This document shows positions 1-64,000 of a stretch of DNA of 64,000 bases, piece after piece. Numbering within the stretch: position 1 is the stretch's first letter; every line of letters begins with the position of its first letter. The stretch spans positions 1-64,000 of the forward strand of contig JAJDEF010000017.1 in assembly GCA_029259945.1 (NCBI GenBank), given 5' to 3'. Under the pieces are notes generated by a model. It saw nothing but the letters and a program-made list of their open reading frames with translations. It was not told where the DNA came from and did not search any database. The stretch comes from Planctomycetota bacterium (GTDB taxonomy: Bacteria; Planctomycetota; Planctomycetia; Pirellulales; Lacipirellulaceae). The position numbers were made by a program, and so were the translations under genes.

Positions 1-575
1 AGAATCGCGTAGGTGAACCCCAATCGCGATAGCGACTCAGGGTCGTAGCCGCCGAGCGAGACGGCTGGGGCGAATGCCGAGAGTTCGTAGAAGGTTTTGC
101 TCACTTTGCTATGGACTTGCAACTCGCGAGCGCGAACCGGGCGGGCGTTTTCGCGGGCGCGGTTAATCAACAGTTGATCGGCGACCGGCTCTTCGGCAGT
201 TGGCCCGCCGCCACGGGGCAAAAAAACAAAACGATGGCAAAATCGGCTGGCCCGATGCACCTCGGTGGTGGCTCGCGTATCGACCCAAACCTGCAGGCCA
301 TCGCTATCGTCGAGCCGCGACTCGCGACACCAGGGCAGTTGTTTACGGCCTTCGACCCGTATCCACCAAGCCAGGCCCTTTTCGCTCCAGGCCATGCGAA
401 CATCGGCCAGGGGGCGCTCGCCGTCGAGCTGCGAAAGCATCGGCAGCCGATAGCTTTCGTCCAGCTGCACGCCACTTTTAGCCGACCACAACGAAGAACA
501 GTACCGCACATCGAACGCAAAGCGAAACAAAAACCGCGGCGGGACAAGCGTACTGTTCGCAGCGGAATCGGACAT
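1..575 (-). CDS. Partial CBM9/DOMON-like domain protein (C-terminus beyond window)
   Basis: An open frame runs from an ATG at 575 to the window edge without a stop (191 codons visible). The product begins MSDSAANSTLVPPRFLFRF and carries the segment DGLQVWVDTRATTEVHRASR near residue 105, followed by FCHRF. A beta-rich segment of this type is, from memory, common in planctomycete proteins with a carbohydrate-binding family 9-like (DOMON) fold. There is no signal peptide, so the visible part looks cytoplasmic. Function is unknown. The C-terminus lies outside the window. Overlapping frames on the other strand show no family features and are taken as shadows. Confidence 0.7.
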   Translation of the reverse strand, partial: MSDSAANSTLVPPRFLFRFAFDVRYCSSLWSAKSGVQLDESYRLPMLSQLDGERPLADVRMAWSEKGLAWWIRVEGRKQLPWCRESRLDDSDGLQVWVDTRATTEVHRASRFCHRFVFLPRGGGPTAEEPVADQLLINRARENARPVRARELQVHSKVSKTFYELSAFAPAVSLGGYDPESLSRLGFTYAI

Positions 576-606
576 AGCAATAAAATCTTAGCCACAAAGG
601 ACGTAG

Positions 607-642
607 GGTGGGTGGTTCTGCCGCCAGGCAGGTTCACCCACC
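607..642. repeat. Palindromic element (GGTGGGTG...CACCCACC)
   Basis: Outer arms GGTGGGTG and CACCCACC enclose inner arms CTGCC and GGCAG with loop GCCA. The unit lies just upstream of the partial gene that starts at 575. A related start (GTAGGGTGGGTGG) occurs near 38900 without the second half. It looks like a REP-type intergenic repeat, not a terminator, because no T-run follows. Confidence 0.6.
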
Positions 643-709
643 TTCGTTCAATCAACGATTTCGCTTCGGTAAGTGTTTTTTGATTTTACCGCAGAGGACG
701 CAGTAGGGA

Positions 710-1834
710 TTAAAAGTCATCGTCGGAGAGTTGCAAGTTTGGATCCGCATTATAGAAAGCAGCGTGCAATTCTTTGCTTGGGTCGATTGTCCACTTGCAT
801 TTTGCACCGTTAGGCGTCATTAGCTGCTGGTACACACGGTACTCAATGTCTTCGCTGATGCTTTTGGTATTACCCCCCGCAAAAGCCACAATGACGATGT
901 TAGGGTGTTCACTAGCGGGGCGTGCAAACCCAGAGCCCCAACCTGTAATGAAACCGCCCTGCACGATATAAGGGCTATCTCTAACCGCACCGGTGCGTTC
1001 ATCCCGATTAATTCGCTGCTGCTCATTCGACGGCGGAACCAATTGGCTGACTAAATTATTTCCTGCGGCAATCCAAACCATCCCAAATAGTTGTTCACCC
1101 TGTGATGGTGTCCAACTTCCCCCTGGAGTGGCTGACGAGCGTAGCCAAGAGGAATTTGGTATCGCACTGGAAGAATCATTTTCGTCTTTATGAACATTTT
1201 CAGAGAGCATTAGAGTTCGGGACGTGCCATCCTTAATGTCCGTCGAGCGTACAGTTTCGCCTTCGAAATCTGGCAGCAACAATGGAAAAAGGCCATTTCC
1301 TTTGTAGTCGCTTGGTGGACCTGTAGGATTAGGCTTAAAGTCAGGTGCTCCAGTATTTGCAACGTAGGTAAGAGCGGGGTTGTTCGGCGTAGTTTGAGGG
1401 TCACTCGGACAAATGAAAATGTCTACTTTAGGTATGTCGTCTGCGATATTCGCTAGGTCGTCCGACACGTTAAGATTTCCGGCCAGCAGCGCATCCCAGG
1501 TACTTTGTTGTTCAATGCGGGTGAGAAGTTTTGCAGCCCAGCTAACTTCAATATCTAGAGTTGTGGTGTCACTAAATCGGTCAGCAGAAGCGGGAAGACT
1601 AGGGTCTAGCCTTTGCAGCTGAGACCAACCGGGAAACCGCCCTTTGCCGCTCATCGACAGATCGAGCATCGAGGTGGCTAGCTGCTTTAAGTTGTTTGCG
1701 CATGTCGTTTGACGCGCCGTCTCGCGAGCATTTTGAACCGCCGGCAGCAGCAGCCCGACCAGGGTGCCAATGATGGCGATAACGACCAAGAGTTCTACGA
1801 GCGTAAAACCGTGACGGGGGGATTTGTGGTTCAT
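710..1834 (-). CDS. DUF1559 domain, prepilin-like protein
   Basis: The 374-aa product begins [20 protein letters not shown], a type IV prepilin leader with cleavage expected before the Phe of GFTLVELL, followed by a hydrophobic helix and then [20 protein letters not shown]. This is the hallmark of the DUF1559 family, which is hugely expanded in planctomycetes. The C-terminal part has the family's [13 protein letters not shown] segment. The start at 1834 is preferred over an upstream in-frame start because GAGGAGG sits about 10 bases before it. The protein is presumably processed by a prepilin peptidase and exposed at the envelope; its exact role is unknown. It has no operon partner, since the next gene on the same strand is beyond 2169. 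Confidence 0.9.
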
Positions 1835-2052
1835 CTGAGAATGCCTCCTCGACTTGCGTTCTGTTCCCACGCCGACTCTGCCCCTAATGTGCGGCGTGTT
1901 ATGCCTCGGGAAAGCGAGATCCGACCCAATGACGGTTCGACGCTACCCAAGCAAGTAATTATCGCCGAAAAGCCCCAAAAAAGCCAGTGTGGTGTCCCAT
2001 TTCGCAGGAATACCGCAAAGTCGGTCTATTCAATCGGAGTAGCCGGGAAGAA

Positions 2053-2132
2053 TTACCACAGAGGACACAGAGAAGCACAGAGTGTCTAGAAAATAGCTTT
2101 CCTCTGTGCTGCTCCGTGTCCTCTGTGGTCAA
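2053..2132. repeat. CACAGAGG-family palindromic repeat, copy 1
   Basis: The segment opens with TTACCACAGAGGACACAGAG and closes with CCGTGTCCTCTGTGGTCAA, so the ends are inverted copies that can form a long hairpin. Other copies lie at 21821, 39029, 42004, 52104 and 62150. This repeat fills most of the gap 1835-2169 between the DUF1559 gene and the CPBP protease gene; nothing else is recognised there. Confidence 0.75.
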
Positions 2133-2169
2133 TAAATTGGTGTTAATTCTTGGCAGGCCCTCAAGCAAA

Positions 2170-3093
2170 TCACATCAACTGCCACTCGCCGCTAGTCACC
2201 ACGTAGACGCCAAGCAGAAAATTGGTCACGGCGTGGGCGGCCACACAGTCCCAAATGTTGCGCGTGCGGATCATCAGCCAGGTGATCATGCTGAACCAAA
2301 CCAATGCCGCTAGGAGTTCGGCCGGGTGCATCATCATGGGGACGGCTGTGCCGAGGATTATTGCCGTCCGAGTGACCGCCCCAAAAGGCACCTGCCACCA
2401 GTTGCCGTGCACGACATAGCGCATCAAAAATCCACGCAGAAAAAACTCTTCGACCACGGGGACAATCAGCGCAAGCCCAATAAAACGAATGCCTAAAAAC
2501 AAATAGGCCCACATCGGCGTCTCGCGAAGTTGCTCTAAAGGGTTGTAGGCACTACGCTCGCCAGCCCCGAGGAGGGCTAGCAAACCAACGGACGGCACCT
2601 CATCGTCAACGTATTCAGCCGGAAGCAAACTGCCCAGATAGCGATCAACGGGCCCCGCGATTTTTACCTCTAGCTGAAGCTGACAGAGAACGACCCAAAG
2701 GACGACCCCCACCACACCTACCGCGATACTCAAACTGCTCACACGCCACGCAAACGTGCGATACCCCGGAAGCACCAGCAACATCGTAGCCAACGTCAGC
2801 ACAATCTTTACCGTGTAAACACACGGGTAGTGCTCGTAGGTGATTTGCGGCAAAAGCCCCGGTTCGCGAAAGGCCTCTTCCATCTGCTCGGCGGTCGGGG
2901 CGGTAGAGTTTTCGGCCGCTTGGCCGCTCGTAGCCGGTGGCTTGGGCTCGAAGCTGCCCAAAACCATGTAGACGACCATCGGCAGCAAAAAAGTGACCCA
3001 GGGCCAGCGAGAAAGCCAGCCTGCAGGCAATCGGCCGGCTTGTTCAGCCGCTGGGCAAGAGTTGGCTGACATGGTTGGAAGGCTGCCTGACAT
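2170..3093 (-). CDS. CPBP-family intramembrane protease (CAAX-protease-related)
   Basis: A polytopic membrane protein of 307 aa (from M at 3093) or 300 aa (from MSANS at 3072). Motif 1 of the CPBP/Abi family appears as PVVEEFFLRGFLMRY, giving the EExxxR signature. A histidine follows in MMHPAELLAA, and the last motif is AAHAVTNFLLG. These glutamates and histidines are the metal or catalytic residues of the family. The spacing and the acidic stretch before motif 1 resemble the CAAX-protease-related proteins found near exosortase systems, which would fit the PEP-CTERM proteins in this window; that link is an inference. No exosortase gene is seen here. The start is uncertain, as neither ATG has a strong ribosome-binding site. 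Confidence 0.85.
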   Translation of the reverse strand: MSGSLPTMSANSCPAAEQAGRLPAGWLSRWPWVTFLLPMVVYMVLGSFEPKPPATSGQAAENSTAPTAEQMEEAFREPGLLPQITYEHYPCVYTVKIVLTLATMLLVLPGYRTFAWRVSSLSIAVGVVGVVLWVVLCQLQLEVKIAGPVDRYLGSLLPAEYVDDEVPSVGLLALLGAGERSAYNPLEQLRETPMWAYLFLGIRFIGLALIVPVVEEFFLRGFLMRYVVHGNWWQVPFGAVTRTAIILGTAVPMMMHPAELLAALVWFSMITWLMIRTRNIWDCVAAHAVTNFLLGVYVVTSGEWQLM

Positions 3094-3514
3094 CGACTCT
3101 ATCTCATTACAGTAAAACGACTTACATCGATTCACGGTGGCAATGGAAACCGTAAATCTCCATCTTAGTCGACAGCCGGGCAAAACCGGCGGGCTATCTC
3201 AAGTAAATCGGTCTTTGCAGTTTTCAGACGGATATCTACCCTTTCGCGCCCGACAGACGGCAAACACCGGCTGTCCACAACAGCGAGAAACACGTTGAAA
3301 TCCCCTATTTGCACTAGATATTGTGATCGCGGAAAGACAGAATACTAGTTCGTCCCGCCTTGCGACAGGGTGACAGGAAGCACCCGATATTTCTAGAGCA
3401 CGGCCCCGGGGAAAGATCGTTCTCCGAGGGATCCCATCGATCTTGGTTGATCGCCGCGCGCAAGCGGCGGCAGTAATTCACTAAATGATGTTGGTTAGAG
3501 GTTGAGACAGACAA
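3094..3514. other. Intergenic leader between CPBP gene and EF-G
   Basis: A divergent spacer of 421 bases. A possible promoter for the EF-G gene is TTGAAA at 3295-3300 with TATTGT at 3319-3324 (18-base spacer), leaving a leader of about 180 bases. A small hairpin (CCGC/GCGG) lies near 3455-3470. No riboswitch or small gene is recognised. The promoter call is weak. Confidence 0.35.
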
Positions 3515-5614
3515 ATGGACCTTCGTAAAGTTCGTAACATTGGTATCTCCGCGCACATCGACTCGGGTAAAACCACGTTGAGTGAACGCATTCTTTTCTA
3601 CGCAGGTAGGATCCATAAGATCGAAGACGTGCGTGGCGGTGGCGATGGCGCCACCATGGACCATATGGAACTGGAGAAAGAACGCGGAATCACCATTACC
3701 AGTGCAGCGACCACGGTCGAGTGGAAAGATCATATGATCAATCTGATCGACACCCCGGGGCACGTGGACTTTACGGTAGAAGTCGAGCGCAGCTTGCGCG
3801 TGCTTGATGGCGCGGTATTGGTTCTTTGTGCCGTGGGTGGTGTGCAGTCGCAGTCGATGACCGTCGACCGCCAAATGAAGCGCTACCATGTCCCCCGCTT
3901 GGCCTTCATTAACAAGATGGACCGCACCGGGGCAAACCCCGACTCGGTCGTCGAGCAGGTATGCGATAAGCTCGGTGCCGATGCGGTTTTGATGCAGCTA
4001 CCAATTGGCGAAGAAGAACACTTCGAAGGGATCATCGATTTGGTGACCCAAAAAGCAATCTACTTCGACGGCAGCAACGGCGAAAATCTTCGTGAAGAAG
4101 AGATTCCCACCGAATTGGCCGACAAAGTGGCCGCCGCAAGAGCCCACATGCTCGAAGCACTTTCGATGTATAGCGACGACCTGATGGAACGGTTGCTCTC
4201 CGAAGAAGAGGTGCCGGTCGACCTGATTCACAAGCTCATTCGCACCGCGACCATCGACCAAGGTTTTACGCCGGTCTATCTCGGTTCTGCCTTCAAAAAT
4301 AAGGGTGTGCAGCCGCTGATCGACGCGGTGAATCGCTACCTCCCATGCCCTCTTGATAAACAAACAACGGCCTCTGAACTCGACGACGCCGAAAAGAAGA
4401 TTCCTTTAGAGAGCGACCCCGAAAAGCCTTTTGTGGGCATGGCATTCAAAATTGTTGACGACGAGTACGGCCAGCTAACCTTCATGCGGATGTACCAAGG
4501 CACCATCAAAAAGGGTGAACAGTACTTCAACCAACGTACCCACCGAAAAGAACGCTTCAGCCGCATTGTAAAAATGCATAGCGACAAGCGAGAAGAAGTC
4601 GACTCTGCCTCCGCCGGCGACATTGTCGCGATCATGGGCATCGACTGCGCCAGCGGCGATACCTATTGCTCGACGTCAAAATACTGCACCCTCGAAAACA
4701 TCTTTGTTGCCGACCCCGTGATCAAGATGTCGATCAATCCGATATCACGAGACAATGCCGACAAGCTGGGCAAGGCGTTGCAGCGATTCCGCAAAGAAGA
4801 CCCAACTTTCCAGGTCAACACAGATGACGAGACAGGTGAAACTTTGATCGCCGGTATGGGCGAGTTGCATCTCGAAGTTTACGTCGAGCGTATTCGACGT
4901 GAGTATGGTGTGGACGTCGAAGTGGGTGCCCCGAAGGTGAGCTACCGCGAAAGTGGAACCGTGCCGTTCGCATTCGACCACAAACGCAAGAAACAGACGG
5001 GTGGTTCCGGGCAGTATGGCCACATCAAGGGCAAGATCAGCCCAATGACCGACGAAGACCGCGAAGAGGCCGAGGGCGGCGAACTGTTGTTTATCGACAA
5101 CGTGGTGCAAGGTCGCATTCCGAAGAACTTCATTCCCGCGATTGAAAAAGGCTTCAAGAAGATGATGGAGAAGGGCCCCGTTGCGGGCTACCCGGTTGTC
5201 GGCTTGAAAGTGGAACTCGAAGACGGTTCGTACCACGATGTCGACTCTTCAGACATGGCGTTTATGCTGACCGCCCAAGAATGCTTCCGCGAAAACTTCA
5301 ACCGCATGAAGCCTGTCTTGCTCGAGCCGATCATGCTTATGGAAATTGAATGTCCCGAAGAATTCCAAGGTTCGGTAGTCGGCCAAATTGCTAGCAAGCG
5401 TGGCATCGTCGCTTCGACCGAGACGCAGAACAAAGTGACGACTATCATCTGTGATGTCCCGCTCGCCGAGACCTTTGGGTTCTCGACCGACCTGCGTAGC
5501 CAGACACAGGGCCAAGGTAGTTTCTCGATGGAACTACACAAGTACTCCCCGGTACCGTCCAATATTCAGACCGATATCGTTGCCGAGCGTAAAGCAGAAC
5601 TTCAGCCTGCTTAA
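3515..5614 (+). CDS. fusA: Translation elongation factor G, mitochondrial EFG1/spdEFG1-like
   Basis: A full-length EF-G of 699 aa, the GTPase that drives ribosomal translocation. The P-loop is AHIDSGKTT (residues 13-21), the switch II box DTPGH (79-83), and the NKMD guanine-specificity box is near 133. The whole domain set (G, II, III, IV, V) is present up to the C-terminal [14 protein letters not shown] segment. The [10 protein letters not shown]-loop, the insert [30 protein letters not shown] and [17 protein letters not shown] resemble mitochondrial GFM1 and the spirochaete/planctomycete/delta type (spdEFG1) more than the usual DAGKTTTTER form. No rpsL, rpsG or tuf is adjacent, so this is not the str operon copy. 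No clear Shine-Dalgarno is seen at the start. Confidence 0.95.
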
Positions 5615-5857
5615 GACGTCCGCCTATCGTAAAGCGATTCTATAAACAGACGGCCACCGCTACGGTCGGCCTTAGGGCGCGCCTCGTTCACGGTAATGGT
5701 TCGACCATCAAATTCTAGCCCGTTAAGAATTTGAATTGCCGATCGAGCTTCGTCGTCGTTGGTCATGGTGACAAACGCAAAACCTCGCGGACGCCCAGTT
5801 TTGCGATCATTGATGATCGCGACTTCTCCTACCCGCTAGACGCAGGTGGGCTTTCAT
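5611..5857 (-). pseudogene. Truncated RRM (RNA-binding) protein remnant
   Basis: Reading the minus strand from 5838 gives VGEVAIINDRKTGRPRGFAF and then VTMTNDDEARSAIQILNGLE, followed by FDGRTITVNEARPKADRSGG, ending in TAA at 5613-5611. This is the second half of an RNA recognition motif, including the RNP1 box RGFAFVTM, plus the Gly/Arg-poor tail of the short bacterial RRM proteins. The N-terminal RNP2 half (expected about 30-35 residues, xIYVGNL) is absent. A plausible old start, ATG at 5857 after AGGAAAACTTCT, is in another frame, and a TAG at 5838-5836 blocks the RRM frame. An internal deletion of about 100 bases would explain this. Its stop overlaps the EF-G stop in convergent orientation. 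Confidence 0.75.
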
Positions 5858-5970
5858 AGAAGTTTTCCTGAGAGAATGCCGCAAAATTCTGGCAAGTGCT
5901 GGGTTAGGTCGTTACAATGGACTCGCTTCTGTGCCGTCATTTTATGCGTTCAGCATTGAGGGGGAGTCTA

Positions 5971-7725
5971 ATGAGTTGTCGTTGGGGTGCCATAGTTGTG
6001 GCGTTGGTGTTGGGGCAGTCGGCTTCGGCAGACACGGTCAAATGGACCGGAGGCGACGGACTTTGGCTTGATGCAACCAAGTGGGAGTTTGCGTCCACCA
6101 GTTTGCCCACCGGTCATCCGCCGTTGGCAACGGAAGATGTGATCATTGATTCCCCGCCATCGATCGACTTATCGCCTCTCGTACCTCCCACTCGAGACGT
6201 CCCAGCAGCAAATTCGTTGCTAATTCAAGGTGTCGGAACGACCTTTCTGTCCAAAGGGCTGCTGTCGGTTTCCGGCGACGTGATGGTCGATGATGCTGGG
6301 TTGATCGTTCACGAAGGCGCGACAATCGGCGGGAGTGACCCATTGAGCAAAATCCTTGTTGATAACGGCGGTGCTCTTGGAGTTGTCATGGATGGGCGCA
6401 TCGAACGCCACTCGTTGGAGCTTGTCGGCGGGGCGAGCAACTTGGTTGAAGTTAGCGTCAACGGGAAGATCGAGTTGACCGGTGACGTGACCATCGGTTT
6501 GCAGGGTCGAATCATCGTTGATGCCGAAAACAGTGCCGATAAGGCTGCCCTGAATGCAGATTTGGCCACTACTAGCAGTGGCCACCTGACTGTGGCCCAA
6601 TCGGTGGGCACGACCGAGCTTGAGGTACATAGACGCGGCCAAGCCTTATTCAACGGGACGGCCATCATCAATGGGGATGTGCTAGTCACTACCGGCGGCT
6701 TGTTTCGCACGGGGCCGGCTGCGGTTGAGTCTGGCGGCACCGTCGTGGTTGATGGCAAGTTCCTTGGCCCTTCTGTGGAGCCTTCGACATGGTCGGTGGG
6801 CGGCGGCGGGTTGGAGGTGACGGGGAAAGTGACTGTGACAAACGGGGGATTCCTCAACGTGATGGGCAATGCGGTGCTCAATGTGGGGCTCTCAAGCAGC
6901 GCAAGCAGCTTGTTAGAAATTGATGGGGGCAACGGCGGGGTCACGGGCAATCTGGCGATCAACAACAAATCCTCGCTTGGACTGAAGTCTGGCAACTTGG
7001 TGGTAGACGGCAATGTGCTCGTGGGCACTGTGCCCACCAGAGGCGGCGCGTTCAGGATTGGTAATGCCACTGGCAGTGCCGCCACTCTTGAAGTCGCCGG
7101 CACCGTCACTATCGAAGCGCGATCCCTCGATCTCATAAACCGGATCGAACCCGGCGGCGTGCTCAAGGCGACGACAGTCGATTTCAACACCGGGCTACTG
7201 GTTGGGCGTGGCCGTATTGAAGGGGATGTTATTAATGGTAGCGAAATTTATATCGGTTCGTCTGCGGATGCGACCAAGGATGTACTCGATATCGTCGGCA
7301 ACTACACGCAGACAGCGGGTGACGATCTGCACATCGTGCTTGCAGGTGCCAACTTTTCGACCACCGATCAACTCAAAGTCAATCTTTTCGCCGGGGCGTC
7401 GGCGGGGACAACTTCAATTGCAGGGGACTTGATCCTACACGTCGACAACAGCCTCAGCGTGCAGGCGGGCGATTTCATCGATCTGGTGACTTCCAAGGGA
7501 ACACTTACCGGCACGTTCGATCAAATCCTGTTCCAGCAAACCGGCGGCTTCCCCGGCTCGTTGCCGACAACCAGCATCGGCAAGCCGTTCCAAATTCAGT
7601 ACATCCGCAACGATCCGGGGAGTTTGCAGCGCGTGCGGTTGAAGATCGTTCCCGAGCCGAGTTCGGTGCTGCTGTTGGCAACGGCGATGCTGGGGGTGGT
7701 TTGGCTGCGTCAGCGGCCTCTGTGA
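5971..7725 (+). CDS. Large PEP-CTERM surface protein, beta-helix-like
   Basis: The product (584 aa) has a signal peptide MSCRWGAIVVALVLGQSASA with cleavage after ASA. The body is built of short Gly/Val/Asn-rich repeats (GNLVVDGNVLVGT, GKIELTGDVTIG, GGLEVTGKVTVT), typical of a right-handed beta-helix or autotransporter-like passenger. It opens with VKWTGGDGLWLDATKWE, a motif found at the start of many such planctomycete proteins. It ends VPEPSSVLLLATAMLGVVWL then RQRPL, a PEP-CTERM sorting signal for exosortase. The ATG at 5971 follows GGGGGAG; two upstream in-frame ATGs lack a site. Ligand and role are unknown. Confidence 0.85.
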   Translation: MSCRWGAIVVALVLGQSASADTVKWTGGDGLWLDATKWEFASTSLPTGHPPLATEDVIIDSPPSIDLSPLVPPTRDVPAANSLLIQGVGTTFLSKGLLSVSGDVMVDDAGLIVHEGATIGGSDPLSKILVDNGGALGVVMDGRIERHSLELVGGASNLVEVSVNGKIELTGDVTIGLQGRIIVDAENSADKAALNADLATTSSGHLTVAQSVGTTELEVHRRGQALFNGTAIINGDVLVTTGGLFRTGPAAVESGGTVVVDGKFLGPSVEPSTWSVGGGGLEVTGKVTVTNGGFLNVMGNAVLNVGLSSSASSLLEIDGGNGGVTGNLAINNKSSLGLKSGNLVVDGNVLVGTVPTRGGAFRIGNATGSAATLEVAGTVTIEARSLDLINRIEPGGVLKATTVDFNTGLLVGRGRIEGDVINGSEIYIGSSADATKDVLDIVGNYTQTAGDDLHIVLAGANFSTTDQLKVNLFAGASAGTTSIAGDLILHVDNSLSVQAGDFIDLVTSKGTLTGTFDQILFQQTGGFPGSLPTTSIGKPFQIQYIRNDPGSLQRVRLKIVPEPSSVLLLATAMLGVVWLRQRPL

Positions 7726-7763
7726 CGTTTTGCGTTGAAACATTGCATTGTTGCCGTTATAGA

Positions 7764-7792
7764 TAAATTTTTTAGTCGCCCCTAAAAAAATT
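7764..7792 (+). terminator. Possible AT-rich terminator after PEP-CTERM gene
   Basis: Inverted arms AATTTTTTAG and CTAAAAAAATT flank TCGCCC, 40 bases after the stop codon of the large PEP-CTERM gene. The stem is almost only A-T pairs, so the call is weak. Confidence 0.3.
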
Positions 7793-7901
7793 AGCAAGTA
7801 TTAGCGTCAATCAGTGGTTTCCCGTTTTGCAATAAAGTTACAGCATTGGGACAAAACTCCCCGCTGATCTTCTGTCCCCACCCACATCAAACATTCCCCC
7901 C

Positions 7902-8759
7902 ATGCCAGACTACGAACTGCTCGACTTCGGCGCGGGACGAAAACTCGAACGGTTTGGTACCTGGGTGCTTGACCGTCCCTGCCCTGCTGCAGAAGAACAG
8001 GCACCAGCCCAACCCGAAACTTGGCGCGACGCCACTGCCAGCTACGAGGGCAATCGAGCGACCGCCGGCAAATGGTCCCCGGCTCCAGATCGTTGGGAAG
8101 ATGCCAACTGCTCTATTCAATTTGGTTTCGAGCTGAACACGACGTTCGAATTGACCCCACTACCCTCCGGCCAGATTGGCATCTTTCCCGAGCAACTCGA
8201 AAATTGGCGTTGGATCGCCGGACAAGTCCGTCGCGTCGAACGACCGCTGAAGGTGCTCAACTTGTTTGCCTATACCGGGGGCAGCACGTTGGCGGCCGCC
8301 TGTGCTGGGGCCGAAGTCACCCACGTCGATGCGGCCAAAAGCATGGTGGCTCGTGCCCGTAGCAACGCCGCCGCTTCGGCGATGGCCGACCACCCGATTC
8401 GTTGGATCGTCGAAGATGTACTTAAATTCTGCCATCGTGAAGTCAAACGGGGCAACCAGTACGATGCCGTCATCCTCGATCCCCCCAGCTACGGCCACGG
8501 CCCGAAGGGCGAAGCTTGGTCGATTCGCCACGACCTCTTGCCCCTACTCGAACTTTGCCGAAAATTAACGTCCAAGCAACGAGCCTTCGTGCTTTGCACT
8601 TGCCATACCCCTGACATTGGGCCTGCGGAATTGAGTGCGTACTTCGCGGACGGAATTTTTGGCCACTGTGGCCAGCCGCCCCAGGTCGGTATGTTGACCC
8701 TAGAAACGGCCGCCGGCCGAAAACTCGCAAGCGGCACCTTTGCCCGCTGGCCCAAGTAA
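7902..8759 (+). CDS. Class I SAM-dependent RNA methyltransferase (RlmI/RlmK-like)
   Basis: A 285-aa Rossmann methyltransferase. The SAM-binding motif I is LNLFAYTGGSTLAAACAGA (about residues 114-132). The acidic post-motif II is VTHVDAAKSMV, and the motif IV is VILDPPSYGHGPKG (about residue 190). The DPPSYG form is typical of the COG1092 family that modifies 23S rRNA bases. The N-terminal PUA domain found in E. coli RlmI is not present. The gene sits 14 bases before a SpoU-type methyltransferase, and the two probably form one transcript for rRNA or tRNA modification. The exact target cannot be told from sequence. Confidence 0.85.
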   Translation: MPDYELLDFGAGRKLERFGTWVLDRPCPAAEEQAPAQPETWRDATASYEGNRATAGKWSPAPDRWEDANCSIQFGFELNTTFELTPLPSGQIGIFPEQLENWRWIAGQVRRVERPLKVLNLFAYTGGSTLAAACAGAEVTHVDAAKSMVARARSNAAASAMADHPIRWIVEDVLKFCHREVKRGNQYDAVILDPPSYGHGPKGEAWSIRHDLLPLLELCRKLTSKQRAFVLCTCHTPDIGPAELSAYFADGIFGHCGQPPQVGMLTLETAAGRKLASGTFARWPK

Positions 8760-8773
8760 CCCCGCACAAGCCC

Positions 8774-9580
8774 ATGCCAGAAAAAATCACCAGCCGCCAA
8801 AACGTTCGCGTCAAAGAGGCGGCGAAGCTGCGCAATGCTCGACAACGCATAAAGCAAGGTCGCTTTTTGATTGACGGCGCACGCGAAATCGTTCGCGCGC
8901 TCGACGCCGCGATTGAAATTATCGAAGCCTTCGTCTGCCCAGCACTTTGCAAACTCGACGACGCTCGCACGGCAGTTGATCGCATCACCGCCAGCAGCGC
9001 CGTGGTCGCAGATGTCACGCCCGAAGTCTTCGAAAAGATCGCCTTCGGCGAACGCAACGATGGCATCGTGGTCGTCGCCAAGACGCCTGACCGCAACCTC
9101 AGCCAACTCAGGCTTCCCCCGCAACCGCTGGTCGCTGTGCTCGAAGGCTTAGAAAAGCCGGGGAATGTCGGTGCTATTCTCCGCACCGCTGACGGAGCCG
9201 GTTTTGATGCGGTGATTGTTGCTGACGGGCAAACCGACTTATTCAACCCCAACACCGTCCGGGCCAGTCTAGGCACCCTGTTTGCCAAACACGTCTGCCC
9301 AGCCACGAATGAAGAAACGCTCGCGAAGCTGCTGGAGTGGCAGCTCCCGATTTTTGCAGCTCGCCCTGACGCGAAAGAATGTTACGGCGAGGCCGACTAT
9401 CGCAACGGTGCTGTCATTCTACTCGGCAGCGAAGCCCGCGGTCTCTCCTCGTTTTGGAGTCGCACAGAATCGCACGGTATTCGGCTCCCCATGCATGGCA
9501 TTGCCGACAGTCTTAACGTTTCGGCCACCGCAGCCGTGTTGTTCTACGAAGCTAGCCGACAACGGGGCCGGAAAAACTAG
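8774..9580 (+). CDS. TrmH/SpoU-family RNA 2'-O-methyltransferase
   Basis: A 268-aa protein with an N-terminal substrate-binding part (KITSRQNVRVKEAAKLRNAR...GRFLIDGAREI) and a C-terminal SPOUT knot domain. The three SpoU motifs are visible: EGLEKPGNVGAILRTADGAG (motif 1, with the catalytic Arg), VILLGSEARGLS (motif 2) and IRLPMHGIADSLNVSATAAV (motif 3). Such enzymes methylate the 2'-OH of ribose in tRNA or 23S rRNA using SAM. It follows the COG1092 methyltransferase by 14 bases. The nucleotide target is unknown. Confidence 0.9.
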   Translation: MPEKITSRQNVRVKEAAKLRNARQRIKQGRFLIDGAREIVRALDAAIEIIEAFVCPALCKLDDARTAVDRITASSAVVADVTPEVFEKIAFGERNDGIVVVAKTPDRNLSQLRLPPQPLVAVLEGLEKPGNVGAILRTADGAGFDAVIVADGQTDLFNPNTVRASLGTLFAKHVCPATNEETLAKLLEWQLPIFAARPDAKECYGEADYRNGAVILLGSEARGLSSFWSRTESHGIRLPMHGIADSLNVSATAAVLFYEASRQRGRKN

Positions 9581-9588
9581 TCTCTTCG

Positions 9589-10446
9589 CTATTGTTCAAG
9601 CCGTCGTGCTGCTGCCAGGGTGTTTACTAAGAGCATCACTCGCGTCAACGGCCCCACCCCGCCAGGGACTGGCGTGAGGTAGCCTGCGACTTCGCGAACG
9701 GCCTCAAAATCGACATCGCCCACCAAACCCTTGTCGGTTCGGTTGATCCCGACGTCGATGACCGTGGCCCCCGGCTTGACCATGTCGGCAGTCACAAAAT
9801 TCGGTTTGCCAATCGCTACGATTAAGATATCTGCTTGCCTCGCCACCGCAGGCAAATCGCGTGTCCGACTGTGGCAGAGCGTCACGGTCGCATCCTTGCC
9901 GCGTTGTGCAAGCATTACTGACAACGGCTTGCCGACGATATCACTACGTCCGATGACCACCACGTTTTGGCCGGCTGTGGGTATATCATTGCGGGCAAGC
10001 AGTTCGATCACACCATGAGGCGTACAGGGCAAATAGCGTGGCCGATCTTGCATCAGACGGCCCACGTTGTCTGAGTGAAACGCATCGACGTCTTTCAGAG
10101 GGTTGATGACGTCGAGCACTACTTCTGTGTCGATCTGTTTCGGTATCGGCAGCTGCACCAAGATGCCATGTACCGTATCGTCTTTGTTCAATTTGCCGAT
10201 CAAGGTCAGCAGTTCGTCTTGAGTGGTCTCGACGGGCAAGTGATACAGTTGGCTTTGGATGCCCACCTCTTCGCAATCTCGCCGCTTGTTGCGAACGTAA
10301 ACTTCGCTTGCAGGGTCGGTTCCGACAAGCACTGCCGCAAGCGTGGGGATCGTGACATTGTTCTCGATAAAGTCCGCCACCTCGACCGCTAATTCCGAAC
10401 GAATCTGGCGGGCTAGCGATTTACCGTCGAGTAGAGCAGCGGGCAT
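9589..10446 (-). CDS. folD: Methylene-THF dehydrogenase / methenyl-THF cyclohydrolase
   Basis: FolD (285 aa) interconverts 5,10-methylene-THF, 5,10-methenyl-THF and 10-formyl-THF in the cytoplasm. The signature YVRNKRRDCEEVGI gives the catalytic Tyr and Lys. Further family blocks are QLPIPKQIDTEVVLDVINPL, the NADP loop VIGRSDIVGKPLSVMLAQRG and the C-terminal PVPGGVGPLTRVMLLVNT. The frame is open upstream to 10686, but the family starts near MPAALLDGKSLARQI, so ATG 10446 is chosen. It lies downstream of pgpA on the same strand, separated by the palindromic element at 10519-10598, and converges with the SpoU gene. Confidence 0.95.
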   Translation of the reverse strand: MPAALLDGKSLARQIRSELAVEVADFIENNVTIPTLAAVLVGTDPASEVYVRNKRRDCEEVGIQSQLYHLPVETTQDELLTLIGKLNKDDTVHGILVQLPIPKQIDTEVVLDVINPLKDVDAFHSDNVGRLMQDRPRYLPCTPHGVIELLARNDIPTAGQNVVVIGRSDIVGKPLSVMLAQRGKDATVTLCHSRTRDLPAVARQADILIVAIGKPNFVTADMVKPGATVIDVGINRTDKGLVGDVDFEAVREVAGYLTPVPGGVGPLTRVMLLVNTLAAARRLEQ

Positions 10447-10518
10447 GAAATTTGGCCTTTGGTGAGATGGGAAACGAGCAATTCTAACGACCACAGGCCA
10501 AAATGTCAGGCGGCTGTT

Positions 10519-10598
10519 TAAAGCCGGTTTCAAAACCGATCTTGGTACGAAAATTTCCGGCCGTGGGATACTTTTTTGACGTTTTGAAACCGGCTCTA
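10519..10598. repeat. TA-flanked palindromic element, copy 1 (MITE-like)
   Basis: A 74-base core with 14-bp terminal inverted repeats, AGCCGGTTTCAAAA at the left and TTTTGAAACCGGCT at the right. The centre reads TTTCCGGCCGTGGGATACTT, followed by TTTTGACG. A TA dinucleotide stands one base outside each end (10519-10520 and 10597-10598), as expected of a TA target duplication. The reverse complement matches the element at 18063-18143 closely. It lies between pgpA and folD, and the pgpA stop codon (10596-10598) is made of the edge base plus the flanking TA. Confidence 0.8.
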
Positions 10599-11075
10599 CA
10601 GTCCAATCCACCCGAAACGCGCCAGCAGGTTCAATACCAGCCAGGCATATCCGGCTGCCACCCAGTCGTCGGCCATGATGCCCCACCCCCGTGGCAACTT
10701 TTCCATCTCTCGGGCGGGCGACGGCTTTGTGATGTCAAACAGGCGAAACAGGGCCCACCCAACCAACCACACCGCCACGCTTTTCTCGGCAAACCCCAGA
10801 TAGACGATTGGCAAGGCCCCAATCTCGTCGAGTACAATCGCTTGCGGGTCTTTGCTGCCCCCCAAAACTCGGGCTGCCCGCGAACATATCGCTACACTCA
10901 CAAGTCCTATCAAAGCCACGGCAGCATATTGGACCGAAAGTGGACCCGACTGACCGATAATCCAGGCGAGCGGCAGGCCCCACAACCCGCCAATCGTCCC
11001 TGGAGCAGGACTCACCAGCCCTACCCCCGCACCGGTGGCTAGCCAAACGGACGCTCGATCTGCGAAGTTGCTCAT
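10596..11075 (-). CDS. pgpA: Phosphatidylglycerophosphatase A
   Basis: A 159-aa membrane protein matching PgpA, which removes the phosphate from phosphatidylglycerophosphate in cardiolipin and phosphatidylglycerol synthesis. Family motifs are APGTIGGLWGLP, the acidic VLDEIGALPI, and FRLFDITKPSPAREMEKLPR followed by GWGIMADDWVAAGYA. Several hydrophobic segments fit its membrane location. The start MSNFADRAS (11075) is taken from family likeness; an ATG three codons upstream (11084) is equally possible, and neither has a clear ribosome-binding site. The stop codon abuts a palindromic repeat, so the last residues (RFGWIGL) may have been reshaped by the insertion. Confidence 0.9.
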   Translation of the reverse strand: MSNFADRASVWLATGAGVGLVSPAPGTIGGLWGLPLAWIIGQSGPLSVQYAAVALIGLVSVAICSRAARVLGGSKDPQAIVLDEIGALPIVYLGFAEKSVAVWLVGWALFRLFDITKPSPAREMEKLPRGWGIMADDWVAAGYAWLVLNLLARFGWIGL

Positions 11076-11283
11076 GCACAGCATCGTAAAGGGACAATCC
11101 GCTTGCCTCAACCAGTCATTTCTTTACGCCTCGAGTCCTTTAGCCAATATGGCCCATCCCTAGGCAAGCAGGTATGATGGACGACTACAAGTAAAACTGG
11201 GCAGACAGGGCGGCATGTAACTCGTCCAAGTGCTTGCCTAAGCCCCGCCTTTCCATACAACGCAGTACCCACGAAAAACGATT

Positions 11284-13002
11284 ATGAGCAACGCCTCTCC
11301 CGATAAATCAACCAAAGAGAAAAAGCCAAGTGCCGTCGAGGGCTTCAAAGAAGCTAGCCAATATCTGCTCCAACCCATCCCCGAGGAGCTGGCCGACGAG
11401 AACAACTTTTTTGGCAAAGCCAGTATCCAGCTGCTCAAGCACCACGGCACCTATCAGCAAGACAACCGTGATGATCGCAAGACCAAGGGCAAGGTCTTCA
11501 GCTTTATGGTCCGAACGGCCATACCAGGCGGCAAGCTCACCAGCAAGCAATTACTGGCCGAGCTTGATCTCTGTGATGAAGTGGGCAACACCACACTCAG
11601 GATTACCACTCGCCAAGGTTTGCAGTTACATGGCGTGCTCAAGTCGGATCTGAAAAAAACCATCCGCCGGATCAATGACATACAACTGACCACCCTTGCC
11701 GCCTGCGGCGATGTCGAACGCAACGTCATGTGCTCGCCATGCCCCTACAAGGGCGATCCTGTCTACGACGAAATGCAATCGCATGCCGATGAACTTGCCA
11801 TTCATCTGCGCCCCCAAACCCGTGCCTATCACCAGCTTTGGCTCACGGACGATGCCACGGGCGAGAAACAACTTGTCGGCGGTCGTGCTCAAGCCGAAGT
11901 GGTCGAACCCATTTACGGTCCGACTTATCTTCCTCGGAAATTCAAAATAGGCATCGGGCTGCCGGGCGATAATAGTGCCGATATCTATTCGCAAGATCTT
12001 GGCCTGCTGGCCATCTGCGAAGACTTTCGAATTGTCGGCTTCAACGTCCTGGTCGGCGGTGGCTTTGGCACCACCCCTAGTGCCAAGAAGACCTTCCCGG
12101 CAATCGCCCTGCCGATGTGCTACATCACCCGCGATCAAGTCCTTGATGTAGCCACGGCAATTATCAAAGTTCAACGTGATTTCGGCAATCGAACTGACCG
12201 CAAAGTTGCTCGGCTGAAGTATCTCATCAACAACTGGGGCATTGATCGCTTCAAGCAAAAGGTCGAGGAGTACCACGGCAATAGCCTTCCCACAGCAAAA
12301 CCTGTAACCATCGAAGCACACAATGATGGGATGGGCTGGAACCAGCAGGGCGATGGCCGCCTGTTCTACGGCCTAAACGTCGAAAATGGCCGAATCAAGG
12401 ACGAAGGTTCCTACTGCCTAAAAGCGGCTCTCCGGGCGATTTGCACCGAACTAAAGCCCCCGATGCGGCTGACCCCCCACCAAAGCATTATTTTTTGCGA
12501 CCTCACCGAGGCCGACCGTCCTCGACTAGAAGAGTTGCTTAAAGTACATGGTGTTCCGCTTTCTGAAGATTTTTCGAACGCCCGCCGATGGTCGATCGCT
12601 TGCCCCGCGATGCCAACCTGTGGACTGGCAGTCACCGAAAGCGAACGGGCGCTGCCCGGCATGATGGACGACTTAGAGAAAGAGCTTGAAGCACTTGGGC
12701 TTGACGAGGAAGTCTTCACCACACGCATGACCGGCTGCCCCAACGGTTGCGCTCGACCCTACAACTCCGACATCGGCCTCGTAGGCAAGACCAAAGGAAA
12801 GTACACCATCTTTCTCGGCGGTCGTGTCGAAGGCGACCGGCTCAACTTTATCTACAAAGATTTAGTGCCTGCGGACGAAGTCATCCCGACGCTCGTAACG
12901 GTCTTCCGCTACTTCAAAGAGGCACGTCAAGCAGGCGAGTCATTCGGCGACTTCTGCCATCGCGAAGGCGTCGATGCGCTGTTGGCTAAGTGTGAGGCTT
13001 GA
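11284..13002 (+). CDS. sir: Siroheme sulfite reductase (ferredoxin-type) hemoprotein
   Basis: A 572-aa assimilatory reductase with the tandem ferredoxin-like/siroheme architecture. The [4Fe-4S]-siroheme ligands are visible as ACPAMPTCGLAVTESERALP (Cys-x5-Cys) and TGCPNGCARPY (Cys-x3-Cys). The form ACPAMPTC...TGCPNGCARPY resembles plant/cyanobacterial ferredoxin-dependent sulfite reductase more than nitrite reductase or E. coli CysI, and the length suits it. It would reduce sulfite to sulfide with six electrons. Ferredoxin as donor is an inference; NADPH-type electron supply cannot be ruled out. No cysH, cysD or cysN is adjacent. Confidence 0.85.
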   Translation: MSNASPDKSTKEKKPSAVEGFKEASQYLLQPIPEELADENNFFGKASIQLLKHHGTYQQDNRDDRKTKGKVFSFMVRTAIPGGKLTSKQLLAELDLCDEVGNTTLRITTRQGLQLHGVLKSDLKKTIRRINDIQLTTLAACGDVERNVMCSPCPYKGDPVYDEMQSHADELAIHLRPQTRAYHQLWLTDDATGEKQLVGGRAQAEVVEPIYGPTYLPRKFKIGIGLPGDNSADIYSQDLGLLAICEDFRIVGFNVLVGGGFGTTPSAKKTFPAIALPMCYITRDQVLDVATAIIKVQRDFGNRTDRKVARLKYLINNWGIDRFKQKVEEYHGNSLPTAKPVTIEAHNDGMGWNQQGDGRLFYGLNVENGRIKDEGSYCLKAALRAICTELKPPMRLTPHQSIIFCDLTEADRPRLEELLKVHGVPLSEDFSNARRWSIACPAMPTCGLAVTESERALPGMMDDLEKELEALGLDEEVFTTRMTGCPNGCARPYNSDIGLVGKTKGKYTIFLGGRVEGDRLNFIYKDLVPADEVIPTLVTVFRYFKEARQAGESFGDFCHREGVDALLAKCEA

Positions 13003-13069
13003 AGTACCTTAACTTGTATCGATCGCTACGCTTTTGATCTTCCTGAAAGGTAGCTTGGAGGTAGCCTTG

Positions 13070-13558
13070 TTGAAACCAAAGGTCTACATAGAAACAACGG
13101 TCATCAGTTACTTGACCGCACGGCCTACGCAAGATGTGATTCTCGCAGGCCATCAACAGATTACTCGAGATTGGTGGCGACATGCTGCCAGTCGTTTTGC
13201 ACTTGTTGTCTCTGAACTCGTGGTAAACGAAGCCAGCGCCGGTGACCCTGATGCAGCACGAGATCGTCTTGCCTTACTCGACTCAATCACCCTTTTGGAC
13301 GCGACTGAGGAGTCTCTCAAATTGGCGCAACAGTTGCTCAAATCAGGAGCGATACCCAAAAAGGCGGCGGAAGATGCTGCTCATATTGCAATCGCCGTGA
13401 CGAACGGCGTCGAGTATCTGGTAACATGGAACTGTCGGCACATTGCCAATGCAACCATGCGATCACAGATTGATGCTGTTTGCAGAAAATCTGGCTTTGA
13501 ACCGACCGTCATTTGCACACCTGATGAACTGATGGAACCTGACCATGGCAACCAATGA
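13070..13558 (+). CDS. PIN-domain protein, VapC-like toxin candidate
   Basis: A PIN-fold RNase-like protein. From a TTG start at 13070, eight bases after GGAGG, the product is 162 aa and begins (M)KPKVYIETTVISYL, which matches how this family usually starts. The acidic residues expected of a PIN active site are in YIETT, SELVVNEASAGD, EDAAHIAIA and WNCRHIAN (the latter close to the NCRHI form). A longer frame upstream to 13034 has only a weak start. The small gene that follows overlaps its end by 14 bases, suggesting a coupled pair. Whether it is a toxin is inferred from family. Confidence 0.8.
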   Translation: MKPKVYIETTVISYLTARPTQDVILAGHQQITRDWWRHAASRFALVVSELVVNEASAGDPDAARDRLALLDSITLLDATEESLKLAQQLLKSGAIPKKAAEDAAHIAIAVTNGVEYLVTWNCRHIANATMRSQIDAVCRKSGFEPTVICTPDELMEPDHGNQ

Positions 13559-13733
13559 CCCAATCATTTCTGAAGTCCGCGATATTCGCGACCGGCATGC
13601 TGCTAAGTTTAACTACGATCTCAAAGAGATTTTCCGCGACATCCAAGCAAAGCAGCAAGCATCTGGTCGCACTTACGCGAAGTATCCTTCGCGTCCTGTA
13701 GTGACAACCACGACGGCAACTCCAAACAATTGA
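13545..13733 (+). CDS. Small partner protein of PIN gene (possible antitoxin)
   Basis: A 62-aa protein, MATNDPIISEVRDIRDRHAA then KFNYDLKEIFRDIQAKQQASG, largely alpha-helical and charged. From memory, very similar short proteins lie directly after PIN genes in cyanobacteria and planctomycetes. The start overlaps the toxin-candidate gene by 14 bases in another frame, which points to translational coupling. The order (PIN first, small gene second) is the reverse of classical vapBC. No DNA-binding motif is evident, so antitoxin action is only inferred. Confidence 0.7.
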   Translation: MATNDPIISEVRDIRDRHAAKFNYDLKEIFRDIQAKQQASGRTYAKYPSRPVVTTTTATPNN

Positions 13734-13773
13734 TTCGCCCACTTCGGCGATCTGTAAGGCCGCGGCTACTGGG

Positions 13774-14115
13774 TTATTGCGCCGTTGCCTGATGGCGGAA
13801 TTCTTTTTCGCTGAGCGTGATGCCTTCGATGACCTGCTCGAAGGCTAGTTTGGTCGTTTGACCCGCAAAGCAACCGAGCAATTGGCCGAATGCCTCTTCT
13901 GGGCACTCGCCGCGCAATTCCACTCGGTGCAGTTGGTCATCAAAATCAAAAAGATGCCCATCGATTTGCCAACGGTCTGCGCCGACCCCGCCCGACCAAA
14001 TCCACGAACCATCGGGCTCGAAGATCATTCGCGGCAGCGTCTGCAGCGCCTCGGCAGCCTGCTCCCAGGTAATCGTAAAGGGCTGCCCGATAACGTTAAC
14101 GTGAAAACGCAACAT
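13774..14115 (-). CDS. Conserved hypothetical protein downstream of ribBA
   Basis: A 113-aa protein (MLRFHVNVIGQPFTITWEQA...) rich in aromatic and acidic residues, with no signal peptide or membrane segment and no motif I recognise. The segment EPDGSWIWSGGVGADRWQID is distinctive. It starts four bases after the ribBA stop, so the two are almost surely co-transcribed. This suggests a housekeeping or riboflavin-linked role, but no function can be assigned. Confidence 0.7.
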   Translation of the reverse strand: MLRFHVNVIGQPFTITWEQAAEALQTLPRMIFEPDGSWIWSGGVGADRWQIDGHLFDFDDQLHRVELRGECPEEAFGQLLGCFAGQTTKLAFEQVIEGITLSEKEFRHQATAQ

Positions 14116-14118
14116 CGG

Positions 14119-15339
14119 TCACACGTCATCCATGCTTGGAAGATGATGTCCCATTTTGTCGCGTTTAGTGGCCAGATAGTTTGCGTTATGCTCGTGAATC
14201 GGCGGCACAATGGGCACTTGGTCGACCACTTCTAAATCGAACCCGCCGTAGACAAAAGCGTCGGTCTTTTTGGGATTGTTGGTCAACAAGCGGACCTTCG
14301 TCAGGCCCAGGTCTTTGAGCAATTGGATACCTACCCCATAATCGCGAGGATCGGCCTTGTAACCCAAAGCAAGATTCGCCTCGACGGTGTCGAGCCCCTC
14401 TTCTTGTAGCTTGTAAGCCTTGATCTTCTCGACCAATCCGATGCCGCGACCTTCCTGCGGCAGATAAACCAACACGCCGCAGCCTTCGCGGCCGATCATG
14501 TCGAGTGCCATATGCAGTTGGTCACCACAATCGCATCGCAACGATTCCAACAAGTCACCTGTAAAACAAGACGAGTGTAACCGGACTAGCGGAGCTGCCG
14601 CTTCACTTGGGTTACCAATCACATAGACCAGCGGCTCCTGCGACTCGTATTTTACCCCGTAGACGATAATGGTGCCCTCGCCATATTTCGTTGGTAACTT
14701 TGCCTCCGCTTGACGAAAGACGAGCTTCTCTTGGACTCGCCGATGGGCGATTAATTGCTCAATCGAAATGATGGGCAACTTGAATTGCTCGGCCAGGGCC
14801 CTTAGCTCGGTACGGTTTGCACGGTCGCCCTTTTCATCTAGTATCTCGCACAATGCGCCTGCGGGGATAAGACCTGCCATTCGAGCTAAGTCGACGGCTG
14901 CCTCGGTGTGTCCCGCTCGGCGAAGCACGCCACCCTTTTTGGCAACCAACGGGAATAAGTGTCCAGGCCGATGGAAATCTGTCGGCACACTCGTCGGATC
15001 GCAGAGCGAGGTAATCGTCTTGGCACGCTCTGAAGCGGTGATTCCAGTGCGAGCCGTGTGATGGTCTACCGGCACCGTGTAATTGGTGCCCAGCGGTGCC
15101 GTGTTATCCTCGACCATCGGCTGTAGCTGCAACCGTTGGCTGATATCGGGCAAAATAGGCATACACAACTGGCCCCGCCCGTGCGTTATCATAAAGTTGA
15201 CGGTCTCGGTCGTCACTTTTTCAGCAGCACAGATGAAATCCCCCTCGTTTTCGCGGTCCTCCGCGTCCACGACGATGATAATTTCCCCACGGCTCATAGC
15301 CTCGACGGCTTCTTCGATCGTTGAAAAGTTACTTGACAT
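14119..15339 (-). CDS. ribBA: Bifunctional DHBP synthase / GTP cyclohydrolase II
   Basis: A 406-aa fusion for the two first committed steps of riboflavin synthesis. The N-terminal RibB half shows VDAEDRENEGDFICAAEKVT and, near residue 140, RRAGHTEAAVDLARMAGL. The C-terminal RibA half has the zinc-binding SSCFTGDLLESLRCDCGDQL (Cys-x10-Cys-x-Cys) and LPQEGRGIGLVEKI. Length is normal for RibBA. The ATG at 15339 follows AGGA by about nine bases; three upstream codons are also open. I looked for an FMN riboswitch in the 15340-15550 spacer and saw none. A conserved small gene follows after three bases. Confidence 0.95.
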   Translation of the reverse strand: MSSNFSTIEEAVEAMSRGEIIIVVDAEDRENEGDFICAAEKVTTETVNFMITHGRGQLCMPILPDISQRLQLQPMVEDNTAPLGTNYTVPVDHHTARTGITASERAKTITSLCDPTSVPTDFHRPGHLFPLVAKKGGVLRRAGHTEAAVDLARMAGLIPAGALCEILDEKGDRANRTELRALAEQFKLPIISIEQLIAHRRVQEKLVFRQAEAKLPTKYGEGTIIVYGVKYESQEPLVYVIGNPSEAAAPLVRLHSSCFTGDLLESLRCDCGDQLHMALDMIGREGCGVLVYLPQEGRGIGLVEKIKAYKLQEEGLDTVEANLALGYKADPRDYGVGIQLLKDLGLTKVRLLTNNPKKTDAFVYGGFDLEVVDQVPIVPPIHEHNANYLATKRDKMGHHLPSMDDV

Positions 15340-15388
15340 CAAATTCAATCCTAGTGCATTGTCAAAACTAAAAATTAGGGCTCACTGG

Positions 15389-15416
15389 ATTAGCCGTTTT
15401 GGCGCTAGCCACGGTT
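15389..15416. repeat. 28-bp GCTAGCGCC-type repeat, copy 1
   Basis: Reads ATTAGCCGTTTTGGCGCTAG followed by CCACGGTT. The same 28 bases occur at 27212-27239, inverted at 27250-27277, and inverted at 41316-41343. Here a single arm lies in the divergent spacer between ribBA and the esterase gene. Confidence 0.8.
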
Positions 15417-15550
15417 TTTCCGAGAGTTAAGCGGTGACAGAGTACCAGTCTCCAATCTCGCCCCCAATAAACTTGCCGTTCACGCGAAGTTCAGACAACA
15501 TTATAAGTGTTAACCATATCCATGACCATATTGGCCTGAAATACTGCCCG

Positions 15551-16423
15551 ATGCCGAATCTCTCAATCTACACCTTGTTTTTTGCCTTGTTTTTTGGTGG
15601 GGCCAGTGGCCAACCGGTCAGAGCCGGGGAATTTGACTCCCACTTCGGCCAAACCTATGTCCAGCGCGATTCGGGCCCATTGAAGGCCGATCTCTACGTC
15701 CCCGAAGGCGAAGGCCCGTTCCCGGGGGTCTTGGTTGTACACGGCGGAGCTTGGTATATGGGCACCCGAGCCCAGCTATCAGGATTTGCCCAACTGCTAG
15801 CCGCCCGTGGGCTCACGGCCGTAGCAATCAGCTATCGCTTAGCTCCAACGCACAAATTCCCCGCCCAAATCGAAGACTGCAAAGAAGCCGTCCGCTGGAT
15901 GCGAAAAAATGCCGAACGGCTCAAAATCGACCCGCAACGCATTGGCGGCTTTGGTTACTCTGCAGGTGCACAGCTAGCAGCCTTGCTAGGGACGACCGAT
16001 GCCAAGGACGGACTCGAAGGAAACTCCACCTATCAAGAATTTCTCAGCACGCGATTGCTGGCTGTTGCCGGCGGGGGTGCCCCCTGCGACTTTCGTACGT
16101 TGCCGCTCGACCTCAGGATGCTCTCCTTCTGGCTCGGGGGGACTCGTCGACAGCAGGGTGATACTTATCGACTCGCTTCGCCAGCTGCTTTTGTGACTCC
16201 AGACGACCCGCCCATGTTCTTTTTTCACGGCGAAAACGACAAGCTCGTCCCAATCAAGAGCCCCACAGCGATGTGCCGACAGCTCAGCGACGCTGGCGTC
16301 TCGGCGGAAATGTATGTGGTTCCCAATGCAGACCATGTTTTTGCCGCAATGAACCGTACCGCACTGGAAAAATGCGCCACCTTCTTGGCCGACAAACTCC
16401 ATACCCCGGAGGAAAAGCCATGA
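15551..16423 (+). CDS. Secreted alpha/beta hydrolase (esterase/lipase-like)
   Basis: A 290-aa exported hydrolase. The start MPNLSIYTLFFALFFGGASG supplies a signal peptide. The core has the oxyanion element VVHGGAWYMGTR, the nucleophile elbow GFGYSAGAQLAALL, an aspartate in FFHGENDKLVPI and the histidine in NADHVFAAM, completing the Ser-Asp-His triad. The family (hormone-sensitive-lipase / BD-FAE-like) acts on short-chain or polysaccharide-linked esters; the substrate is unknown. The open frame extends upstream to 15434 but without a signal peptide start. It overlaps the next gene by four bases (ATGA), implying an operon. Confidence 0.85.
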   Translation: MPNLSIYTLFFALFFGGASGQPVRAGEFDSHFGQTYVQRDSGPLKADLYVPEGEGPFPGVLVVHGGAWYMGTRAQLSGFAQLLAARGLTAVAISYRLAPTHKFPAQIEDCKEAVRWMRKNAERLKIDPQRIGGFGYSAGAQLAALLGTTDAKDGLEGNSTYQEFLSTRLLAVAGGGAPCDFRTLPLDLRMLSFWLGGTRRQQGDTYRLASPAAFVTPDDPPMFFFHGENDKLVPIKSPTAMCRQLSDAGVSAEMYVVPNADHVFAAMNRTALEKCATFLADKLHTPEEKP

Positions 16424-17328
16424 CAGACGAACCCTCTCTCGCTCCACTACCCAGCGAGGAATACATCGAGCAGGTCCATTTCTTCGAGGTTCTAGGCGAA
16501 CGACTCGCCGAGAATATGCCTGCTCAGGAAGCTTTAGCCGCCATTCGCGAAGAAATATTGGCCACCACCAAGCTTCCGATGGCCATTGATTTTCTCCTCT
16601 CCGAATTGCGGCATCAGGGGGCATTTGCCGATGGCATGAAGCGGCTTGGGCACTACTTCACGCCTTTTCAGACCTACGTAATGGCTGAGGCCGAAAATGA
16701 TCGCGGCCGCTTCGATTTACGTGTTGGCTTGCAAATACTAGCACGCGAAGCCCAATATCGCTCTGACCAAACGATTTCCTGCCAAGGCCTCTTTCTCTTC
16801 CAATTCGAGGCCCTCTGCCGCAATCGACTTGGCTACGACGATGGGCTAGATGCGATTGCTAAAGATCCCTCCTACGACGCCGCCTGGAGCGATTGGATTT
16901 TGACCGTCCGACGGCAAATTGGCATTATCGAATTGGCCGACCTCATCTACGTCCGCAGCGAATACTACCAGGAAAAACAAGCCCTCTTGGCCACCCCCTC
17001 AGAGCCCCCCTTAGCAGAAACACAGCCGACGTCAGGGGCAGATGATACTCTTTCCGAAGCTGCCGTTCTGTTTGGTCGCCGCGAAGGGCGGATCGCCTGG
17101 GCAAATCGCGCCAAAGACCCTCTGCTGCTCTTCGCAGCCATGCAGCGGCAACTCGGCTATCCCGTGGTACCCCGAGCTCAGCAAGCCGACCCAGAACAGC
17201 ATCTGCTACCTCAATTGGCCCGCCGCATCGAACAGCTAGAAGCTCGTCTGAAACTGATCGAAGAAGAGCAACGGGATGGCATCCAACTCGAGCGTTTTTA
17301 TTCACGGGAAGACTTAGAATCTCGATAG
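16420..17328 (+). CDS. Conserved planctomycete protein of unknown function
   Basis: A 302-aa soluble protein, starting MTDEPSLAPLPSEEYIEQVH with GGAGG seven bases upstream and an ATGA overlap with the esterase gene. The N-terminal ~150 residues are helical (EEILATTKLPMAIDFLLSEL, LGHYFTPFQTYVMAEAEND), vaguely like the helical bundle of GspF-type proteins but without membrane segments. The C-terminus ends in a coiled coil (QLARRIEQLEARLKLIEEEQ). The ~50 residues between are low in structure (SEPPLAETQPTSG). I do not recognise a named family. Confidence 0.75.
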   Translation: MTDEPSLAPLPSEEYIEQVHFFEVLGERLAENMPAQEALAAIREEILATTKLPMAIDFLLSELRHQGAFADGMKRLGHYFTPFQTYVMAEAENDRGRFDLRVGLQILAREAQYRSDQTISCQGLFLFQFEALCRNRLGYDDGLDAIAKDPSYDAAWSDWILTVRRQIGIIELADLIYVRSEYYQEKQALLATPSEPPLAETQPTSGADDTLSEAAVLFGRREGRIAWANRAKDPLLLFAAMQRQLGYPVVPRAQQADPEQHLLPQLARRIEQLEARLKLIEEEQRDGIQLERFYSREDLESR

Positions 17329-17589
17329 TTCGCTCTGGGGTAACAAATCGTAAAATTTCACCCTGTTTTGCTATTTTACACCCCGTCGAGTCATGGTAGA
17401 TTCCGGAAGGTTTCTGGTCGTTTTCAGAGATCGTTATGGGACGGAGCCCCATCCCTCCACCACTTCTTCTGGCAATCCCCTGCACACGGCTATGACGTCG
17501 GCCCACCTACCAAACATTGGGCCCCAATTTCATGTCCCTGCCTCGACACCCGATTCTAGCCGCGACCATTGGCGAGAGAGCTGCACGCT

Positions 17590-18054
17590 GTGAGTTTTCA
17601 GCTTAGTTTAAGTACCGAAGCGGTTACCGCTGCCTACCCAGACCAACCTCTGATTGTTGAGCCCACGGCGAACGTCGGCGAAGTGATGCAGCTAATGCGG
17701 GCACAAAAAACAGGGAGCGTCCTGGTTTGTGAAAACGGCAAGGTGCTGGGTATCTTCACCGAACGTGACGCCCTCAAACTCATGGCAGCCGCAGCCGATC
17801 TGAGTCAGGCGGTCTCGCAAGTCATGTCACAAGATCCGGTCTCGCTGAGTGCTGATGCCAACGTGGGTGAAGCAATAAAAATGATGTCGCAGGGGGGCTA
17901 TCGCCATCTGCCGATTCTCTCGAGCGAAGGTAAGCCTACAGGGTTGGCAACGGTGTATGGCATCATCCATTATCTGGTCGATCACTTCCCTCAAACAATT
18001 TACACATTGCCCCCCAATCCTGGTGCCATTACCAGCGAACGGGAAGGCGCCTGA
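17590..18054 (+). CDS. CBS-domain pair protein upstream of korA
   Basis: A 154-aa protein made of two CBS motifs, a Bateman module that usually binds adenosine ligands such as AMP, ATP or SAM. CBS1 spans IVEPTANVGEVMQLMRAQKT through GIFTERDALKLMAA; CBS2 spans MSQDPVSLSADANVGEAIKM through GGYRHLPILSSEGKPTGLAT. GTG at 17590 is preferred (VSFQLSLSTEAV) with GAGAGAG upstream; a longer frame begins at 17569. No enzyme domain is attached. It precedes korA by 141 bases, with the palindromic element between. A second CBS gene ends the cluster, suggesting paired sensors of energy state for the oxidoreductase. Confidence 0.85.
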   Translation: MSFQLSLSTEAVTAAYPDQPLIVEPTANVGEVMQLMRAQKTGSVLVCENGKVLGIFTERDALKLMAAAADLSQAVSQVMSQDPVSLSADANVGEAIKMMSQGGYRHLPILSSEGKPTGLATVYGIIHYLVDHFPQTIYTLPPNPGAITSEREGA

Positions 18055-18062
18055 TTGATTTT

Positions 18063-18143
18063 TAGGAGCGGTTTCAAAATTCCAAAAAAGTATCCCACGG
18101 CCGGAGATTTTCATGCCGAAAGTGGATTTTGAAACCGGCTGTA
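18063..18143. repeat. TA-flanked palindromic element, copy 2 (MITE-like)
   Basis: The core runs from GAGCGGTTTCAAAATTCC through AAAAAGTATCCCACGGCCGG to GATTTTGAAACCGGCT, with TA at 18063-18064 and at 18142-18143. It is the inverted counterpart of the element at 10519-10598, with about 80% identity by eye and the same size. Like that copy, it lies between two genes on the same strand (a CBS gene and korA). Confidence 0.8.
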
Positions 18144-18195
18144 ATACAATTAATAAATACTCCCCCCTCCTTGTGTGAAGGATTTTTCGGCAACT

Positions 18196-20043
18196 ATGGC
18201 CACCTCGACCCCCTCGAAGCCCATCACCAATCTCGATGAGGCGACCGTCCGTTTTTGCGGCGACTCTGGCGATGGCATGCAGCTGGCTGGCACCCAGTTC
18301 ACCAATACCTCGGCTCTCCTGGGTAACGACGTCGCAACGTTTCCCGACTTTCCGGCCGAAATTCGGGCCCCTCGGGGCACCAAAGCAGGTGTCAGCGGTT
18401 TCCAAATTCATTTCTCTAGCAACGAAATCTTCACTCCCGGCGATACGGTTGATTCGCTCGTCGCGATGAACCCTGCCGCGCTTGTCACGAATCTTGCCGA
18501 TCTTCGCGATGGGGGTGTCCTGCTGGTCAATAAAGACGCCTTCGAAAAGAAGGGGCTCGCCCAAGCCGGTTACGAATCCGATCCCACCGAAGATGACAGC
18601 CTCGATAAATACAAGCTCCATGCAGTCCCGATGACCAAGCTGACGCGATTGGCTGTCGAAGGCATGGGACTCAGCCAAAAGGAAGCAGATCGTTGCCGTA
18701 ATTTCTTTGCAATGGGCCTCGTCTTTTGGCTCTACGATCGATCGCTTGACCCCACACTTCGCTTCATCGAGGCCAAGTTCGGCAAACGTCCCGAAGTGGC
18801 CCAGGCCAATACGGCTGCCCTCAAGGCGGGCTACCACTACGGCGAGACGGTTGAAGCAATCAACACGCAATATCACGTCCCAGCAGCAAAATTAGGGGCT
18901 GGTTCGTATCGAAACATCATCGGCAATACCGCACTCGCCTGGGGGCTACTAGCCGCTGCACAAAAGAGTAACAAGCGATTATTCCTCGGTGCTTACCCCA
19001 TCACCCCGGCCAGCGATATTCTTCACGAACTTGCTAAACACAAACACTTCAACGTCCTCACCTTCCAGGCAGAAGACGAAATTGCCGCCATGACTTCGAC
19101 CATCGGGGCTGCGTTCGCCGGGGTCATGGCTGTCACCGCAAGCAGCGGGCCAGGTATTGCACTGAAAGGCGAGGCGCTCGGCTTGGCCGTCATCACCGAA
19201 TTGCCGATGATCTGCATCAACGTCCAACGCGGTGGACCTTCGACCGGTTTGCCCACGAAGACCGAACAGTCGGACTTGTTCCAAGCGATGTACGGCCGCA
19301 ACGGCGAATGCCCTATGCCGATCATTGCCGCCCAAAGCCCCGGTGATTGTTTCGACATCGCCCTCGAAGCTTGGCGACTTGCGGTACGTTTTATGACTCC
19401 TGTCATGGTGCTGACCGACGGGTACATTGCTAATGGATCGGAACCATGGAAAATTCCGGAAATTAGCGACATCCCCAAAATCACCGTCGAACATCCTGGA
19501 CCATTAACTGGCGGCGAAGAATTCCAGCCTTATGCTCGCGATGAAAGACTTGCTCGTCCTTGGGCTGTGCCCGGCACCCCGGGACTCGAACACCGTCTGG
19601 GCGGCCTAGAAAAACAAGACATCGGCGGCGATGTCTGCTACGACCCCAATAATCACGAACATATGTGCGAACTTCGTGCTCAAAAGGTCGCCAACATTGC
19701 CGACGACATCCCAAAACAAGTGCTCGATGGCCCCGACAGTGGCGATCTACTCGTACTGAGCTGGGGCGGCACCTATGGCGCCTGCGCCACCGCTGTCCAC
19801 TTCGCTCAAGCTGCGAACAAAAAGGTGAGCCATTGCCACCTCCGCTACTTGAATCCGTTCCCGAAAAACTTGGGGGACATCTTCAAGCGATTCGATAAGG
19901 TTCTGATCCCTGAACTTAATCTCGGGCAGCTTGATTTGATGATCCGATCGCGATACCTACTCGACACCATTGGGTTAACCAAAATGCAAGGCAAGCCGTT
20001 TAGTGTCGCTGAAATATCCGAAAAAATTGATCAACTCGCCTAA
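18196..20043 (+). CDS. korA: 2-oxoacid:ferredoxin oxidoreductase, fused gamma-alpha subunit
   Basis: A 615-aa subunit for oxidative decarboxylation of a 2-oxoacid (probably 2-oxoglutarate) to acyl-CoA with ferredoxin reduction. The N-terminal gamma domain has [18 protein letters not shown] and [14 protein letters not shown]. The alpha (pyrimidine-binding) domain begins near residue 250, with [37 protein letters not shown] and [20 protein letters not shown]. The C-terminal transketolase-like domain ends [16 protein letters not shown]...[11 protein letters not shown]. The fusion and length are typical of KorA/OorA of planctomycetes and actinobacteria. ATG 18196 fits the family ([13 protein letters not shown]). 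It is followed by korB after 78 bases. Confidence 0.92.
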
Positions 20044-20121
20044 AGTTGTTACCACATTCATTGACTCTGTAGTTATTCCTTCACTGCCTAGCATGCGTTT
20101 TTACAAGGTTTCGCAATCTCC

Positions 20122-21147
20122 ATGAGCATCGAAACACCACTTCCGGTACTAAAACCAGCTGATTTCGCCAGCGACCAAGACGTTCGTTGGTGCCCAGGCT
20201 GTGGCGACTATTCCATCTTGGCCCAGATGAAAAAAATGTTGCCTTCGCTGGGGATGCCCCGCGAAAATATCGTCTTCATTTCGGGCATCGGCTGCTCCAG
20301 CCGCTTTCCCTACTACATGAACACCTATGGAATGCATTCGATCCACGGCCGTGCTCCTGCTGTCGCGTCCGGCCTAAAAACGAGCCGCCCCGACCTGCAG
20401 GTTTGGGTGATTACCGGCGACGGCGATGGGCTCTCGATCGGCGGCAACCACCTGATGCACGCCATCCGCCGCAACATGGACCTCAACATTGTCCTGTTCA
20501 ATAACCGCATCTATGGATTAACCAAGGGCCAGTACTCACCCACTTCGCCCTTGGGCAAAAAAACTAAAAGCTCGCCCATGGGGGCGATCGATAACCCGCT
20601 TCACCCGCTGTCGGTCGCTATCGGCTGCGAAGCGACTTTTGTCGCTCGTAGCATCGACACCAACATTAAGCACCTCGGTGCCATGTTGAAACGTGCTGCC
20701 GACCACCAGGGCACGTCTTTCATCGAGGTCTACCAGAACTGCAACGTCTTTAATGACGGTGCCTGGAGCTATGCGAAAGATCGTGAGACCAAGTTCGAAA
20801 CCACACTTGAACTTGAACACGGTAAGCCGCTCATCTTTGGCAAAGATCGCAACATGGGCATCCGCCTCAACGGCATGAATCCCGAAGTCGTTGAACTTGG
20901 CAAAGGCATCACCGAAGACGACCTGCTATTCCACGATGAGCGTAGTCCTGAACCCAGCTTGGCCTACTTGCTTAGCCGGATGCGTTACGAAGATGGCTAC
21001 CCAGAGCCCATCGGCGTCTTCCGCTCGGTGGATGTGCCTCGCTACGATGAAATGGTCAACGAGCAAATCGAAATCGCTACCAAAGAAAAGGGCCGTGGCG
21101 ATTTAGAAGCTCTCTTTAACTCCGGCGAAACCTGGAAAGTCTCATGA
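20122..21147 (+). CDS. korB: 2-oxoacid:ferredoxin oxidoreductase, beta subunit
   Basis: A 341-aa thiamine-diphosphate-binding beta subunit that pairs with KorA. Cysteines in RWCPGCGDYSIL and SGIGCSSRFPYYM are the [4Fe-4S] ligands. The ThDP motif is VITGDGDGLSIGGNHLMHA with NNRIYGLTKGQYSPTSPLGK. Residues IGCEATFVARS and IEVYQNCNVFND follow the family pattern. Unlike some homologues, no separate ferredoxin-domain subunit is present. The end overlaps the next CBS gene by four bases (ATGA), so translation is coupled. In many planctomycetes this complex stands in for 2-oxoglutarate dehydrogenase. Confidence 0.92.
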   Translation: MSIETPLPVLKPADFASDQDVRWCPGCGDYSILAQMKKMLPSLGMPRENIVFISGIGCSSRFPYYMNTYGMHSIHGRAPAVASGLKTSRPDLQVWVITGDGDGLSIGGNHLMHAIRRNMDLNIVLFNNRIYGLTKGQYSPTSPLGKKTKSSPMGAIDNPLHPLSVAIGCEATFVARSIDTNIKHLGAMLKRAADHQGTSFIEVYQNCNVFNDGAWSYAKDRETKFETTLELEHGKPLIFGKDRNMGIRLNGMNPEVVELGKGITEDDLLFHDERSPEPSLAYLLSRMRYEDGYPEPIGVFRSVDVPRYDEMVNEQIEIATKEKGRGDLEALFNSGETWKVS

Positions 21148-21662
21148 TTACCTGTCCATTTTGCGAATCTGAAATTCTCGAAGGTGCTGACATCTGCGAC
21201 GACTGTCAGCAATCGCTCACCGACATGAGCATCCCCCAACCGGCGACCCCCGTCGAACGTGGCCTTCTCAAAGATCGCATTAAAACGCTTGAGCCAAAAG
21301 CTCCCTCGACCGTCTCTCCCGACACGCCTATCGGTACCGTGCTTGAGAAGATGATTACCGAATCCATTGGCTGTGTGATGATCGTTCATGAGGATGAACT
21401 GATCGGCATCTTTACCGAACGCGATGCACTCATGAAGCTCAACGCTGAGGTATCCCAGTTTGTCGAGCGACCAATCAGCTCGTGCATGACTCCTGATCCG
21501 ATCACACTCGAAGCAAAAAATCGCATCGCTTTCGCCCTCCATAAAATGCACGTGGGTGGCTACCGTCATATCCCGATTATGACCGAGGGAAAACTCACCG
21601 GCGTCGTTTCTATCCGCGACATCCTGGCCTATCTTACCGAGCGAATTGGCGTCCCGGTGTAA
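21144..21662 (+). CDS. Zinc-ribbon plus CBS-domain protein downstream of korB
   Basis: A 172-aa protein with an N-terminal zinc ribbon (CPFCESEILEGADICDDC, four cysteines in two CxxC pairs), then two CBS motifs: STVSPDTPIGTVLEKMITES through GIFTERDALMKL, and MTPDPITLEAKNRIAFALHK through GYRHIPIMTEGKLTGVVSIR. The ATG overlaps the korB stop by four bases, so it is likely made in step with KorB. The zinc ribbon suggests a protein-binding or redox role; an adenosine-nucleotide sensor for the oxidoreductase is the simplest inference. It is clearly different in build from the CBS gene upstream of korA. Confidence 0.85.
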   Translation: MITCPFCESEILEGADICDDCQQSLTDMSIPQPATPVERGLLKDRIKTLEPKAPSTVSPDTPIGTVLEKMITESIGCVMIVHEDELIGIFTERDALMKLNAEVSQFVERPISSCMTPDPITLEAKNRIAFALHKMHVGGYRHIPIMTEGKLTGVVSIRDILAYLTERIGVPV

Positions 21663-21820
21663 GCGATGTCCACTTAGCAATCACAAACATTGAACACGAC
21701 GAGCCCGTTCATTTCTCTGCAGGGGACGGTGACACCAAAATTAGATCTTAAAACCAGCAGTAGATCCTCACGTAACCCCCTCACGTGCCCGTAGTGGGCT
21801 TTCACTGCAAAGTCGCATAA

Positions 21821-21895
21821 CCCCCACAGAGGGCACAGAGAACACCGAGACAAGCTTATTTCCAGGCACTCTACTCTGTGTCCTCCGTGGTAAAT
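21821..21895. repeat. CACAGAGG-family palindromic repeat, copy 2
   Basis: Opens CCCACAGAGGGCACAGAGAA and closes CTCTGTGTCCTCCGTGGTAA, an imperfect palindrome of the same family as the copy at 2053. It lies between the CBS gene and the convergent PEP-CTERM gene; the gap from 21663 to 22084 otherwise holds only the terminator listed separately. A partial match to the TA-flanked element may be present near 21735-21765 but is weak. Confidence 0.7.
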
Positions 21896-22015
21896 CTTTT
21901 CTTTCTGCCTTCGATTGATCGTACCGACTTTGCAGTTTACCTATCTTCGAACTTTCGTCTACGAAACTCCAGGCCCCATTGGGCGTGCGTCTAAAGTTTT
22001 CTTGCAAGGCGCATA

Positions 22016-22054
22016 GAAAAAGCGTGGGCCAGCTCTTTCAAGCCAGCCCACGCT
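22016..22054 (-). terminator. Rho-independent terminator of PEP-CTERM gene
   Basis: On the minus strand, AGCGTGGGC and GCCCACGCT form a strong stem, with CTGGCTTGAAAGAGCTG as loop region, followed by TTTTC. It lies about 30 bases after the stop codon of the gene starting at 23059. Confidence 0.8.
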
Positions 22055-22084
22055 GTAATCGTCAAAAGTATAGAGCAACTAGCT

Positions 22085-23059
22085 CTAGCCATTGCGACGA
22101 CGGCGAGCCATCAAACCGCAAAGGCTCAGGACAGCCAACCCAATCGTGGTTGGTTCTGGAACCGACGCAGCGACTGCTGCCCCTGTAGTCCCATAATCGG
22201 CCTGCCAGATGGTCAGGTCAGCGGCATTCACAACTCCATCGCCGTTGGCATCGCCATCAGCATTCGTCGTGCCCGAACCGACACCACGCTGCCAGATCAA
22301 GAAGTCGGCTCCATCAACGACCGTGTCGTTGTTGAAGTCAGCATCATTCACAACGGCTGGCAAAATGCCAGTAATATCGTCAAACTCAAAGCGACCAATA
22401 CCGCTGCTTGTATCCAAAGTTTTCACAAGCGGAAACGGATCGTACACGCCCGAAAGAATGCGTGTCTTGATCTGTGCGGTAGAAAAATCAAGGTCACCCA
22501 GAACGACGCCAGAATTGAGAATCAAATCCGTCCACAATACCGTAATCGTTTGAAAAGTCTCGGTCAGTGGAATCCCCGGTGCAAAGGCATCGCTGCAGGG
22601 ATTCGTTGCGATGTTGCATGTGTCGTTGGGATCATAGTGGAGACCAAGCTCTACATCTGAAGTGCCGGTGAACAACTCGTTTCCAGCGCCGCCCAGTCCA
22701 TCTGTATCACGAATAAAACGTGCACGCATGGTGTAACCAATAAAACCCGACAGATCGATCGTCACCGAAGGTGCTGGTGACGAGAAAGGCCCAATGTCTA
22801 GAAGGCCCCATTTATCAGGCTGCTGCAACGGAGTACCAAAAAGTGGGTTCTCTGTGAAGTTCCCCGTGTGTTCCATGCAGGAGTTTCCAACGGTGCCACA
22901 GTCAGCAAGTATACTGCCGCTCGTCGTAATCACACCAAAATTACCAAAATTGTCGACCGCAGGCGGCTCGAAGTCGAACAGCACGGTTTGGCCCTGAACC
23001 AGCGCGCCAGTGGTGGCGACAAGCAGCAGTGCAATCATAGTTCTAAAAAACGAAGTCAT
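22085..23059 (-). CDS. PEP-CTERM protein with dockerin-like calcium segment
   Basis: A 324-aa secreted protein. The signal peptide is MTSFFRTMIALLLVATTGAL through VQG. A beta-sandwich-like body (residues ~25-230) has a Cys-rich part (ADCGTVGNSC, DTCNIATNPC) of unknown ligand. Near residue 245 follow DADFNNDTVVDGADFLIWQR and DGDANGDGVVNAADLTIWQA, a pair of Ca-binding DxNxDxxxD loops of dockerin type I. The tail VPEPTTIGLAVLSLCGLMA then RRRRNG is a PEP-CTERM signal. GGAGGAG lies seven bases before the ATG. The function is unknown; the calcium loops and exosortase tail suggest a surface-anchored structural or binding protein. Confidence 0.9.
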   Translation of the reverse strand: MTSFFRTMIALLLVATTGALVQGQTVLFDFEPPAVDNFGNFGVITTSGSILADCGTVGNSCMEHTGNFTENPLFGTPLQQPDKWGLLDIGPFSSPAPSVTIDLSGFIGYTMRARFIRDTDGLGGAGNELFTGTSDVELGLHYDPNDTCNIATNPCSDAFAPGIPLTETFQTITVLWTDLILNSGVVLGDLDFSTAQIKTRILSGVYDPFPLVKTLDTSSGIGRFEFDDITGILPAVVNDADFNNDTVVDGADFLIWQRGVGSGTTNADGDANGDGVVNAADLTIWQADYGTTGAAVAASVPEPTTIGLAVLSLCGLMARRRRNG

Positions 23060-23703
23060 TGGGCTCCTCCTAAATTATTGATACTTGTTGGACGTCAGAT
23101 TGGATTAGAAAAATGTACCCGAGTAAAATTCGAGTGCCGTGCCTCTCGGCCCACACACTCAGCGGACAAGAAACTCCCCTCCTGCGAGCAAATCTGGACA
23201 AAATGAAAAGGATTGTCGCTTGGAAGTAGGACTAAAATGCCACGTCAGAAGGCCGCATATACTGCCCCAAGCCACTTAAGCATTTTAATTAGGTAAGTTA
23301 AATAACACAAGTTGTTTGCACACCTTTTCCAAATTATTTCGCCGATACGCGTCGAACTGAAGAAATGAGGGCTTTTCCCCGCAATTCATCGATGCGGATG
23401 CACCTTTGTCGACGCTGATCCTAGACGAGGTTCTTCCGGCAATTTTATGCTCAACAAAATGAAAGTAGAAGCAAATCCCCTGATACGAGGAGATAGAACT
23501 TGGTTAAACGTTTATACTTTTTCTCTCGGCGAAGGACTACGAAGTAGGAGGAGCTTCAACCCCTTCCGGAGTTTTTTTGCACTGCCTGCCCGCAAAAAAT
23601 ATCCATCACGAGACGCACGCGCAACGATTCACGGGCGACAAAAACGCCAACCCCAAGATCAAGGTTAGACAGAGCACTCGTTGTAGCACTGAAAACTCTA
23701 AGG
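23060..23703. other. Gene-poor spacer between PEP-CTERM and phosphodiesterase genes
   Basis: About 640 bases, upstream of the PEP-CTERM gene and downstream of the phosphodiesterase gene. An AT-rich part at 23275-23345 may hold the PEP-CTERM promoter. A weak GAAGG/CCTTC stem with a following T-run lies near 23535-23580. Small frames here show no family features and are rejected. The motif GGACAAAATG occurs near 23200, like those clustered at 42.1-42.35 kb. Confidence 0.4.
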
Positions 23704-25677
23704 TTACGACTGAGTCATTTCTGCAAATTGGGCATGGCGATTTGCCCGAGCCGGGTCGCTGCATCGATACAGTGAAGCCAGTTGCTCGTGCGTATCAATC
23801 GGGTTGTGCCCCATCGAGAGGCTAGCTTCAAATGCGGCGATGGCGTCTTCATCCCGTTCGAGTCCCCGCAAAGCCACACCCAAGTGAAAATGTGCTTCCG
23901 GAAAATGATGCTGTAAACTTACCGCATCAAGCGCGCTTTCCGCGGCTTCTTGAAATTGGCCATGTTCGTTAAAAATTTGCGCCAAACCATCCATTGCTAT
24001 CGGGTTTTCCCCATAGCTTGAAATCGACTGTTCAAATACCAACTTTGCATGGTCCCATTGTTCAAGATCGATCAAAAAACGGCCCATTTGATTAGCCACC
24101 GAGATATCGGCAAAGCCCGATTTGAGTATCGTCTTGATCAGCTGGAAAGCACCTTCCTTGTCCCCTCGTGAGTACGCAATGCGTGCGAGCATGGATTGGA
24201 CCTCCAAAGACGCAATCGTCTCGGGAGACAGGCCAAGGATCGTTTCTTCGCATTCATCTAGCATATTCAAGCTGCGATACACCGTGGCCAGCCGGAATTT
24301 GTAGTAAGGTACATCTGGATGTTCTGCAGCCAACTCTTGCCACAACGGAATCGACTTCACCGCGCGACGGCTTGCAGTCAAAGCATGTGCCAGATTGGTG
24401 CGCTGGTCGAGCAAACATTTCTCGACAGCCTGCTCTGCATCCTCGCTGGGAGCTTCGATATAACCCAAATCGACGAGGTGCTTAATCGCTTCAGCCGATT
24501 CCGTGGAATCTTCTTGGAGGTCTGCGGGATGCATCCCCGCGTCGCCATCAACCTCTTCCCAACTCGGAATTCTCTCGACAGGTTCCGCTCCTTCAAAAAT
24601 CTCCATCCAGGGTCGGCCATCCATGTCTTCGCCCACAGGAAGACCAAGCAGTGCGAGAATCGTCGGAGTGATGTCTAAGAGCGTGGCGCCATAAAGTGTT
24701 TCCCCCTGTTTTATCCCTGGCCCCGCCAAACACGCGATACCGTGCTGCCGATGCCATCCCACGGGATTGTCCATCCCGTCAGTTCCAGGTCGAAGTTCGT
24801 CGTTTTTGAATCCGTGGTCGCTAACGAGAATAACCGTGGTATCAGGGCCGGCCAATTGAAGCTGCGCTCCGAGCATCATGTCATGAAAACGATAACAGTT
24901 TTCCATCACCTCGCCGTAGATGGCTGCATCTTGCTCCGAAATACCTTCTAGCCTCGGAGGATGGTAGGGCATAAAAGTATGGCCAAACTCATCAATGCCG
25001 ATGAAGTACAAGGCGGTAAGATCCCAATCCTTATTATTCAGCAATTGGCAGCCAGCCGCCTGAACTGTCGAAGTTCGAGCGATCAAGCTAGCAAGCTTCT
25101 TGAGTCGGTCGTCGTCCTTTTGATCGATCTCGGCGGCTTTGGGGATAAATGGCAACAGAGCTTCTGACTCGACTTCTCCTGGGCCGAGGATCAGTGGACT
25201 CAAACTTTTCGCCAAACTATCTGGGTAAAACGTGCCGGGCGGGCAATCGTGAATCTTTTCTTGAGCAGCCGTTTGGCCCACATAACGGTCAGACACAATC
25301 GAACCGTTGATCGGCTCGGCTGGGTGGCTAGCAAACCACGAAACGACCTGAGAGGTCATTCCAGACTGGGTGAGAATATTCCACAACGCCTTGCATTTTC
25401 GCGTTGTGCTGGTGACCGGTCTTACGCCCGAACGATCAGGCTGGGGCTCTAGAAAACCGTAGATGCCATGCTTGTCCGCGCGCTTACCTGAGGCAATCGA
25501 ATTCCACAGCATAGGTGAAAGAATTGGCTGAATCGTGGCCAGATTACCCGAAACGCCTCGTTCTAGCAGGCTCTTGAGCACCGGCATTTTGCCTTGCTCC
25601 ACCAGCGGGCGGATCATTTGCCAGTCGGCTCCGTCCCAACCAATCAACAACACCTTCTTAGCCAACCGCTTGCTCAT
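23704..25677 (-). CDS. Alkaline-phosphatase-superfamily phosphodiesterase with TPR tail
   Basis: A 657-aa protein with two halves. Residues 1-~380 form a type I phosphodiesterase/nucleotide pyrophosphatase domain: metal site LIGWDGADWQMIRPL, a candidate nucleophile in PILSPMLWNSIASG, then FIGIDEFGHTF, TTVILVSDHGFKND and GWHRQHGIACLAGPGI. Residues ~430-650 are tetratricopeptide repeats (AESALDAVSLQHHFPEAHFH, LGVALRGLERDEDAIAAFEA). No signal peptide is evident, so it appears cytoplasmic. The start at 25677 follows AAGGA. The substrate is unknown; the TPR part suggests it works with a partner protein or target. An upstream in-frame start is less likely. Confidence 0.85.
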   Translation of the reverse strand: MSKRLAKKVLLIGWDGADWQMIRPLVEQGKMPVLKSLLERGVSGNLATIQPILSPMLWNSIASGKRADKHGIYGFLEPQPDRSGVRPVTSTTRKCKALWNILTQSGMTSQVVSWFASHPAEPINGSIVSDRYVGQTAAQEKIHDCPPGTFYPDSLAKSLSPLILGPGEVESEALLPFIPKAAEIDQKDDDRLKKLASLIARTSTVQAAGCQLLNNKDWDLTALYFIGIDEFGHTFMPYHPPRLEGISEQDAAIYGEVMENCYRFHDMMLGAQLQLAGPDTTVILVSDHGFKNDELRPGTDGMDNPVGWHRQHGIACLAGPGIKQGETLYGATLLDITPTILALLGLPVGEDMDGRPWMEIFEGAEPVERIPSWEEVDGDAGMHPADLQEDSTESAEAIKHLVDLGYIEAPSEDAEQAVEKCLLDQRTNLAHALTASRRAVKSIPLWQELAAEHPDVPYYKFRLATVYRSLNMLDECEETILGLSPETIASLEVQSMLARIAYSRGDKEGAFQLIKTILKSGFADISVANQMGRFLIDLEQWDHAKLVFEQSISSYGENPIAMDGLAQIFNEHGQFQEAAESALDAVSLQHHFPEAHFHLGVALRGLERDEDAIAAFEASLSMGHNPIDTHEQLASLYRCSDPARANRHAQFAEMTQS

Positions 25678-25959
25678 GCATCCGTCCTTCAAATTAAACT
25701 ACCACCGGCCAGAAGCCAGTAGGTTTGGAAATTTCGAGAGCTTCGAACTCAGGCCCTTCGCACACTAGACGGCACTTTTGAAAGTAGCCGACGGGCGCTA
25801 GCCCCGGTTTTCTATCAAATCATTCAGCGGGAACCAAGGCCAGTGCCCACCGGCTGATTGGGTCGAGAAAACACGGTATCTGCACACCAAAGTGATGATA
25901 GAAAGAGAACCAATAAGATCCGCCCGAAGGCGAGGGCTTTAGACCCATCGTTCTGACTA
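25678..25959. other. Spacer with degenerate repeat
   Basis: Contains GGGCGCTAGCCCCGGTTTTC near 25792-25812, which looks like a worn copy of the 28-bp repeat at 15389. No gene or promoter is evident. The gap continues to the terminator of the next gene. Confidence 0.4.
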
Positions 25960-26001
25960 TAAAATAAATAAGGGGAAGCACACCCGAGGCATGCTCCCCC
26001 C
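25960..26001 (-). terminator. Terminator of second PEP-CTERM gene
   Basis: On the minus strand a stem of GGGGgAGCA and TGCTtCCCC with a TGCCTCGGGTG loop is followed by TTATTTATTTTATAG. It lies about 40 bases past the stop codon of the gene starting at 26850. Confidence 0.65.
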
Positions 26002-26040
26002 TATCTTAATCACTTCAAAACCGGTTATCAACCGTTCTGA

Positions 26041-26850
26041 CTACGACTTACGACGACGTCGAGCCAAAGCCAGTCCACCACCACCGGCGGCCAACAGGGC
26101 CAGCGAGGTAGGTTCTGGAACGATATCAAAAGAACCAGCAGCAAGGCCAGTATTTGGCGTCATCTCAAAGGCGTAGGAGAACAACGTTGCGGTTCCCAAA
26201 TCGCCCGTGCCGTCTACATCGGGAGTCACGTCAATGCGTGCCCAACCGTAACGGACGTCGGAAGTGCCGTCAAAGTCCCACTCGAGACCTACGTACCTGC
26301 CAGTGCGAACGTTGTTGTACGCCGGTGGCGGATAAGCACCGAAACGCATTCCAACACCATACCAAGTCGAAGGAACCAACACCGAACCAACGCCACCGAT
26401 TGCCGTACCGGAAGGAATCGATTCAACATAGTAACCAGGCTTGGGATCAGCGGGCTTGGCGCCGGCGGGAGTACCCCATGCCGATAGCACATTGCTACCT
26501 GGAGTCACTGTGCCAATGCAGCAGAACGAGTTAGGGAACGGATCGCCCGCAGTGGGTTCTTCAAAATTCCTGCCCATCCGAATTTGGAAGCTGTTGGCAG
26601 GTGCGGCAATCTGGAACTCTGGAACCGCGTCGCCATCAGGATTGATGTCGATGAAGAGGTTCGCTGGCTGACCGACCGAGTTGCTGATCGAAACATCAAC
26701 AACGTCGAAAAGCTGGATAGCACCTTGAGCTGCCGAGGTGCAAGCGAAAGCACCGAGGCCAGCTGCTGTGGAATAGAACTTCAATTTTCGTAGAAACTTC
26801 TGATTGCGCTCTTCCGAGCTGTGATTAGAATCTTTTCTGAGTTGACTCAT
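26041..26850 (-). CDS. PEP-CTERM protein of unknown function
   Basis: A 269-aa exported protein. It has a long, charged N-terminus before the hydrophobic stretch KLKFYSTAAGLGAFACTSAA, so the signal peptide is of extended form. The body is a beta-rich domain with no motif I recognise; the segment RYGWARIDVTPDVDGTGDLG resembles a common planctomycete PEP-CTERM family in which the text before the tail reads 'WARI.V..'. The tail VPEPTSLALLAAGGGGLALA then RRRRKS is the exosortase signal. GGGAGA lies about 11 bases upstream of the start. Its promoter probably lies in the 26851-27050 stretch. Confidence 0.85.
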   Translation of the reverse strand: MSQLRKDSNHSSEERNQKFLRKLKFYSTAAGLGAFACTSAAQGAIQLFDVVDVSISNSVGQPANLFIDINPDGDAVPEFQIAAPANSFQIRMGRNFEEPTAGDPFPNSFCCIGTVTPGSNVLSAWGTPAGAKPADPKPGYYVESIPSGTAIGGVGSVLVPSTWYGVGMRFGAYPPPAYNNVRTGRYVGLEWDFDGTSDVRYGWARIDVTPDVDGTGDLGTATLFSYAFEMTPNTGLAAGSFDIVPEPTSLALLAAGGGGLALARRRRKS

Positions 26851-27431
26851 TAGACGTCGTCTCCCATTAAATTAAGAAAATTTCCGAAAAGCTCCCCAAA
26901 ACTGGGCAGGATGGCCTAGTTTCGGACGTACCGTCAATTCCTAGCCCGCACTCCAATGCGAAACACCCAAACCCACTACCCCTCATCACAAGAGACAGAC
27001 TAAGCAGAGCAATTGACATTAACAGGCTATAGTGCGTATCTTAATAAAGGAAATTAAGGTACGCAAGCTTTTTGTCCATGTTTTCCAGAAATACTTTTGT
27101 CTATTCCCGTATTTCGCTTTTTTACGAGCAAAGTCGCTGGAATTTTTTTGTTCGCTGCCAAACGGGATGCCCGAGAAACTTCGTTGGCCTAGCCAAGCTC
27201 GGGTTCACCGCATTAGCCGTTTTGGCGCTAGCCACGGTTTTTTCCGGGCAACCGTGGCTAGCGCCAAAACGGCTAATCCGAAAGTCTGACACAAAATAGT
27301 TCGACAAGAAAGTAAAGTTTACTTACAATCAATTAGTGCCACTGCGCTCGGCCGGCGATACAAAACGGGGCAGCCATAGCCAACACCTACTTTCACCTAC
27401 TTTCTTTCATTTTCGGAAAGAGGCTTAGAGA
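26851..27431. other. Divergent spacer with promoters and large hairpin
   Basis: A 580-base gap between two divergent PEP-CTERM genes. It holds the perfect hairpin listed at 27212-27277. Possible rightward promoters are TTGACA (27013-27018) with TATCTT (27037-27042, spacer 18), and TTCGAC (27300-27305) with TACAAT (27324-27329, spacer 18); the second is the better candidate for the gene at 27432, as it lies past the hairpin. No open frame is credible. Confidence 0.4.
27212..27277. repeat. Perfect 28-bp inverted repeat hairpin (repeat copies 2 and 3)
   Basis: Arm 1 (27212-27239) and arm 2 (27250-27277) are exact reverse complements over 28 bases, with a 10-base loop. Arm 1 equals the single copy at 15389-15416; arm 2 equals the one at 41316-41343. 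It lies in the divergent spacer upstream of the GH16-like gene. Confidence 0.9.
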
Positions 27432-29063
27432 ATGTGTACGTCTACAGACATTTGCACCAACGGGGGGAGGGTGTCGAGTAGGAATCGCTCTCGATTATTA
27501 CCCGGCTGCGGCTTGGTTCACGGAATCGCCAGCTTCATGGTTTTGTTTTACACGGCAGATGCAGTCAATGCCGTCACGCTGCCCTTTGCGGGTCGAAGCT
27601 GGACGGTCAAGGAGTCGTTAACCCCCGTCGGCCCTGGCCCGAACATCTTCTCAAGCAACCCGAATGACGTTTGGTCAGACGCGGCTGGCCTACATCTCAC
27701 CGTTCAACAAACGGGCCCCACTTGGTTCAGTACCGAAGTGATACTCGATCAGAACCTCGGCTACGGCACCTATATGTTTCAAACCGATAGCCGGAATGAT
27801 ATCCTCGATGCAAACGTTGTATTCGGGGCCTTCACCTGGGATCCCAACGGCACCAGTCCGATTCCGGGCGACCCAAACCGGGAAATCGATTTCGAGGATT
27901 CCCGTTGGAGCGATCCGTCGGCAGTCTTTAATTCCTCAGCGACCGTCCAACCTTTCAGTGTGCCTGGGAATGTTCAGCAGTTCACGCTGCCCGACCTGAG
28001 TGCTGACTCCAAGCTGACCCGTTTCTTCACTTGGTCACCCGGCAAAGTGGAGTTCACCACCTTGAGAGGCCATCATTCCCCCCTCAGCTTTTCTCCGGCA
28101 GACGTAATCCACCAGTCGACTTATCTGGACGATGGGGTGACTCACTTTGTGCCGGTTCCCGACCGGGAGGCCTTTCGCTTCAACTTATGGCTTACCGCGA
28201 GTAGTGCCCCTTTGGGGGGACAGACGGTGGAAGTTTTGATTAACGACTTTCAACACATCCCCTTGCCACCCGTCGACGACACCCTGCTCTATGATTTTGA
28301 GACGGGATCCCAAGGATGGTTTTCGTTTGGAACGGTTGGCATCGCCAATGGCCTGCTGCCAACGGGTGGTTCGAGCGGTCAGGGTCGTTTTCATTCAGGA
28401 GATTTCAGCCTGCCCGAGGTAGCCCCTAACTTCGGCATAGGTGAAATCTCACCCTTAGGGCTAGATTTATCCACCTTTGTTGGTTTGTCCGTGGACGCTC
28501 TGTTTAAGGACGTCGCGGGGCAACCACCTTTTGTCGGCACCAAGGAATTAGAGATCATCGTAGAAAATTCTTCGGGCGAAGAGTTTATGATTCCAGTGAC
28601 TATGACCGACACGTATCAGACCTTTATCGTCGCCTTTGACGATTTCCAAAGCGTAATCGACTCACTCGCACCTTCCATCACCGACCTAAGTGACGCGGCT
28701 ATTAAATTGGTGGTGCGAAACACGAGTGGCTCGGGAACCGCTGAACTCAACTACGATCAGATCATCGGACTAGGGTCGATTAACAATGCAGACTTCGACG
28801 CCGACCTTGTCGTCGATGGCAATGATTTTCTGGCCTGGCAACGTGGTTTTGGGAATGGCAGTTTGCACAGCGAGGGAGATGCAAACAGCAGTCAAACCGT
28901 AGATGGTGCCGATTTAGCGCTCTTTCAAAGTCAGTTCGGAGAGATCACCGGGGCGTTACCAGCGGTGTCAGCCGGTGCGGCCACCGTGCCCGAACCATCC
29001 AGCGCGCTACTTTCACTTGTAGCAATACTTGGTTGGACGTCGCTTCGAAGACGCGCCTCGTAG
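27432..29063 (+). CDS. PEP-CTERM protein with GH16-like and dockerin-like segments
   Basis: A 543-aa exported protein. After a long N-terminus the hydrophobic segment LVHGIASFMVLFYTADAVNA is the signal. Residues ~50-270 resemble a glycoside hydrolase family 16 / concanavalin-like sandwich: GTYMFQTDSRNDILDANVVF and the catalytic-like REIDFEDSRW (ExDxE). Residues ~285-445 look like a second jelly-roll (YDFETGSQGWFSFGT...). Near 450, NADFDADLVVDGNDFLAWQR and GDANSSQTVDGADLALFQ form a dockerin-like calcium pair. The tail VPEPSSALLSLVAILGW...RRRAS is PEP-CTERM. A beta-glucanase role is inferred from the ExDxE pattern only. It leads a plus-strand run of genes with short gaps. Confidence 0.85.
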   Translation: MCTSTDICTNGGRVSSRNRSRLLPGCGLVHGIASFMVLFYTADAVNAVTLPFAGRSWTVKESLTPVGPGPNIFSSNPNDVWSDAAGLHLTVQQTGPTWFSTEVILDQNLGYGTYMFQTDSRNDILDANVVFGAFTWDPNGTSPIPGDPNREIDFEDSRWSDPSAVFNSSATVQPFSVPGNVQQFTLPDLSADSKLTRFFTWSPGKVEFTTLRGHHSPLSFSPADVIHQSTYLDDGVTHFVPVPDREAFRFNLWLTASSAPLGGQTVEVLINDFQHIPLPPVDDTLLYDFETGSQGWFSFGTVGIANGLLPTGGSSGQGRFHSGDFSLPEVAPNFGIGEISPLGLDLSTFVGLSVDALFKDVAGQPPFVGTKELEIIVENSSGEEFMIPVTMTDTYQTFIVAFDDFQSVIDSLAPSITDLSDAAIKLVVRNTSGSGTAELNYDQIIGLGSINNADFDADLVVDGNDFLAWQRGFGNGSLHSEGDANSSQTVDGADLALFQSQFGEITGALPAVSAGAATVPEPSSALLSLVAILGWTSLRRRAS

Positions 29064-29084
29064 CTTTTTTTCGAGGTTCTCGAT

Positions 29085-30149
29085 ATGAAGCAATACGACC
29101 ATCCACAAAGAGCCACACGACAACGCAAACACCACGGTTCAACCGCTTTCACCCTGGTTGAATTATTGGTGGTGATCGCAATTATTGGTATTCTGGTCGC
29201 ACTGCTGCTACCAGCGATTCAGGCCGCCAGAGAGGCGGCTCGCCGATCTCAATGCCAAAACAATATCCGGCAGTTGGCTCTTGCCCTATTGAACTATGAG
29301 TCGGCCAACAAAACATTGCCTATCGGTATGGAATTCGATCCCGACGAAGAGCCCGCTCAAACAGATCACTTGGGCAAGAACTGGATCATCTCCATACTCC
29401 CCTACGCAGAGCAACAATCACTCTACGACGCCTTTGATTTCAACTTCTGGATTACTGAAAATCAAAATCGTGAGCCACGCAGCGTGCGATTGCCGTCCAT
29501 GCTCTGCCCCTCAGACCCTTTCAATAGCGAACCTCTCGATGGCACCAGCACGGGGATCGGCGCCAATTGGGCTCGCAGCAACTACGCAGCCAACGTCGGC
29601 AACGGCCCGATTATCGGCCAAATCCATCGAGAAAATGCAATCTGGGGCAGGCGATCCTTGGGCTGGCAAGATCCACAGAGACGGGGCCTCATGGGCCCCA
29701 ACGTTTCTGTCATGCTTCGACAAGTCACCGATGGACTCAGCTACACCATGATGTTGGGTGAAGTTCGAGCCGGAGTTACCGCGGCTGATCGCCGTGGAAC
29801 CTGGGCCCTTGGTGGGGCTGGCTCTAGCTTGATCGTCTGGCATGGCTCGACGGGGGACGCCAATGGCCCAAATTCCTGCGTGTTTAATGCAGATGATATT
29901 AAAGGTTGTACCCCCGCAGATTCCAAGGCCATGGCAGCAGAGTGCATGCCATGTTGGACAGGGGGCTACAGCGCGCAAGCTACCACAAGAAGCATGCACC
30001 AAGGAGGGGTCTTCACCGCATTTACCGATGGAAGTGTCCGCTGGATTAACGACACGGTTGAAACCAGCGGGCCTGGTGGAGATTGGGGCACCGTCTGGGA
30101 TAAGTTTATCTCTTCTTCCGATGGCGAGGTCATTGGCGAGGAGGGTTGA
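29085..30149 (+). CDS. DUF1559 domain, prepilin-like protein
   Basis: A 354-aa protein. After a basic N-terminus of 21 residues comes [20 protein letters not shown], a type IV prepilin leader, and QAAREAARRSQCQNNIRQLA, the family mark. The C-terminus has the typical GGVFTAFTDGSVRWINDTVE segment. Cysteines (MLCPSD, ECMPCW) may form a disulfide. It lies 21 bases after the GH16-like gene and 24 before a lipoprotein, so it is part of one surface-protein operon. The start ATG follows GAGG at a longish spacing. Its role beyond prepilin-like export is unknown. Confidence 0.9.
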   Translation: MKQYDHPQRATRQRKHHGSTAFTLVELLVVIAIIGILVALLLPAIQAAREAARRSQCQNNIRQLALALLNYESANKTLPIGMEFDPDEEPAQTDHLGKNWIISILPYAEQQSLYDAFDFNFWITENQNREPRSVRLPSMLCPSDPFNSEPLDGTSTGIGANWARSNYAANVGNGPIIGQIHRENAIWGRRSLGWQDPQRRGLMGPNVSVMLRQVTDGLSYTMMLGEVRAGVTAADRRGTWALGGAGSSLIVWHGSTGDANGPNSCVFNADDIKGCTPADSKAMAAECMPCWTGGYSAQATTRSMHQGGVFTAFTDGSVRWINDTVETSGPGGDWGTVWDKFISSSDGEVIGEEG

Positions 30150-30173
30150 TCCACCATCGAGGATGTTGCGAAC

Positions 30174-30620
30174 ATGGCCATTCCTACCTGCTATAATTTT
30201 GAAAGGCTCTCTAGGATTAGCTTACTGATGCTGGGTGTCGGTTCCTGCCTGCTAATTTTAGGTTGTGGCCACTCCGATCGAGTTCAAGTTTCGGGCACCG
30301 TGACTTATACGGACGGAAGCATACCCCAGGGAGAGATGGCAATGGTCCGCTTCGAACCGGCTGCAGATTCAAATGCCCTGATACGAAAAGGCGCTTATGG
30401 CTACATCCAACCAGATGGTTCGTTCCTGATGCAGACAATGAAACCAAATGACGGTGTCTACCCGGGTAAGTACAAAATATGTTTTATGGTCAAAAAGTCC
30501 TACCTAAATGGCGAATCGCTGGTAGCACCTAAGTACCGCTCGAAAAAAACCACCCCATTCGAAGAAACCATCGAGAAAAATACGACCGGGTTGCACTTTG
30601 AAATCGAACGTAATAAGTAA
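30174..30620 (+). CDS. Small lipoprotein, transthyretin-like fold
   Basis: A 148-aa lipoprotein. The lipobox is LILGC at residues ~27-31, after a hydrophobic stretch. The mature part has VQVSGTVTYTDGSIPQGEMA and GAYGYIQPDGSFLMQTMKPN, which resemble the carboxypeptidase-regulatory/transthyretin-like lipoproteins that commonly follow DUF1559 genes in planctomycetes. It has no catalytic residues that I can see. Spacing of 24 bases to the DUF1559 gene supports co-transcription. The role is unknown. Confidence 0.8.
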   Translation: MAIPTCYNFERLSRISLLMLGVGSCLLILGCGHSDRVQVSGTVTYTDGSIPQGEMAMVRFEPAADSNALIRKGAYGYIQPDGSFLMQTMKPNDGVYPGKYKICFMVKKSYLNGESLVAPKYRSKKTTPFEETIEKNTTGLHFEIERNK

Positions 30621-30691
30621 TCTTGACTCGCGCCGTTCGATTCCCAATCAACACCTGCAAAGCCGTTCATGCACAAACGAAGGCAGACTCT

Positions 30692-31285
30692 ATGACCTCT
30701 GAATCAAGTTCTGACACCGCAAACTCCAACTACATAACCGTCGTCTCGGGGCTCCCTCGCTCGGGCACCTCGATGATGATGCAGATGCTCGTTGCCGGCG
30801 GTATCCCAGCCCTCACCGATGGCCAGCGCGAAGCGGACCAGGACAATCTCAAAGGCTACCTCGAATTCGAAGTGGTGAAAAACTTGCGTCAAGACCAGTC
30901 CTGGATCCCCCAGGCAAAGGGCCACGTTGTCAAAGTCATCGCACAATTGGTCGAGCATTTGCCGCCAGAGGAATACCGCTACATCTTCATGCAAAGAGAT
31001 ATCGATGAGGTGATTAATTCGCAACGAACCATGCTAGAGCGTTCAGATAAGCCCGGCGCAAAAATCCCCGAAAAACAACTCAAAGACATCTTTGCTAAGC
31101 AGTTGCTTCGTGCTGAGAAACTGGTGGAAGGCAGCTCTGCACCAATATTGAAGGTGAACCATCGCGATTGCATTGAAGATCCCACGACTATCGCTGCCGA
31201 AGTAAATCGCTTTTTAGGCGGCGGATTCGATGAACTAAAGATGGCTGCGGTCGTCGACCCCAAGCTGCACCGACAAAAAAGCTAG
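30692..31285 (+). CDS. Sulfotransferase-family protein
   Basis: A 197-aa protein that opens with the PAPS-binding 5'-phosphosulfate loop: ITVVSGLPRSGTSMMMQMLV near residue 16. Later YIFMQRDIDEVINSQRTML fits the 3'-phosphate-binding block (RDxxxxxxS). At 197 aa it is short for a sulfotransferase but similar to bacterial single-domain forms. The start at MTSESS (30692) is preferred; the frame is open upstream to 30623. The gene lies 72 bases after a lipoprotein gene within a surface-protein cluster, so it may sulfate a surface polymer; that is inference. Confidence 0.75.
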   Translation: MTSESSSDTANSNYITVVSGLPRSGTSMMMQMLVAGGIPALTDGQREADQDNLKGYLEFEVVKNLRQDQSWIPQAKGHVVKVIAQLVEHLPPEEYRYIFMQRDIDEVINSQRTMLERSDKPGAKIPEKQLKDIFAKQLLRAEKLVEGSSAPILKVNHRDCIEDPTTIAAEVNRFLGGGFDELKMAAVVDPKLHRQKS

Positions 31286-31315
31286 ACGATTTCATTCCTG
31301 CCCAAGGAGTTTCCG

Positions 31316-32572
31316 ATGCGTGACATTCAATACAAACGAACCCGACTCCTTACGCTGCTATTAACGGCAAGCGTTGCCCTCTCTCTGGGGATCACCCTCA
31401 CAGCAAAGGCCAGTCCAACTGGCCGGTCACAATGGGTCTGGGGTGAAGTGTTAGGGATTATGGGCGACCCGGTGAGGCGAGATCATGTGCTCAACCTCTG
31501 GGAGAGTCAGGGGATCGACGCTGGATATCTCTGGCTTGATGCCACGGTGATGTCCATTGCCCCGAATTTCTACCGCTCGTTGATCGCCGATATGCATGCA
31601 CGCGGGATGAAGGCGTACTCTTTGGATGGAGACCTCAACTTTGTTCTACCGGGAGCGCCGCATGACCAGGCCATCACGCGGTTCCAAAGCGTACTCGATT
31701 TCAACGCCGCCAGCGCCCCCAACGAGCAGTTCGACGGCGCTCATTTCGATAATGAGCCCTGGGCTCTCGCACAGTGGAATACGGACAAGGCCCTTACCAT
31801 TCAACAGTATCTGACCCTCTCTACAGAATACATTCAAATGCGCGACGACGCCGGTTCTGCCATGACTATCAGCGCCGACGTGCCAAACCAGTTCGCGGCG
31901 CCCTCGATCCCAGAGATGGTCAGCACGACCTGGAACGGCGAAGCCAAAGCCCTCTACAAACATGCTCAAGACATCTACGACACCGTCACGCTCATGGACT
32001 ACCGCGACTTTGCATTGGGCTTCGATAGCATCGACTTCCACGCACAACCCTGGCTCGACTATGGTGATCTTATCGGCAAACCGGTTGAGATCGGTGTCGA
32101 GACAGGTTCACCAGGGGGTGATCCAGAGAAGGTAACCTTCTTTGAGGAGGGCATCGCGTTCATGGAAATCGAATTAGCGCTGGCCGAAACACAGTTCCTA
32201 CCACGGCCCTCTTTCGACGGGTTTGCAATTCATCACCTCGCATCGTTCGAAACGCTGCTACTTGCTGAGGCGATTCCTGGAGACGTTAATCTCGACGGTG
32301 TCGTCAACGGCACAGACCTCAGCGTATTGAATCAAAACCTCGGCAACACAGGTGAGTTCTGGACGCACGGCGACGTTAACCAAGATACGGTCGTAGACGG
32401 GACAGATTTTCTTGCCTGGCAACGCAATTTTGGCGCCGCACCTCTACCTGCCGTGAGTGCAGCAAACACTGTCCCTGAGCCGAGTACCCTCGCCTTGACA
32501 GCATTGCTCCTGGTGCAAATAGGACTGGTTTTCCGGCGGTCAGACCGATTGCAGCGAAAATGCTTGTCGTAA
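31316..32572 (+). CDS. PEP-CTERM protein with glycosidase-like barrel and dockerin-like end
   Basis: A 418-aa exported protein with signal peptide LLTLLLTASVALSLGITLTA. Residues ~40-320 look like a TIM-barrel protein (WGEVLGIMGDPVRRDHVLNL, FDGAHFDNEPWALAQWNTDK), where the DNEP segment sits at the end of a strand as in glycoside hydrolases; whether it is active is unknown. Residues ~325-375 are a calcium-binding dockerin-like pair (GDVNLDGVVNGTDLSVLNQN, GDVNQDTVVDGTDFLAWQRN). The tail VPEPSTLALTALLLVQIGLV then FRRSDRLQRK is PEP-CTERM. GGAG lies seven bases before the ATG. It ends the run from 27432, before an acyl-CoA ligase gene. Confidence 0.85.
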   Translation: MRDIQYKRTRLLTLLLTASVALSLGITLTAKASPTGRSQWVWGEVLGIMGDPVRRDHVLNLWESQGIDAGYLWLDATVMSIAPNFYRSLIADMHARGMKAYSLDGDLNFVLPGAPHDQAITRFQSVLDFNAASAPNEQFDGAHFDNEPWALAQWNTDKALTIQQYLTLSTEYIQMRDDAGSAMTISADVPNQFAAPSIPEMVSTTWNGEAKALYKHAQDIYDTVTLMDYRDFALGFDSIDFHAQPWLDYGDLIGKPVEIGVETGSPGGDPEKVTFFEEGIAFMEIELALAETQFLPRPSFDGFAIHHLASFETLLLAEAIPGDVNLDGVVNGTDLSVLNQNLGNTGEFWTHGDVNQDTVVDGTDFLAWQRNFGAAPLPAVSAANTVPEPSTLALTALLLVQIGLVFRRSDRLQRKCLS

Positions 32573-32739
32573 AACGCTGACCCGCGGGTGTGCAGCTTGC
32601 ACCTGAGATGGGAAGAATAGATCGGTTTCGCCCGCCACAGGGCATTTGCGAGAAACTCTCGGGAGTGGTTCCTCACAACTTTGTCCGTGCTCAGATACCA
32701 CGCGTTGAAAAAACCTCTAAGACAGGCCATGATGTGGGC

Positions 32740-34356
32740 ATGTCTACCCCCTCTCAAACGATTCCCCAATTGTTGGCAGCGACGGTCGAGGCCGTCGCTG
32801 ATCGCCAAGCCCTAGCAACCATTGCAGATGAAAAACTATCATGGCGAACCTGGGCCGAGGTAAACGCCGAGGTAAATCAACTTGCGCAAGCGATGCTTTC
32901 TGTTGGCATCCTAAATGGCGACCGTGTGGTTCAAGTTGCCGCGAATTGCTATGAGTGGATCATTACCGATCTTGCGATTCACCGCATCGGCGCTGTGCAT
33001 GTCCCGTTGCACACCAGCCTCTCAGCAGCGCAAGTTGCCGATCACGTCGGCGATTGCGGCGCGAAGCTTGTCTTCCTCTCTGCTGAGGCTTTTAGGAACG
33101 TTGCGAACGAGCTAGAGCCTACACTGAAAATTGTCTACTACGGCAAGCCAATCCTTGCCGAAGCCAACGATGGCAATGCTTCGACGGTAGGTCTTCACGA
33201 GTTCCTAGAGAATGCGACCGAGGGTCTAACACCTACCCCTCCTCAAGCTAGCGACTTGGCGACTCTACTCTACACGTCGGGCACCACAGGCACTCCTCGC
33301 GGAGTCATGCTCAGCCATGAAAATATCGTCAGCAACACGATAGCCACGGACAAAGCGATTCACGCGAGTGCCGAAGATCTCCGACTCTGCTTTTTGCCCT
33401 TCAGCCACATTTATGCACGTACGTGCGATCTCTATGGTTGGCTACACATTGGTTCGCAACTGGTCGTCGCAGAAAGCAAAGACACCATTCTCCGCGATTG
33501 CAAAATCGCCAAACCGACGGTCATCAACGGAGTCCCCTATTTCTACCAGAAAATTGCCCACTTTGAAGATCTCCGAGAGCAACTTGGGGGGCGAATCAAT
33601 TGCTGCTTCTGTGGTGGCGCTGGGGTCGCCCCCGAAGTAGAAAAGATTTTCGCCTCCCAGAAACTTCCCCTATTACCTGGCTACGGATTGACTGAATCGT
33701 CTCCGGTGATCAGCGTGAGCAACTCCGAAAATTACCGACATGGTACCGTCGGTCGCCCCCTTACCAATGTCGAAGTACATATCGACGACTCGGGCGAAAT
33801 ATTGGCCCGCGGCCCCAGCATCATGTTAGGTTACTGGCAAAACGAGGAAGCAACCCAAGAGGCAATCGTCGATGGTTGGCTCCAGACCGGCGATTTGGGC
33901 GAATTCGACGAAGCCGGAAACCTACGTATCGTAGGCCGAAAAAAAGAAATCATTGTTCTCATGACCGGCAAAAATGTGTCGCCCACGCGTGTCGAACAGA
34001 CACTCGCAGGGTCTTCACTGATCGATAATTCATGCGTGATAGGCGACGGACGAAAGTGCCTCGGCGCACTGATTGTCCCCAATAAGGATTCGATCGTCGA
34101 AGAGATTACGCAACGACAAATCAAGGTGGATTCGCCTCGCCAAGCAGTCAACCATCCTCACATCCAAGAACTTTTCCGGCTAGAACTCGATCGCATCTTG
34201 GCCGATGCAAGTCACGAAGAACAGGTGGGACCCTTCTTGCTCCTCGATCGCGAATTCACCCTCGACAAAGGTGAAATGACCCCAAAACTTAGCCTCCGAC
34301 GGAAGGTGATCGAAACCAACTTTGCAAGCGAAATCAACGCAATGTACGACCGTTAG
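32740..34356 (+). CDS. AMP-dependent acyl-CoA synthetase/ligase
   Basis: A 538-aa enzyme of the ANL family that activates a carboxylate with ATP to acyl-AMP and then acyl-CoA. The ATP loop is LLYTSGTTGTPRGVMLSHEN (about residues 175-194). Later motifs are PGYGLTESSPV, GWLQTGDLGEFDEAGNLRI and GRKKEIIVLMTGKNVSP. The FACL form suggests long-chain fatty acids. ATG 32740 (MSTPSQTIPQLLA) fits family starts; upstream frame continues to 32590 but is likely not translated. Substrate is not defined by sequence. Spacing of 167 bases from the PEP-CTERM gene makes co-transcription uncertain. Confidence 0.88.
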   Translation: MSTPSQTIPQLLAATVEAVADRQALATIADEKLSWRTWAEVNAEVNQLAQAMLSVGILNGDRVVQVAANCYEWIITDLAIHRIGAVHVPLHTSLSAAQVADHVGDCGAKLVFLSAEAFRNVANELEPTLKIVYYGKPILAEANDGNASTVGLHEFLENATEGLTPTPPQASDLATLLYTSGTTGTPRGVMLSHENIVSNTIATDKAIHASAEDLRLCFLPFSHIYARTCDLYGWLHIGSQLVVAESKDTILRDCKIAKPTVINGVPYFYQKIAHFEDLREQLGGRINCCFCGGAGVAPEVEKIFASQKLPLLPGYGLTESSPVISVSNSENYRHGTVGRPLTNVEVHIDDSGEILARGPSIMLGYWQNEEATQEAIVDGWLQTGDLGEFDEAGNLRIVGRKKEIIVLMTGKNVSPTRVEQTLAGSSLIDNSCVIGDGRKCLGALIVPNKDSIVEEITQRQIKVDSPRQAVNHPHIQELFRLELDRILADASHEEQVGPFLLLDREFTLDKGEMTPKLSLRRKVIETNFASEINAMYDR

Positions 34357-34528
34357 CACTTCCGCGACGTCGCTCTTTTTGCCCCTTCTCAAACGGCCAT
34401 CCCTCAAAATCGTCGCGACCGTTTCTACCCTTCGTTCGGCTTTGACTGCAGGGCCTTCGCGACCTACATATCTATGGGAGAAATAGGGTGGTTTTCGACC
34501 GTCATGGCAACATCGGCATCAACTGATC

Positions 34529-36028
34529 ATGGACGAATCTAAAGACTGGATAACCGAGGGAAACGCTCGGTCCAAAAAAGCGGAAGAGACGCTGCGCTCA
34601 CTCCGAAATCTATCCGACCAAAAACTCGACGAACATCGCCAACGTTTTTCGTCGATCGAATCGACGCTCAACGCGCAACTGCAGCAAATCGCCGAAGAAC
34701 TCGCCCGTGACCATTCTCACAACGAACTCGAAACGACCGCTTTCGACCAAAAGCGCGAAGAACTCGAGCGATCGAAGCAATTGCTCACCGAGTCCAAACA
34801 GCAAATCGCATCACTCCACGAGCAATTGACCGCCCAATCCGACGAGCGTGACGCCGAATTGGTAGGATACGCCCAGCGACTGGAACAGCTTCAGCAGAGG
34901 CAGAACCAGAAAAAACAGGAGCAGCAGCGACTGTCTGGCGAAATAGGGCAACTGCAAGAAGTCCTCTTAACGGCGAACAAAGAGACCGAGACCCTACGCC
35001 GGCAACTCGCTGCACTCTCAGGCGAGCAAGAGTCTTCCAAGGCAGCAGCCGACAAACAGCTCCATCAGCTTCAAGAGCAGTGCCAACTAAAAGAGCACGA
35101 ACGTGATCGGCTCGTCGAAAAAATGGAAAAGGCCCAGGCGGCGCTAACCACTTCCGAAGCAGAAATCAAGCAAACCAATCAAAAATTCGAGCTGGCACTG
35201 GCCGATGTAGAAAAACTAAAACGCGAAAACGCCGAACTGAGCGAAGAGCTTGCCCGACGCCCAGAAGAAGACGATCGTGAGTCACCCGAACTCATCAGCC
35301 TTCGTTCCGAACGTGATACACTAGCCAACCGTGTGACAGAACTTGAAAGCGCTCCGCCCACGCTCGACAATTCAAACGCCGAGCAGGAAGTTGCCGATCT
35401 ACAGCGCCGCTTCGAGATGGCGGTCGAAGATGTCCGCGAACTCAAGCAAGAAAACGCCGAGCTTCGAACGCAAGTCGGATCGACACCCACGCCAACACCA
35501 ACAAACCAAAGCACCGATGGACTCGATTGGCAGGCACAAAAAACTCGACTCCTCGCAGAGCTCGAGGCCGAAGAGCGAGGAGGCTCGATCGCCCCCGATC
35601 GCATGGAAGAACGTGCCACCATCGAGGGCACCATCTCGATCACCGACCGTGTGGTTGCCAAAAAAGATCAAGAAATCGCCGATTTGAAAGCTCAGCTAGA
35701 AACCATCGAACAAGTCGCACCCACCCAGGAAGAGATTCAGCAGGCAGCCCACGAGGAACTATTCGATAGCGACGAAATTATCCAAACCGAGCGCACGCGA
35801 TTAACCGAAGCGAAACACGAGTGGGAAACAAAGCTACGCAAAGCAGAGCTCGAACTCTCGGTCCAACGCGCCACCCTCGCCCGCCAACAAGCCGCACTCG
35901 ACGAAAAGTTAGCCCAGCTAAAAGAGCAAAGTGTCGGCGAAGAAACGGGAGAGGGTGAAACGCCCACCGACGGAAAACCACGCCGCCGCTGGTTATCTGC
36001 CCTGGGACTCAAAGACGAAGACAAATAA
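34529..36028 (+). CDS. Long coiled-coil protein of unknown function
   Basis: A 499-aa protein that is almost all heptad-rich coiled coil (LRSLRNLSDQKLDEHRQRFS, QKKQEQQRLSGEIGQLQEVL, ERDRLVEKMEKAQAALTTSE). There are two breaks: an acidic linker near residue 245 and a Pro/Thr-rich segment (GSTPTPTPTNQ) near 315-330. The C-terminus ends in a basic tail, GKPRRRWLSALGLKDEDK. No signal peptide or enzyme motif is visible. It might be a scaffold or cell-division-type factor; that is unsupported beyond shape. The gene is followed by the convergent DUF3299 cluster. Confidence 0.75.
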   Translation: MDESKDWITEGNARSKKAEETLRSLRNLSDQKLDEHRQRFSSIESTLNAQLQQIAEELARDHSHNELETTAFDQKREELERSKQLLTESKQQIASLHEQLTAQSDERDAELVGYAQRLEQLQQRQNQKKQEQQRLSGEIGQLQEVLLTANKETETLRRQLAALSGEQESSKAAADKQLHQLQEQCQLKEHERDRLVEKMEKAQAALTTSEAEIKQTNQKFELALADVEKLKRENAELSEELARRPEEDDRESPELISLRSERDTLANRVTELESAPPTLDNSNAEQEVADLQRRFEMAVEDVRELKQENAELRTQVGSTPTPTPTNQSTDGLDWQAQKTRLLAELEAEERGGSIAPDRMEERATIEGTISITDRVVAKKDQEIADLKAQLETIEQVAPTQEEIQQAAHEELFDSDEIIQTERTRLTEAKHEWETKLRKAELELSVQRATLARQQAALDEKLAQLKEQSVGEETGEGETPTDGKPRRRWLSALGLKDEDK

Positions 36029-36037
36029 CGCTCTGCC

Positions 36038-36523
36038 CTACTCCGCCGAGTCTCCGTCGAGACGATAGATTGCCATGGGCTTTCCATCAGGACCAAGCAC
36101 TTCTTCAAAGCGAAACGTCCCTTCCACGGCGATCGGGCGAATCGAAAATTCGGCCGTCTTTCCTTCATTCATGTGTACCACAATGCAATCGAAGAGTGCT
36201 GCCCCTGGCCCAAAACAGCACTCAAGATTATCTCGCACCAGCACAAACTGCTTCAGGCCGCGATTTTTGAGCGTGGGGAACATGTAGCCCCGAATTCGTA
36301 TTTTGCGATCGAGCAATCTTGACGCCTTCGGCGTCAGCATCGATCGCTCAAAGGCCTCGTCCTCAGCGATCTCAAACTTGATGTCGTCGAAAGTCGAGTC
36401 CACAACTCTTGCTGCCGACGCGCGGACCGATATTTCTGCAAGGGGCTTGCCAGCCGTCGCAGTCGGGGAGCGGTCGCAGCCAACGCTGGCCAGTGCCAAC
36501 AGGGCAAGCAGGGCAGTTTTCAT
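36038..36523 (-). CDS. DUF3299-like lipoprotein
   Basis: A 161-aa protein with lipobox ALASVGC near residue 16, so a lipoprotein. The domain is of the DUF3299 type: KIRIRGYMFPTLKNRGLKQF followed by VLVRDNLECCFGPGAALFDC, then EFSIRPIAVEGTFRFEEVLG. The paired Cys in ECCFG are conserved in the next gene too, suggesting a metal site or disulfide. Its start overlaps the upstream gene's stop by four bases. It is the last gene of the ABC-transporter cluster. Family assignment is by likeness of blocks and has not been tested by search. Confidence 0.75.
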   Translation of the reverse strand: MKTALLALLALASVGCDRSPTATAGKPLAEISVRASAARVVDSTFDDIKFEIAEDEAFERSMLTPKASRLLDRKIRIRGYMFPTLKNRGLKQFVLVRDNLECCFGPGAALFDCIVVHMNEGKTAEFSIRPIAVEGTFRFEEVLGPDGKPMAIYRLDGDSAE

Positions 36524-37263
36524 TGCAAGTAGTCTGCCTCAAGCAAATAGACTGGTCGACCCGGAGCTCGCGAGCGCTCGGGAAGAATCCGAAGCGTTCC
36601 GCCGACTCGAAACAAACGTCGCGAATCGTCCATCGTCTTATTGTCGACCAACGACACCAGAGCTTGGTCGTAGTATTTCACCTTGTTTTGATCGCCGAAA
36701 CAGCATTCATTGTTGTCTCGAACCAGTAGAAAACGACCAGCACGCCGCCGCACGGGAGTGCCGTCTTTGGTGATGGTAGTACCCGGTCGAACGAACCCCT
36801 TGATAAACACCTTCTTCCCATCCAAATTTTGAATGTCCACCGGAATTGCCGCGCCTCGCCGCTCATCAACTTCGTCAGGACGAAACGCTTGGAACGATGT
36901 CCGCACATATCCCGCAGGCACTTCGGTGGCATGAACATACCCCGCAAAGCCAATCCCACCGATCAAACTTACGATCGCCAGCGCCACGCCCACTTGAGCC
37001 GCCTTGCGGCCGCTTAGCTGATCGGGCATCGAGCGAATGGCCGCCAAGGCCTTCAATCCAACCGTCAGACCAACCAACGGAATGGGGCTCAGCATCAAAC
37101 ACGCTTGCAGACTATCACGACCAGCGACAAACATCAGCAAAGACAACACCCCAAGCACTGCCGACGCAATGGCACCGGTGCTTAACGGACGATATTCAAA
37201 ATCGTCGAGGCCTGGACGATCCAAGCCGTCTTGCGAATCAGAAAATGCTTCGGTGGTTGCCAT
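36520..37263 (-). CDS. Membrane-anchored DUF3299-like protein
   Basis: A 247-aa protein. Two hydrophobic segments near the N-terminus (SAVLGVLSLLMFVAG and a stretch to LVGLTVGLKAL), plus a third (VGVALAIVSLIGGIGFAGYV), resemble the DUF4190-type double helix and anchor it in the membrane. The soluble C-terminal half carries KKVFIKGFVRPGTTITKDGT and LLVRDNNECCFGDQNKVKYY, the same LVRDNxECCFG core as the following lipoprotein. It overlaps that gene by four bases. It lies 63 bases after the CPFC-motif gene. The two paralogues suggest a heteromeric or partially redundant pair. Confidence 0.75.
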   Translation of the reverse strand: MATTEAFSDSQDGLDRPGLDDFEYRPLSTGAIASAVLGVLSLLMFVAGRDSLQACLMLSPIPLVGLTVGLKALAAIRSMPDQLSGRKAAQVGVALAIVSLIGGIGFAGYVHATEVPAGYVRTSFQAFRPDEVDERRGAAIPVDIQNLDGKKVFIKGFVRPGTTITKDGTPVRRRAGRFLLVRDNNECCFGDQNKVKYYDQALVSLVDNKTMDDSRRLFRVGGTLRILPERSRAPGRPVYLLEADYLQ

Positions 37264-37326
37264 GAAAATTCAAATCGGGATCAGCAGTATTGGGGTTAAA
37301 AAACATGCTGTGGGTTTTAGTTTATT

Positions 37327-38874
37327 CTACGAACCATCGGTGGAAGAACGAATATCACTGCCTCGTAGTAATAACGCAAAAACTCCCATCAATAACAGCC
37401 CCGACACCAGTGGAATGCCAACAATCATCCACCGATTGGGCCCCGGTTCCGTCGACTCCGAAGTGGCTGGACCGCCTTCGACTTGATCCTCGCCATCCGC
37501 AAGCTCTTGCTCCGTTTTCTCGGCCGTTGCATCTTGCTTAGAATTTTCCGTAGAAGCTTCTTTAGTGTCTGGGCGCGCCAGCAATCCAAAGGCCGCATAG
37601 CTGCGTGCCCGCTTGACACCCTTGGGATCCAATTGTTCAAGCTCGGCGAGCGCCGCAGTGGCTCGCTTACCGACGTCCTCGGGCTGGTCTTCGGCTACCA
37701 GAAGATAAGAAATCACCGGCTGCCGAATCCATGCGTCCTCTTCCGACGTTTTGAACATATTCACCAATCGATCGAGGATGCTCCAATCTTCCCAGCGGGC
37801 CAAATCCGTGATCACTTGATCGGCGATTTCCGGGTTATCGAGCACCAATCGCAACGCCTGTTGCAGCCGTTCTCGCGGTATCACATCCGACTCTTCGCCA
37901 TGAAATCGCAAAGCCATGATCGTGGCATAAACGTGCGTATACTCAGCCGCCGGGTTCGTCAGGAAAAGTTGCTCGACGAGCGGCATCCCCGCAGGGCCTT
38001 TCAATCTTAGATAAGCCGCGATCAGCGCGTCGAGGCACTGGCGTTTGCGCCGCACATCTGCGCGGATTAACTCATCGACCATCGTCACCCCGGCCGCCGA
38101 GCCATGCAGCCCGGCTTGAGCAACCATCACCGCGATCCCTGGTTTCATCTGCTGATAGTCGTAACGCAGCAACGACTCAAGCATCGCAATGTCATCCGCT
38201 TGCCCACAAACGCCTAGCAACGTCAGATAAAGACGCCGACGCGTCGGACCCACTTCCGAATCTTCAATCCATGCGGTGAGCCGTTGTCGACCGAGATGAT
38301 CTGCCATCCGCAAAATTTCGTCATACGGCGCGCGCGAAAACTCGTCGTAGGCGTCTTGCGCAAGCAACGGATCGCGGTCTTCAAAATACCGCGAAAAGAA
38401 TTTCAGCCGATCAGGCCCCTTGGGGGCAAGCGAGCCTAACTGTTTGACGTAATCGACGGCCCTTACAGACAGCGGTAACGGCGTAGTCCAGTCGATCGAC
38501 GGCCCCGTCGCGCCAGAAATCAGAAAACTTTTCTCTTCCTCATCCTCGCCAAAATAGACCACCCCGATCTGCTTGAGGCCTGCCGCATGCTCTTCGCCAT
38601 GCAACACGTCAATAATTTCAAATTGTGCTTTCCCCGAATCCGAGTCGATCACAGTGCCAAGCCCAGCAGGATCGTCCGCAAGGGTCGCGACTTTCACCAA
38701 CTTCGCAATCACCGCCACCTCCGCCGCAGCAAGTTCTTCGCTCAACGTTTGCGAAGCAACGCTACAAAACGGACATGCCAAAGCAGTCGTGCCGTGAGCC
38801 AAGGCCCAAATCAAGGCAACAAGCGCAGCACCAATTCGCAATCGAGCTACGACAGATGTTGGATTGGTACTCAT
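37327..38874 (-). CDS. Secreted/membrane protein with CPFC motif and C-terminal anchor
   Basis: A 515-aa protein starting MSTNPTSVVARL (38874). A hydrophobic stretch (ALVALIWALAHGTTALA) is the signal, directly followed by CPFCSVASQTLSEELAAAEV. A beta-like domain (~60-160) precedes a helical repeat stretch (~170-430, with HEAT-like pattern, LESLLRYDYQQMKPGIAVMV). An acidic linker leads to a C-terminal membrane helix (WMIVGIPLVSGLLLMGVFAL) and a short basic end. The CPFC motif near the N-terminus of the mature protein is a candidate metal or redox site. It lies in the minus-strand cluster between the FtsX permease and the DUF3299-like genes. Function unknown. Confidence 0.75.
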   Translation of the reverse strand: MSTNPTSVVARLRIGAALVALIWALAHGTTALACPFCSVASQTLSEELAAAEVAVIAKLVKVATLADDPAGLGTVIDSDSGKAQFEIIDVLHGEEHAAGLKQIGVVYFGEDEEEKSFLISGATGPSIDWTTPLPLSVRAVDYVKQLGSLAPKGPDRLKFFSRYFEDRDPLLAQDAYDEFSRAPYDEILRMADHLGRQRLTAWIEDSEVGPTRRRLYLTLLGVCGQADDIAMLESLLRYDYQQMKPGIAVMVAQAGLHGSAAGVTMVDELIRADVRRKRQCLDALIAAYLRLKGPAGMPLVEQLFLTNPAAEYTHVYATIMALRFHGEESDVIPRERLQQALRLVLDNPEIADQVITDLARWEDWSILDRLVNMFKTSEEDAWIRQPVISYLLVAEDQPEDVGKRATAALAELEQLDPKGVKRARSYAAFGLLARPDTKEASTENSKQDATAEKTEQELADGEDQVEGGPATSESTEPGPNRWMIVGIPLVSGLLLMGVFALLLRGSDIRSSTDGS

Positions 38875-39028
38875 AACTTTAACTACCAAGATTAGTGGTA
38901 GGGTGGGTGGTAAGCTGGCATTCATTCTAGCAACTTCTTTCGCAACCAGACAAATGCCTCCCGCTTAATACAACTGAATAGCAAAGTCACAACTGCACGA
39001 AACATCCCACGATAAATTAAACATACAA

Positions 39029-39097
39029 GGGCACAGAGAACACGGAGCCCCTTTTTTCAAGCACTCTGTGCTGCTCTGTGTCCTCGGTGGTAAATCT
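39029..39097. repeat. CACAGAGG-family palindromic repeat, copy 3
   Basis: Opens GGGCACAGAGAACACGGAGC and closes GTGCTGCTCTGTGTCCTCGG TGG. It lies between the permease gene and the CPFC-motif gene of the same cluster, so it would be transcribed as part of that mRNA if they are one operon. Confidence 0.7.
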
Positions 39098-39138
39098 TTT
39101 TTGCCTTGGATTTTTCCTGTTTTTCGTATACGGCATCA

Positions 39139-40479
39139 TCACCGACCGCCACCGAGCGTTCGCCCCACATCGGTCCGATAAGCGGTGAGCGCTGGTAAAA
39201 AGCCAACCAACGACGCAAAACCGACCAAGCCCGGTATGAGCAACATTTCTTGCCAATTGAATTGCCAAAACCGTAGCGTAATGCCGGCCTGGGCTTCGAC
39301 ATAGGGACTCGCCAAACCCAGCACCGCATGACCCAGCAGTACCCCTGCAATGCCCCCTAGCAGCGAGAGCAAAATCGACTCGACAAGAATGATCCCCATC
39401 ACCGCCGAACGGCTTGCGCCCAACGCGCGCATCACGGCAATGTCCTGACTTCGCTCGCTCATCGAATTATAGATGCTCACCAAAATGCTAATCCCCGCCA
39501 CAACGACGATTAAAATCGTGAGTACCAGCAACACCAACCGGACGGGCCCGATGATCCCGTCAAGCAGACGGCCGACAACCGCCGCCGGCGCCACCGCCTG
39601 GGCGGTGCGATCTTTGCCTTTGTTAATCGCATTGTCTAGCACCATCGCTTCGGTGCCATACTCTTGCTTGCAAAGCACCAAGATCGAGGTCACTTCGCGT
39701 TGGGCTTCTGGCAAAGGCAGGTGGCCTCGGTTCGGGTCGTTGGGGTCGATGTCCTCGTGGTCGACATGCGTCGTTTCATTTTCGATATTTTCTTCAGGCA
39801 AAAGGGCATGATTTTCGAGTAAATAAAATCCTTCGAGATTGATAAACATCGCTCGATCGTTGGACGTGCCGGTCGGGGCCAATATTCCCACCACTTCGAA
39901 ACCGACATGCTTATCGCCACGCGAACTCATTCCGTGCGTCGGTTGAAACGAGTCGCCCACCTTGAGACCGGTTTTTTTCGCCACCACCGAGCCAACCACC
40001 GCTTCGAAAAAGTGGTTTGATTCAAAATTTCGCCCTAAACGAAATTCGTACCGTCGGTCGTTGCCTTCTTCGTCGACGCCGTACGATATCTTTTCAAACA
40101 AGTCGGGACTCGTTGCCACCACCCGAAACTGGTAGCCCCCTTGGTGGTAACTATCCCCCAAACAATAAGGGATCGCGGCTTCGGTATATTGGGCGAACTC
40201 GCCTTCGGTAAATTTTTGGTAGTAACTGTAAGGAATCGGATACATCGGTTTTCCCAAATGAAAAACCGTGGTCATCACCAACTGCAAATCGCCCCCTTTG
40301 CTGCCTCCAACGATTAGGTGATACCCTTGCGCGTCACTTTCAAACTGCTCGACGGTCACTTCGTGAATCACAATCACCAAGATCATCAGCGCTACGCCCA
40401 ACGCCATCGACAATCCGGTTAACGACGAAGCCAGCGCCCGCTGTTGCATGTTTCGCCAAGCGATTTTCCAAAAACTCAT
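39139..40479 (-). CDS. ABC transporter permease, FtsX/MacB type
   Basis: A 446-aa permease. One membrane helix near the N-terminus (SLTGLSMALGVALMILVIVI) is followed by a large periplasmic domain (residues ~45-310), then three C-terminal helices (LVLLVLTILIVVVAGISILV, VESILLSLLGGIAGVLLGHA, LLIPGLVGFASLVGFLPA). This 1+3 plan and the SxYNSMSERSQDIAVMRALG motif are the mark of the FtsX family. Its start overlaps the ATPase stop by four bases, so the two are translationally coupled. With the LolD-like ATPase it likely forms a mechanotransmitter type exporter or an envelope-linked complex. The cargo is not known. Confidence 0.9.
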   Translation of the reverse strand: MSFWKIAWRNMQQRALASSLTGLSMALGVALMILVIVIHEVTVEQFESDAQGYHLIVGGSKGGDLQLVMTTVFHLGKPMYPIPYSYYQKFTEGEFAQYTEAAIPYCLGDSYHQGGYQFRVVATSPDLFEKISYGVDEEGNDRRYEFRLGRNFESNHFFEAVVGSVVAKKTGLKVGDSFQPTHGMSSRGDKHVGFEVVGILAPTGTSNDRAMFINLEGFYLLENHALLPEENIENETTHVDHEDIDPNDPNRGHLPLPEAQREVTSILVLCKQEYGTEAMVLDNAINKGKDRTAQAVAPAAVVGRLLDGIIGPVRLVLLVLTILIVVVAGISILVSIYNSMSERSQDIAVMRALGASRSAVMGIILVESILLSLLGGIAGVLLGHAVLGLASPYVEAQAGITLRFWQFNWQEMLLIPGLVGFASLVGFLPALTAYRTDVGRTLGGGR

Positions 40480-41147
40480 GCCACCCTCGCCGCACGGTTC
40501 ACGTCTTCAAGTTGTTCCACCCGATCAAACTGAGCGGCCACCTCGGGCGAATGGGTGACCAACAACATGGCCACCTTTTCCCGTTCGCAAGCTCCGCGAA
40601 GCAGGTCGATAATCTGCTGCTGATGTCCCGCGTCAACGTTTGCCGTCGGCTCATCCGCAAGCAACAACGAAGGCTGATTCACGAGTGCTCGCGCTACGGC
40701 TACCCGCTGCTGTTCGCCCACCGAAAGGGCGGCCGGCTTATGCGAGAGTCGATGTCCGAGCCCAATCTCGTCGAGCAAATGCTCAGCCCGACCGGCATCG
40801 GGCTTTTGCCCGGTAAAGGTCATCCCAAGCAACACGTTTTCCAAAGCCGTAAAAGCCGGCAACAAATTAAACGTCTGAAAAACAATCCCCAGATGCAACG
40901 CTCGGAATCGATCGCGGGTCACTTCGGGCAAACGCACAATGTCGTGCCCGTTGATCTCAATCCGCCCCCCATCGACCGTGGTCAGTCCAGCGATGCAGTT
41001 CAGCAACGTGGTCTTGCCACACCCACTACGCCCACGCAGCACCACCTGCTCGCCAGCGTTTATTTCCAAACGCTCAATATCGAGAATAGGCAACGGGTCG
41101 CCATTCGGCTCTCGATACGATTTACAGACATTCTCCAGGAGCAACAT
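40476..41147 (-). CDS. ABC transporter ATPase, LolD/MacB type
   Basis: A 223-aa ATPase. Walker A is LRGRSGCGKTTLLNCIAGL, signature LSVGEQQRVAVARALVN, Walker B PSLLLADEPTANVDAGHQQQ, and the switch His in LLVTHSPEVAAQ. It is of LolD/MacB (FtsE-like) class by length. ATG 41147 (MLLLENVCKSYRE) is the family start; upstream frame extends to 41198. No strong ribosome-binding site is seen. It heads the cluster running down to 36038. Confidence 0.92.
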   Translation of the reverse strand: MLLLENVCKSYREPNGDPLPILDIERLEINAGEQVVLRGRSGCGKTTLLNCIAGLTTVDGGRIEINGHDIVRLPEVTRDRFRALHLGIVFQTFNLLPAFTALENVLLGMTFTGQKPDAGRAEHLLDEIGLGHRLSHKPAALSVGEQQRVAVARALVNQPSLLLADEPTANVDAGHQQQIIDLLRGACEREKVAMLLVTHSPEVAAQFDRVEQLEDVNRAARVA

Positions 41148-41315
41148 AGCGTAATGGATCGAAATCGAGGCGGGCGGGTAGAAGGGGGGAGCTAGCACTT
41201 TAGAATCGGTAAGTCGATAGCCGGACCGCCACGCGGTCCGAACCCTCTAAGGCCAACCATGATAGCCCACCTCAGCAGCTAGCAATAGCCGACTGAGCGG
41301 CAAGGCCTTCATGCC

Positions 41316-41343
41316 AACCGTGGCTAGCGCCAAAACGGCTAAT
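41316..41343. repeat. 28-bp GCTAGCGCC-type repeat, copy 4 (inverted)
   Basis: Reads AACCGTGGCTAGCGCCAAAA followed by CGGCTAAT, identical to the right arm of the hairpin at 27250-27277. It is a lone arm upstream of the ABC ATPase gene. Confidence 0.8.
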
Positions 41344-41718
41344 AAATCATAAATCTCGCAGCTAGGGCTACTACGCTCAATCACCCTTCGTAGTTCGAGG
41401 GTTTTTCAGACCGCTGGCAATATTTTTGGAAATTCCTACAAGTCCAACGAGTAAAAATTACAACCCCTTCGCTTCTCTCACCCCCCCCGCCACAGCACTG
41501 CTAGCTGACAAAAAACAGGCTGTCCACGAACTCAACCCGCGTATGCACCTCGCCAACAACTTTTGGCATCCCGTTTGCTTTAACCAATCGTCGGTAGAAG
41601 AGAGAAACGATCGACGAGTGGCCTGCCTCGCGGGGTAGACCTGGACAGTGCCAAAAAAACACTCGTTCGCATCGTAGAGAGACAGTCCCACCCATTTTAG
41701 TCTCCCCCCTCCGAGGGT

Positions 41719-41754
41719 CGACGAGGTATCCCGCACCTCGTCGGCCCTTTTTTT
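41719..41754 (+). terminator. Terminator-like hairpin without an upstream gene
   Basis: Arms CGACGAGGT and ACCTCGTCG around ATCCCGC, followed by GCCC and TTTTTTT. It has the full look of a rho-independent terminator on the plus strand, yet no coding gene precedes it. A small RNA ending here, reading 41640-41754 or longer, is possible; the promoter is not identified. Confidence 0.5.
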
Positions 41755-42003
41755 GTATCCTCGCGCTGCCCGGCCCCATCGGAACCCCACACACCACCTC
41801 TCCATAGCCGGGCCATCCTGGCCCGAAATCGCACCCCTACGTGGCCAAACTTCTGACTGGATGCCACTCCATCATTCCACGACAATAGTCCTTGCACCCC
41901 CTGTTCCTTGGAAATCTGAAAACACGAGTCGGCGATAATCTTCGCTTATAAAAAATAGGCGTCGATTAGCAAAGATAAGTGCCCCCCGGTTTATCGATCA
42001 ATT

Positions 42004-42068
42004 TTTTAGCCACAGAGAACACCGAGATTAAAGAGTCTCTGAGTTCTCAGTGTGCTCTGTGGCTAAAA
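42004..42068. repeat. CACAGAGG-family palindromic repeat, copy 4
   Basis: TTTTAGCCACAGAG and CTCTGTGGCTAAAA are exact 14-base inverted ends; the centre holds AACACCGAGATTAAAGAGTC and its weaker complement. It is the most symmetric copy in the window. Confidence 0.8.
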
Positions 42069-42103
42069 TGGCAGCTCCCTTTTTGACAATAAAGTCACCC
42101 AAG

Positions 42104-42351
42104 TTGGACAAAACAGGACAAAACCCCACCGACTTTTGTCCAAGTCAATCGAAAGAAAGCTCTGCGATTACAGAACCCACAGCATGCCAAAGCGGACAAA
42201 TCGACCGAATATTGTCCGCGAAAACCCCAAACAGCCCTATTCGTGCCAAAACTCGACCCCGCAAAAACACGAAACCACGACAAAAGAAGCACCAAACACC
42301 AATAGCACCTCCGAGTTTTGTCCATTTTGTCACCCGGCACGGTGACAAAAT
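42104..42351. repeat. Cluster of GGACAAA/TTTGTCC motifs
   Basis: Copies on the plus strand: TTGGACAAAA (42104), AGGACAAAA (42115), GCGGACAAA (42192). Copies inverted: CTTTTGTCC (42133), ATTGTCCGC (42211), TTTTGTCC (42316). At the end lies an 11-bp perfect inverted repeat, ATTTTGTCACC/GGTGACAAAAT, at 42324-42351 with a 6-base loop. GCGGACAA and TTGTCCGC also pair. The stretch lies 110-360 bases upstream of dapL. Meaning unknown. Confidence 0.5.
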
Positions 42352-42461
42352 TCCCCGGCCCCTGACCCCTCCAATTTGCCTCGCTTGTTCCCCGCAAATC
42401 GTTGCGGTAGCTTAACGCTCTTACCCACTATTTTCACTCCCTCCACGAGCAGCGATTTTTT

Positions 42462-43694
42462 ATGTCGGACCCCTATTTCCAACCGTTGTTTGCCGAGCGT
42501 ATTGGTGGCGCCCAATATGGCAAAGGCACCGCCATCTACAAATTCGAAAAAATCAAGCGAGCCAAACGCAAAGCCTTGGCCGATCATCCCGAACGGGAAC
42601 TACTCGACTTTGGCATCGGCGAAAACGACAGCATCGCTGACGACGTGGTGCTTCGCACCATGACCGAAGAAATTAGCAAACCCGAAAATCGTGGCTACGC
42701 CGACAATGGCGTGATCGAATTCAAGGAAGCCGTCGCCCGATTCATGCAACGAGAATATGGCATCGAGCTGGATGCCGAAACCGAGGTGAATCATTGCATC
42801 GGTTCAAAAACCGCATTGGCGATGCTGCCTGCAACATTCATCAATCCAGGCGATATCACACTGATGACCGTACCCGGTTATCCCGTGGCGGGCACTCACA
42901 CGGTCTACTACGGCGGCGTGGTCTACAAGTTGCCGTTGCTTGAAGAGAATAACTTTTTACCCGACTTGGCCAGCATTCCCGCCGATGTGCTCAGTAAGGC
43001 CAAGCTGCTGGTATTGTGTTACCCGAATAGCCCAACCGGCGCGACCGCGACCCAAGAGTTTTACGAAGAGGTCGTCCAGTTTGCGAAAGAAAACAACATC
43101 GTGGTCGTACAAGATGCTGCCCATGCGTTGCTTTCGTTCGACCGCAAGCCGAACAGTTTTCTGGCGGTGCCAGGGGCGAAAGAAGTCGGTGTCGAGTTGC
43201 ATTCGCTCTCGAAGGGGTTCGATATGATCGGCTGGCGGATGGGCTGGGTCTGTGGACACGAGCGTCTAGTGCGTGCATTTTCCGACGTAAAAGACAACTG
43301 CGATTCGGGGCAATTTATTGCTATCCAAAAAGCGGCGGCAGCAGCGTTGGACGACGAATCGATTCCGCGCCGGATTCATTCCAAGTACCAACGGCGACTT
43401 GAAAAGCTGGTGGCGGTGCTCCAACGCTGTGGTTTTCAATGCAGTATGCCAGGCGGAACCTACTTTCTATACACGCCGGCACCCAAGGGATTAGAAAACG
43501 GTATCACCTTTGAAAACGGCGAAGCAGCTAGCCAATACTTGATTGCCGAACAGTCGATCTGCACCGTCCCGTGGGACGATGCGGGGCCCTACTTGCGATT
43601 TAGCGTCACGTATCAGGCAGCTGACGAAGCGGCTGAAGACGCACTTATGGCAGAAACCGAATCGCGGTTAAAGAATATCAAACCGGTATTTTGA
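42462..43694 (+). CDS. dapL: LL-diaminopimelate aminotransferase
   Basis: A 410-aa PLP enzyme that makes LL-diaminopimelate from tetrahydrodipicolinate in one step, for lysine and for cell-wall precursors. The start MSDPYFQPLFAERIGGAQYG fits DapL. Family residues include FGIGENDSIADDVVLRTMTE, ENRGYADNGVIEFKEAVARF, and the PLP lysine block HSLSKGFDMIGWRMGWVCG. Other PLP contacts are NSPTG in CYPNSPTGATA and DAAHALLSF. The bottom half ends WDDAGPYLRFSVTYQA with the substrate-carboxylate Arg. It stands alone, next to convergent putA. Confidence 0.95.
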   Translation: MSDPYFQPLFAERIGGAQYGKGTAIYKFEKIKRAKRKALADHPERELLDFGIGENDSIADDVVLRTMTEEISKPENRGYADNGVIEFKEAVARFMQREYGIELDAETEVNHCIGSKTALAMLPATFINPGDITLMTVPGYPVAGTHTVYYGGVVYKLPLLEENNFLPDLASIPADVLSKAKLLVLCYPNSPTGATATQEFYEEVVQFAKENNIVVVQDAAHALLSFDRKPNSFLAVPGAKEVGVELHSLSKGFDMIGWRMGWVCGHERLVRAFSDVKDNCDSGQFIAIQKAAAAALDDESIPRRIHSKYQRRLEKLVAVLQRCGFQCSMPGGTYFLYTPAPKGLENGITFENGEAASQYLIAEQSICTVPWDDAGPYLRFSVTYQAADEAAEDALMAETESRLKNIKPVF

Positions 43695-43710
43695 GAACTT
43701 ATATCAAACG

Positions 43711-46700
43711 TTAATCGCGTCGTGAGCGTCGCCCCAGATTGCCGTAGCGATGGTAAACGTGTGAAAGACTCTGCTCCTGAAAGTACCAGAGAAGCTCAAC
43801 ACGGCCGTGAGCAGAGACCGGCGTATCAGCAATATAGGTACCCTCCTTGGCGGCGGCTGCACGAACGGCCTGCGGAACCCGTGATGGATGGGCGTAGCGA
43901 AGTCGGACGAAGTGCTCGCCGTTCAGCGCCTCGGCAAGCTGTTTGTCTGATTCTTCAATAAACTCGATCGCACCAGCCCAAGGATGCGTGAGTTGGTCGA
44001 GCAGCTTGACGTCGGCGGAATCAAAATCGGGAGGAGAGCTAACCACCGTGCGGCAACCAGCGGCTCGGGCAGCAAGTGCGCGTGCGAAAATCTCGAACAA
44101 GGTGTCATCGACATGTACGCGAAGCGTGATTTCGCTGAATGGCAAGTAACGCCGAACGTTGTCTTCACCAAGCAATTGAAAGTGATCGTGGGGATGACCA
44201 AATTCGGTGGCCATCCAGTGCTCATAACTCTGGGTGGCCCCGACAACTTGGTTTATCTCAGAACTGTCGAGGTGAGAACGCGTCGCGGCAGCACGAAGTG
44301 CTAGGCAAAAATCGTCGAGTGAAGTCTCCTTGCGGTCGAGCGGCCGATCCTGCGGGGCTGAGTCGGCTCTAAATTTCATAAGCGTGGCAACATAGTTCGG
44401 GCCACCCGCCTTAATGCCCGGGCCAACGGCACTCTTGCCCATGCCCCCAAAGGGTTGGCGAAGAACAATGGCACCCGTGGTAGGCCGATTGATGTAGAGA
44501 TTCCCCGCGCGAATGCCTTCTTGCCAAAGTCGCTGCTCACGATCGTCAAGACTTTCCAGCCCCGAGGTAAGTCCATAACCGCTGGCATTCACCAGATCGA
44601 TGGCTTCGTGCAGATCACGAGCAAGCATCACCCCAAGTACCGGACCGAAAAACTCGGTGCGATGGGTAAACGTGTCAGGCTGAACGCCCCACTTCACACC
44701 TGGGCTAACGAGATGCGGGTTGTCGTTCACATGAAGGCGAGGCATGACAGCCCAAGATTCGCCAGGCTCAAGCTCTTTCAGCGATCGCTCTAAGTCTCCG
44801 CTCGGGGGGCGAATCAACGGGCCAATCTTGGTGTGCAGTTGCCATGCCGAGCCGACCGAAAGGCTTTCGACAGCATCGCTGAGAGATTCACGAAATTTAG
44901 GGTCGTCATAGACTTCTTGCTCGAGGATCAGTAGCGAAGTGGCCGAGCATTTCTGTCCGCTATGGCTAAAAGCCGAATGCAGCACGTTTTTGATTGCCAA
45001 ATCACGGTCGGCAAGTGAAGTGACGATTGTCGCGTTCTTCCCACCCGTCTCTGCAAGCAGGTGCATGCTGGGCTTGGCGGCAAGCATGCCCAGGGCAGTT
45101 TGAGTACCCCCGGTCAGAATTACCGCATCCACCTCATCATGCGTCACCAGTTGCTGCCCAACGGTCGACCCACGACAAGGCAAGAATTGCAAAGCCGATT
45201 TCGGAACGCCGCACTTCCAAAAACACTGGCAAAGCAAATAGCCAATGAGCACCGTGTTGGAAGCAGGCTTGAAAACAACCGTATTCCCCGCAGCAAGTGC
45301 CGCAGCGATACCACCACAGGGAATTGCGAGCGGGAAATTCCAAGGCGAAACGACCGCCACCACACCTCGACCGCTTGGTGCCAAGCCTGGGAGAGAATGA
45401 AAATACTCGGCTGATAGGGCGTAGAAACGGCAGAAGTCGATTGCTTCGGATATCTCCGGGTCAGATTCAGTAAGTGTTTTGCCACCCTCAGCCAACATAG
45501 CGCCCATGAGTTCAGCACGCGTGGCCGATAATTCTTCAGCAACAGCAATGAGAACATCTCGACGACGGGCAGCCGACTGATCGCACCAGCCATCCGAGTC
45601 TTGGCGCGCACAGGTGATCGCCCGCTCGACGTCGGCTCCGGCGGCTTGCAAGTAGTGGGCGACAATCGTGCCGGGGCGAGAAGGGTCGTGAGAAATCTCT
45701 CGCTGACGTCCCTCCGTCAGTTCGGTACCGGCGATAACGAGAGGCACTTGGGCGGCGTGTTGATCGCAACGAGATTGCCAGCGTTCGACGATTCCGGCAG
45801 CCCAGTCGCTATTCTTCGACAGTGACCAATCCGTGTCAGGGGCGTTTGAGAAGGAAGCAAGGGCGGGCTTGTTCTTGGATTTACTTGGTTCTTCTTGCCG
45901 GTTTTGTGTCCGACGAGGCTCGGTGGGCACGCTCTTCATTCGATCAAACGATTCGAGAAATGCTGCTTCAAGCCGTTGCCAGTCGGGGCTGTCAACGCGG
46001 AGGCTGAACGCATGCCGGAGAAAATTTTCGCTGCCCGTATTTTCATCAAGACGTCGAACGAGGTAGCCGATGGCGTTGATGAAATCCTCTTGCCGGCAGG
46101 CGGGGGCATAAAGCAACATATTCTGCGAGAGTTCAAAAAGTGCCCGGCGCTGATGATTGGCCATGCCTTCGAGCATTTCAAATTGCACATGATCGAGAAC
46201 GCTTGCTCGCGAAGCAAGAACTAGCCCGTAGGCAAGCGTGAACAGGTTGTGCGAAGCGATTCCCAGCCGCACCGCAGCGAGATTGTCGCGTTGCATGCCA
46301 AAACAGAGCATCCGCTTATAGTTGGCGTCGGTGTCACACTTTTTATCGAAGGTAGCCAAGGGCCAACCTCGGAGACTGGCCTCGACACGCTCCATTTCCA
46401 TATTCGCGCCTTTGACAATTCGTATCGTGACCGCTGCTCCACCCTGTTCCGAACGTTTGCGAGCCCATGTGGTAATGCGTTGCTGAGTGGAAAAGGAATC
46501 TGGAATATAAGCCTGGAGGGCAATGCCTGCGCGAACTTGTTCGAGGCCGGGCCGATCAAGAGTTCGCATGAACACTTCGGCCGTGATGGCCTTGTCGCGA
46601 TACTCCTCCATGTCGAGATAAACAAACTTTGGCGTCTCCGTGCCATCACGGCGTTGGTAGCGGCTTTTTACGGCTGCCCGATAGAGCAGCTCCATGCGGT

Positions 46701-47388
46701 CGCAGAGCAGGGCGATGGTATGCTCGCGCGCTAGGGTTGAAATTTGTGAATAGAGGGTCGAGATTTTCACCGAGATGACTTCGATTTCAGGTCGCTGGAG
46801 CGCCTGGAGATACATTTTCAAGCGCCGCTGGGCTTCGCGTTCGCCAAGCAGCGATTCGCCAAGATAGTTGACGTTCATCCGCACACCTTCTTCCCAACGT
46901 TTGCGAAGATGACCGCGTAGATGCTCTTCTTCGGCTGGCAGCACCACGTTGGCGGTTTCTTGCTGCATTTTTTCTTTGACAAACGGCAAAGCGACGCCGG
47001 GCAGATAGGCGCCAAACGATTGAAAGCCTTTGAGCAAGGTGCGATCGAACGTGCTAAAAAACCGCGGGATACCTTGAACGTCGAGGATGTGGATCATTTG
47101 GTCGGCTGCACGATGGGGCAATCGCGAGCGGAATGCCTGATCGGTGAGCTGCATGAGCGTGGCTTTGTCGCCAGGCGACTGAATCATTCGATCGAATTCA
47201 CATTGCTGTCGATGCTCGGCAGGTGTTTGCAAAGCTGCAGCACGGGCCTGCATTTGCCGTGCTAAGTAGACCGCCTCCTGAACTTCGACCGGAAGGGGCG
47301 ATGCCGAGTCAGGCGAAAACTGGACTAATAGACGCGAAACGTTTTCTTCAACGCGCCGAATCGTGTTGTGAGAAAGCGTGGGGCACAT
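43711..47388 (-). CDS. putA: Bifunctional proline dehydrogenase / P5C dehydrogenase
   Basis: A 1225-aa enzyme that oxidises proline to glutamate through glutamate-semialdehyde. The N-terminal FAD-dependent PRODH barrel shows VNYLGESLLGEREAQRRLKM, RPGLEQVRAGIALQAYIPDS, IRIVKGANMEMERVEA and KRMLCFGMQRDNLAAVRLGI. From about residue 520 the aldehyde dehydrogenase has VVAVVSPWNFPLAIPCGGIA, LAETGGKNATIVTSLADRDL and the nucleophile Cys in HSGQKCSATSLL. A C-terminal ~200-residue ALDH-like extension follows, as in long PutA. There is no N-terminal DNA-binding (ribbon-helix-helix) part, so it is not a trifunctional repressor. The start is unsure: ATG 47388 (MCPTLSHNTIRR) or GTG 47430. Confidence 0.93.
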   Translation of the reverse strand: MCPTLSHNTIRRVEENVSRLLVQFSPDSASPLPVEVQEAVYLARQMQARAAALQTPAEHRQQCEFDRMIQSPGDKATLMQLTDQAFRSRLPHRAADQMIHILDVQGIPRFFSTFDRTLLKGFQSFGAYLPGVALPFVKEKMQQETANVVLPAEEEHLRGHLRKRWEEGVRMNVNYLGESLLGEREAQRRLKMYLQALQRPEIEVISVKISTLYSQISTLAREHTIALLCDRMELLYRAAVKSRYQRRDGTETPKFVYLDMEEYRDKAITAEVFMRTLDRPGLEQVRAGIALQAYIPDSFSTQQRITTWARKRSEQGGAAVTIRIVKGANMEMERVEASLRGWPLATFDKKCDTDANYKRMLCFGMQRDNLAAVRLGIASHNLFTLAYGLVLASRASVLDHVQFEMLEGMANHQRRALFELSQNMLLYAPACRQEDFINAIGYLVRRLDENTGSENFLRHAFSLRVDSPDWQRLEAAFLESFDRMKSVPTEPRRTQNRQEEPSKSKNKPALASFSNAPDTDWSLSKNSDWAAGIVERWQSRCDQHAAQVPLVIAGTELTEGRQREISHDPSRPGTIVAHYLQAAGADVERAITCARQDSDGWCDQSAARRRDVLIAVAEELSATRAELMGAMLAEGGKTLTESDPEISEAIDFCRFYALSAEYFHSLPGLAPSGRGVVAVVSPWNFPLAIPCGGIAAALAAGNTVVFKPASNTVLIGYLLCQCFWKCGVPKSALQFLPCRGSTVGQQLVTHDEVDAVILTGGTQTALGMLAAKPSMHLLAETGGKNATIVTSLADRDLAIKNVLHSAFSHSGQKCSATSLLILEQEVYDDPKFRESLSDAVESLSVGSAWQLHTKIGPLIRPPSGDLERSLKELEPGESWAVMPRLHVNDNPHLVSPGVKWGVQPDTFTHRTEFFGPVLGVMLARDLHEAIDLVNASGYGLTSGLESLDDREQRLWQEGIRAGNLYINRPTTGAIVLRQPFGGMGKSAVGPGIKAGGPNYVATLMKFRADSAPQDRPLDRKETSLDDFCLALRAAATRSHLDSSEINQVVGATQSYEHWMATEFGHPHDHFQLLGEDNVRRYLPFSEITLRVHVDDTLFEIFARALAARAAGCRTVVSSPPDFDSADVKLLDQLTHPWAGAIEFIEESDKQLAEALNGEHFVRLRYAHPSRVPQAVRAAAAKEGTYIADTPVSAHGRVELLWYFQEQSLSHVYHRYGNLGRRSRRD

Positions 47389-47785
47389 CGGGGCTACGCC
47401 TCGCAATAACGTCCTGGATAGTGCGTACACCGCCAGTGGCAGATACTGCCTGGATGAACTGTTTTGTCAAACATTTCCGCCATCAAGCAAAAGAGACTGC
47501 CGCAATGGCGAGTGTAACAGGATGTAGGCGAAACGGAAGTATGGTTCAAGTCAATGAGGAGAAGATTCGCTCCTCATGCAGACACAGTGGTTTGCAAATG
47601 TGCCGTTCAATAGCTGTTTACGGCAGAGGGCATCGATAGACATATCCCTGGCATACACGACCCGTCAGTGCTAGCTGAGAAAACCGGTGGGGCGCAAGCA
47701 TTCTGCCCTTGTGTCTCGTATTTGCGACAGGTACCCTTTGCCCCCCCATTTCTTTTGTTCGCATTCTCTTTTCCACGGATTGCAG
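47389..47785. other. Spacer with small hairpin between putA and a hypothetical gene
   Basis: A divergent spacer. A stem ATGAGGAG/CTCCTCAT with loop AAGATTCG lies at 47555-47580, without a T-run. Alternative upstream starts of both flanking genes extend into it. No further gene seen. Confidence 0.4.
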
Positions 47786-49021
47786 ATGACCGGACTTCCT
47801 ACTACGCAGAGCATTTCCGACCTCCTCGATTGTCATCTGCCACAAGAGGATAACGTAAGCTGGTATCGCGCCCGTGAAATACCAGAAAAGAAGCTGAAAA
47901 ATGCTCTCGGCGGTTACGCTTCTGATGCGACGAAGGCGAGTGTTCTTGCCCTGGGAGACGGCACGGTATTTGGTTCGGCCAAAGAGGGAATCTTGATCAC
48001 GGCTGACACGCTCTTCAGCGGTACGAGCGAGGAAAAGTTCTCCGTGCGATTGCAGGATATTGTTGGCGCTACAAAGCTTGGCGGCTGGCCCACGTATGGG
48101 ATCGAACTGCAATGCCGCGACGGGAGCAGCCATAAAATATCGACCACCTGCTTCGATAAGAAACAGGACGGGCTTGTCGATTTCCTAAACTCGATTGCTG
48201 GAGCCAGCACGAGGCATGTTGCAAGCCAAGAACCATCGCCTGTGCAATCGAGTCTGCCTGCAATCGCGAGTGTTTCGTGTGCCCAAGAAACTTCGATTCG
48301 CGATATCGAAGCCGGGCTGAAGCTAATCGGTGTCTGTAAACGCAACGAATTTGACGACGTAGGCGACCTCTTTGAAGCGGCATTTCGGTCGGATACCGAG
48401 TGGCCTTTACTAAAAGGCTATTGCCGGTACGTCGGGTTCAACCAACGCGAAGTCGATGGAGTTTTTCTACTGACCAATCAACGTCTGCTGTTATTCTCGA
48501 TGGAGATGGGTGCCAAGATCGTGACCGTCGAGGTCACGCGACGCCTTCTCGACAAAGTGCCAGTCCCGTTTTTCGACTCGATTACATGCTTTTTTCTGTT
48601 CTCGATTCCAAGAGCGCTCTACGTAGCCATGCGAGGCGGGAAAGAAAAAATGATTGTGCGAGCATTGGACCATGAAGAAGAGCAACTGCTTTCGGAGAAG
48701 CCACCTCTGCGAAAAGTGCAAGAGTTCGACTTCGAGAAACTTGCTGAGAACGTCGCCCAAGTTGACGTCGGGGCGGTAGCCGGGGCCGGTATCTTAACTC
48801 ACAAGTTTGGCGTCTCATTTTCGCCAGTGCGACTTGCCAAGACGTTTCGCGTGCCCAAAGATCTCATCCTGCCAGAACACGAAGCCGTGGAACCCTTTGA
48901 GCGGCTTCTGCATGCTGTTCATTCAACACTCGCGAGGATAGGCTTGGACTATCGAGTGGACGCCAAAGGGGAAAAACTGACGATCACCCCAGCAGCATCC
49001 GAAATGAAGGCTGCCGCTTGA
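47786..49021 (+). CDS. Hypothetical protein with PH-like segments
   Basis: A 411-aa soluble protein starting MTGLPTTQSISDLLDCHLPQ. Residues ~35-130 (ALGDGTVFGSAKEGILITAD, FSVRLQDIVGATKLGGWPTY) look like a PH-like (YokE/PH_2-type) beta barrel, and residues ~190-270 (YCRYVGFNQREVDGVFLLTN, QRLLLFSMEMGAKIV) may hold a second such domain. The end (GLDYRVDAKGEKLTITPAAS) is short and charged. The frame is open upstream to 47687 but the family start cannot be verified. I do not recognise a named function. It lies 125 bases before the TSUP gene. Confidence 0.65.
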   Translation: MTGLPTTQSISDLLDCHLPQEDNVSWYRAREIPEKKLKNALGGYASDATKASVLALGDGTVFGSAKEGILITADTLFSGTSEEKFSVRLQDIVGATKLGGWPTYGIELQCRDGSSHKISTTCFDKKQDGLVDFLNSIAGASTRHVASQEPSPVQSSLPAIASVSCAQETSIRDIEAGLKLIGVCKRNEFDDVGDLFEAAFRSDTEWPLLKGYCRYVGFNQREVDGVFLLTNQRLLLFSMEMGAKIVTVEVTRRLLDKVPVPFFDSITCFFLFSIPRALYVAMRGGKEKMIVRALDHEEEQLLSEKPPLRKVQEFDFEKLAENVAQVDVGAVAGAGILTHKFGVSFSPVRLAKTFRVPKDLILPEHEAVEPFERLLHAVHSTLARIGLDYRVDAKGEKLTITPAASEMKAAA

Positions 49022-49146
49022 GTATAAAGATTCGGTGAGCAACTAGGTGCTGTAGATGATACAGGCTTGCGATCTGATACACTTAGTCTACTGAGATAGG
49101 GCGACGATCGACCTGCTGTTCCAACTGCAGAAGGACACCCGCACCA

Positions 49147-49902
49147 ATGCCTGAATGGGCCTGGTATCTATTGCTCATCCCTGCGGGATTTCTCGCTGGT
49201 GTTGTCAACTCGATCGCTGGTGGCGGGTCGTTTTTGACCTTACCTGCTCTGATGTGCATCTGCGGTCTGGATGCCCAAATGGCTAACGGCACCAACCGGA
49301 TTGCGATTCTCTTCTCCACCCTTTCTGCCAGCGCTGAATTTCACAAGCAGGGTCACATCGATCCCAAACTTGCTGCCCGGTTGATTTTACCCACGTTGTT
49401 TGGGGTGCCCGTTGGGGCAATGCTGGCAGTCGGGCTCCCGATCGACGCCTTCGAGCCGATCTTCGGTGGCCTCTTTCTTGCAATGGCTGTCCTGCTAATT
49501 TTCAAACCGCAATTGCTCACCGTTACTGATCGCCAACCACCCAAAACCCTTGCTGGCGAATTTGTCCTCTTCTTCGCGATTGGCATTTATGTGGGCTTCA
49601 TTCAAGCTGGAATGGGCCTTCTTTTACTGCTTGGCATAAGTCTGTTTCATGCCCGCGAACTTATCGGTGCCAACGCCGTGAAAAACGTCATCGGATTTGT
49701 GCTGACTGCCGTCGCGCTTTCGGTCTTTGTCTATCATGGCCAAGTTCAGTGGATACCTGGACTGGTCATGGCCGTCGGCAATCTACTGGGTGGTTATGTG
49801 GGGGCAAAACTAGCCATAAAAAAAGGGCACCGCCTAATCTTCGGTTTCCTCATCGTGGTGATGATCGCCACAGGAGCCAAACTCATTTGGCCAGCCTTCT
49901 AG
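49147..49902 (+). CDS. TSUP (TauE/SafE) family membrane permease
   Basis: A 251-aa permease with about eight hydrophobic segments in two repeats. The N-terminal repeat shows AGFLAGVVNSIAGGGSFLTL and ANGTNRIAILFSTLSA; the C-terminal repeat has GIYVGFIQAGMGLLLLLGIS and GANAVKNVIGFVLTAVALSV. Both are marks of the TauE/SafE family that exports sulfite, sulfoacetate or related organosulfur anions. No sulfur-metabolism gene is next to it, so the substrate is open. A tRNA gene follows in the opposite direction. Confidence 0.88.
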   Translation: MPEWAWYLLLIPAGFLAGVVNSIAGGGSFLTLPALMCICGLDAQMANGTNRIAILFSTLSASAEFHKQGHIDPKLAARLILPTLFGVPVGAMLAVGLPIDAFEPIFGGLFLAMAVLLIFKPQLLTVTDRQPPKTLAGEFVLFFAIGIYVGFIQAGMGLLLLLGISLFHARELIGANAVKNVIGFVLTAVALSVFVYHGQVQWIPGLVMAVGNLLGGYVGAKLAIKKGHRLIFGFLIVVMIATGAKLIWPAF

Positions 49903-49921
49903 AAGAGTAGGCGAGAGAAAG

Positions 49922-49992
49922 AGCGGGCGAAGGGAATCGAACCCTCGTAGTCGGCTTGGGAAGCCGATGCTCTACCATTGAGCTACGCCCGC
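49922..49992 (-). tRNA. tRNA-Gly (CCC anticodon)
   Basis: The minus strand forms a 71-base cloverleaf. The acceptor stem pairs GCGGGCG with CGCCCGC. The D arm has TAGCTCAATGGTAGAGC, the anticodon stem TCGGC/GCCGA encloses TTCCCAA giving anticodon CCC (plus-strand GGG at 49958-49960), and the T arm is CGAGGGTTCGATTCCCTTCG. No CCA end is encoded; the discriminator base is T. Confidence 0.95.
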
Positions 49993-50122
49993 TTGTCAGT
50001 ATCGACTCTGTACCATACTACGAAATCAAGGTCGACTGCCAAATATTCAGCGACGAATTTTTTTGGCTTTTTGTCTGCGAAAGGGAATCCTACTCTTTAT
50101 TCGACTCTGGAGTGAAAGGGGG

Positions 50123-50160
50123 TTGATACCTGTCTATTATTTTGATAATTATAGAATTAT
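50123..50160 (+). promoter_or_regulatory. Putative arsR promoter with overlapping ArsR operator
   Basis: TTGATA at 50123-50128 and TAATTA at 50146-50151 (spacer 17) form a possible promoter whose transcription start would fall at about 50158-50160. Inverted arms ATAATT (50145-50150) and AATTAT (50155-50160) around ATAG cover the -10 box and reach the start codon, as expected of an ArsR-family operator. No ribosome-binding site stands before the ATG at 50159, which fits a leaderless transcript. Confidence 0.5.
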
Positions 50161-50527
50161 GAAAATAAAGAAAGCTGTCGATGCCCTCACTGCTCTAGCT
50201 CAAAAATCTCGCTTGGAGGTCTTTCGGCTGCTGGTGCCGAGGGGAGAAGAGGGACTTGCCGCAGGAGAAATCGCAGAACAGCTGACGATTGCTCCGGCCA
50301 CGCTTACGTTTCACTTGAAAGAGTTGTGTCACGCAGGACTTGTCGCGTCACACCGCGAGGGGCGTTCGATCATCTACTCGCTTCGGCCGGATGGCATTCG
50401 AGATCTGATGGAATTCCTCAGCGAGGATTGTTGCCAAGGGCAACCCCACTTATGCCAACCGGCAATGTCAAATTCGTGCCGTGAGAAAAAAGCGAAGAAA
50501 CGACCCAAGCAAGCCACAACAAAATAA
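50159..50527 (+). CDS. arsR: ArsR/SmtB-family arsenite-responsive repressor
   Basis: A 122-aa winged-helix repressor (MKIKKAVDALTALAQKSRLE). The recognition helix is in ATLTFHLKELCHAGLVASHR and the wing in REGRSIIYSLRPDGIRDL. Cys in ELCHAG together with the C-terminal pair SEDCCQGQPHLCQ are candidate As(III) ligands; C-terminal cysteines fit the ArsR type with a CC metal site. It heads arsR-acr3-arsC. The frame continues upstream to 50063, but the family start and the promoter place the start at 50159. A longer N-terminus cannot be excluded. Confidence 0.9.
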   Translation: MKIKKAVDALTALAQKSRLEVFRLLVPRGEEGLAAGEIAEQLTIAPATLTFHLKELCHAGLVASHREGRSIIYSLRPDGIRDLMEFLSEDCCQGQPHLCQPAMSNSCREKKAKKRPKQATTK

Positions 50528-50563
50528 AAGCACCGTAGTGGCGTACTAAGAAAGAAAAGAATC

Positions 50564-51622
50564 GTGGCCGAAGCTCCTTGCCCTGGAAGACTCTCTTTCC
50601 TCGACCGATATCTCACGCTTTGGATTTTCCTAGCGATGATTCTCGGCGTCGGCTTTGGATATTTCATGCCCGGGGTGGAGTCGTTCATCAACCGTTTTCA
50701 GGTGGGAACGACCAACGTCCCAATAGCCATTGGCCTGATTCTGATGATGTACCCCCCGCTAGCCAAGGTGAAGTATGAGGAATTGGGTGACGTCTTTCGC
50801 AATACAAAAATCCTTGGGCTCTCACTCGTGCAAAACTGGGTAATCGGGCCAGTGCTGATGTTTGCATTGGCGATCATCTTTCTACAAGACTATCCCGATT
50901 ACATGGCAGGGCTCATTCTGATTGGTCTTGCTCGCTGCATCGCGATGGTGATTGTTTGGAACGAGTTGGCGAAGGGAGACAACGAGTATGCAGCGGGCTT
51001 AGTGGCGTTCAACTCGGTGTTTCAGGTGCTTTTTTACTCTGTCTATGCGTGGTTTTTCATTACGTTCTTGCCACCGCTTTTTGGGCTCGATGGAGTGGTC
51101 GTTCAGATCGCGATTTCAGATATTGCGATGAGTGTGCTTATTTACCTCGGCATTCCGTTTGCCGCCGGAATGGCAACTCGATTCTTTCTACTTAAATCAA
51201 AGGGCAAAGAGTGGTACGAGCAGGTATTCGTGCCGAGAATATCACCACTCACGCTCATTGCTCTTCTCTTTACGATTGTCGTGATGTTCTCCTTAAAGGG
51301 AGAAACGGTCGTCCAATTGCCACTCGATGTACTACGCATTGCAATTCCGCTGTGCATCTATTTTGTGGTAATGTTCCTGATGTCGTTCTGGATGGGCAGA
51401 CGCATTGGGGCCGACTACTCTCGCACTGCAACCATCGCTTTTACGGCGGCAAGCAATAATTTTGAATTGGCCATCGCCGTGGCTGTGGCAGTCTTCGGCA
51501 TCAACTCGGGTCAAGCGTTTGCGGCAGTCATCGGGCCGTTGGTAGAAGTGCCAGTGCTTATTGGCCTGGTAGGCGTCGCCCTTCGTTTCCAAAAACGCTA
51601 CTTTGAGTCCTCTACACCGTAA
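50564..51622 (+). CDS. acr3: ACR3-type arsenite efflux permease
   Basis: A 352-aa membrane protein of the bile/arsenite/riboflavin superfamily, ACR3 branch. It starts with GTG at 50564 ([20 protein letters not shown]). The conserved cysteine, thought to be essential for arsenite, is in [20 protein letters not shown]. Other ACR3 blocks are [40 protein letters not shown] and [20 protein letters not shown]. It exports As(III) across the inner membrane. It lies 36 bases after arsR, followed by arsC after 44 bases, all on one strand. Confidence 0.93.
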
Positions 51623-51666
51623 TGCCAACTTCTAAGAACACACCAATTTAATCAAAGGCCACCGCT

Positions 51667-52089
51667 ATGAAACAAGTCTTAGTTCTTTGCACCGGAAATT
51701 CTTGTCGGTCACAGATGGCCGAGGCGATTTGGAATGAAGCTGCGAGCGGCGACTGGCAAGCTTCGTCGGCCGGCTCAAGCCCTTCTGGCTATGTCCATCC
51801 CTTGGCGATCGAGGTGATCGAAGAAATCGGTCTCGATATTCGGTCGAGTCGAAGCAAGCACGTCGACGAGTTTCGAAAGCAAGCGTTTGACTTAGTGATA
51901 ACGGTTTGCGGCAATGCCCGAGATTCGTGCCCCACTTTTGCCGGGGCCGTTGAAACGCTTCATTGGCCCTTTGACGATCCTGCAGATGCGACCGGATCGG
52001 ACGAAGAACAAAAGCAGGTTTTCGCGCGAGTACGAGATGAGATCGCGTCAAAGATTCGCAAATATTTGCAGGCTCTAGGAACCGTGTAA
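51667..52089 (+). CDS. arsC: Arsenate reductase, LMW-phosphatase (thioredoxin-coupled) type
   Basis: A 140-aa reductase that turns arsenate into arsenite. The P-loop is LCTGNSCRSQMAEA, with the catalytic Cys at residue 8 and the next at 13. The redox pair of the family is in TVCGNARDSCPTF (near residues 80-87). The block LHWPFDDPADATGSDEEQ is also typical. These features place it in the thioredoxin-coupled ArsC class of Bacillus type, not the glutaredoxin class. It completes the arsenic operon with arsR and acr3. Confidence 0.94.
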   Translation: MKQVLVLCTGNSCRSQMAEAIWNEAASGDWQASSAGSSPSGYVHPLAIEVIEEIGLDIRSSRSKHVDEFRKQAFDLVITVCGNARDSCPTFAGAVETLHWPFDDPADATGSDEEQKQVFARVRDEIASKIRKYLQALGTV

Positions 52090-52103
52090 GAACAGACTTT
52101 TGA

Positions 52104-52245
52104 TTTACCACGGAGGACACAGGAGAAACGCCAGAAAAATATCTCACGCTAAGTCGCAAAAAATAAGTTTGGGGATATCTGTAGAAAGCGACTTTCTATT
52201 TCTATTCTTTGCGTCTTCGCGCCTTTGCGTGAGACTCTTTTATGT
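52104..52245. repeat. CACAGAGG half-copy joined to a GCAAAGACGC-type palindrome
   Basis: Begins TTACCACGGAGGACACAGGA and continues into TCTCACGCTAAGTCGCAAAA, closing with TTTGCGTCTTCGCGCCTTTG CGTGAGA. The second part is an inverted pair of a different heptamer-like repeat seen again at 62300-62520. It lies between arsC and the convergent gene at 52284. Confidence 0.6.
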
Positions 52246-52283
52246 CTCTGTCATAGACGCTGCCGCCCTAATACGAAAAACCA

Positions 52284-55118
52284 CTAGGGCAGGATTTCTG
52301 GCTGCCCGAGATCAACTTGCGGTTTGTTTAGCAACCGCGTGGCGAGTTCGTTGAGTTGATGCTGCCAGTGGTCAACCGTCGAGGCAAGGGGATATTGCTG
52401 GCCCCGGCGCCAATCGCCGATGAGCCAGTAAAGCAACTTGCCTTCCTGAATGACTCGACATCGGATACGACGCTCGGTCGCTTCTTCGACGAGGTCGTCG
52501 ACCTCTTGAGGTGCAAGAATCAAACCAAGGCCAATCTCGCCGATAGCATCCTCTTGCCAGCCCCAAGAACCAAACACACCTGCGGAAGGATCGGCGAAGG
52601 CTTGCTCGCGCACAAGCTTGATGATACCTGGCGCAGGTCGGAAGCGGCCATCTTGATTGTCTGAAATCGTGGTGCGGACTTCGGTTTCTTGGTGCTCGGC
52701 GTAGATTAAGAAAACCGTACGAATATTCAAACGGCGTTGCTCGGGGATGTTGTAGGCGGTGATTTCGATGGCGCTGCGTATGGGACCTTGGGAGAGCACT
52801 CGCTGAGTAAATTTAATATTACCCTGACCAGCAGGATTTTGGATTTCCCAAGATTCATCGGCTTCGTAAAGAGTGAGCCCGCCTAGTCCCGAGGTTTTCT
52901 CGACCTGTAGAGCGTCGATATCCCTTTCAGAGTCATTCTGAGGGGAATCGACTTCGGCGGCTTTTCCAAAGAAGTCGATCTGTCCGCTGTGGATACGATA
53001 ACTCCCACGATTAGATTCCCATCGGGCGCTGTTCGAGCTTCGGTCCACAGTGGCCCTGGTTTTGATCGGAAAATCGACGACGTGGTCAGTCGCAGGTAAA
53101 TAATAGAGGTAATAGATACTCGTCATGTCAGCAGGTAAGTCGGCAAGGAAACTGATCTCTGGGCCGATGGATCGCTGAAGTTGATCGACTTGATGCGGTA
53201 GTTGCCGCCACTCAAGCCAGCGTTGCGGTGCAACCACAGCACAACGGTCTGGGTTGAAGTCGGGGGCGAGTTTTTTTACTTCGGACACGAGGAGAGTCAC
53301 AGGCCAATTGTCGCGTTGAGGCATCTGGCGATTGTCGAGGGTGATCGAAATACGCCGGCGGTACGACTTGAATGCTGCTGTCGATTGATTCGATGGAGCT
53401 AAGCCAAGCCCTGTGAGATTGGTCGCCGCCGCCCGATAATTGCCTGCTTGGTAGGCTCCTTCGACTTTACGCCATTTGTCGGTGTCGCCAAACCGTTTGT
53501 GCAGGGCAAGAAATAGCCGGTCGCGAACCAGGTCGAGGTAGAAGCGTGCGCCACCTGGGGTATTGCGCATCCGCTGGCCGAGTTGTGTCTCAGGCATCCA
53601 GCGAGCAAGTTCTTCAAGGAAAAATGTAGCTGCCGGGTCTTGGTGCTTATCTTCTTCGAAGAGAACTGATTTGGCAGCATCGATAAACGTTTGACTCTCC
53701 GACAATGTTTGTGCGAGAGAAGCTTGATAGAACTCAGTGATCGCGGCTAGCTCGAGTTCAAACTTCTGCGTGTTTTCAACCTGCATCGGCCAGTCAAAAT
53801 CGAGAGTGCCATCGGCATCAAGGTCAAGTTGTCGTCGGTCAAAAATGCCATCGCCATTTGTATCGAGATAGACATAGCGGGCATCTACCTTGCCATCGAG
53901 ATTGACATCGACCTCGATCCAGCCATCGTTAGCACCCAATAGATGCAGACGATGATCGGTGGAATCGTAGTAGAGGCGTAAGGGCTGGGCGGGTTTGAGC
54001 GAGATTTCGAACCGTTTATTGAAGGCACTGCTAGGCGGGCTGCCGATTTGAGGAAAACTTTCTGTGCCACGATTGATCACTCCTTCCCAGCGTTCGTGAG
54101 GGTCGCGATCGATTTGTTCTTCGGTGTTTGCGTTCATTTCATCCCAGGTCAGACAAGCCTTGGCCCAGGGAGCCTGGCGGGCAAACTCGCGCACCTCTTG
54201 CCAACTAAGAACCGGGGGGACGGGAAACCCTCGGATTTGAAATGACTCGACGACTTCATTGTTGATTTGCAACCCGTTGTTTTCGGGAATGGCTGTGATC
54301 GAGAAATCATAGTCGTGGGGGTTGCGTCCAAAGGCGTCGTTGTCGACATCCATACTGTAACGGAGTGAACTAACCTCTTTGCCTGCTATAGAAAGGCACA
54401 CAGCTACTTCGCTACAACCATCGTTGTCTGTGTCGTAAAACGCATAGGTATCTTCGGGCGCGTTCTGCCACTGGGTGGCGGTCTCTTCTAGCACAAATTG
54501 ATAGAAGATTTCATCGCCGCCTGCATGGCTACGGTGTTGGTAGAAGTTTTGCTCTTCGGTCCACCGGACATCGTACCAGAGGCGATTGGCATCACTGATG
54601 TCACGACTCCACCAGACGTGAACGACATTTTTATCGACCCACGGTTGTCGGTTTTCGCCGAAGTAGCCGAAGTAGACACCTAGCTGATCGACGTCGCCAT
54701 CATTGTCTTCGTCCTGATAGTCGATGACTGCGTCGATGATGCCGTCAACTTGCCAATCAATTAGGTAAAGATCGCTATCGCGATCGGGCCCCGTGACGTC
54801 GAGGTCGCCGTCTTCGTCAATCACACAAACGAGAATCGTACGAGGAGACAAATCACGTTGTGGGACGTTTTCGAGGTACCAGAGCTCGTCATTTTTACCA
54901 TCATGGTCGCGATCGATGGCTAATCGCTCGCCCAGGGGGAGTGACTTTACTTTTTCAACCATTGCTGTGTCGAAGGTGCCGGGGCGACCAAAAACACACT
55001 CGAAGGTGGTGGGGTCGGTCTGTTCGGCACTGCAGGGAGATTGTAGAAGCGAAAGAGTTGTTGCCGAGGAGAGAATCAGCAGAAGATGCTTTAATAAATT
55101 GTAGGCGGGGCGAATCAT
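52284..55118 (-). CDS. Large secreted protein with calcium loops and DUF4861-like C-terminus
   Basis: A 944-aa exported protein with signal peptide MIRPAYNLLKHLLLILSSAT. The N-terminal third is dense in acidic, calcium-binding type loops (RDHDGKNDELWYL, DEDGDLDVTGPDRDSD, DEDNDGDVDQ, DTDNDGCSEV), with more near 430 (DVNLDGKVDARYVYLDTNGDG). The C-terminal third (WPVTLLVSEVKKLAPDFNPD, FLADLPADMTSIYYLYYLPA, SNRGSYRIHSGQIDFFGKAA) resembles DUF4861, which is seen next to polysaccharide lyases in Bacteroidetes. Start MIRPAYN (55118) is the better signal peptide. No sulfatase or lyase is adjacent. The function is unknown; likeness to DUF4861 was judged by eye. Confidence 0.7.
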   Translation of the reverse strand: MIRPAYNLLKHLLLILSSATTLSLLQSPCSAEQTDPTTFECVFGRPGTFDTAMVEKVKSLPLGERLAIDRDHDGKNDELWYLENVPQRDLSPRTILVCVIDEDGDLDVTGPDRDSDLYLIDWQVDGIIDAVIDYQDEDNDGDVDQLGVYFGYFGENRQPWVDKNVVHVWWSRDISDANRLWYDVRWTEEQNFYQHRSHAGGDEIFYQFVLEETATQWQNAPEDTYAFYDTDNDGCSEVAVCLSIAGKEVSSLRYSMDVDNDAFGRNPHDYDFSITAIPENNGLQINNEVVESFQIRGFPVPPVLSWQEVREFARQAPWAKACLTWDEMNANTEEQIDRDPHERWEGVINRGTESFPQIGSPPSSAFNKRFEISLKPAQPLRLYYDSTDHRLHLLGANDGWIEVDVNLDGKVDARYVYLDTNGDGIFDRRQLDLDADGTLDFDWPMQVENTQKFELELAAITEFYQASLAQTLSESQTFIDAAKSVLFEEDKHQDPAATFFLEELARWMPETQLGQRMRNTPGGARFYLDLVRDRLFLALHKRFGDTDKWRKVEGAYQAGNYRAAATNLTGLGLAPSNQSTAAFKSYRRRISITLDNRQMPQRDNWPVTLLVSEVKKLAPDFNPDRCAVVAPQRWLEWRQLPHQVDQLQRSIGPEISFLADLPADMTSIYYLYYLPATDHVVDFPIKTRATVDRSSNSARWESNRGSYRIHSGQIDFFGKAAEVDSPQNDSERDIDALQVEKTSGLGGLTLYEADESWEIQNPAGQGNIKFTQRVLSQGPIRSAIEITAYNIPEQRRLNIRTVFLIYAEHQETEVRTTISDNQDGRFRPAPGIIKLVREQAFADPSAGVFGSWGWQEDAIGEIGLGLILAPQEVDDLVEEATERRIRCRVIQEGKLLYWLIGDWRRGQQYPLASTVDHWQHQLNELATRLLNKPQVDLGQPEILP

Positions 55119-55240
55119 AGTCGGCGATCGTTCATCTCTCGCTAGGGTCCATGCAGAATGGCCCATTGTAGCAAAAACGCTTGTGTCTCGCGTCGAACGA
55201 TCCCAAAAAGGCAGAGCTGTTTCCTTTTGAATCGGAGGTA

Positions 55241-55305
55241 TGGGAGGCGTCTCCGACGCCGAGTGGGCCGAAATAGCAACTTTCGGCGTCAGGAGACGCC
55301 TCCCA
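55241..55305. repeat. Long hairpin of GGGAGGCGTCTCC type
   Basis: TGGGAGGCGTCTCCGACGCC and its complement GGCGTCaGGAGACGCCTCCC pair over 20 bases with one bulge, around a 20-base loop. It fills most of the spacer between two secreted-protein genes on the minus strand. Confidence 0.75.
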
Positions 55306-55327
55306 CAAAAGAGACTGTCAGCCGAAC

Positions 55328-56335
55328 TCAGGGGGTGATACGTTCGGCAACCGCTGACAATCGCATACGGAGGTGATCGATTTGCTCATTTTGAGCGGAA
55401 TCGAAAACGCTAAGAAAATCGTCGTCTTGCGTCTGCTCAAGACGATCAACGTGCCGATAGATTTCGGCAAGCATTCCTCCCATCGACCGGGGAGAAGAGA
55501 CAAAACGTCGCTCCCTCTCGGTGAGCGAGTCGTAGTAGAGTTTGACGAAACGAAAGTCTTTCGCCATCTCCTCAAGTTGATGGACTTCACGAGCAAGGAT
55601 CTCGAAGCTAGGGAGGTTGGTCGTTCGTAGTTGGGTCTCGACGTCGTCGAGCCCATGGTGGTAGCCAGTGATGCGAGCAGTAAGTTCGGTCAGGTTAATG
55701 GGAACCGGTCGATTGCTGATCTGAGAAAATTGAGCCGGAGCATTTGGTGTTGGTGTTTCGAGGTTTAGCTTGAGGGGGTCGGCAGCAAGAAGCGAAATAT
55801 GGGGGGAAGCCGCAGTTGCGGTAGGCTGCTTGAAAAGTTCGGTCGTGTTGCTTAACGAGGTCGAAGCAACTTCGTCAGTCACATCCACGGCAATGGTTGG
55901 TGCGCTGTCGTTGGTCGTTGGTTCGATCAGAGCTGGTGCAACCTCAGTTGGCTGGACTACTGCGAGTGGCATCGCTTGCTCGGGCTGGCCAAACTCTGGC
56001 GCAAGCGGAAGTGTTTTATGAGCGCCAGGCATGGCATGGGTTGTGGCTTCGGTTAGCCAAGTCGCGAAAAGGGCCCGGTCGTTGCCCGATTGGGGGGAAG
56101 CCTGCCAAGACTGAACCACTTGGTCGACTTGTGCCATCGTCTCGTCACGACGGCTTCCATCATGTTTGAAGGCGCGTTCGAGTTGGAAACGAAGATCCGA
56201 CTCAAGCCGAGTGAGTTCCTCATGCGGGGCTTGCCGCGATTGCTGGGCAGTGACGCCGGCAGCTAATATTGCAACCGCGACAAGGGTGCTTGCAATCGAA
56301 GTAAAACGTTCGTTTTTTGTAGATTTCTGACGCAT
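55328..56335 (-). CDS. Exported/membrane-anchored protein of unknown function
   Basis: A 335-aa protein from ATG 56335 (MRQKSTKNERFTSIASTLVA), with GGAG about ten bases upstream. One hydrophobic segment (SIASTLVAVAILAAGVTA) is a signal or anchor. A helical part (ELTRLESDLRFQLERAFKHD) is followed by a low-complexity Pro/Thr/Ala linker (~110-220) and a second helical part (TELTARITGYHHGLDDVETQ, LDDVETQLRTTNLPSFEILA). I recognise no family. It is not clear whether it shares a transcript with the next gene (52284-55118), since a hairpin lies between them. Confidence 0.65.
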   Translation of the reverse strand: MRQKSTKNERFTSIASTLVAVAILAAGVTAQQSRQAPHEELTRLESDLRFQLERAFKHDGSRRDETMAQVDQVVQSWQASPQSGNDRALFATWLTEATTHAMPGAHKTLPLAPEFGQPEQAMPLAVVQPTEVAPALIEPTTNDSAPTIAVDVTDEVASTSLSNTTELFKQPTATAASPHISLLAADPLKLNLETPTPNAPAQFSQISNRPVPINLTELTARITGYHHGLDDVETQLRTTNLPSFEILAREVHQLEEMAKDFRFVKLYYDSLTERERRFVSSPRSMGGMLAEIYRHVDRLEQTQDDDFLSVFDSAQNEQIDHLRMRLSAVAERITP

Positions 56336-56533
56336 CAAGAGTGGCTCCTGGGCAGGACTATCGCGATCTTCGCTGGTGGCGAAAATCCGTTTCGATCTCG
56401 GTCCAGACAAGCCTAGAATGGCAGCCGATCAAGTCAAAACGACTGTAGAGAAGGTCGCCAAGGAAAAGCAGCCTCACGGCCAAACCGTGGCTACTAGTAG
56501 CGGTCGTGCTGGTTTTGCTATGGAGCATCAGAG

Positions 56534-56567
56534 ACAAAGCCGTGGGATTGCACTCCCACGGCTTTGT
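56534..56567 (-). terminator. Terminator of pckA
   Basis: A perfect stem of ACAAAGCCGTGGGA and TCCCACGGCTTTGT with loop GTGCAA, ending in a short T-run on the minus strand, 10 bases after the pckA stop codon. The stem is unusually strong, 14 bp. Confidence 0.75.
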
Positions 56568-56576
56568 GCGGAAAAG

Positions 56577-58178
56577 CTAGGCCTTGGTAGCAGTCTCGAC
56601 ACAGGGCCCCGCCGCTTTGATAGCGTCAGAAGCATCGCCTTCGAAGGTGGTAAAATTCTCGACGAAGAGTCCAGCCAGTTTGGCGGCGGTGGCCTCGAAA
56701 GCGGCTTGGTCGGCCCAGGTGTTTTTGGGGATCAAGATTTCAGAGGGCACATCAGCACAAGCGGTGGGGACTTCTAAGCCGAAGACGGGATCCGTCGCGG
56801 TAGCCGCCTTAGCAAGCGAACCGTCATGGATGGCATCGATGATGGCGCGGGTATATTTGAGACTCATGCGACTCCCAGTGCCATAGGCTCCGCCGCTCCA
56901 GCCGGTGTTCACCAACCAAGCATCGGCTTGGTGGTCACGCATTTTGTCGGCAAGTAGCTCTGCGTACTTGGCAGGATGCCAAACGAGAAACGGGCTGCCG
57001 AAGCAAGCACTGAAGGTTGCTTCGGGTTCGGTGACGCCCACTTCGGTACCTGCCACCTTGGCTGTGTAGCCACTAATAAAGTGGTACATCGCCTGCTCGG
57101 GAGTGAGTTTACTGACCGGTGGCAAAACGCCAAATGCGTCGCAGGTGAGGAACACAATGTTTTTGGGGTGACCACCAAGGCAAGGGATCTTTGCGTTGTC
57201 GATGTATTCGATCGGGTAGCTGGCCCGGGTATTTTCGGTTTTTGAAACATCAGTGTAGTCGACCACCCGTGAATCTTCGTCGATCACTACATTTTCGAGG
57301 ACGGTGCCGTAACGAATGGCATTGTAGATTTCCGGCTCTTTTTCAGCGGTCAGGTCGATACATTTGGCGTAGCAACCTCCCTCGATATTAAAGATGCCGC
57401 GGTCGTTCCAGCAGTGCTCGTCGTCGCCGATCAGCGATCGGACAGGATCGGCCGAAAGCGTGGTTTTGCCGGTACCCGAAAGACCAAAGAAGAGCGAAAC
57501 ATCGCCCTCGGGGCCTTCGTTAGCCGAGCAGTGCATCGAGCAGGTGCCTACCTTCGGCATCAAATAGTTCATCACAGTAAAAATGCCCTTTTTCATTTCG
57601 CCAGCGTATTGAGTGCCCAGGATGACAAACTCGGCAGCAGCGAAATTTAGCGCGACGCTGGTTTTGCTCTCAACGCCTTCGACGCTGGTGTCGGCATCGC
57701 AAAGCCCGCCATTGAATACCACATAGTCGGGCTCGCCAAAGTTGGCCAACTCTTCGGCCGTGGGGCGAATGAGCATATTGTGCATAAACAAGGCGTGGTA
57801 GGGCCGCGAGCAAATAATACGAACTTTGATTTGCGCGTCGGGGTCCCATCCACCAAAGCCATCCACCACGTAAAGTTGGTCGCAGGTGTTGAGGAACTCA
57901 ATGGCGATCTTGCGGTTCGCGGCAAACGAATCTTCCGAGAACGGGACGTTGACGTTGCCCCACCAGATGTCGTCTTTGCTCGAAGCTTCTTCGACCACGC
58001 GCTTGTCTTTGGGGCTACGGCCTTTTTTCGCTGCCGAATCGGTCGCAATGGCTCCGCTGGCAACGATGGTGCTTCCATCCGACAAGATTCCGTCCTCGTA
58101 AAGCTTTGCCGGCGAGGCATTGCGGAGAACCTTGGTGACGTTGATTCCGTAACTAGCGAGGCTGATCGTTTTCGACAT
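56577..58178 (-). CDS. pckA: Phosphoenolpyruvate carboxykinase (ATP)
   Basis: A 533-aa enzyme that converts oxaloacetate and ATP to PEP, CO2 and ADP in gluconeogenesis. Residues seen are [20 protein letters not shown], the P-loop [20 protein letters not shown], the metal/oxaloacetate loop [22 protein letters not shown], and [20 protein letters not shown]. This is the ATP type (not the GTP type). ATG 58178 ([14 protein letters not shown]) fits family starts; the frame goes upstream to 58232. It stands as a single gene with a strong terminator. Confidence 0.95.
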
Positions 58179-58284
58179 AAGAAAATCAAAGGGGTTTGGG
58201 GAGAACAGGCAAAGGAGAGGCCTTTTGGCCAACTCATCAGACCCCCGATCCTAGCCGTTTGGCAACGGAGATTCTAGGGCTGAG

Positions 58285-61200
58285 CTATCGAGATTCGCCC
58301 GATTTCTCTTCGCCAGCACTGTCTTCGTTGGCACCGTCTTCGTTGGCAGGTGCCCCGGTATCGACCAATAGATAGCCGCCCCAGAAAAACGGGTGGGCAG
58401 CGGTAAGCGGTGGGGCGTCTTTGCTTGATTTCACTCGAAGTTCCCAGGCGGGCTCAAGGGGCAGCTCCTGGGCGAGTTCGACGCTTCGCTGCCATGCGTC
58501 GGCGGCAGAGGTATGAGGTAACTCTTGGACAAATTCTCGCATGAGATCAAGCGTCGATTGACCGCCGACGCGCCAGCGGCTTAGCAAAATCGTTTGTGCC
58601 CCGCTAGACAGGAGTCCGCAACTGGCAAGAAACAATTCCTCGCCGGGTCGGGTCGGCGAAGATTTTCGCTTAGAGGTCTTGCCCCCTCGCTCGGCAATCG
58701 TATGCATGCCAGGAAGCACGATTCGTTGCGGACCGATCTCAGGCAGCATCACCCAATAATTCAAACTGGCCCGCCTACTCGAGCGACCTTGCGGCAAGGG
58801 AGACCAAGCCCAGGGTTGTGTGGGGTCGAGGTCTGTTTCGTCGAGAACCACCAACGTATCTAAAAATGATCCCACCAGTGACGTAGCCACAGGCGTAGGC
58901 GACAGAAAATCTATGGGATTGGTCAGTGCCTCTTTTAATAACCCGCAAGCTTCGTTTTGTTCTTCGTCCGTATCGCCAGGGACGATTTCTTTGCCAACAA
59001 TCGCCGATCGTTGAACCCGTCGCCACGGTATCGATTGACCATAAGCCAAGCTCATCGTGGGGACGGCACGTATTTTCGCTAGGGAGATTAGCGGAACGCT
59101 ATGGTCTTCTACTTTCACGGGCAGTGCCCCGAAGGGCACGTACCAAACAATGCCATCAGGCACGACGACTAATTCGGAAATGGCTTCGGGATCGAGGGAA
59201 GATCCCTTAAACAGTGCTTCAAATAGTTTTTTGCCAGCAGCGATCCACTCGGTCGACAACAATTGCTCGCTGGTGAGGCGATGGTTGGCGTTGTAGTTAC
59301 CCAGCTCACGCAAAAAATTGTTGAGCAAACCCACTAGCTGCCCTGTCGGGCCACAATTCCATTGCGTGGAACCCTTGGAAGTGACCAGGAATCCGAGCAG
59401 CCCGTCTGAGGTATTGTGAAAAATGACGACTGCTTGCCCTGGCTTGAGCCTCGACTGGAGATTTTTGGTGGCAAGGAAGGGCGGAAATTGTAAATCCGTA
59501 GCAATGCGTTCTAAGCTAATGCGCTCGAGTAGGGCCTCTCGCTGGGCAATCGTGGTCGACCAGTCACGCCAAATTTTCACCAGATCACGCTCAGATCGGT
59601 CGTCGAGACCCTCGTGCCAATCGTTCTTGATTTTCAACCGAAGTTGTTGGCCCGCTCGAAGCAGTTCTCCATAGCTGGGGTAACGCAATAACAGATCGCT
59701 GCGTTGACTCCTCAGCCGTGGGTTGAGCGCAGCCTCGGGGGCTTCGAGTGTGCTTCGTAGAGCCGCCAACTTACCACCAAAGGCGAGTTGACTGTGGTAA
59801 CGTCGGCGCTTGGCTAAATCGGTCACTTCGAGTGCCGTACCAGGGGTATTGGAATCGAGGAGTGCGGCTATCCAACGATCGTAGGCGTCGTCCTGGGGCG
59901 CCTTCATCGAAGCTAAAGTCTGGAGTGGGCGAATGACCCAATCTGCAGGCGTAGGATCGGCGAGTAAGGCTTGGTAAACATGGACAGCCGACCGAGTAAG
60001 AAGGCGTCGATCGTCGAAGAGCTTATTGGCTTCATGAATTTGCCAATTGCGAGGCAACGTAGCCTGCTGTCTCTCGACCGCTTGGGCCAACACCGCCGAG
60101 GCCGAATCGTTCCCTTGTTGGTAGAGTAAGCGAGCTTCAAGATATTGCGACCAGTTTCCGAGCAATCCGGTGCGAGCATCTCGAAGGCGAGACTGCCCCG
60201 TTTTGAAGGTAGCAGCCGCTTCTTCCCATCGACCGGCAGCCATCAACTCTTCGGTCATGGCAAAGCTGAGGCGAGCAAAAACGTGGTGGTAACGTTCATG
60301 CCGTGCCCAAGCAGCAGCAGGTTCTAAGAAAGAATCGATGCCCTGCTGAGAGTTGATGTGTCGGTTGATCGCTCGGAGTCGAAATGCTTCGTCGATGACA
60401 CCAACGTCTTCGTAGTAGAAAGCCGAAAAACTAGCCTCGGCCAAGTGGCGAGCAGCCGCATCGGTATTTCCGCTTTCCATCTCGAGGCGTCCCAGTTCAA
60501 GCAGCGCGACACATGTGAGCCGATGATCGAATTTACCCGCGAGCCGTTCAGCCCGTGCTAATCGTTTACGAGCCAGCTTGAGCTTCCCTTGCCCTGCATA
60601 GGCAATCCCAAGCTGCAAGTCGACCCAGGCATTTGACCAATGGTTGGGGGGTGCGGCGCGCGATAGTCCGTTAATGATCTCACGCGAAAGGGCATCGAAT
60701 TTCGCTAGTGGTCCGAGCAGCTCGTTGCGTCGTCGAATTGCCAATGCCGTAACGCGCACAATTTCAACGACATCAACCTTCCAGAGCTGCGCAGACTGGA
60801 TCACTCCACCGCGGCTCGCCGCGCGATTTCCGCTCTGGAGATCGCCTTGGTTGATCAACATCTGCGAGGGCAACTTGCCGAGCGTGAATTGCCGACCACT
60901 TCGTCCCCACGGAATTTGACGTCTAGCCAGATTGGGGGCGGGGCGAGGCGATTGCTTGAAATTTACTTTCAGTAACCATTTGGGATTCTCTAAAAACTGA
61001 GCACAGGCTTGATTGAAATGTTGCAGCGATTCGGCCGTTCGACCTTGTTGGTAGAGAACTTCGCCCCACATCGCATGATAAGCGATCGCGTCGATCCAGC
61101 GGCCGGTGACCCCAATATGGATGCCCCCGCGAGCTTCGCGGCGGAAGGTTCGTTCTGCATCGAGGTAGTCACCTTCGTAGAGTTGTTCGATACCTCGAAA

Positions 61201-61329
61201 GTAAGAGAGCGAAGGGGTCGACCCGCTGCGAAGTTGGCCGACTGCGATCTGGGTCGGAAGCAAGACAACGGCGACCGCTACCAACGCTGGCACAGCAAGC
61301 CGACGGAATTGGCAAATAAACTTTGGCAT
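58285..61329 (-). CDS. Secreted TPR-CHAT protein, catalytic dyad apparently missing
   Basis: A 1014-aa exported protein. The signal peptide is LAVPALVAVAVVLLPTQIAV. Residues ~40-500 are tetratricopeptide-like repeats (LDAERTFRREARGG, LQLGIAYAGQGKLKLARKRL, AHLAEASFSAF). The C-terminal ~330 residues follow the CHAT caspase-like fold: LVVVPDGIVWYVPFGALPV, RAVPTMSLAYG, and LASCGLLSSGAQTILLSRWR VGGQST near 890-915, ending AHPFFWGGYLLV. By alignment by eye, the usual catalytic His position reads DTLVVLDETD (~826) and the usual Cys position reads IVLPGMHTI (~876), so both seem lost. The Cys in LASCGLL lies in the later helix region. A scaffold or ligand-binding role is likely. Confidence 0.8.
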   Translation of the reverse strand: MPKFICQFRRLAVPALVAVAVVLLPTQIAVGQLRSGSTPSLSYFRGIEQLYEGDYLDAERTFRREARGGIHIGVTGRWIDAIAYHAMWGEVLYQQGRTAESLQHFNQACAQFLENPKWLLKVNFKQSPRPAPNLARRQIPWGRSGRQFTLGKLPSQMLINQGDLQSGNRAASRGGVIQSAQLWKVDVVEIVRVTALAIRRRNELLGPLAKFDALSREIINGLSRAAPPNHWSNAWVDLQLGIAYAGQGKLKLARKRLARAERLAGKFDHRLTCVALLELGRLEMESGNTDAAARHLAEASFSAFYYEDVGVIDEAFRLRAINRHINSQQGIDSFLEPAAAWARHERYHHVFARLSFAMTEELMAAGRWEEAAATFKTGQSRLRDARTGLLGNWSQYLEARLLYQQGNDSASAVLAQAVERQQATLPRNWQIHEANKLFDDRRLLTRSAVHVYQALLADPTPADWVIRPLQTLASMKAPQDDAYDRWIAALLDSNTPGTALEVTDLAKRRRYHSQLAFGGKLAALRSTLEAPEAALNPRLRSQRSDLLLRYPSYGELLRAGQQLRLKIKNDWHEGLDDRSERDLVKIWRDWSTTIAQREALLERISLERIATDLQFPPFLATKNLQSRLKPGQAVVIFHNTSDGLLGFLVTSKGSTQWNCGPTGQLVGLLNNFLRELGNYNANHRLTSEQLLSTEWIAAGKKLFEALFKGSSLDPEAISELVVVPDGIVWYVPFGALPVKVEDHSVPLISLAKIRAVPTMSLAYGQSIPWRRVQRSAIVGKEIVPGDTDEEQNEACGLLKEALTNPIDFLSPTPVATSLVGSFLDTLVVLDETDLDPTQPWAWSPLPQGRSSRRASLNYWVMLPEIGPQRIVLPGMHTIAERGGKTSKRKSSPTRPGEELFLASCGLLSSGAQTILLSRWRVGGQSTLDLMREFVQELPHTSAADAWQRSVELAQELPLEPAWELRVKSSKDAPPLTAAHPFFWGGYLLVDTGAPANEDGANEDSAGEEKSGESR

Positions 61330-61681
61330 CTCTCTGCTCCAAAAAGGCCGCTCACGCAGCCCGGCGGCTCTCTCTCCATGTTCGCTTATTCTAACAGTTT
61401 ACGCCTACGAGAAGCGATTTCCATCTCGATTCCTAGAGGAAATCGCAGGCGACGTGGGATATGGCGGGAAAGCTGGCATCGCTGATCGACCGACTTTCAT
61501 GCTAGCTAATTCCGAACGGCGTGCGAGAAATTAATACGTTCAGTGAAAGTTTACGGGTTGAGACGACGATAACGATTGTGTTCGCCAGTGCTTGAGAGGC
61601 CTCTTCGAGGTGCGAGAGAATCTGGCAAGTCTATAGACAGTTGGTGCTTCGGCTGATGGCCGTCGATCAGGAGCAACGATC
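61330..61681. other. Divergent spacer between CHAT gene and lipoprotein gene
   Basis: A 352-base spacer. No clear promoter, hairpin or gene is recognised; AGGAG for the lipoprotein lies at its right end. Confidence 0.4.
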
Positions 61682-61924
61682 GTGAAGAACTTGAAAACGC
61701 ATGCAAAGAGTCGCCTGAGCACAATTCTTTGTGGCTTAGTAGTATTGGTTTCACTAGCAGCGACCGGTTGCCAGATGGACATCGCCGGGCAAACTTTGCC
61801 GAGTCCGTACTACCTCAGTGACGATGTCCAGTACTACGCACCTGGGCCAGAATTCAAGTTGGCACGCGAAGCTGCCGCCCTCAAAGAACAATCGGCCAAC
61901 CAAATCAGCGAGCCACAACGCTAA
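61682..61924 (+). CDS. Small lipoprotein
   Basis: An 80-aa lipoprotein from a GTG start, nine bases after AGGAG. Signal and lipobox are TILCGLVVLVSLAATGC, with the acylated Cys at residue ~30. The mature part (QMDIAGQTLPSPYYLSDDVQ YY) is short, ends in a helical tail (KLAREAAALKEQSANQISEP), and has a look common in planctomycete membrane lipoproteins. Divergent from the CHAT gene. The role is unknown. Confidence 0.75.
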   Translation: MKNLKTHAKSRLSTILCGLVVLVSLAATGCQMDIAGQTLPSPYYLSDDVQYYAPGPEFKLAREAAALKEQSANQISEPQR

Positions 61925-62049
61925 TCATCGTTTTAGCATTTGCTGCATGGCTAATTTAGGCGATGCCGCAACAATTCATTGCCGCTTGTCAGCGAGGGTC
62001 ACTTGATCTTCACTGACAGGAAGGGGGGGACGGCACCCTAAGTGGCAGG

Positions 62050-62091
62050 CGTCTGAGGTGCGTCACGCGAAAGCGTCGCGTTCCTCAGACG
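62050..62091. repeat. Hairpin with GAAA loop (CGTCTGAGG/CCTCAGACG)
   Basis: Nine-base outer arms CGTCTGAGG and CCTCAGACG enclose an imperfect inner stem ending in CGC-GAAA-GCG. It lies after the small lipoprotein gene, without a T-run. The shape and GNRA loop suggest a structured RNA or REP-like repeat. Confidence 0.6.
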
Positions 62092-62149
62092 TCGATGCCC
62101 TAGGGAGCAGCCTGACGTGTTTCAGAGCTAGGCATAGCCATGTAAAAAC

Positions 62150-62630
62150 CACGGTGTCACGGAGGACACTGAGAAAAAAGATAGAATTTCTGAACGCACC
62201 TCCTTCATGCGAAAGTCCCCTATTTGAACCACCACGGCACTACGAACCCAACGAAAGAAAAATCGTAGCCGTTCACAATATGCCGCTAGGCGAATCTTTG
62301 TAAGAGTCTCTCGCAAAGGCGCTAAGGCGCAAAAAAGTAAAGGGAATCACGCAGAGTCACAAAGACGGCAGAGAACGGTGTGTGGAACTAACAAGAACAG
62401 TAAAAGTCCAAATGCTGGCCATTGAAAGAGTGTGACCGCTAGGCTCAATGACTCTGCTGTCTTTGCGCCTCTGCGAGACACTTTTTTGCTTCTTTCCTTT
62501 GCGTCTTCGCGAGAGGTCTACGCGACTTTCCTCCTGTGAACGATTACAAAAAATCTTTCAAATTTCAGTATTCTAGAATGCAGGATAATTCCCCGTGTCC
62601 TCCGTGTCTCTGTGGTAAATCTCGTTGTTC
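62150..62630. repeat. Row of CACAGAGG and GCAAAGGCG-type repeats
   Basis: GGTGTCACGGAGGACACTGA at 62152 and CCCCGTGTCCTCCGTGTCTC TGTGGTAAAT near 62592-62622 are opposed ends of the CACAGAGG family. Between them CTCTCGCAAAGGCGCTAAGG (62307) and TTTGCGCCTCTGCGAGACAC (62463) plus TTTGCGTCTTCGCGAGAGG (62500) are opposed ends of a second family, seen also at 52150-52245. The two families thus nest within one another. Confidence 0.6.
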
Positions 62631-62662
62631 CTGAAGTTCCAAGTGATGAATGGTTGTTTTTT

Positions 62663-63799
62663 CTACGCCGGCGTCGCTTTCTCAGCTTGTTTGGGCTTAG
62701 CCAGTCGTTGCTTAAGCCATCTTGATAGCCGAACTCCCTGGGGTCGCCATGCGAGGCTTGGGTAGCAGGTGAAACGGTAGCTGGTTTCCTGATGTGTCTG
62801 ATACCGGTGTTTGTATTGGTAGTCACCGCCGCCGAGGTTAATGCTGACATCGTTGCGTTCAAAACTGTCTTCGATCATCTGCGATAACAGCACCTTGCCC
62901 ACACCTTGTTTGGTAAAGTCACGGTCGAATCCCATCCGTAGGCCATAAACTTCGCCGTGGTATTGATAGTTATATTGAAACGCGACCGCGATTCCATCGA
63001 GTTTGAGCAGCGCAATATCCAACATGCCTAGCTTGGCTGCCAAGGCATGACTGTCTCGCAAGAATTCGCGAACATGATCGTGGCAAAGGGTATTGCCGGT
63101 GGTTGAATCGCCTTGCCAGCTTTTTTTCGAGATCCGAAGGCAGTCTTCGTAGAAGTCCCATCGCGGGGCACCATCGCCTTGGGACGCAGGGGCAGGGCGA
63201 TGACGTTCGAAAGTGACTTTGCCACAGCGATCTAGAGCCCGTGTCTGCCGTCGTATTTCATGCCGTAACTTTTTGCTTCGGGTCGCAAAGTATTGCGGAT
63301 AGTCCGTATCGGCAGTTCGAATCAATGCGCCTTCTTGATAGGCAGCCATCTGCGGTTGCCAATCAGCGGCAGCGAGAGCCTGTGCTGTTGAGCAGAGCCG
63401 ACCTGTCGGTGCGTGCGCCCAGCGAAGGTCGATCATATCCCAGTTGCGTGGCGTGTGATGAAGATGTTGCACAGCCATGTGCATCGTAGCGGCTGGGTTG
63501 GGCCCGATCGGTCCATACCACATTCCCCAATCACTCAGTGGATAGGTTAAGACTCGAACCTTGCCGACTTGATAACGCTCGCGATGAACGCAGAACGGCA
63601 CGATACCAATGACGTTACCTTCCGAGCGAACAATCAGGACTCGTAGGATTTGCGACGAGCCAAAATGTTTCCAGTAGAGCTTTAGCCAGTCGAGAGTGTG
63701 AAAGAACGAGGCTTTGGGGGTGTTTTGCAGCAATACATTCCAGGCGAGCCGATACGGTTCGAGCTGCTCGATGTCATTGATTTCGACAACGTCGGCCAT
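62663..63799 (-). CDS. GNAT/FemAB-type acetyltransferase-like protein (CelD-like)
   Basis: A 378-aa protein. The N-terminal half (FFHTLDWLKLYWKHFGSSQI, IVPFCVHRERYQVGKVRVLT) and the C-terminal half (ALLKLDGIAVAFQYNYQYHG, DRDFTKQGVGKVLLSQMIED, INLGGGDYQYKHRYQT) form a double GNAT fold as in the BcsL/CelD and FemAB-like families. Family members transfer acyl or aminoacyl groups during cell-envelope or polysaccharide formation; the substrate here is unknown. The start ATG 63799 is preceded by AGGTG. It is transcribed away from the edge of the window, with no close partner. Confidence 0.8.
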   Translation of the reverse strand: MADVVEINDIEQLEPYRLAWNVLLQNTPKASFFHTLDWLKLYWKHFGSSQILRVLIVRSEGNVIGIVPFCVHRERYQVGKVRVLTYPLSDWGMWYGPIGPNPAATMHMAVQHLHHTPRNWDMIDLRWAHAPTGRLCSTAQALAAADWQPQMAAYQEGALIRTADTDYPQYFATRSKKLRHEIRRQTRALDRCGKVTFERHRPAPASQGDGAPRWDFYEDCLRISKKSWQGDSTTGNTLCHDHVREFLRDSHALAAKLGMLDIALLKLDGIAVAFQYNYQYHGEVYGLRMGFDRDFTKQGVGKVLLSQMIEDSFERNDVSINLGGGDYQYKHRYQTHQETSYRFTCYPSLAWRPQGVRLSRWLKQRLAKPKQAEKATPA

Positions 63800-64000
63800 C
63801 TTCTAACACCTGGAGATTTTCGGATTGAGGCTCCCGTTGGAATCAGGAACCGAAAAGAACAACCCTTTCTCACGCAAGGCCGATGCCAAAGCGTTGTTTG
63901 GCCCCTGAGAACTGCTAGGATGCAGTCAGGGAAGGGTTACAGACACTTTTCGAGTCTGTGCAGGTTTGCTGACGAATGTTGCAGCAACGCATCATGCTGT

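Follow-up and report, generated by a model that had tools for sequence, protein, structure and literature searches.

The window, by which we mean the whole stretch of 64,000 nucleotides that was analysed (G000:C9:1-64000), comes from a 3.48-Mb assembly in 44 contigs with an estimated completeness of 92%, whose gene content suggests a Planctomycetota, Pirellulales-like host. It carries two copies of a short palindromic element in opposite orientations, each lying between co-directional genes: PgpA then FolD on the minus strand around copy 1, and a CBS-domain protein then an oxidoreductase subunit alpha on the plus strand around copy 2. The features are as follows.

10519..10598, plus strand (consensus orientation): MITE copy 1, with TA at 10519-10520 and at 10597-10598
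10522..10535, plus strand: left terminal inverted repeat (TIR) arm of copy 1, AGCCGGTTTCAAAA
10582..10595, minus strand: right TIR arm of copy 1, exact
10596..10598, minus strand: TAG stop codon of pgpA, made of the border TA and the end base of the element
10596..11111, minus strand: pgpA (phosphatidylglycerophosphatase A), upstream neighbour of copy 1
9589..10446, minus strand: folD, downstream neighbour of copy 1
18062..18143, minus strand (opposite to copy 1): MITE copy 2 (L016)
18127..18140, minus strand: exact 14-bp arm of copy 2, whose other arm matches at 11/14
17569..18054, plus strand: CBS-domain protein, upstream neighbour of copy 2
18196..20043, plus strand: 2-oxoacid:acceptor oxidoreductase subunit alpha, downstream neighbour of copy 2

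A preliminary description of this DNA had proposed a MITE-like element in two copies of equal length, with identical 14-bp arms and a TA-duplicating, mariner/IS630-like origin. Reading of the sequence bore out the two elements, their places and their opposite orientation, and a 15-base core is common to both. The lengths differ by one base in the register of a covariance model (81 bases, 10519-10599, against 82 bases, 18062-18143). Copy 1 has the exact 14-bp arm on either side and copy 2 on one side only, so that this arm is present three times, not four; the second arm of copy 2, GAGCGGTTTCAAAA, reaches its 11/14 identities in a fixed register. Aligned with each other, the copies are 84% identical over 74 positions.

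The window also contains a different palindromic repeat with the core ATTAGCCGTTTTGGCGCTAGCCACGGTT and its reverse (15378-15419, 27201-27280 and 41308-41343), which at one place forms two inverted units separated by 10 bases, and a 30-base direct repeat of the CTCTGTGTCCTC.GTGGTAAAT type whose copies are 77-100% alike (2109-2138, 21871-21900 and 39071-39100).

The element is not confined to two copies, as had first been described. A BLAST search with copy 1 identified at least 40 places in the genome, itself included, at E values from 6e-36 to 1.6e-6. A covariance model built from 30 BLAST places then matched at least 46 distinct genome places at E <= 1.6e-9, 30 of them training copies and 16 not. 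This number is a lower bound, the first look with the model having scored 150 of 1491 candidates, and leaves out reverse-strand echoes as well as C38:44768-44865 (L087, E 0.064), which resembles the element mainly in the right half. The model also matches at E <= 0.01 in 6 of the 13 other genomes of the genus, where some of the places matched belong to sister families; the closest relative tested, G008 (FolD 91% identical), has seven.

The consensus of the ~82-bp element is TACAGCCGGTTTCAAAACCCACTTTCGGCACGAAAATCTCCGGCCGTGGGATACTTTTTTGGAGTTTTGAAACCGCTTCTAG. Its core is conserved and asymmetric, and its tips are unlike, with TACAGCC on the left and, read inward, CTAGAAGC on the right. The TIRs are imperfect, with arms of about 14-17 bases and agreement at no fewer than 11 of 15 positions in 41 of the 46 copies. 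Identity to the consensus ranges from 74 to 95% (median 88%), and the closest pair of copies is 96% identical while the median pair is 78% identical; the family has therefore not been freshly amplified. A crude codon score with low gene scores, which classed 45 of the 46 copies, places 30 of them in a co-directional gene context, 12 in a divergent and 3 in a convergent one; by the same rough measure 21 of the 30 co-directional-context copies are oriented opposite to the genes and 9 along them. The element is thus short, non-coding, multi-copy and TIR-bearing, as expected of MITEs, which the part of PMC3733652 available to us defines as 70-300 bp long with 15-30 bp TIRs and no coding capacity, and as mobilisable by transposases that recognise their TIRs. 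Its MITE-like, transposable character is further backed by the dispersal of the copies and by their absence at orthologous sites.

Bordering TA, reported for the two window copies, is a property of the whole family. TA is found at the left end of 37/46 copies, at the right end of 34/46 and at both ends of 28/46, while it makes up 3.1% of dinucleotides in the window. A pyrimidine precedes the left TA position in 44/46 copies, against 48% of the TAs in the window, and a purine follows the right TA position in 42/46; the full YTA...TAR pattern is seen in 24/46. T is also frequent two and three bases before the left TA (38/46 and 29/46, respectively). These border bases fit what would be left by a YTAR-type target with TA on both sides. 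YTAR is, in the excerpt of PMC10359306 consulted, the TSD motif of IS5 itself; that motif has four bases, whereas in our family only TA is common to both borders. Flank repeats of 1-9 bp, compared in many registers across the 46 copies, gave nothing clearly above mismatched pairings, a comparison that cannot assess TA because TA is too fixed at the element ends.

We then looked for larger elements with the same ends. The arm with its outer bases matched in 10 of 13 relatives (the reversed control matched once, in G003), and a 19-base form of the arm matched in 19 of 246 genomes of the order, where the control matched none. Among 20 stretches read from the latter search, three have two inverted arms ~0.9 kb apart, five have two arms spanning ~75-166 bp, one (L248) has overlapping arms and 11 have a single arm. 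Counting one found earlier, four full-length insertion sequences (ISs) with TIRs very similar to those of the MITE are present in other genomes of the same order:

G053:C78:34261-35141: full-length IS, 881 bp
G168:C1:1163198-1164121: full-length IS, 924 bp
G075:C132:18224-19145: full-length IS, 922 bp
G106:C350:14435-15355: full-length IS, 921 bp

In all four, DUF4096 (PF13340) matches the first frame above its cut-off, with E values between 6e-25 and 5e-27, and DDE_Tnp_1 (PF01609) likewise matches a second frame, which overlaps the first, above its own. The second frame of the G053 element has an internal stop and was scanned as two pieces, the first of which falls below the DDE_Tnp_1 cut-off. 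Both frames of each IS are also matched by the NCBIfam model NF033580 'IS5 family transposase'; because the protein is split between two frames, the whole-protein cut-off of this model (110 bits) is passed only by the second frames of the G168, G075 and G106 elements. Two overlapping frames in an element of 0.8-0.9 kb are IS427-like. In the rows of PMC3281130 accessible to us, IS427-group elements are 832-865 bp long, slightly shorter than the 881-924 bp found here, and 10 of 11 have 2-bp direct repeats and one has 4; some group members are described there as carrying two overlapping ORFs with a frameshift motif. Our assignment to the IS427 group is made on length, two-frame layout and HMM matches rather than on an ISfinder comparison. 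The likeness of our family to the IS5/IS427 group extends to the ends, the TA borders, the YTAR-like border bases and the two overlapping transposase frames of the partner.

The four ISs form one clade (support 0.905) in a 19-leaf tree of first-frame sequences, from which L158 (a repeat of L129) and the short matches L167 and L169 were left out. PF13340 loci numbered 25, from 10 of 18 genomes; the arm stands clearly at both ends in G053:C78 alone, and G053:C100, outside the four-IS clade, has a degenerate pair. Six further loci (L146, L147, L148, L155, L156 and L169) have loose arm matches (2-3 mismatches), unpaired at their ends, indicating that loose arm resemblance is not confined to the clade. 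Judged from these sequences, the arm is associated, if imperfectly, with a single clade of IS5 transposases. The resemblance between MITE and ISs, read by eye, is limited to the ends, the MITE core being unlike the ISs, and the tips of the family (TACAG... / CTAGAAG...) resemble those of the ISs (TAGAGCC...) closely without being the same.

Several contigs break inside IS ends, suggesting that the ISs are multi-copy. Eight other G053 contigs end 135-284 bases past the arm, in sequence that agrees with either the left or the right end of the G053 IS, with 107-117 identical of about 140 bases or 236 of 284. A G075 contig end (L243) is identical to the G075 IS over 139 of 139 bases, and two further G075 ends and one G106 end share 96-98 identities over ~136 bases with the G053 and G075 ISs. 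The G053 loci L109, L117, L123 and L130-L134 represent a second IS5 variant, ~80% identical to the intact one and present as contig ends only.

An autonomous partner with like ends is found in other genomes of the order and not in the window's own genome, where PF13340, a profile that covers only the PF13340-bearing IS5 subgroups, has no match. Nor does any PF13340 locus in the same-genus genomes that have this domain (7 of 13) carry the arm at both ends. From the missing match in the own genome we infer that the partner has been lost, is missing from the assembly, or belongs to an IS5 subgroup without PF13340.

Taken together, these observations make it very probable that the element is a MITE whose ends are recognised by an IS5-family (IS427-like) transposase and which spread by insertion at TA. 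The non-coding ~82-bp element would carry at both ends the sequences recognised by the transposase of a full-length, ~0.9-kb IS5-family element; such a transposase would have moved it in trans into TA inside a YTAR-like target, presumably duplicating the TA on insertion. The partner would then have been lost, or be missing from the assembly, leaving old, diverged copies.

TA borders are also typical of IS630, and the preliminary description had suggested a mariner/IS630-derived MITE whose TA was duplicated by an IS630 transposase. The four full-length elements with these TIRs are nevertheless all IS5-family. The window's own genome yields no DDE_3 match (0 of 1), and although DDE_3 has 31 matches in 9 of 13 genomes, none of the 30 loci read has an inverted arm pair at <= 3 mismatches; four of the 30 have unpaired loose arm matches, and some loci are cut by contig ends. 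With no IS630/Tc1-type element sharing the arms among these 30 loci, the IS630 origin is highly improbable. Y1 transposases raise the idea of a REP/BIME-like palindrome spread by a RAYT, Y1_Tnp being matched four times in the own genome and six times in G008. The arm, however, is found at <= 3 mismatches at none of these 10 loci, and an 82-bp MITE with TA borders and transposon-like TIRs differs from REPs, which measure 20-40 bp in the portion of PMC3733652 consulted, a paper that treats REPs in the Planctomycetes superphylum. We regard this explanation as extremely unlikely.

The symmetry of the element might also reflect selection for a conserved RNA or terminator structure instead of a transposon. 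Both strands of both copies fold as a hairpin more stable than the mean of shuffled sequences (z of -3.5, -4.2, -2.4 and -3.3), with 3 of 200 shuffles folding as well for one strand of copy 2 and none for the other three strands. Such folding follows from the inverted arms that the element carries. Covariation is weak, with changes on both sides in only 2 of 14 predicted pairs, no terminator-like site was found in the 321 bases scanned around copy 1 (loops of 3-8 only), and Rfam at its gathering threshold reports only a tRNA at 49922-49992 in the window. The element is also absent at orthologous sites in relatives, and selection on structure is a very unlikely account. The reading as a MITE with ends recognised by an IS5-family transposase is the one that we retain.

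Those orthologous sites were compared for individual copies. Copy 1 is absent from G008, where the flanks align through; copy 2 is absent from G010, G006, G013 and G012, again with flanks aligning through, and from G008 too. The search for empty sites in G008 covered about 600 kb of about 4.6 Mb and gave six copies aligned on both sides in one tile (L007, L010, L012, L021, L082 and L084). No clean junction was seen among the five viewed (all but L012); L007, absent from G008 with flanks aligning through at 70% identity, is one further usable, though diverged, site. The absence of the element is therefore clear at these sites, but the junctions are too diverged for a count of bases, except locally at pgpA.

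Other repeats were observed at and around such sites. In G008 the spacer upstream of korA (L184), orthologous to the copy 2 site, has an apparent tandem repeat instead of the MITE. An inverted-repeat family of ~80-110 bp lies near MITE copies (L009:1131-1233, L022:977-1060 and the right flank of L090) and is present in G008 too, with best matches of 88-97%, beside a G008 MITE copy. The right flank of L074 has a CCCAGGGT...ACCCTGGG repeat common to several G008 stretches.

The pgpA junction can be followed codon by codon. As the preliminary description had noted, the TAG stop (10596..10598) is built from the edge base of the element and the flanking TA. It had also been suggested that the insertion set the end of the protein. 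PgpA C-termini differ among relatives, two of which end in ...SGFLTAA* (G008) and ...GWLSTAA* (G010), while the window PgpA ends in ...GWIGL* at the element, and its domain is whole, with the PF04608 match reaching position 140 of 141 in the profile and residue 163 of 171 in the protein. Beyond the element the former Thr-Ala-Ala-stop (ACA GCC GCC TGA) is preserved in the DNA as (A)ACAGCCGCCTGA. The survival of these last codons downstream indicates that PgpA was once about four residues longer, and about four C-terminal residues are lost relative to the closest orthologue. When the element and one TA are removed, the site reads GGA CTG TAA ACA GCC GCC TGA and pairs codon for codon with GGC TTT CTA ACA GCG GCC TGA in G008. 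This junction would fit a 2-bp duplication, being one local agreement with several codons differing just upstream. Since the joined, element-free site already reads TAA, PgpA may have been shortened before the insertion, which may have turned TAA into TAG and not caused the shortening. The loss of residues thus stands; its attribution to the insertion is put in doubt.

To see how gene ends relate to the element more generally, we counted open frames extending over at least 120 codons ahead of the element at the 46 copies; these are predicted frames, pgpA being the verified gene. Nine such frames enter the right end, of which seven stop at its TA(G/A), the exceptions being L010, which stops at TGA one base further, and L081, which runs on to position 44. 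Three enter the left end: those at L016 and L075 read through, and that at L086 stops at the TAG of a variant left tip, TAGAG. This post hoc count of small numbers points to the survival of insertions into TAA/TAG stops in the orientation that turns the stop-keeping end towards the gene.

L081 (G000:C8:53410-53490) lies between two genes. The protein of the upstream gene gains ~13 residues encoded by the element; most of its orthologues terminate no further than about ten residues from a conserved GN. Removal of L081 under the 2-bp model gives one 617-codon frame through both genes. Orthologues, however, have two separate genes, and L081 was therefore counted neither way.

A scan of a genome collection with the 19-base left end returned eight stretches, seven of which were read (L267, from Ruegeria, was left out). 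A matching second end is present in two, which come from a single Acidobacteria MAG, and the other five look like chance. The two in the MAG (QHWJ01; L262:1714 and L265:6682) are ~90-bp elements with nearly the same ends and a different core. In a broader proposal that we put forward tentatively and consider somewhat doubtful as a whole, the end type TAGAnCCGGTTTCAAAACC and its close forms would be the shared 'passport' of several MITE families with unrelated cores (near 70, 82, 102, 124 and 135 bp in various genomes of the order, plus the ~90-bp pair in the Acidobacteria MAG), and a single IS5 subclade would be able to move them all in trans. In the species of the window, the right end (CTAG) would restore the stop in TAA/TAG and the left end (TACAG) would not, so that surviving gene-end insertions would nearly all be in the stop-keeping orientation.

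RUP is tied to IS630, whereas the present family is tied to IS5. Compared by description with RUP, ERIC and Nezha, listed as MITEs in the part of PMC3733652 consulted, the family is alike in size, lack of coding capacity and frequent location next to genes. The MITEs from 30 archaeal genomes of PMC3852290, some of which resemble their partner IS only at the borders according to the excerpt available, are likewise small, non-coding and multi-copy with only end segments IS-like; unlike them, our family has a partner known only from other genomes of the order. In the titles and abstract openings of the papers listed on MITEs in Planctomycetes and Pirellula no such element is described, and the family may be new to print.

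The element belongs to an ordinary MITE family, old and dispersed, whose best link is to an IS5/IS427-like transposase. The analysis records this family together with its IS5-type partners and corrects the likely mobiliser from IS630 to IS5. The family offers a small, testable case in which the end of a transposon can supply a stop codon and so can settle at the ends of genes.
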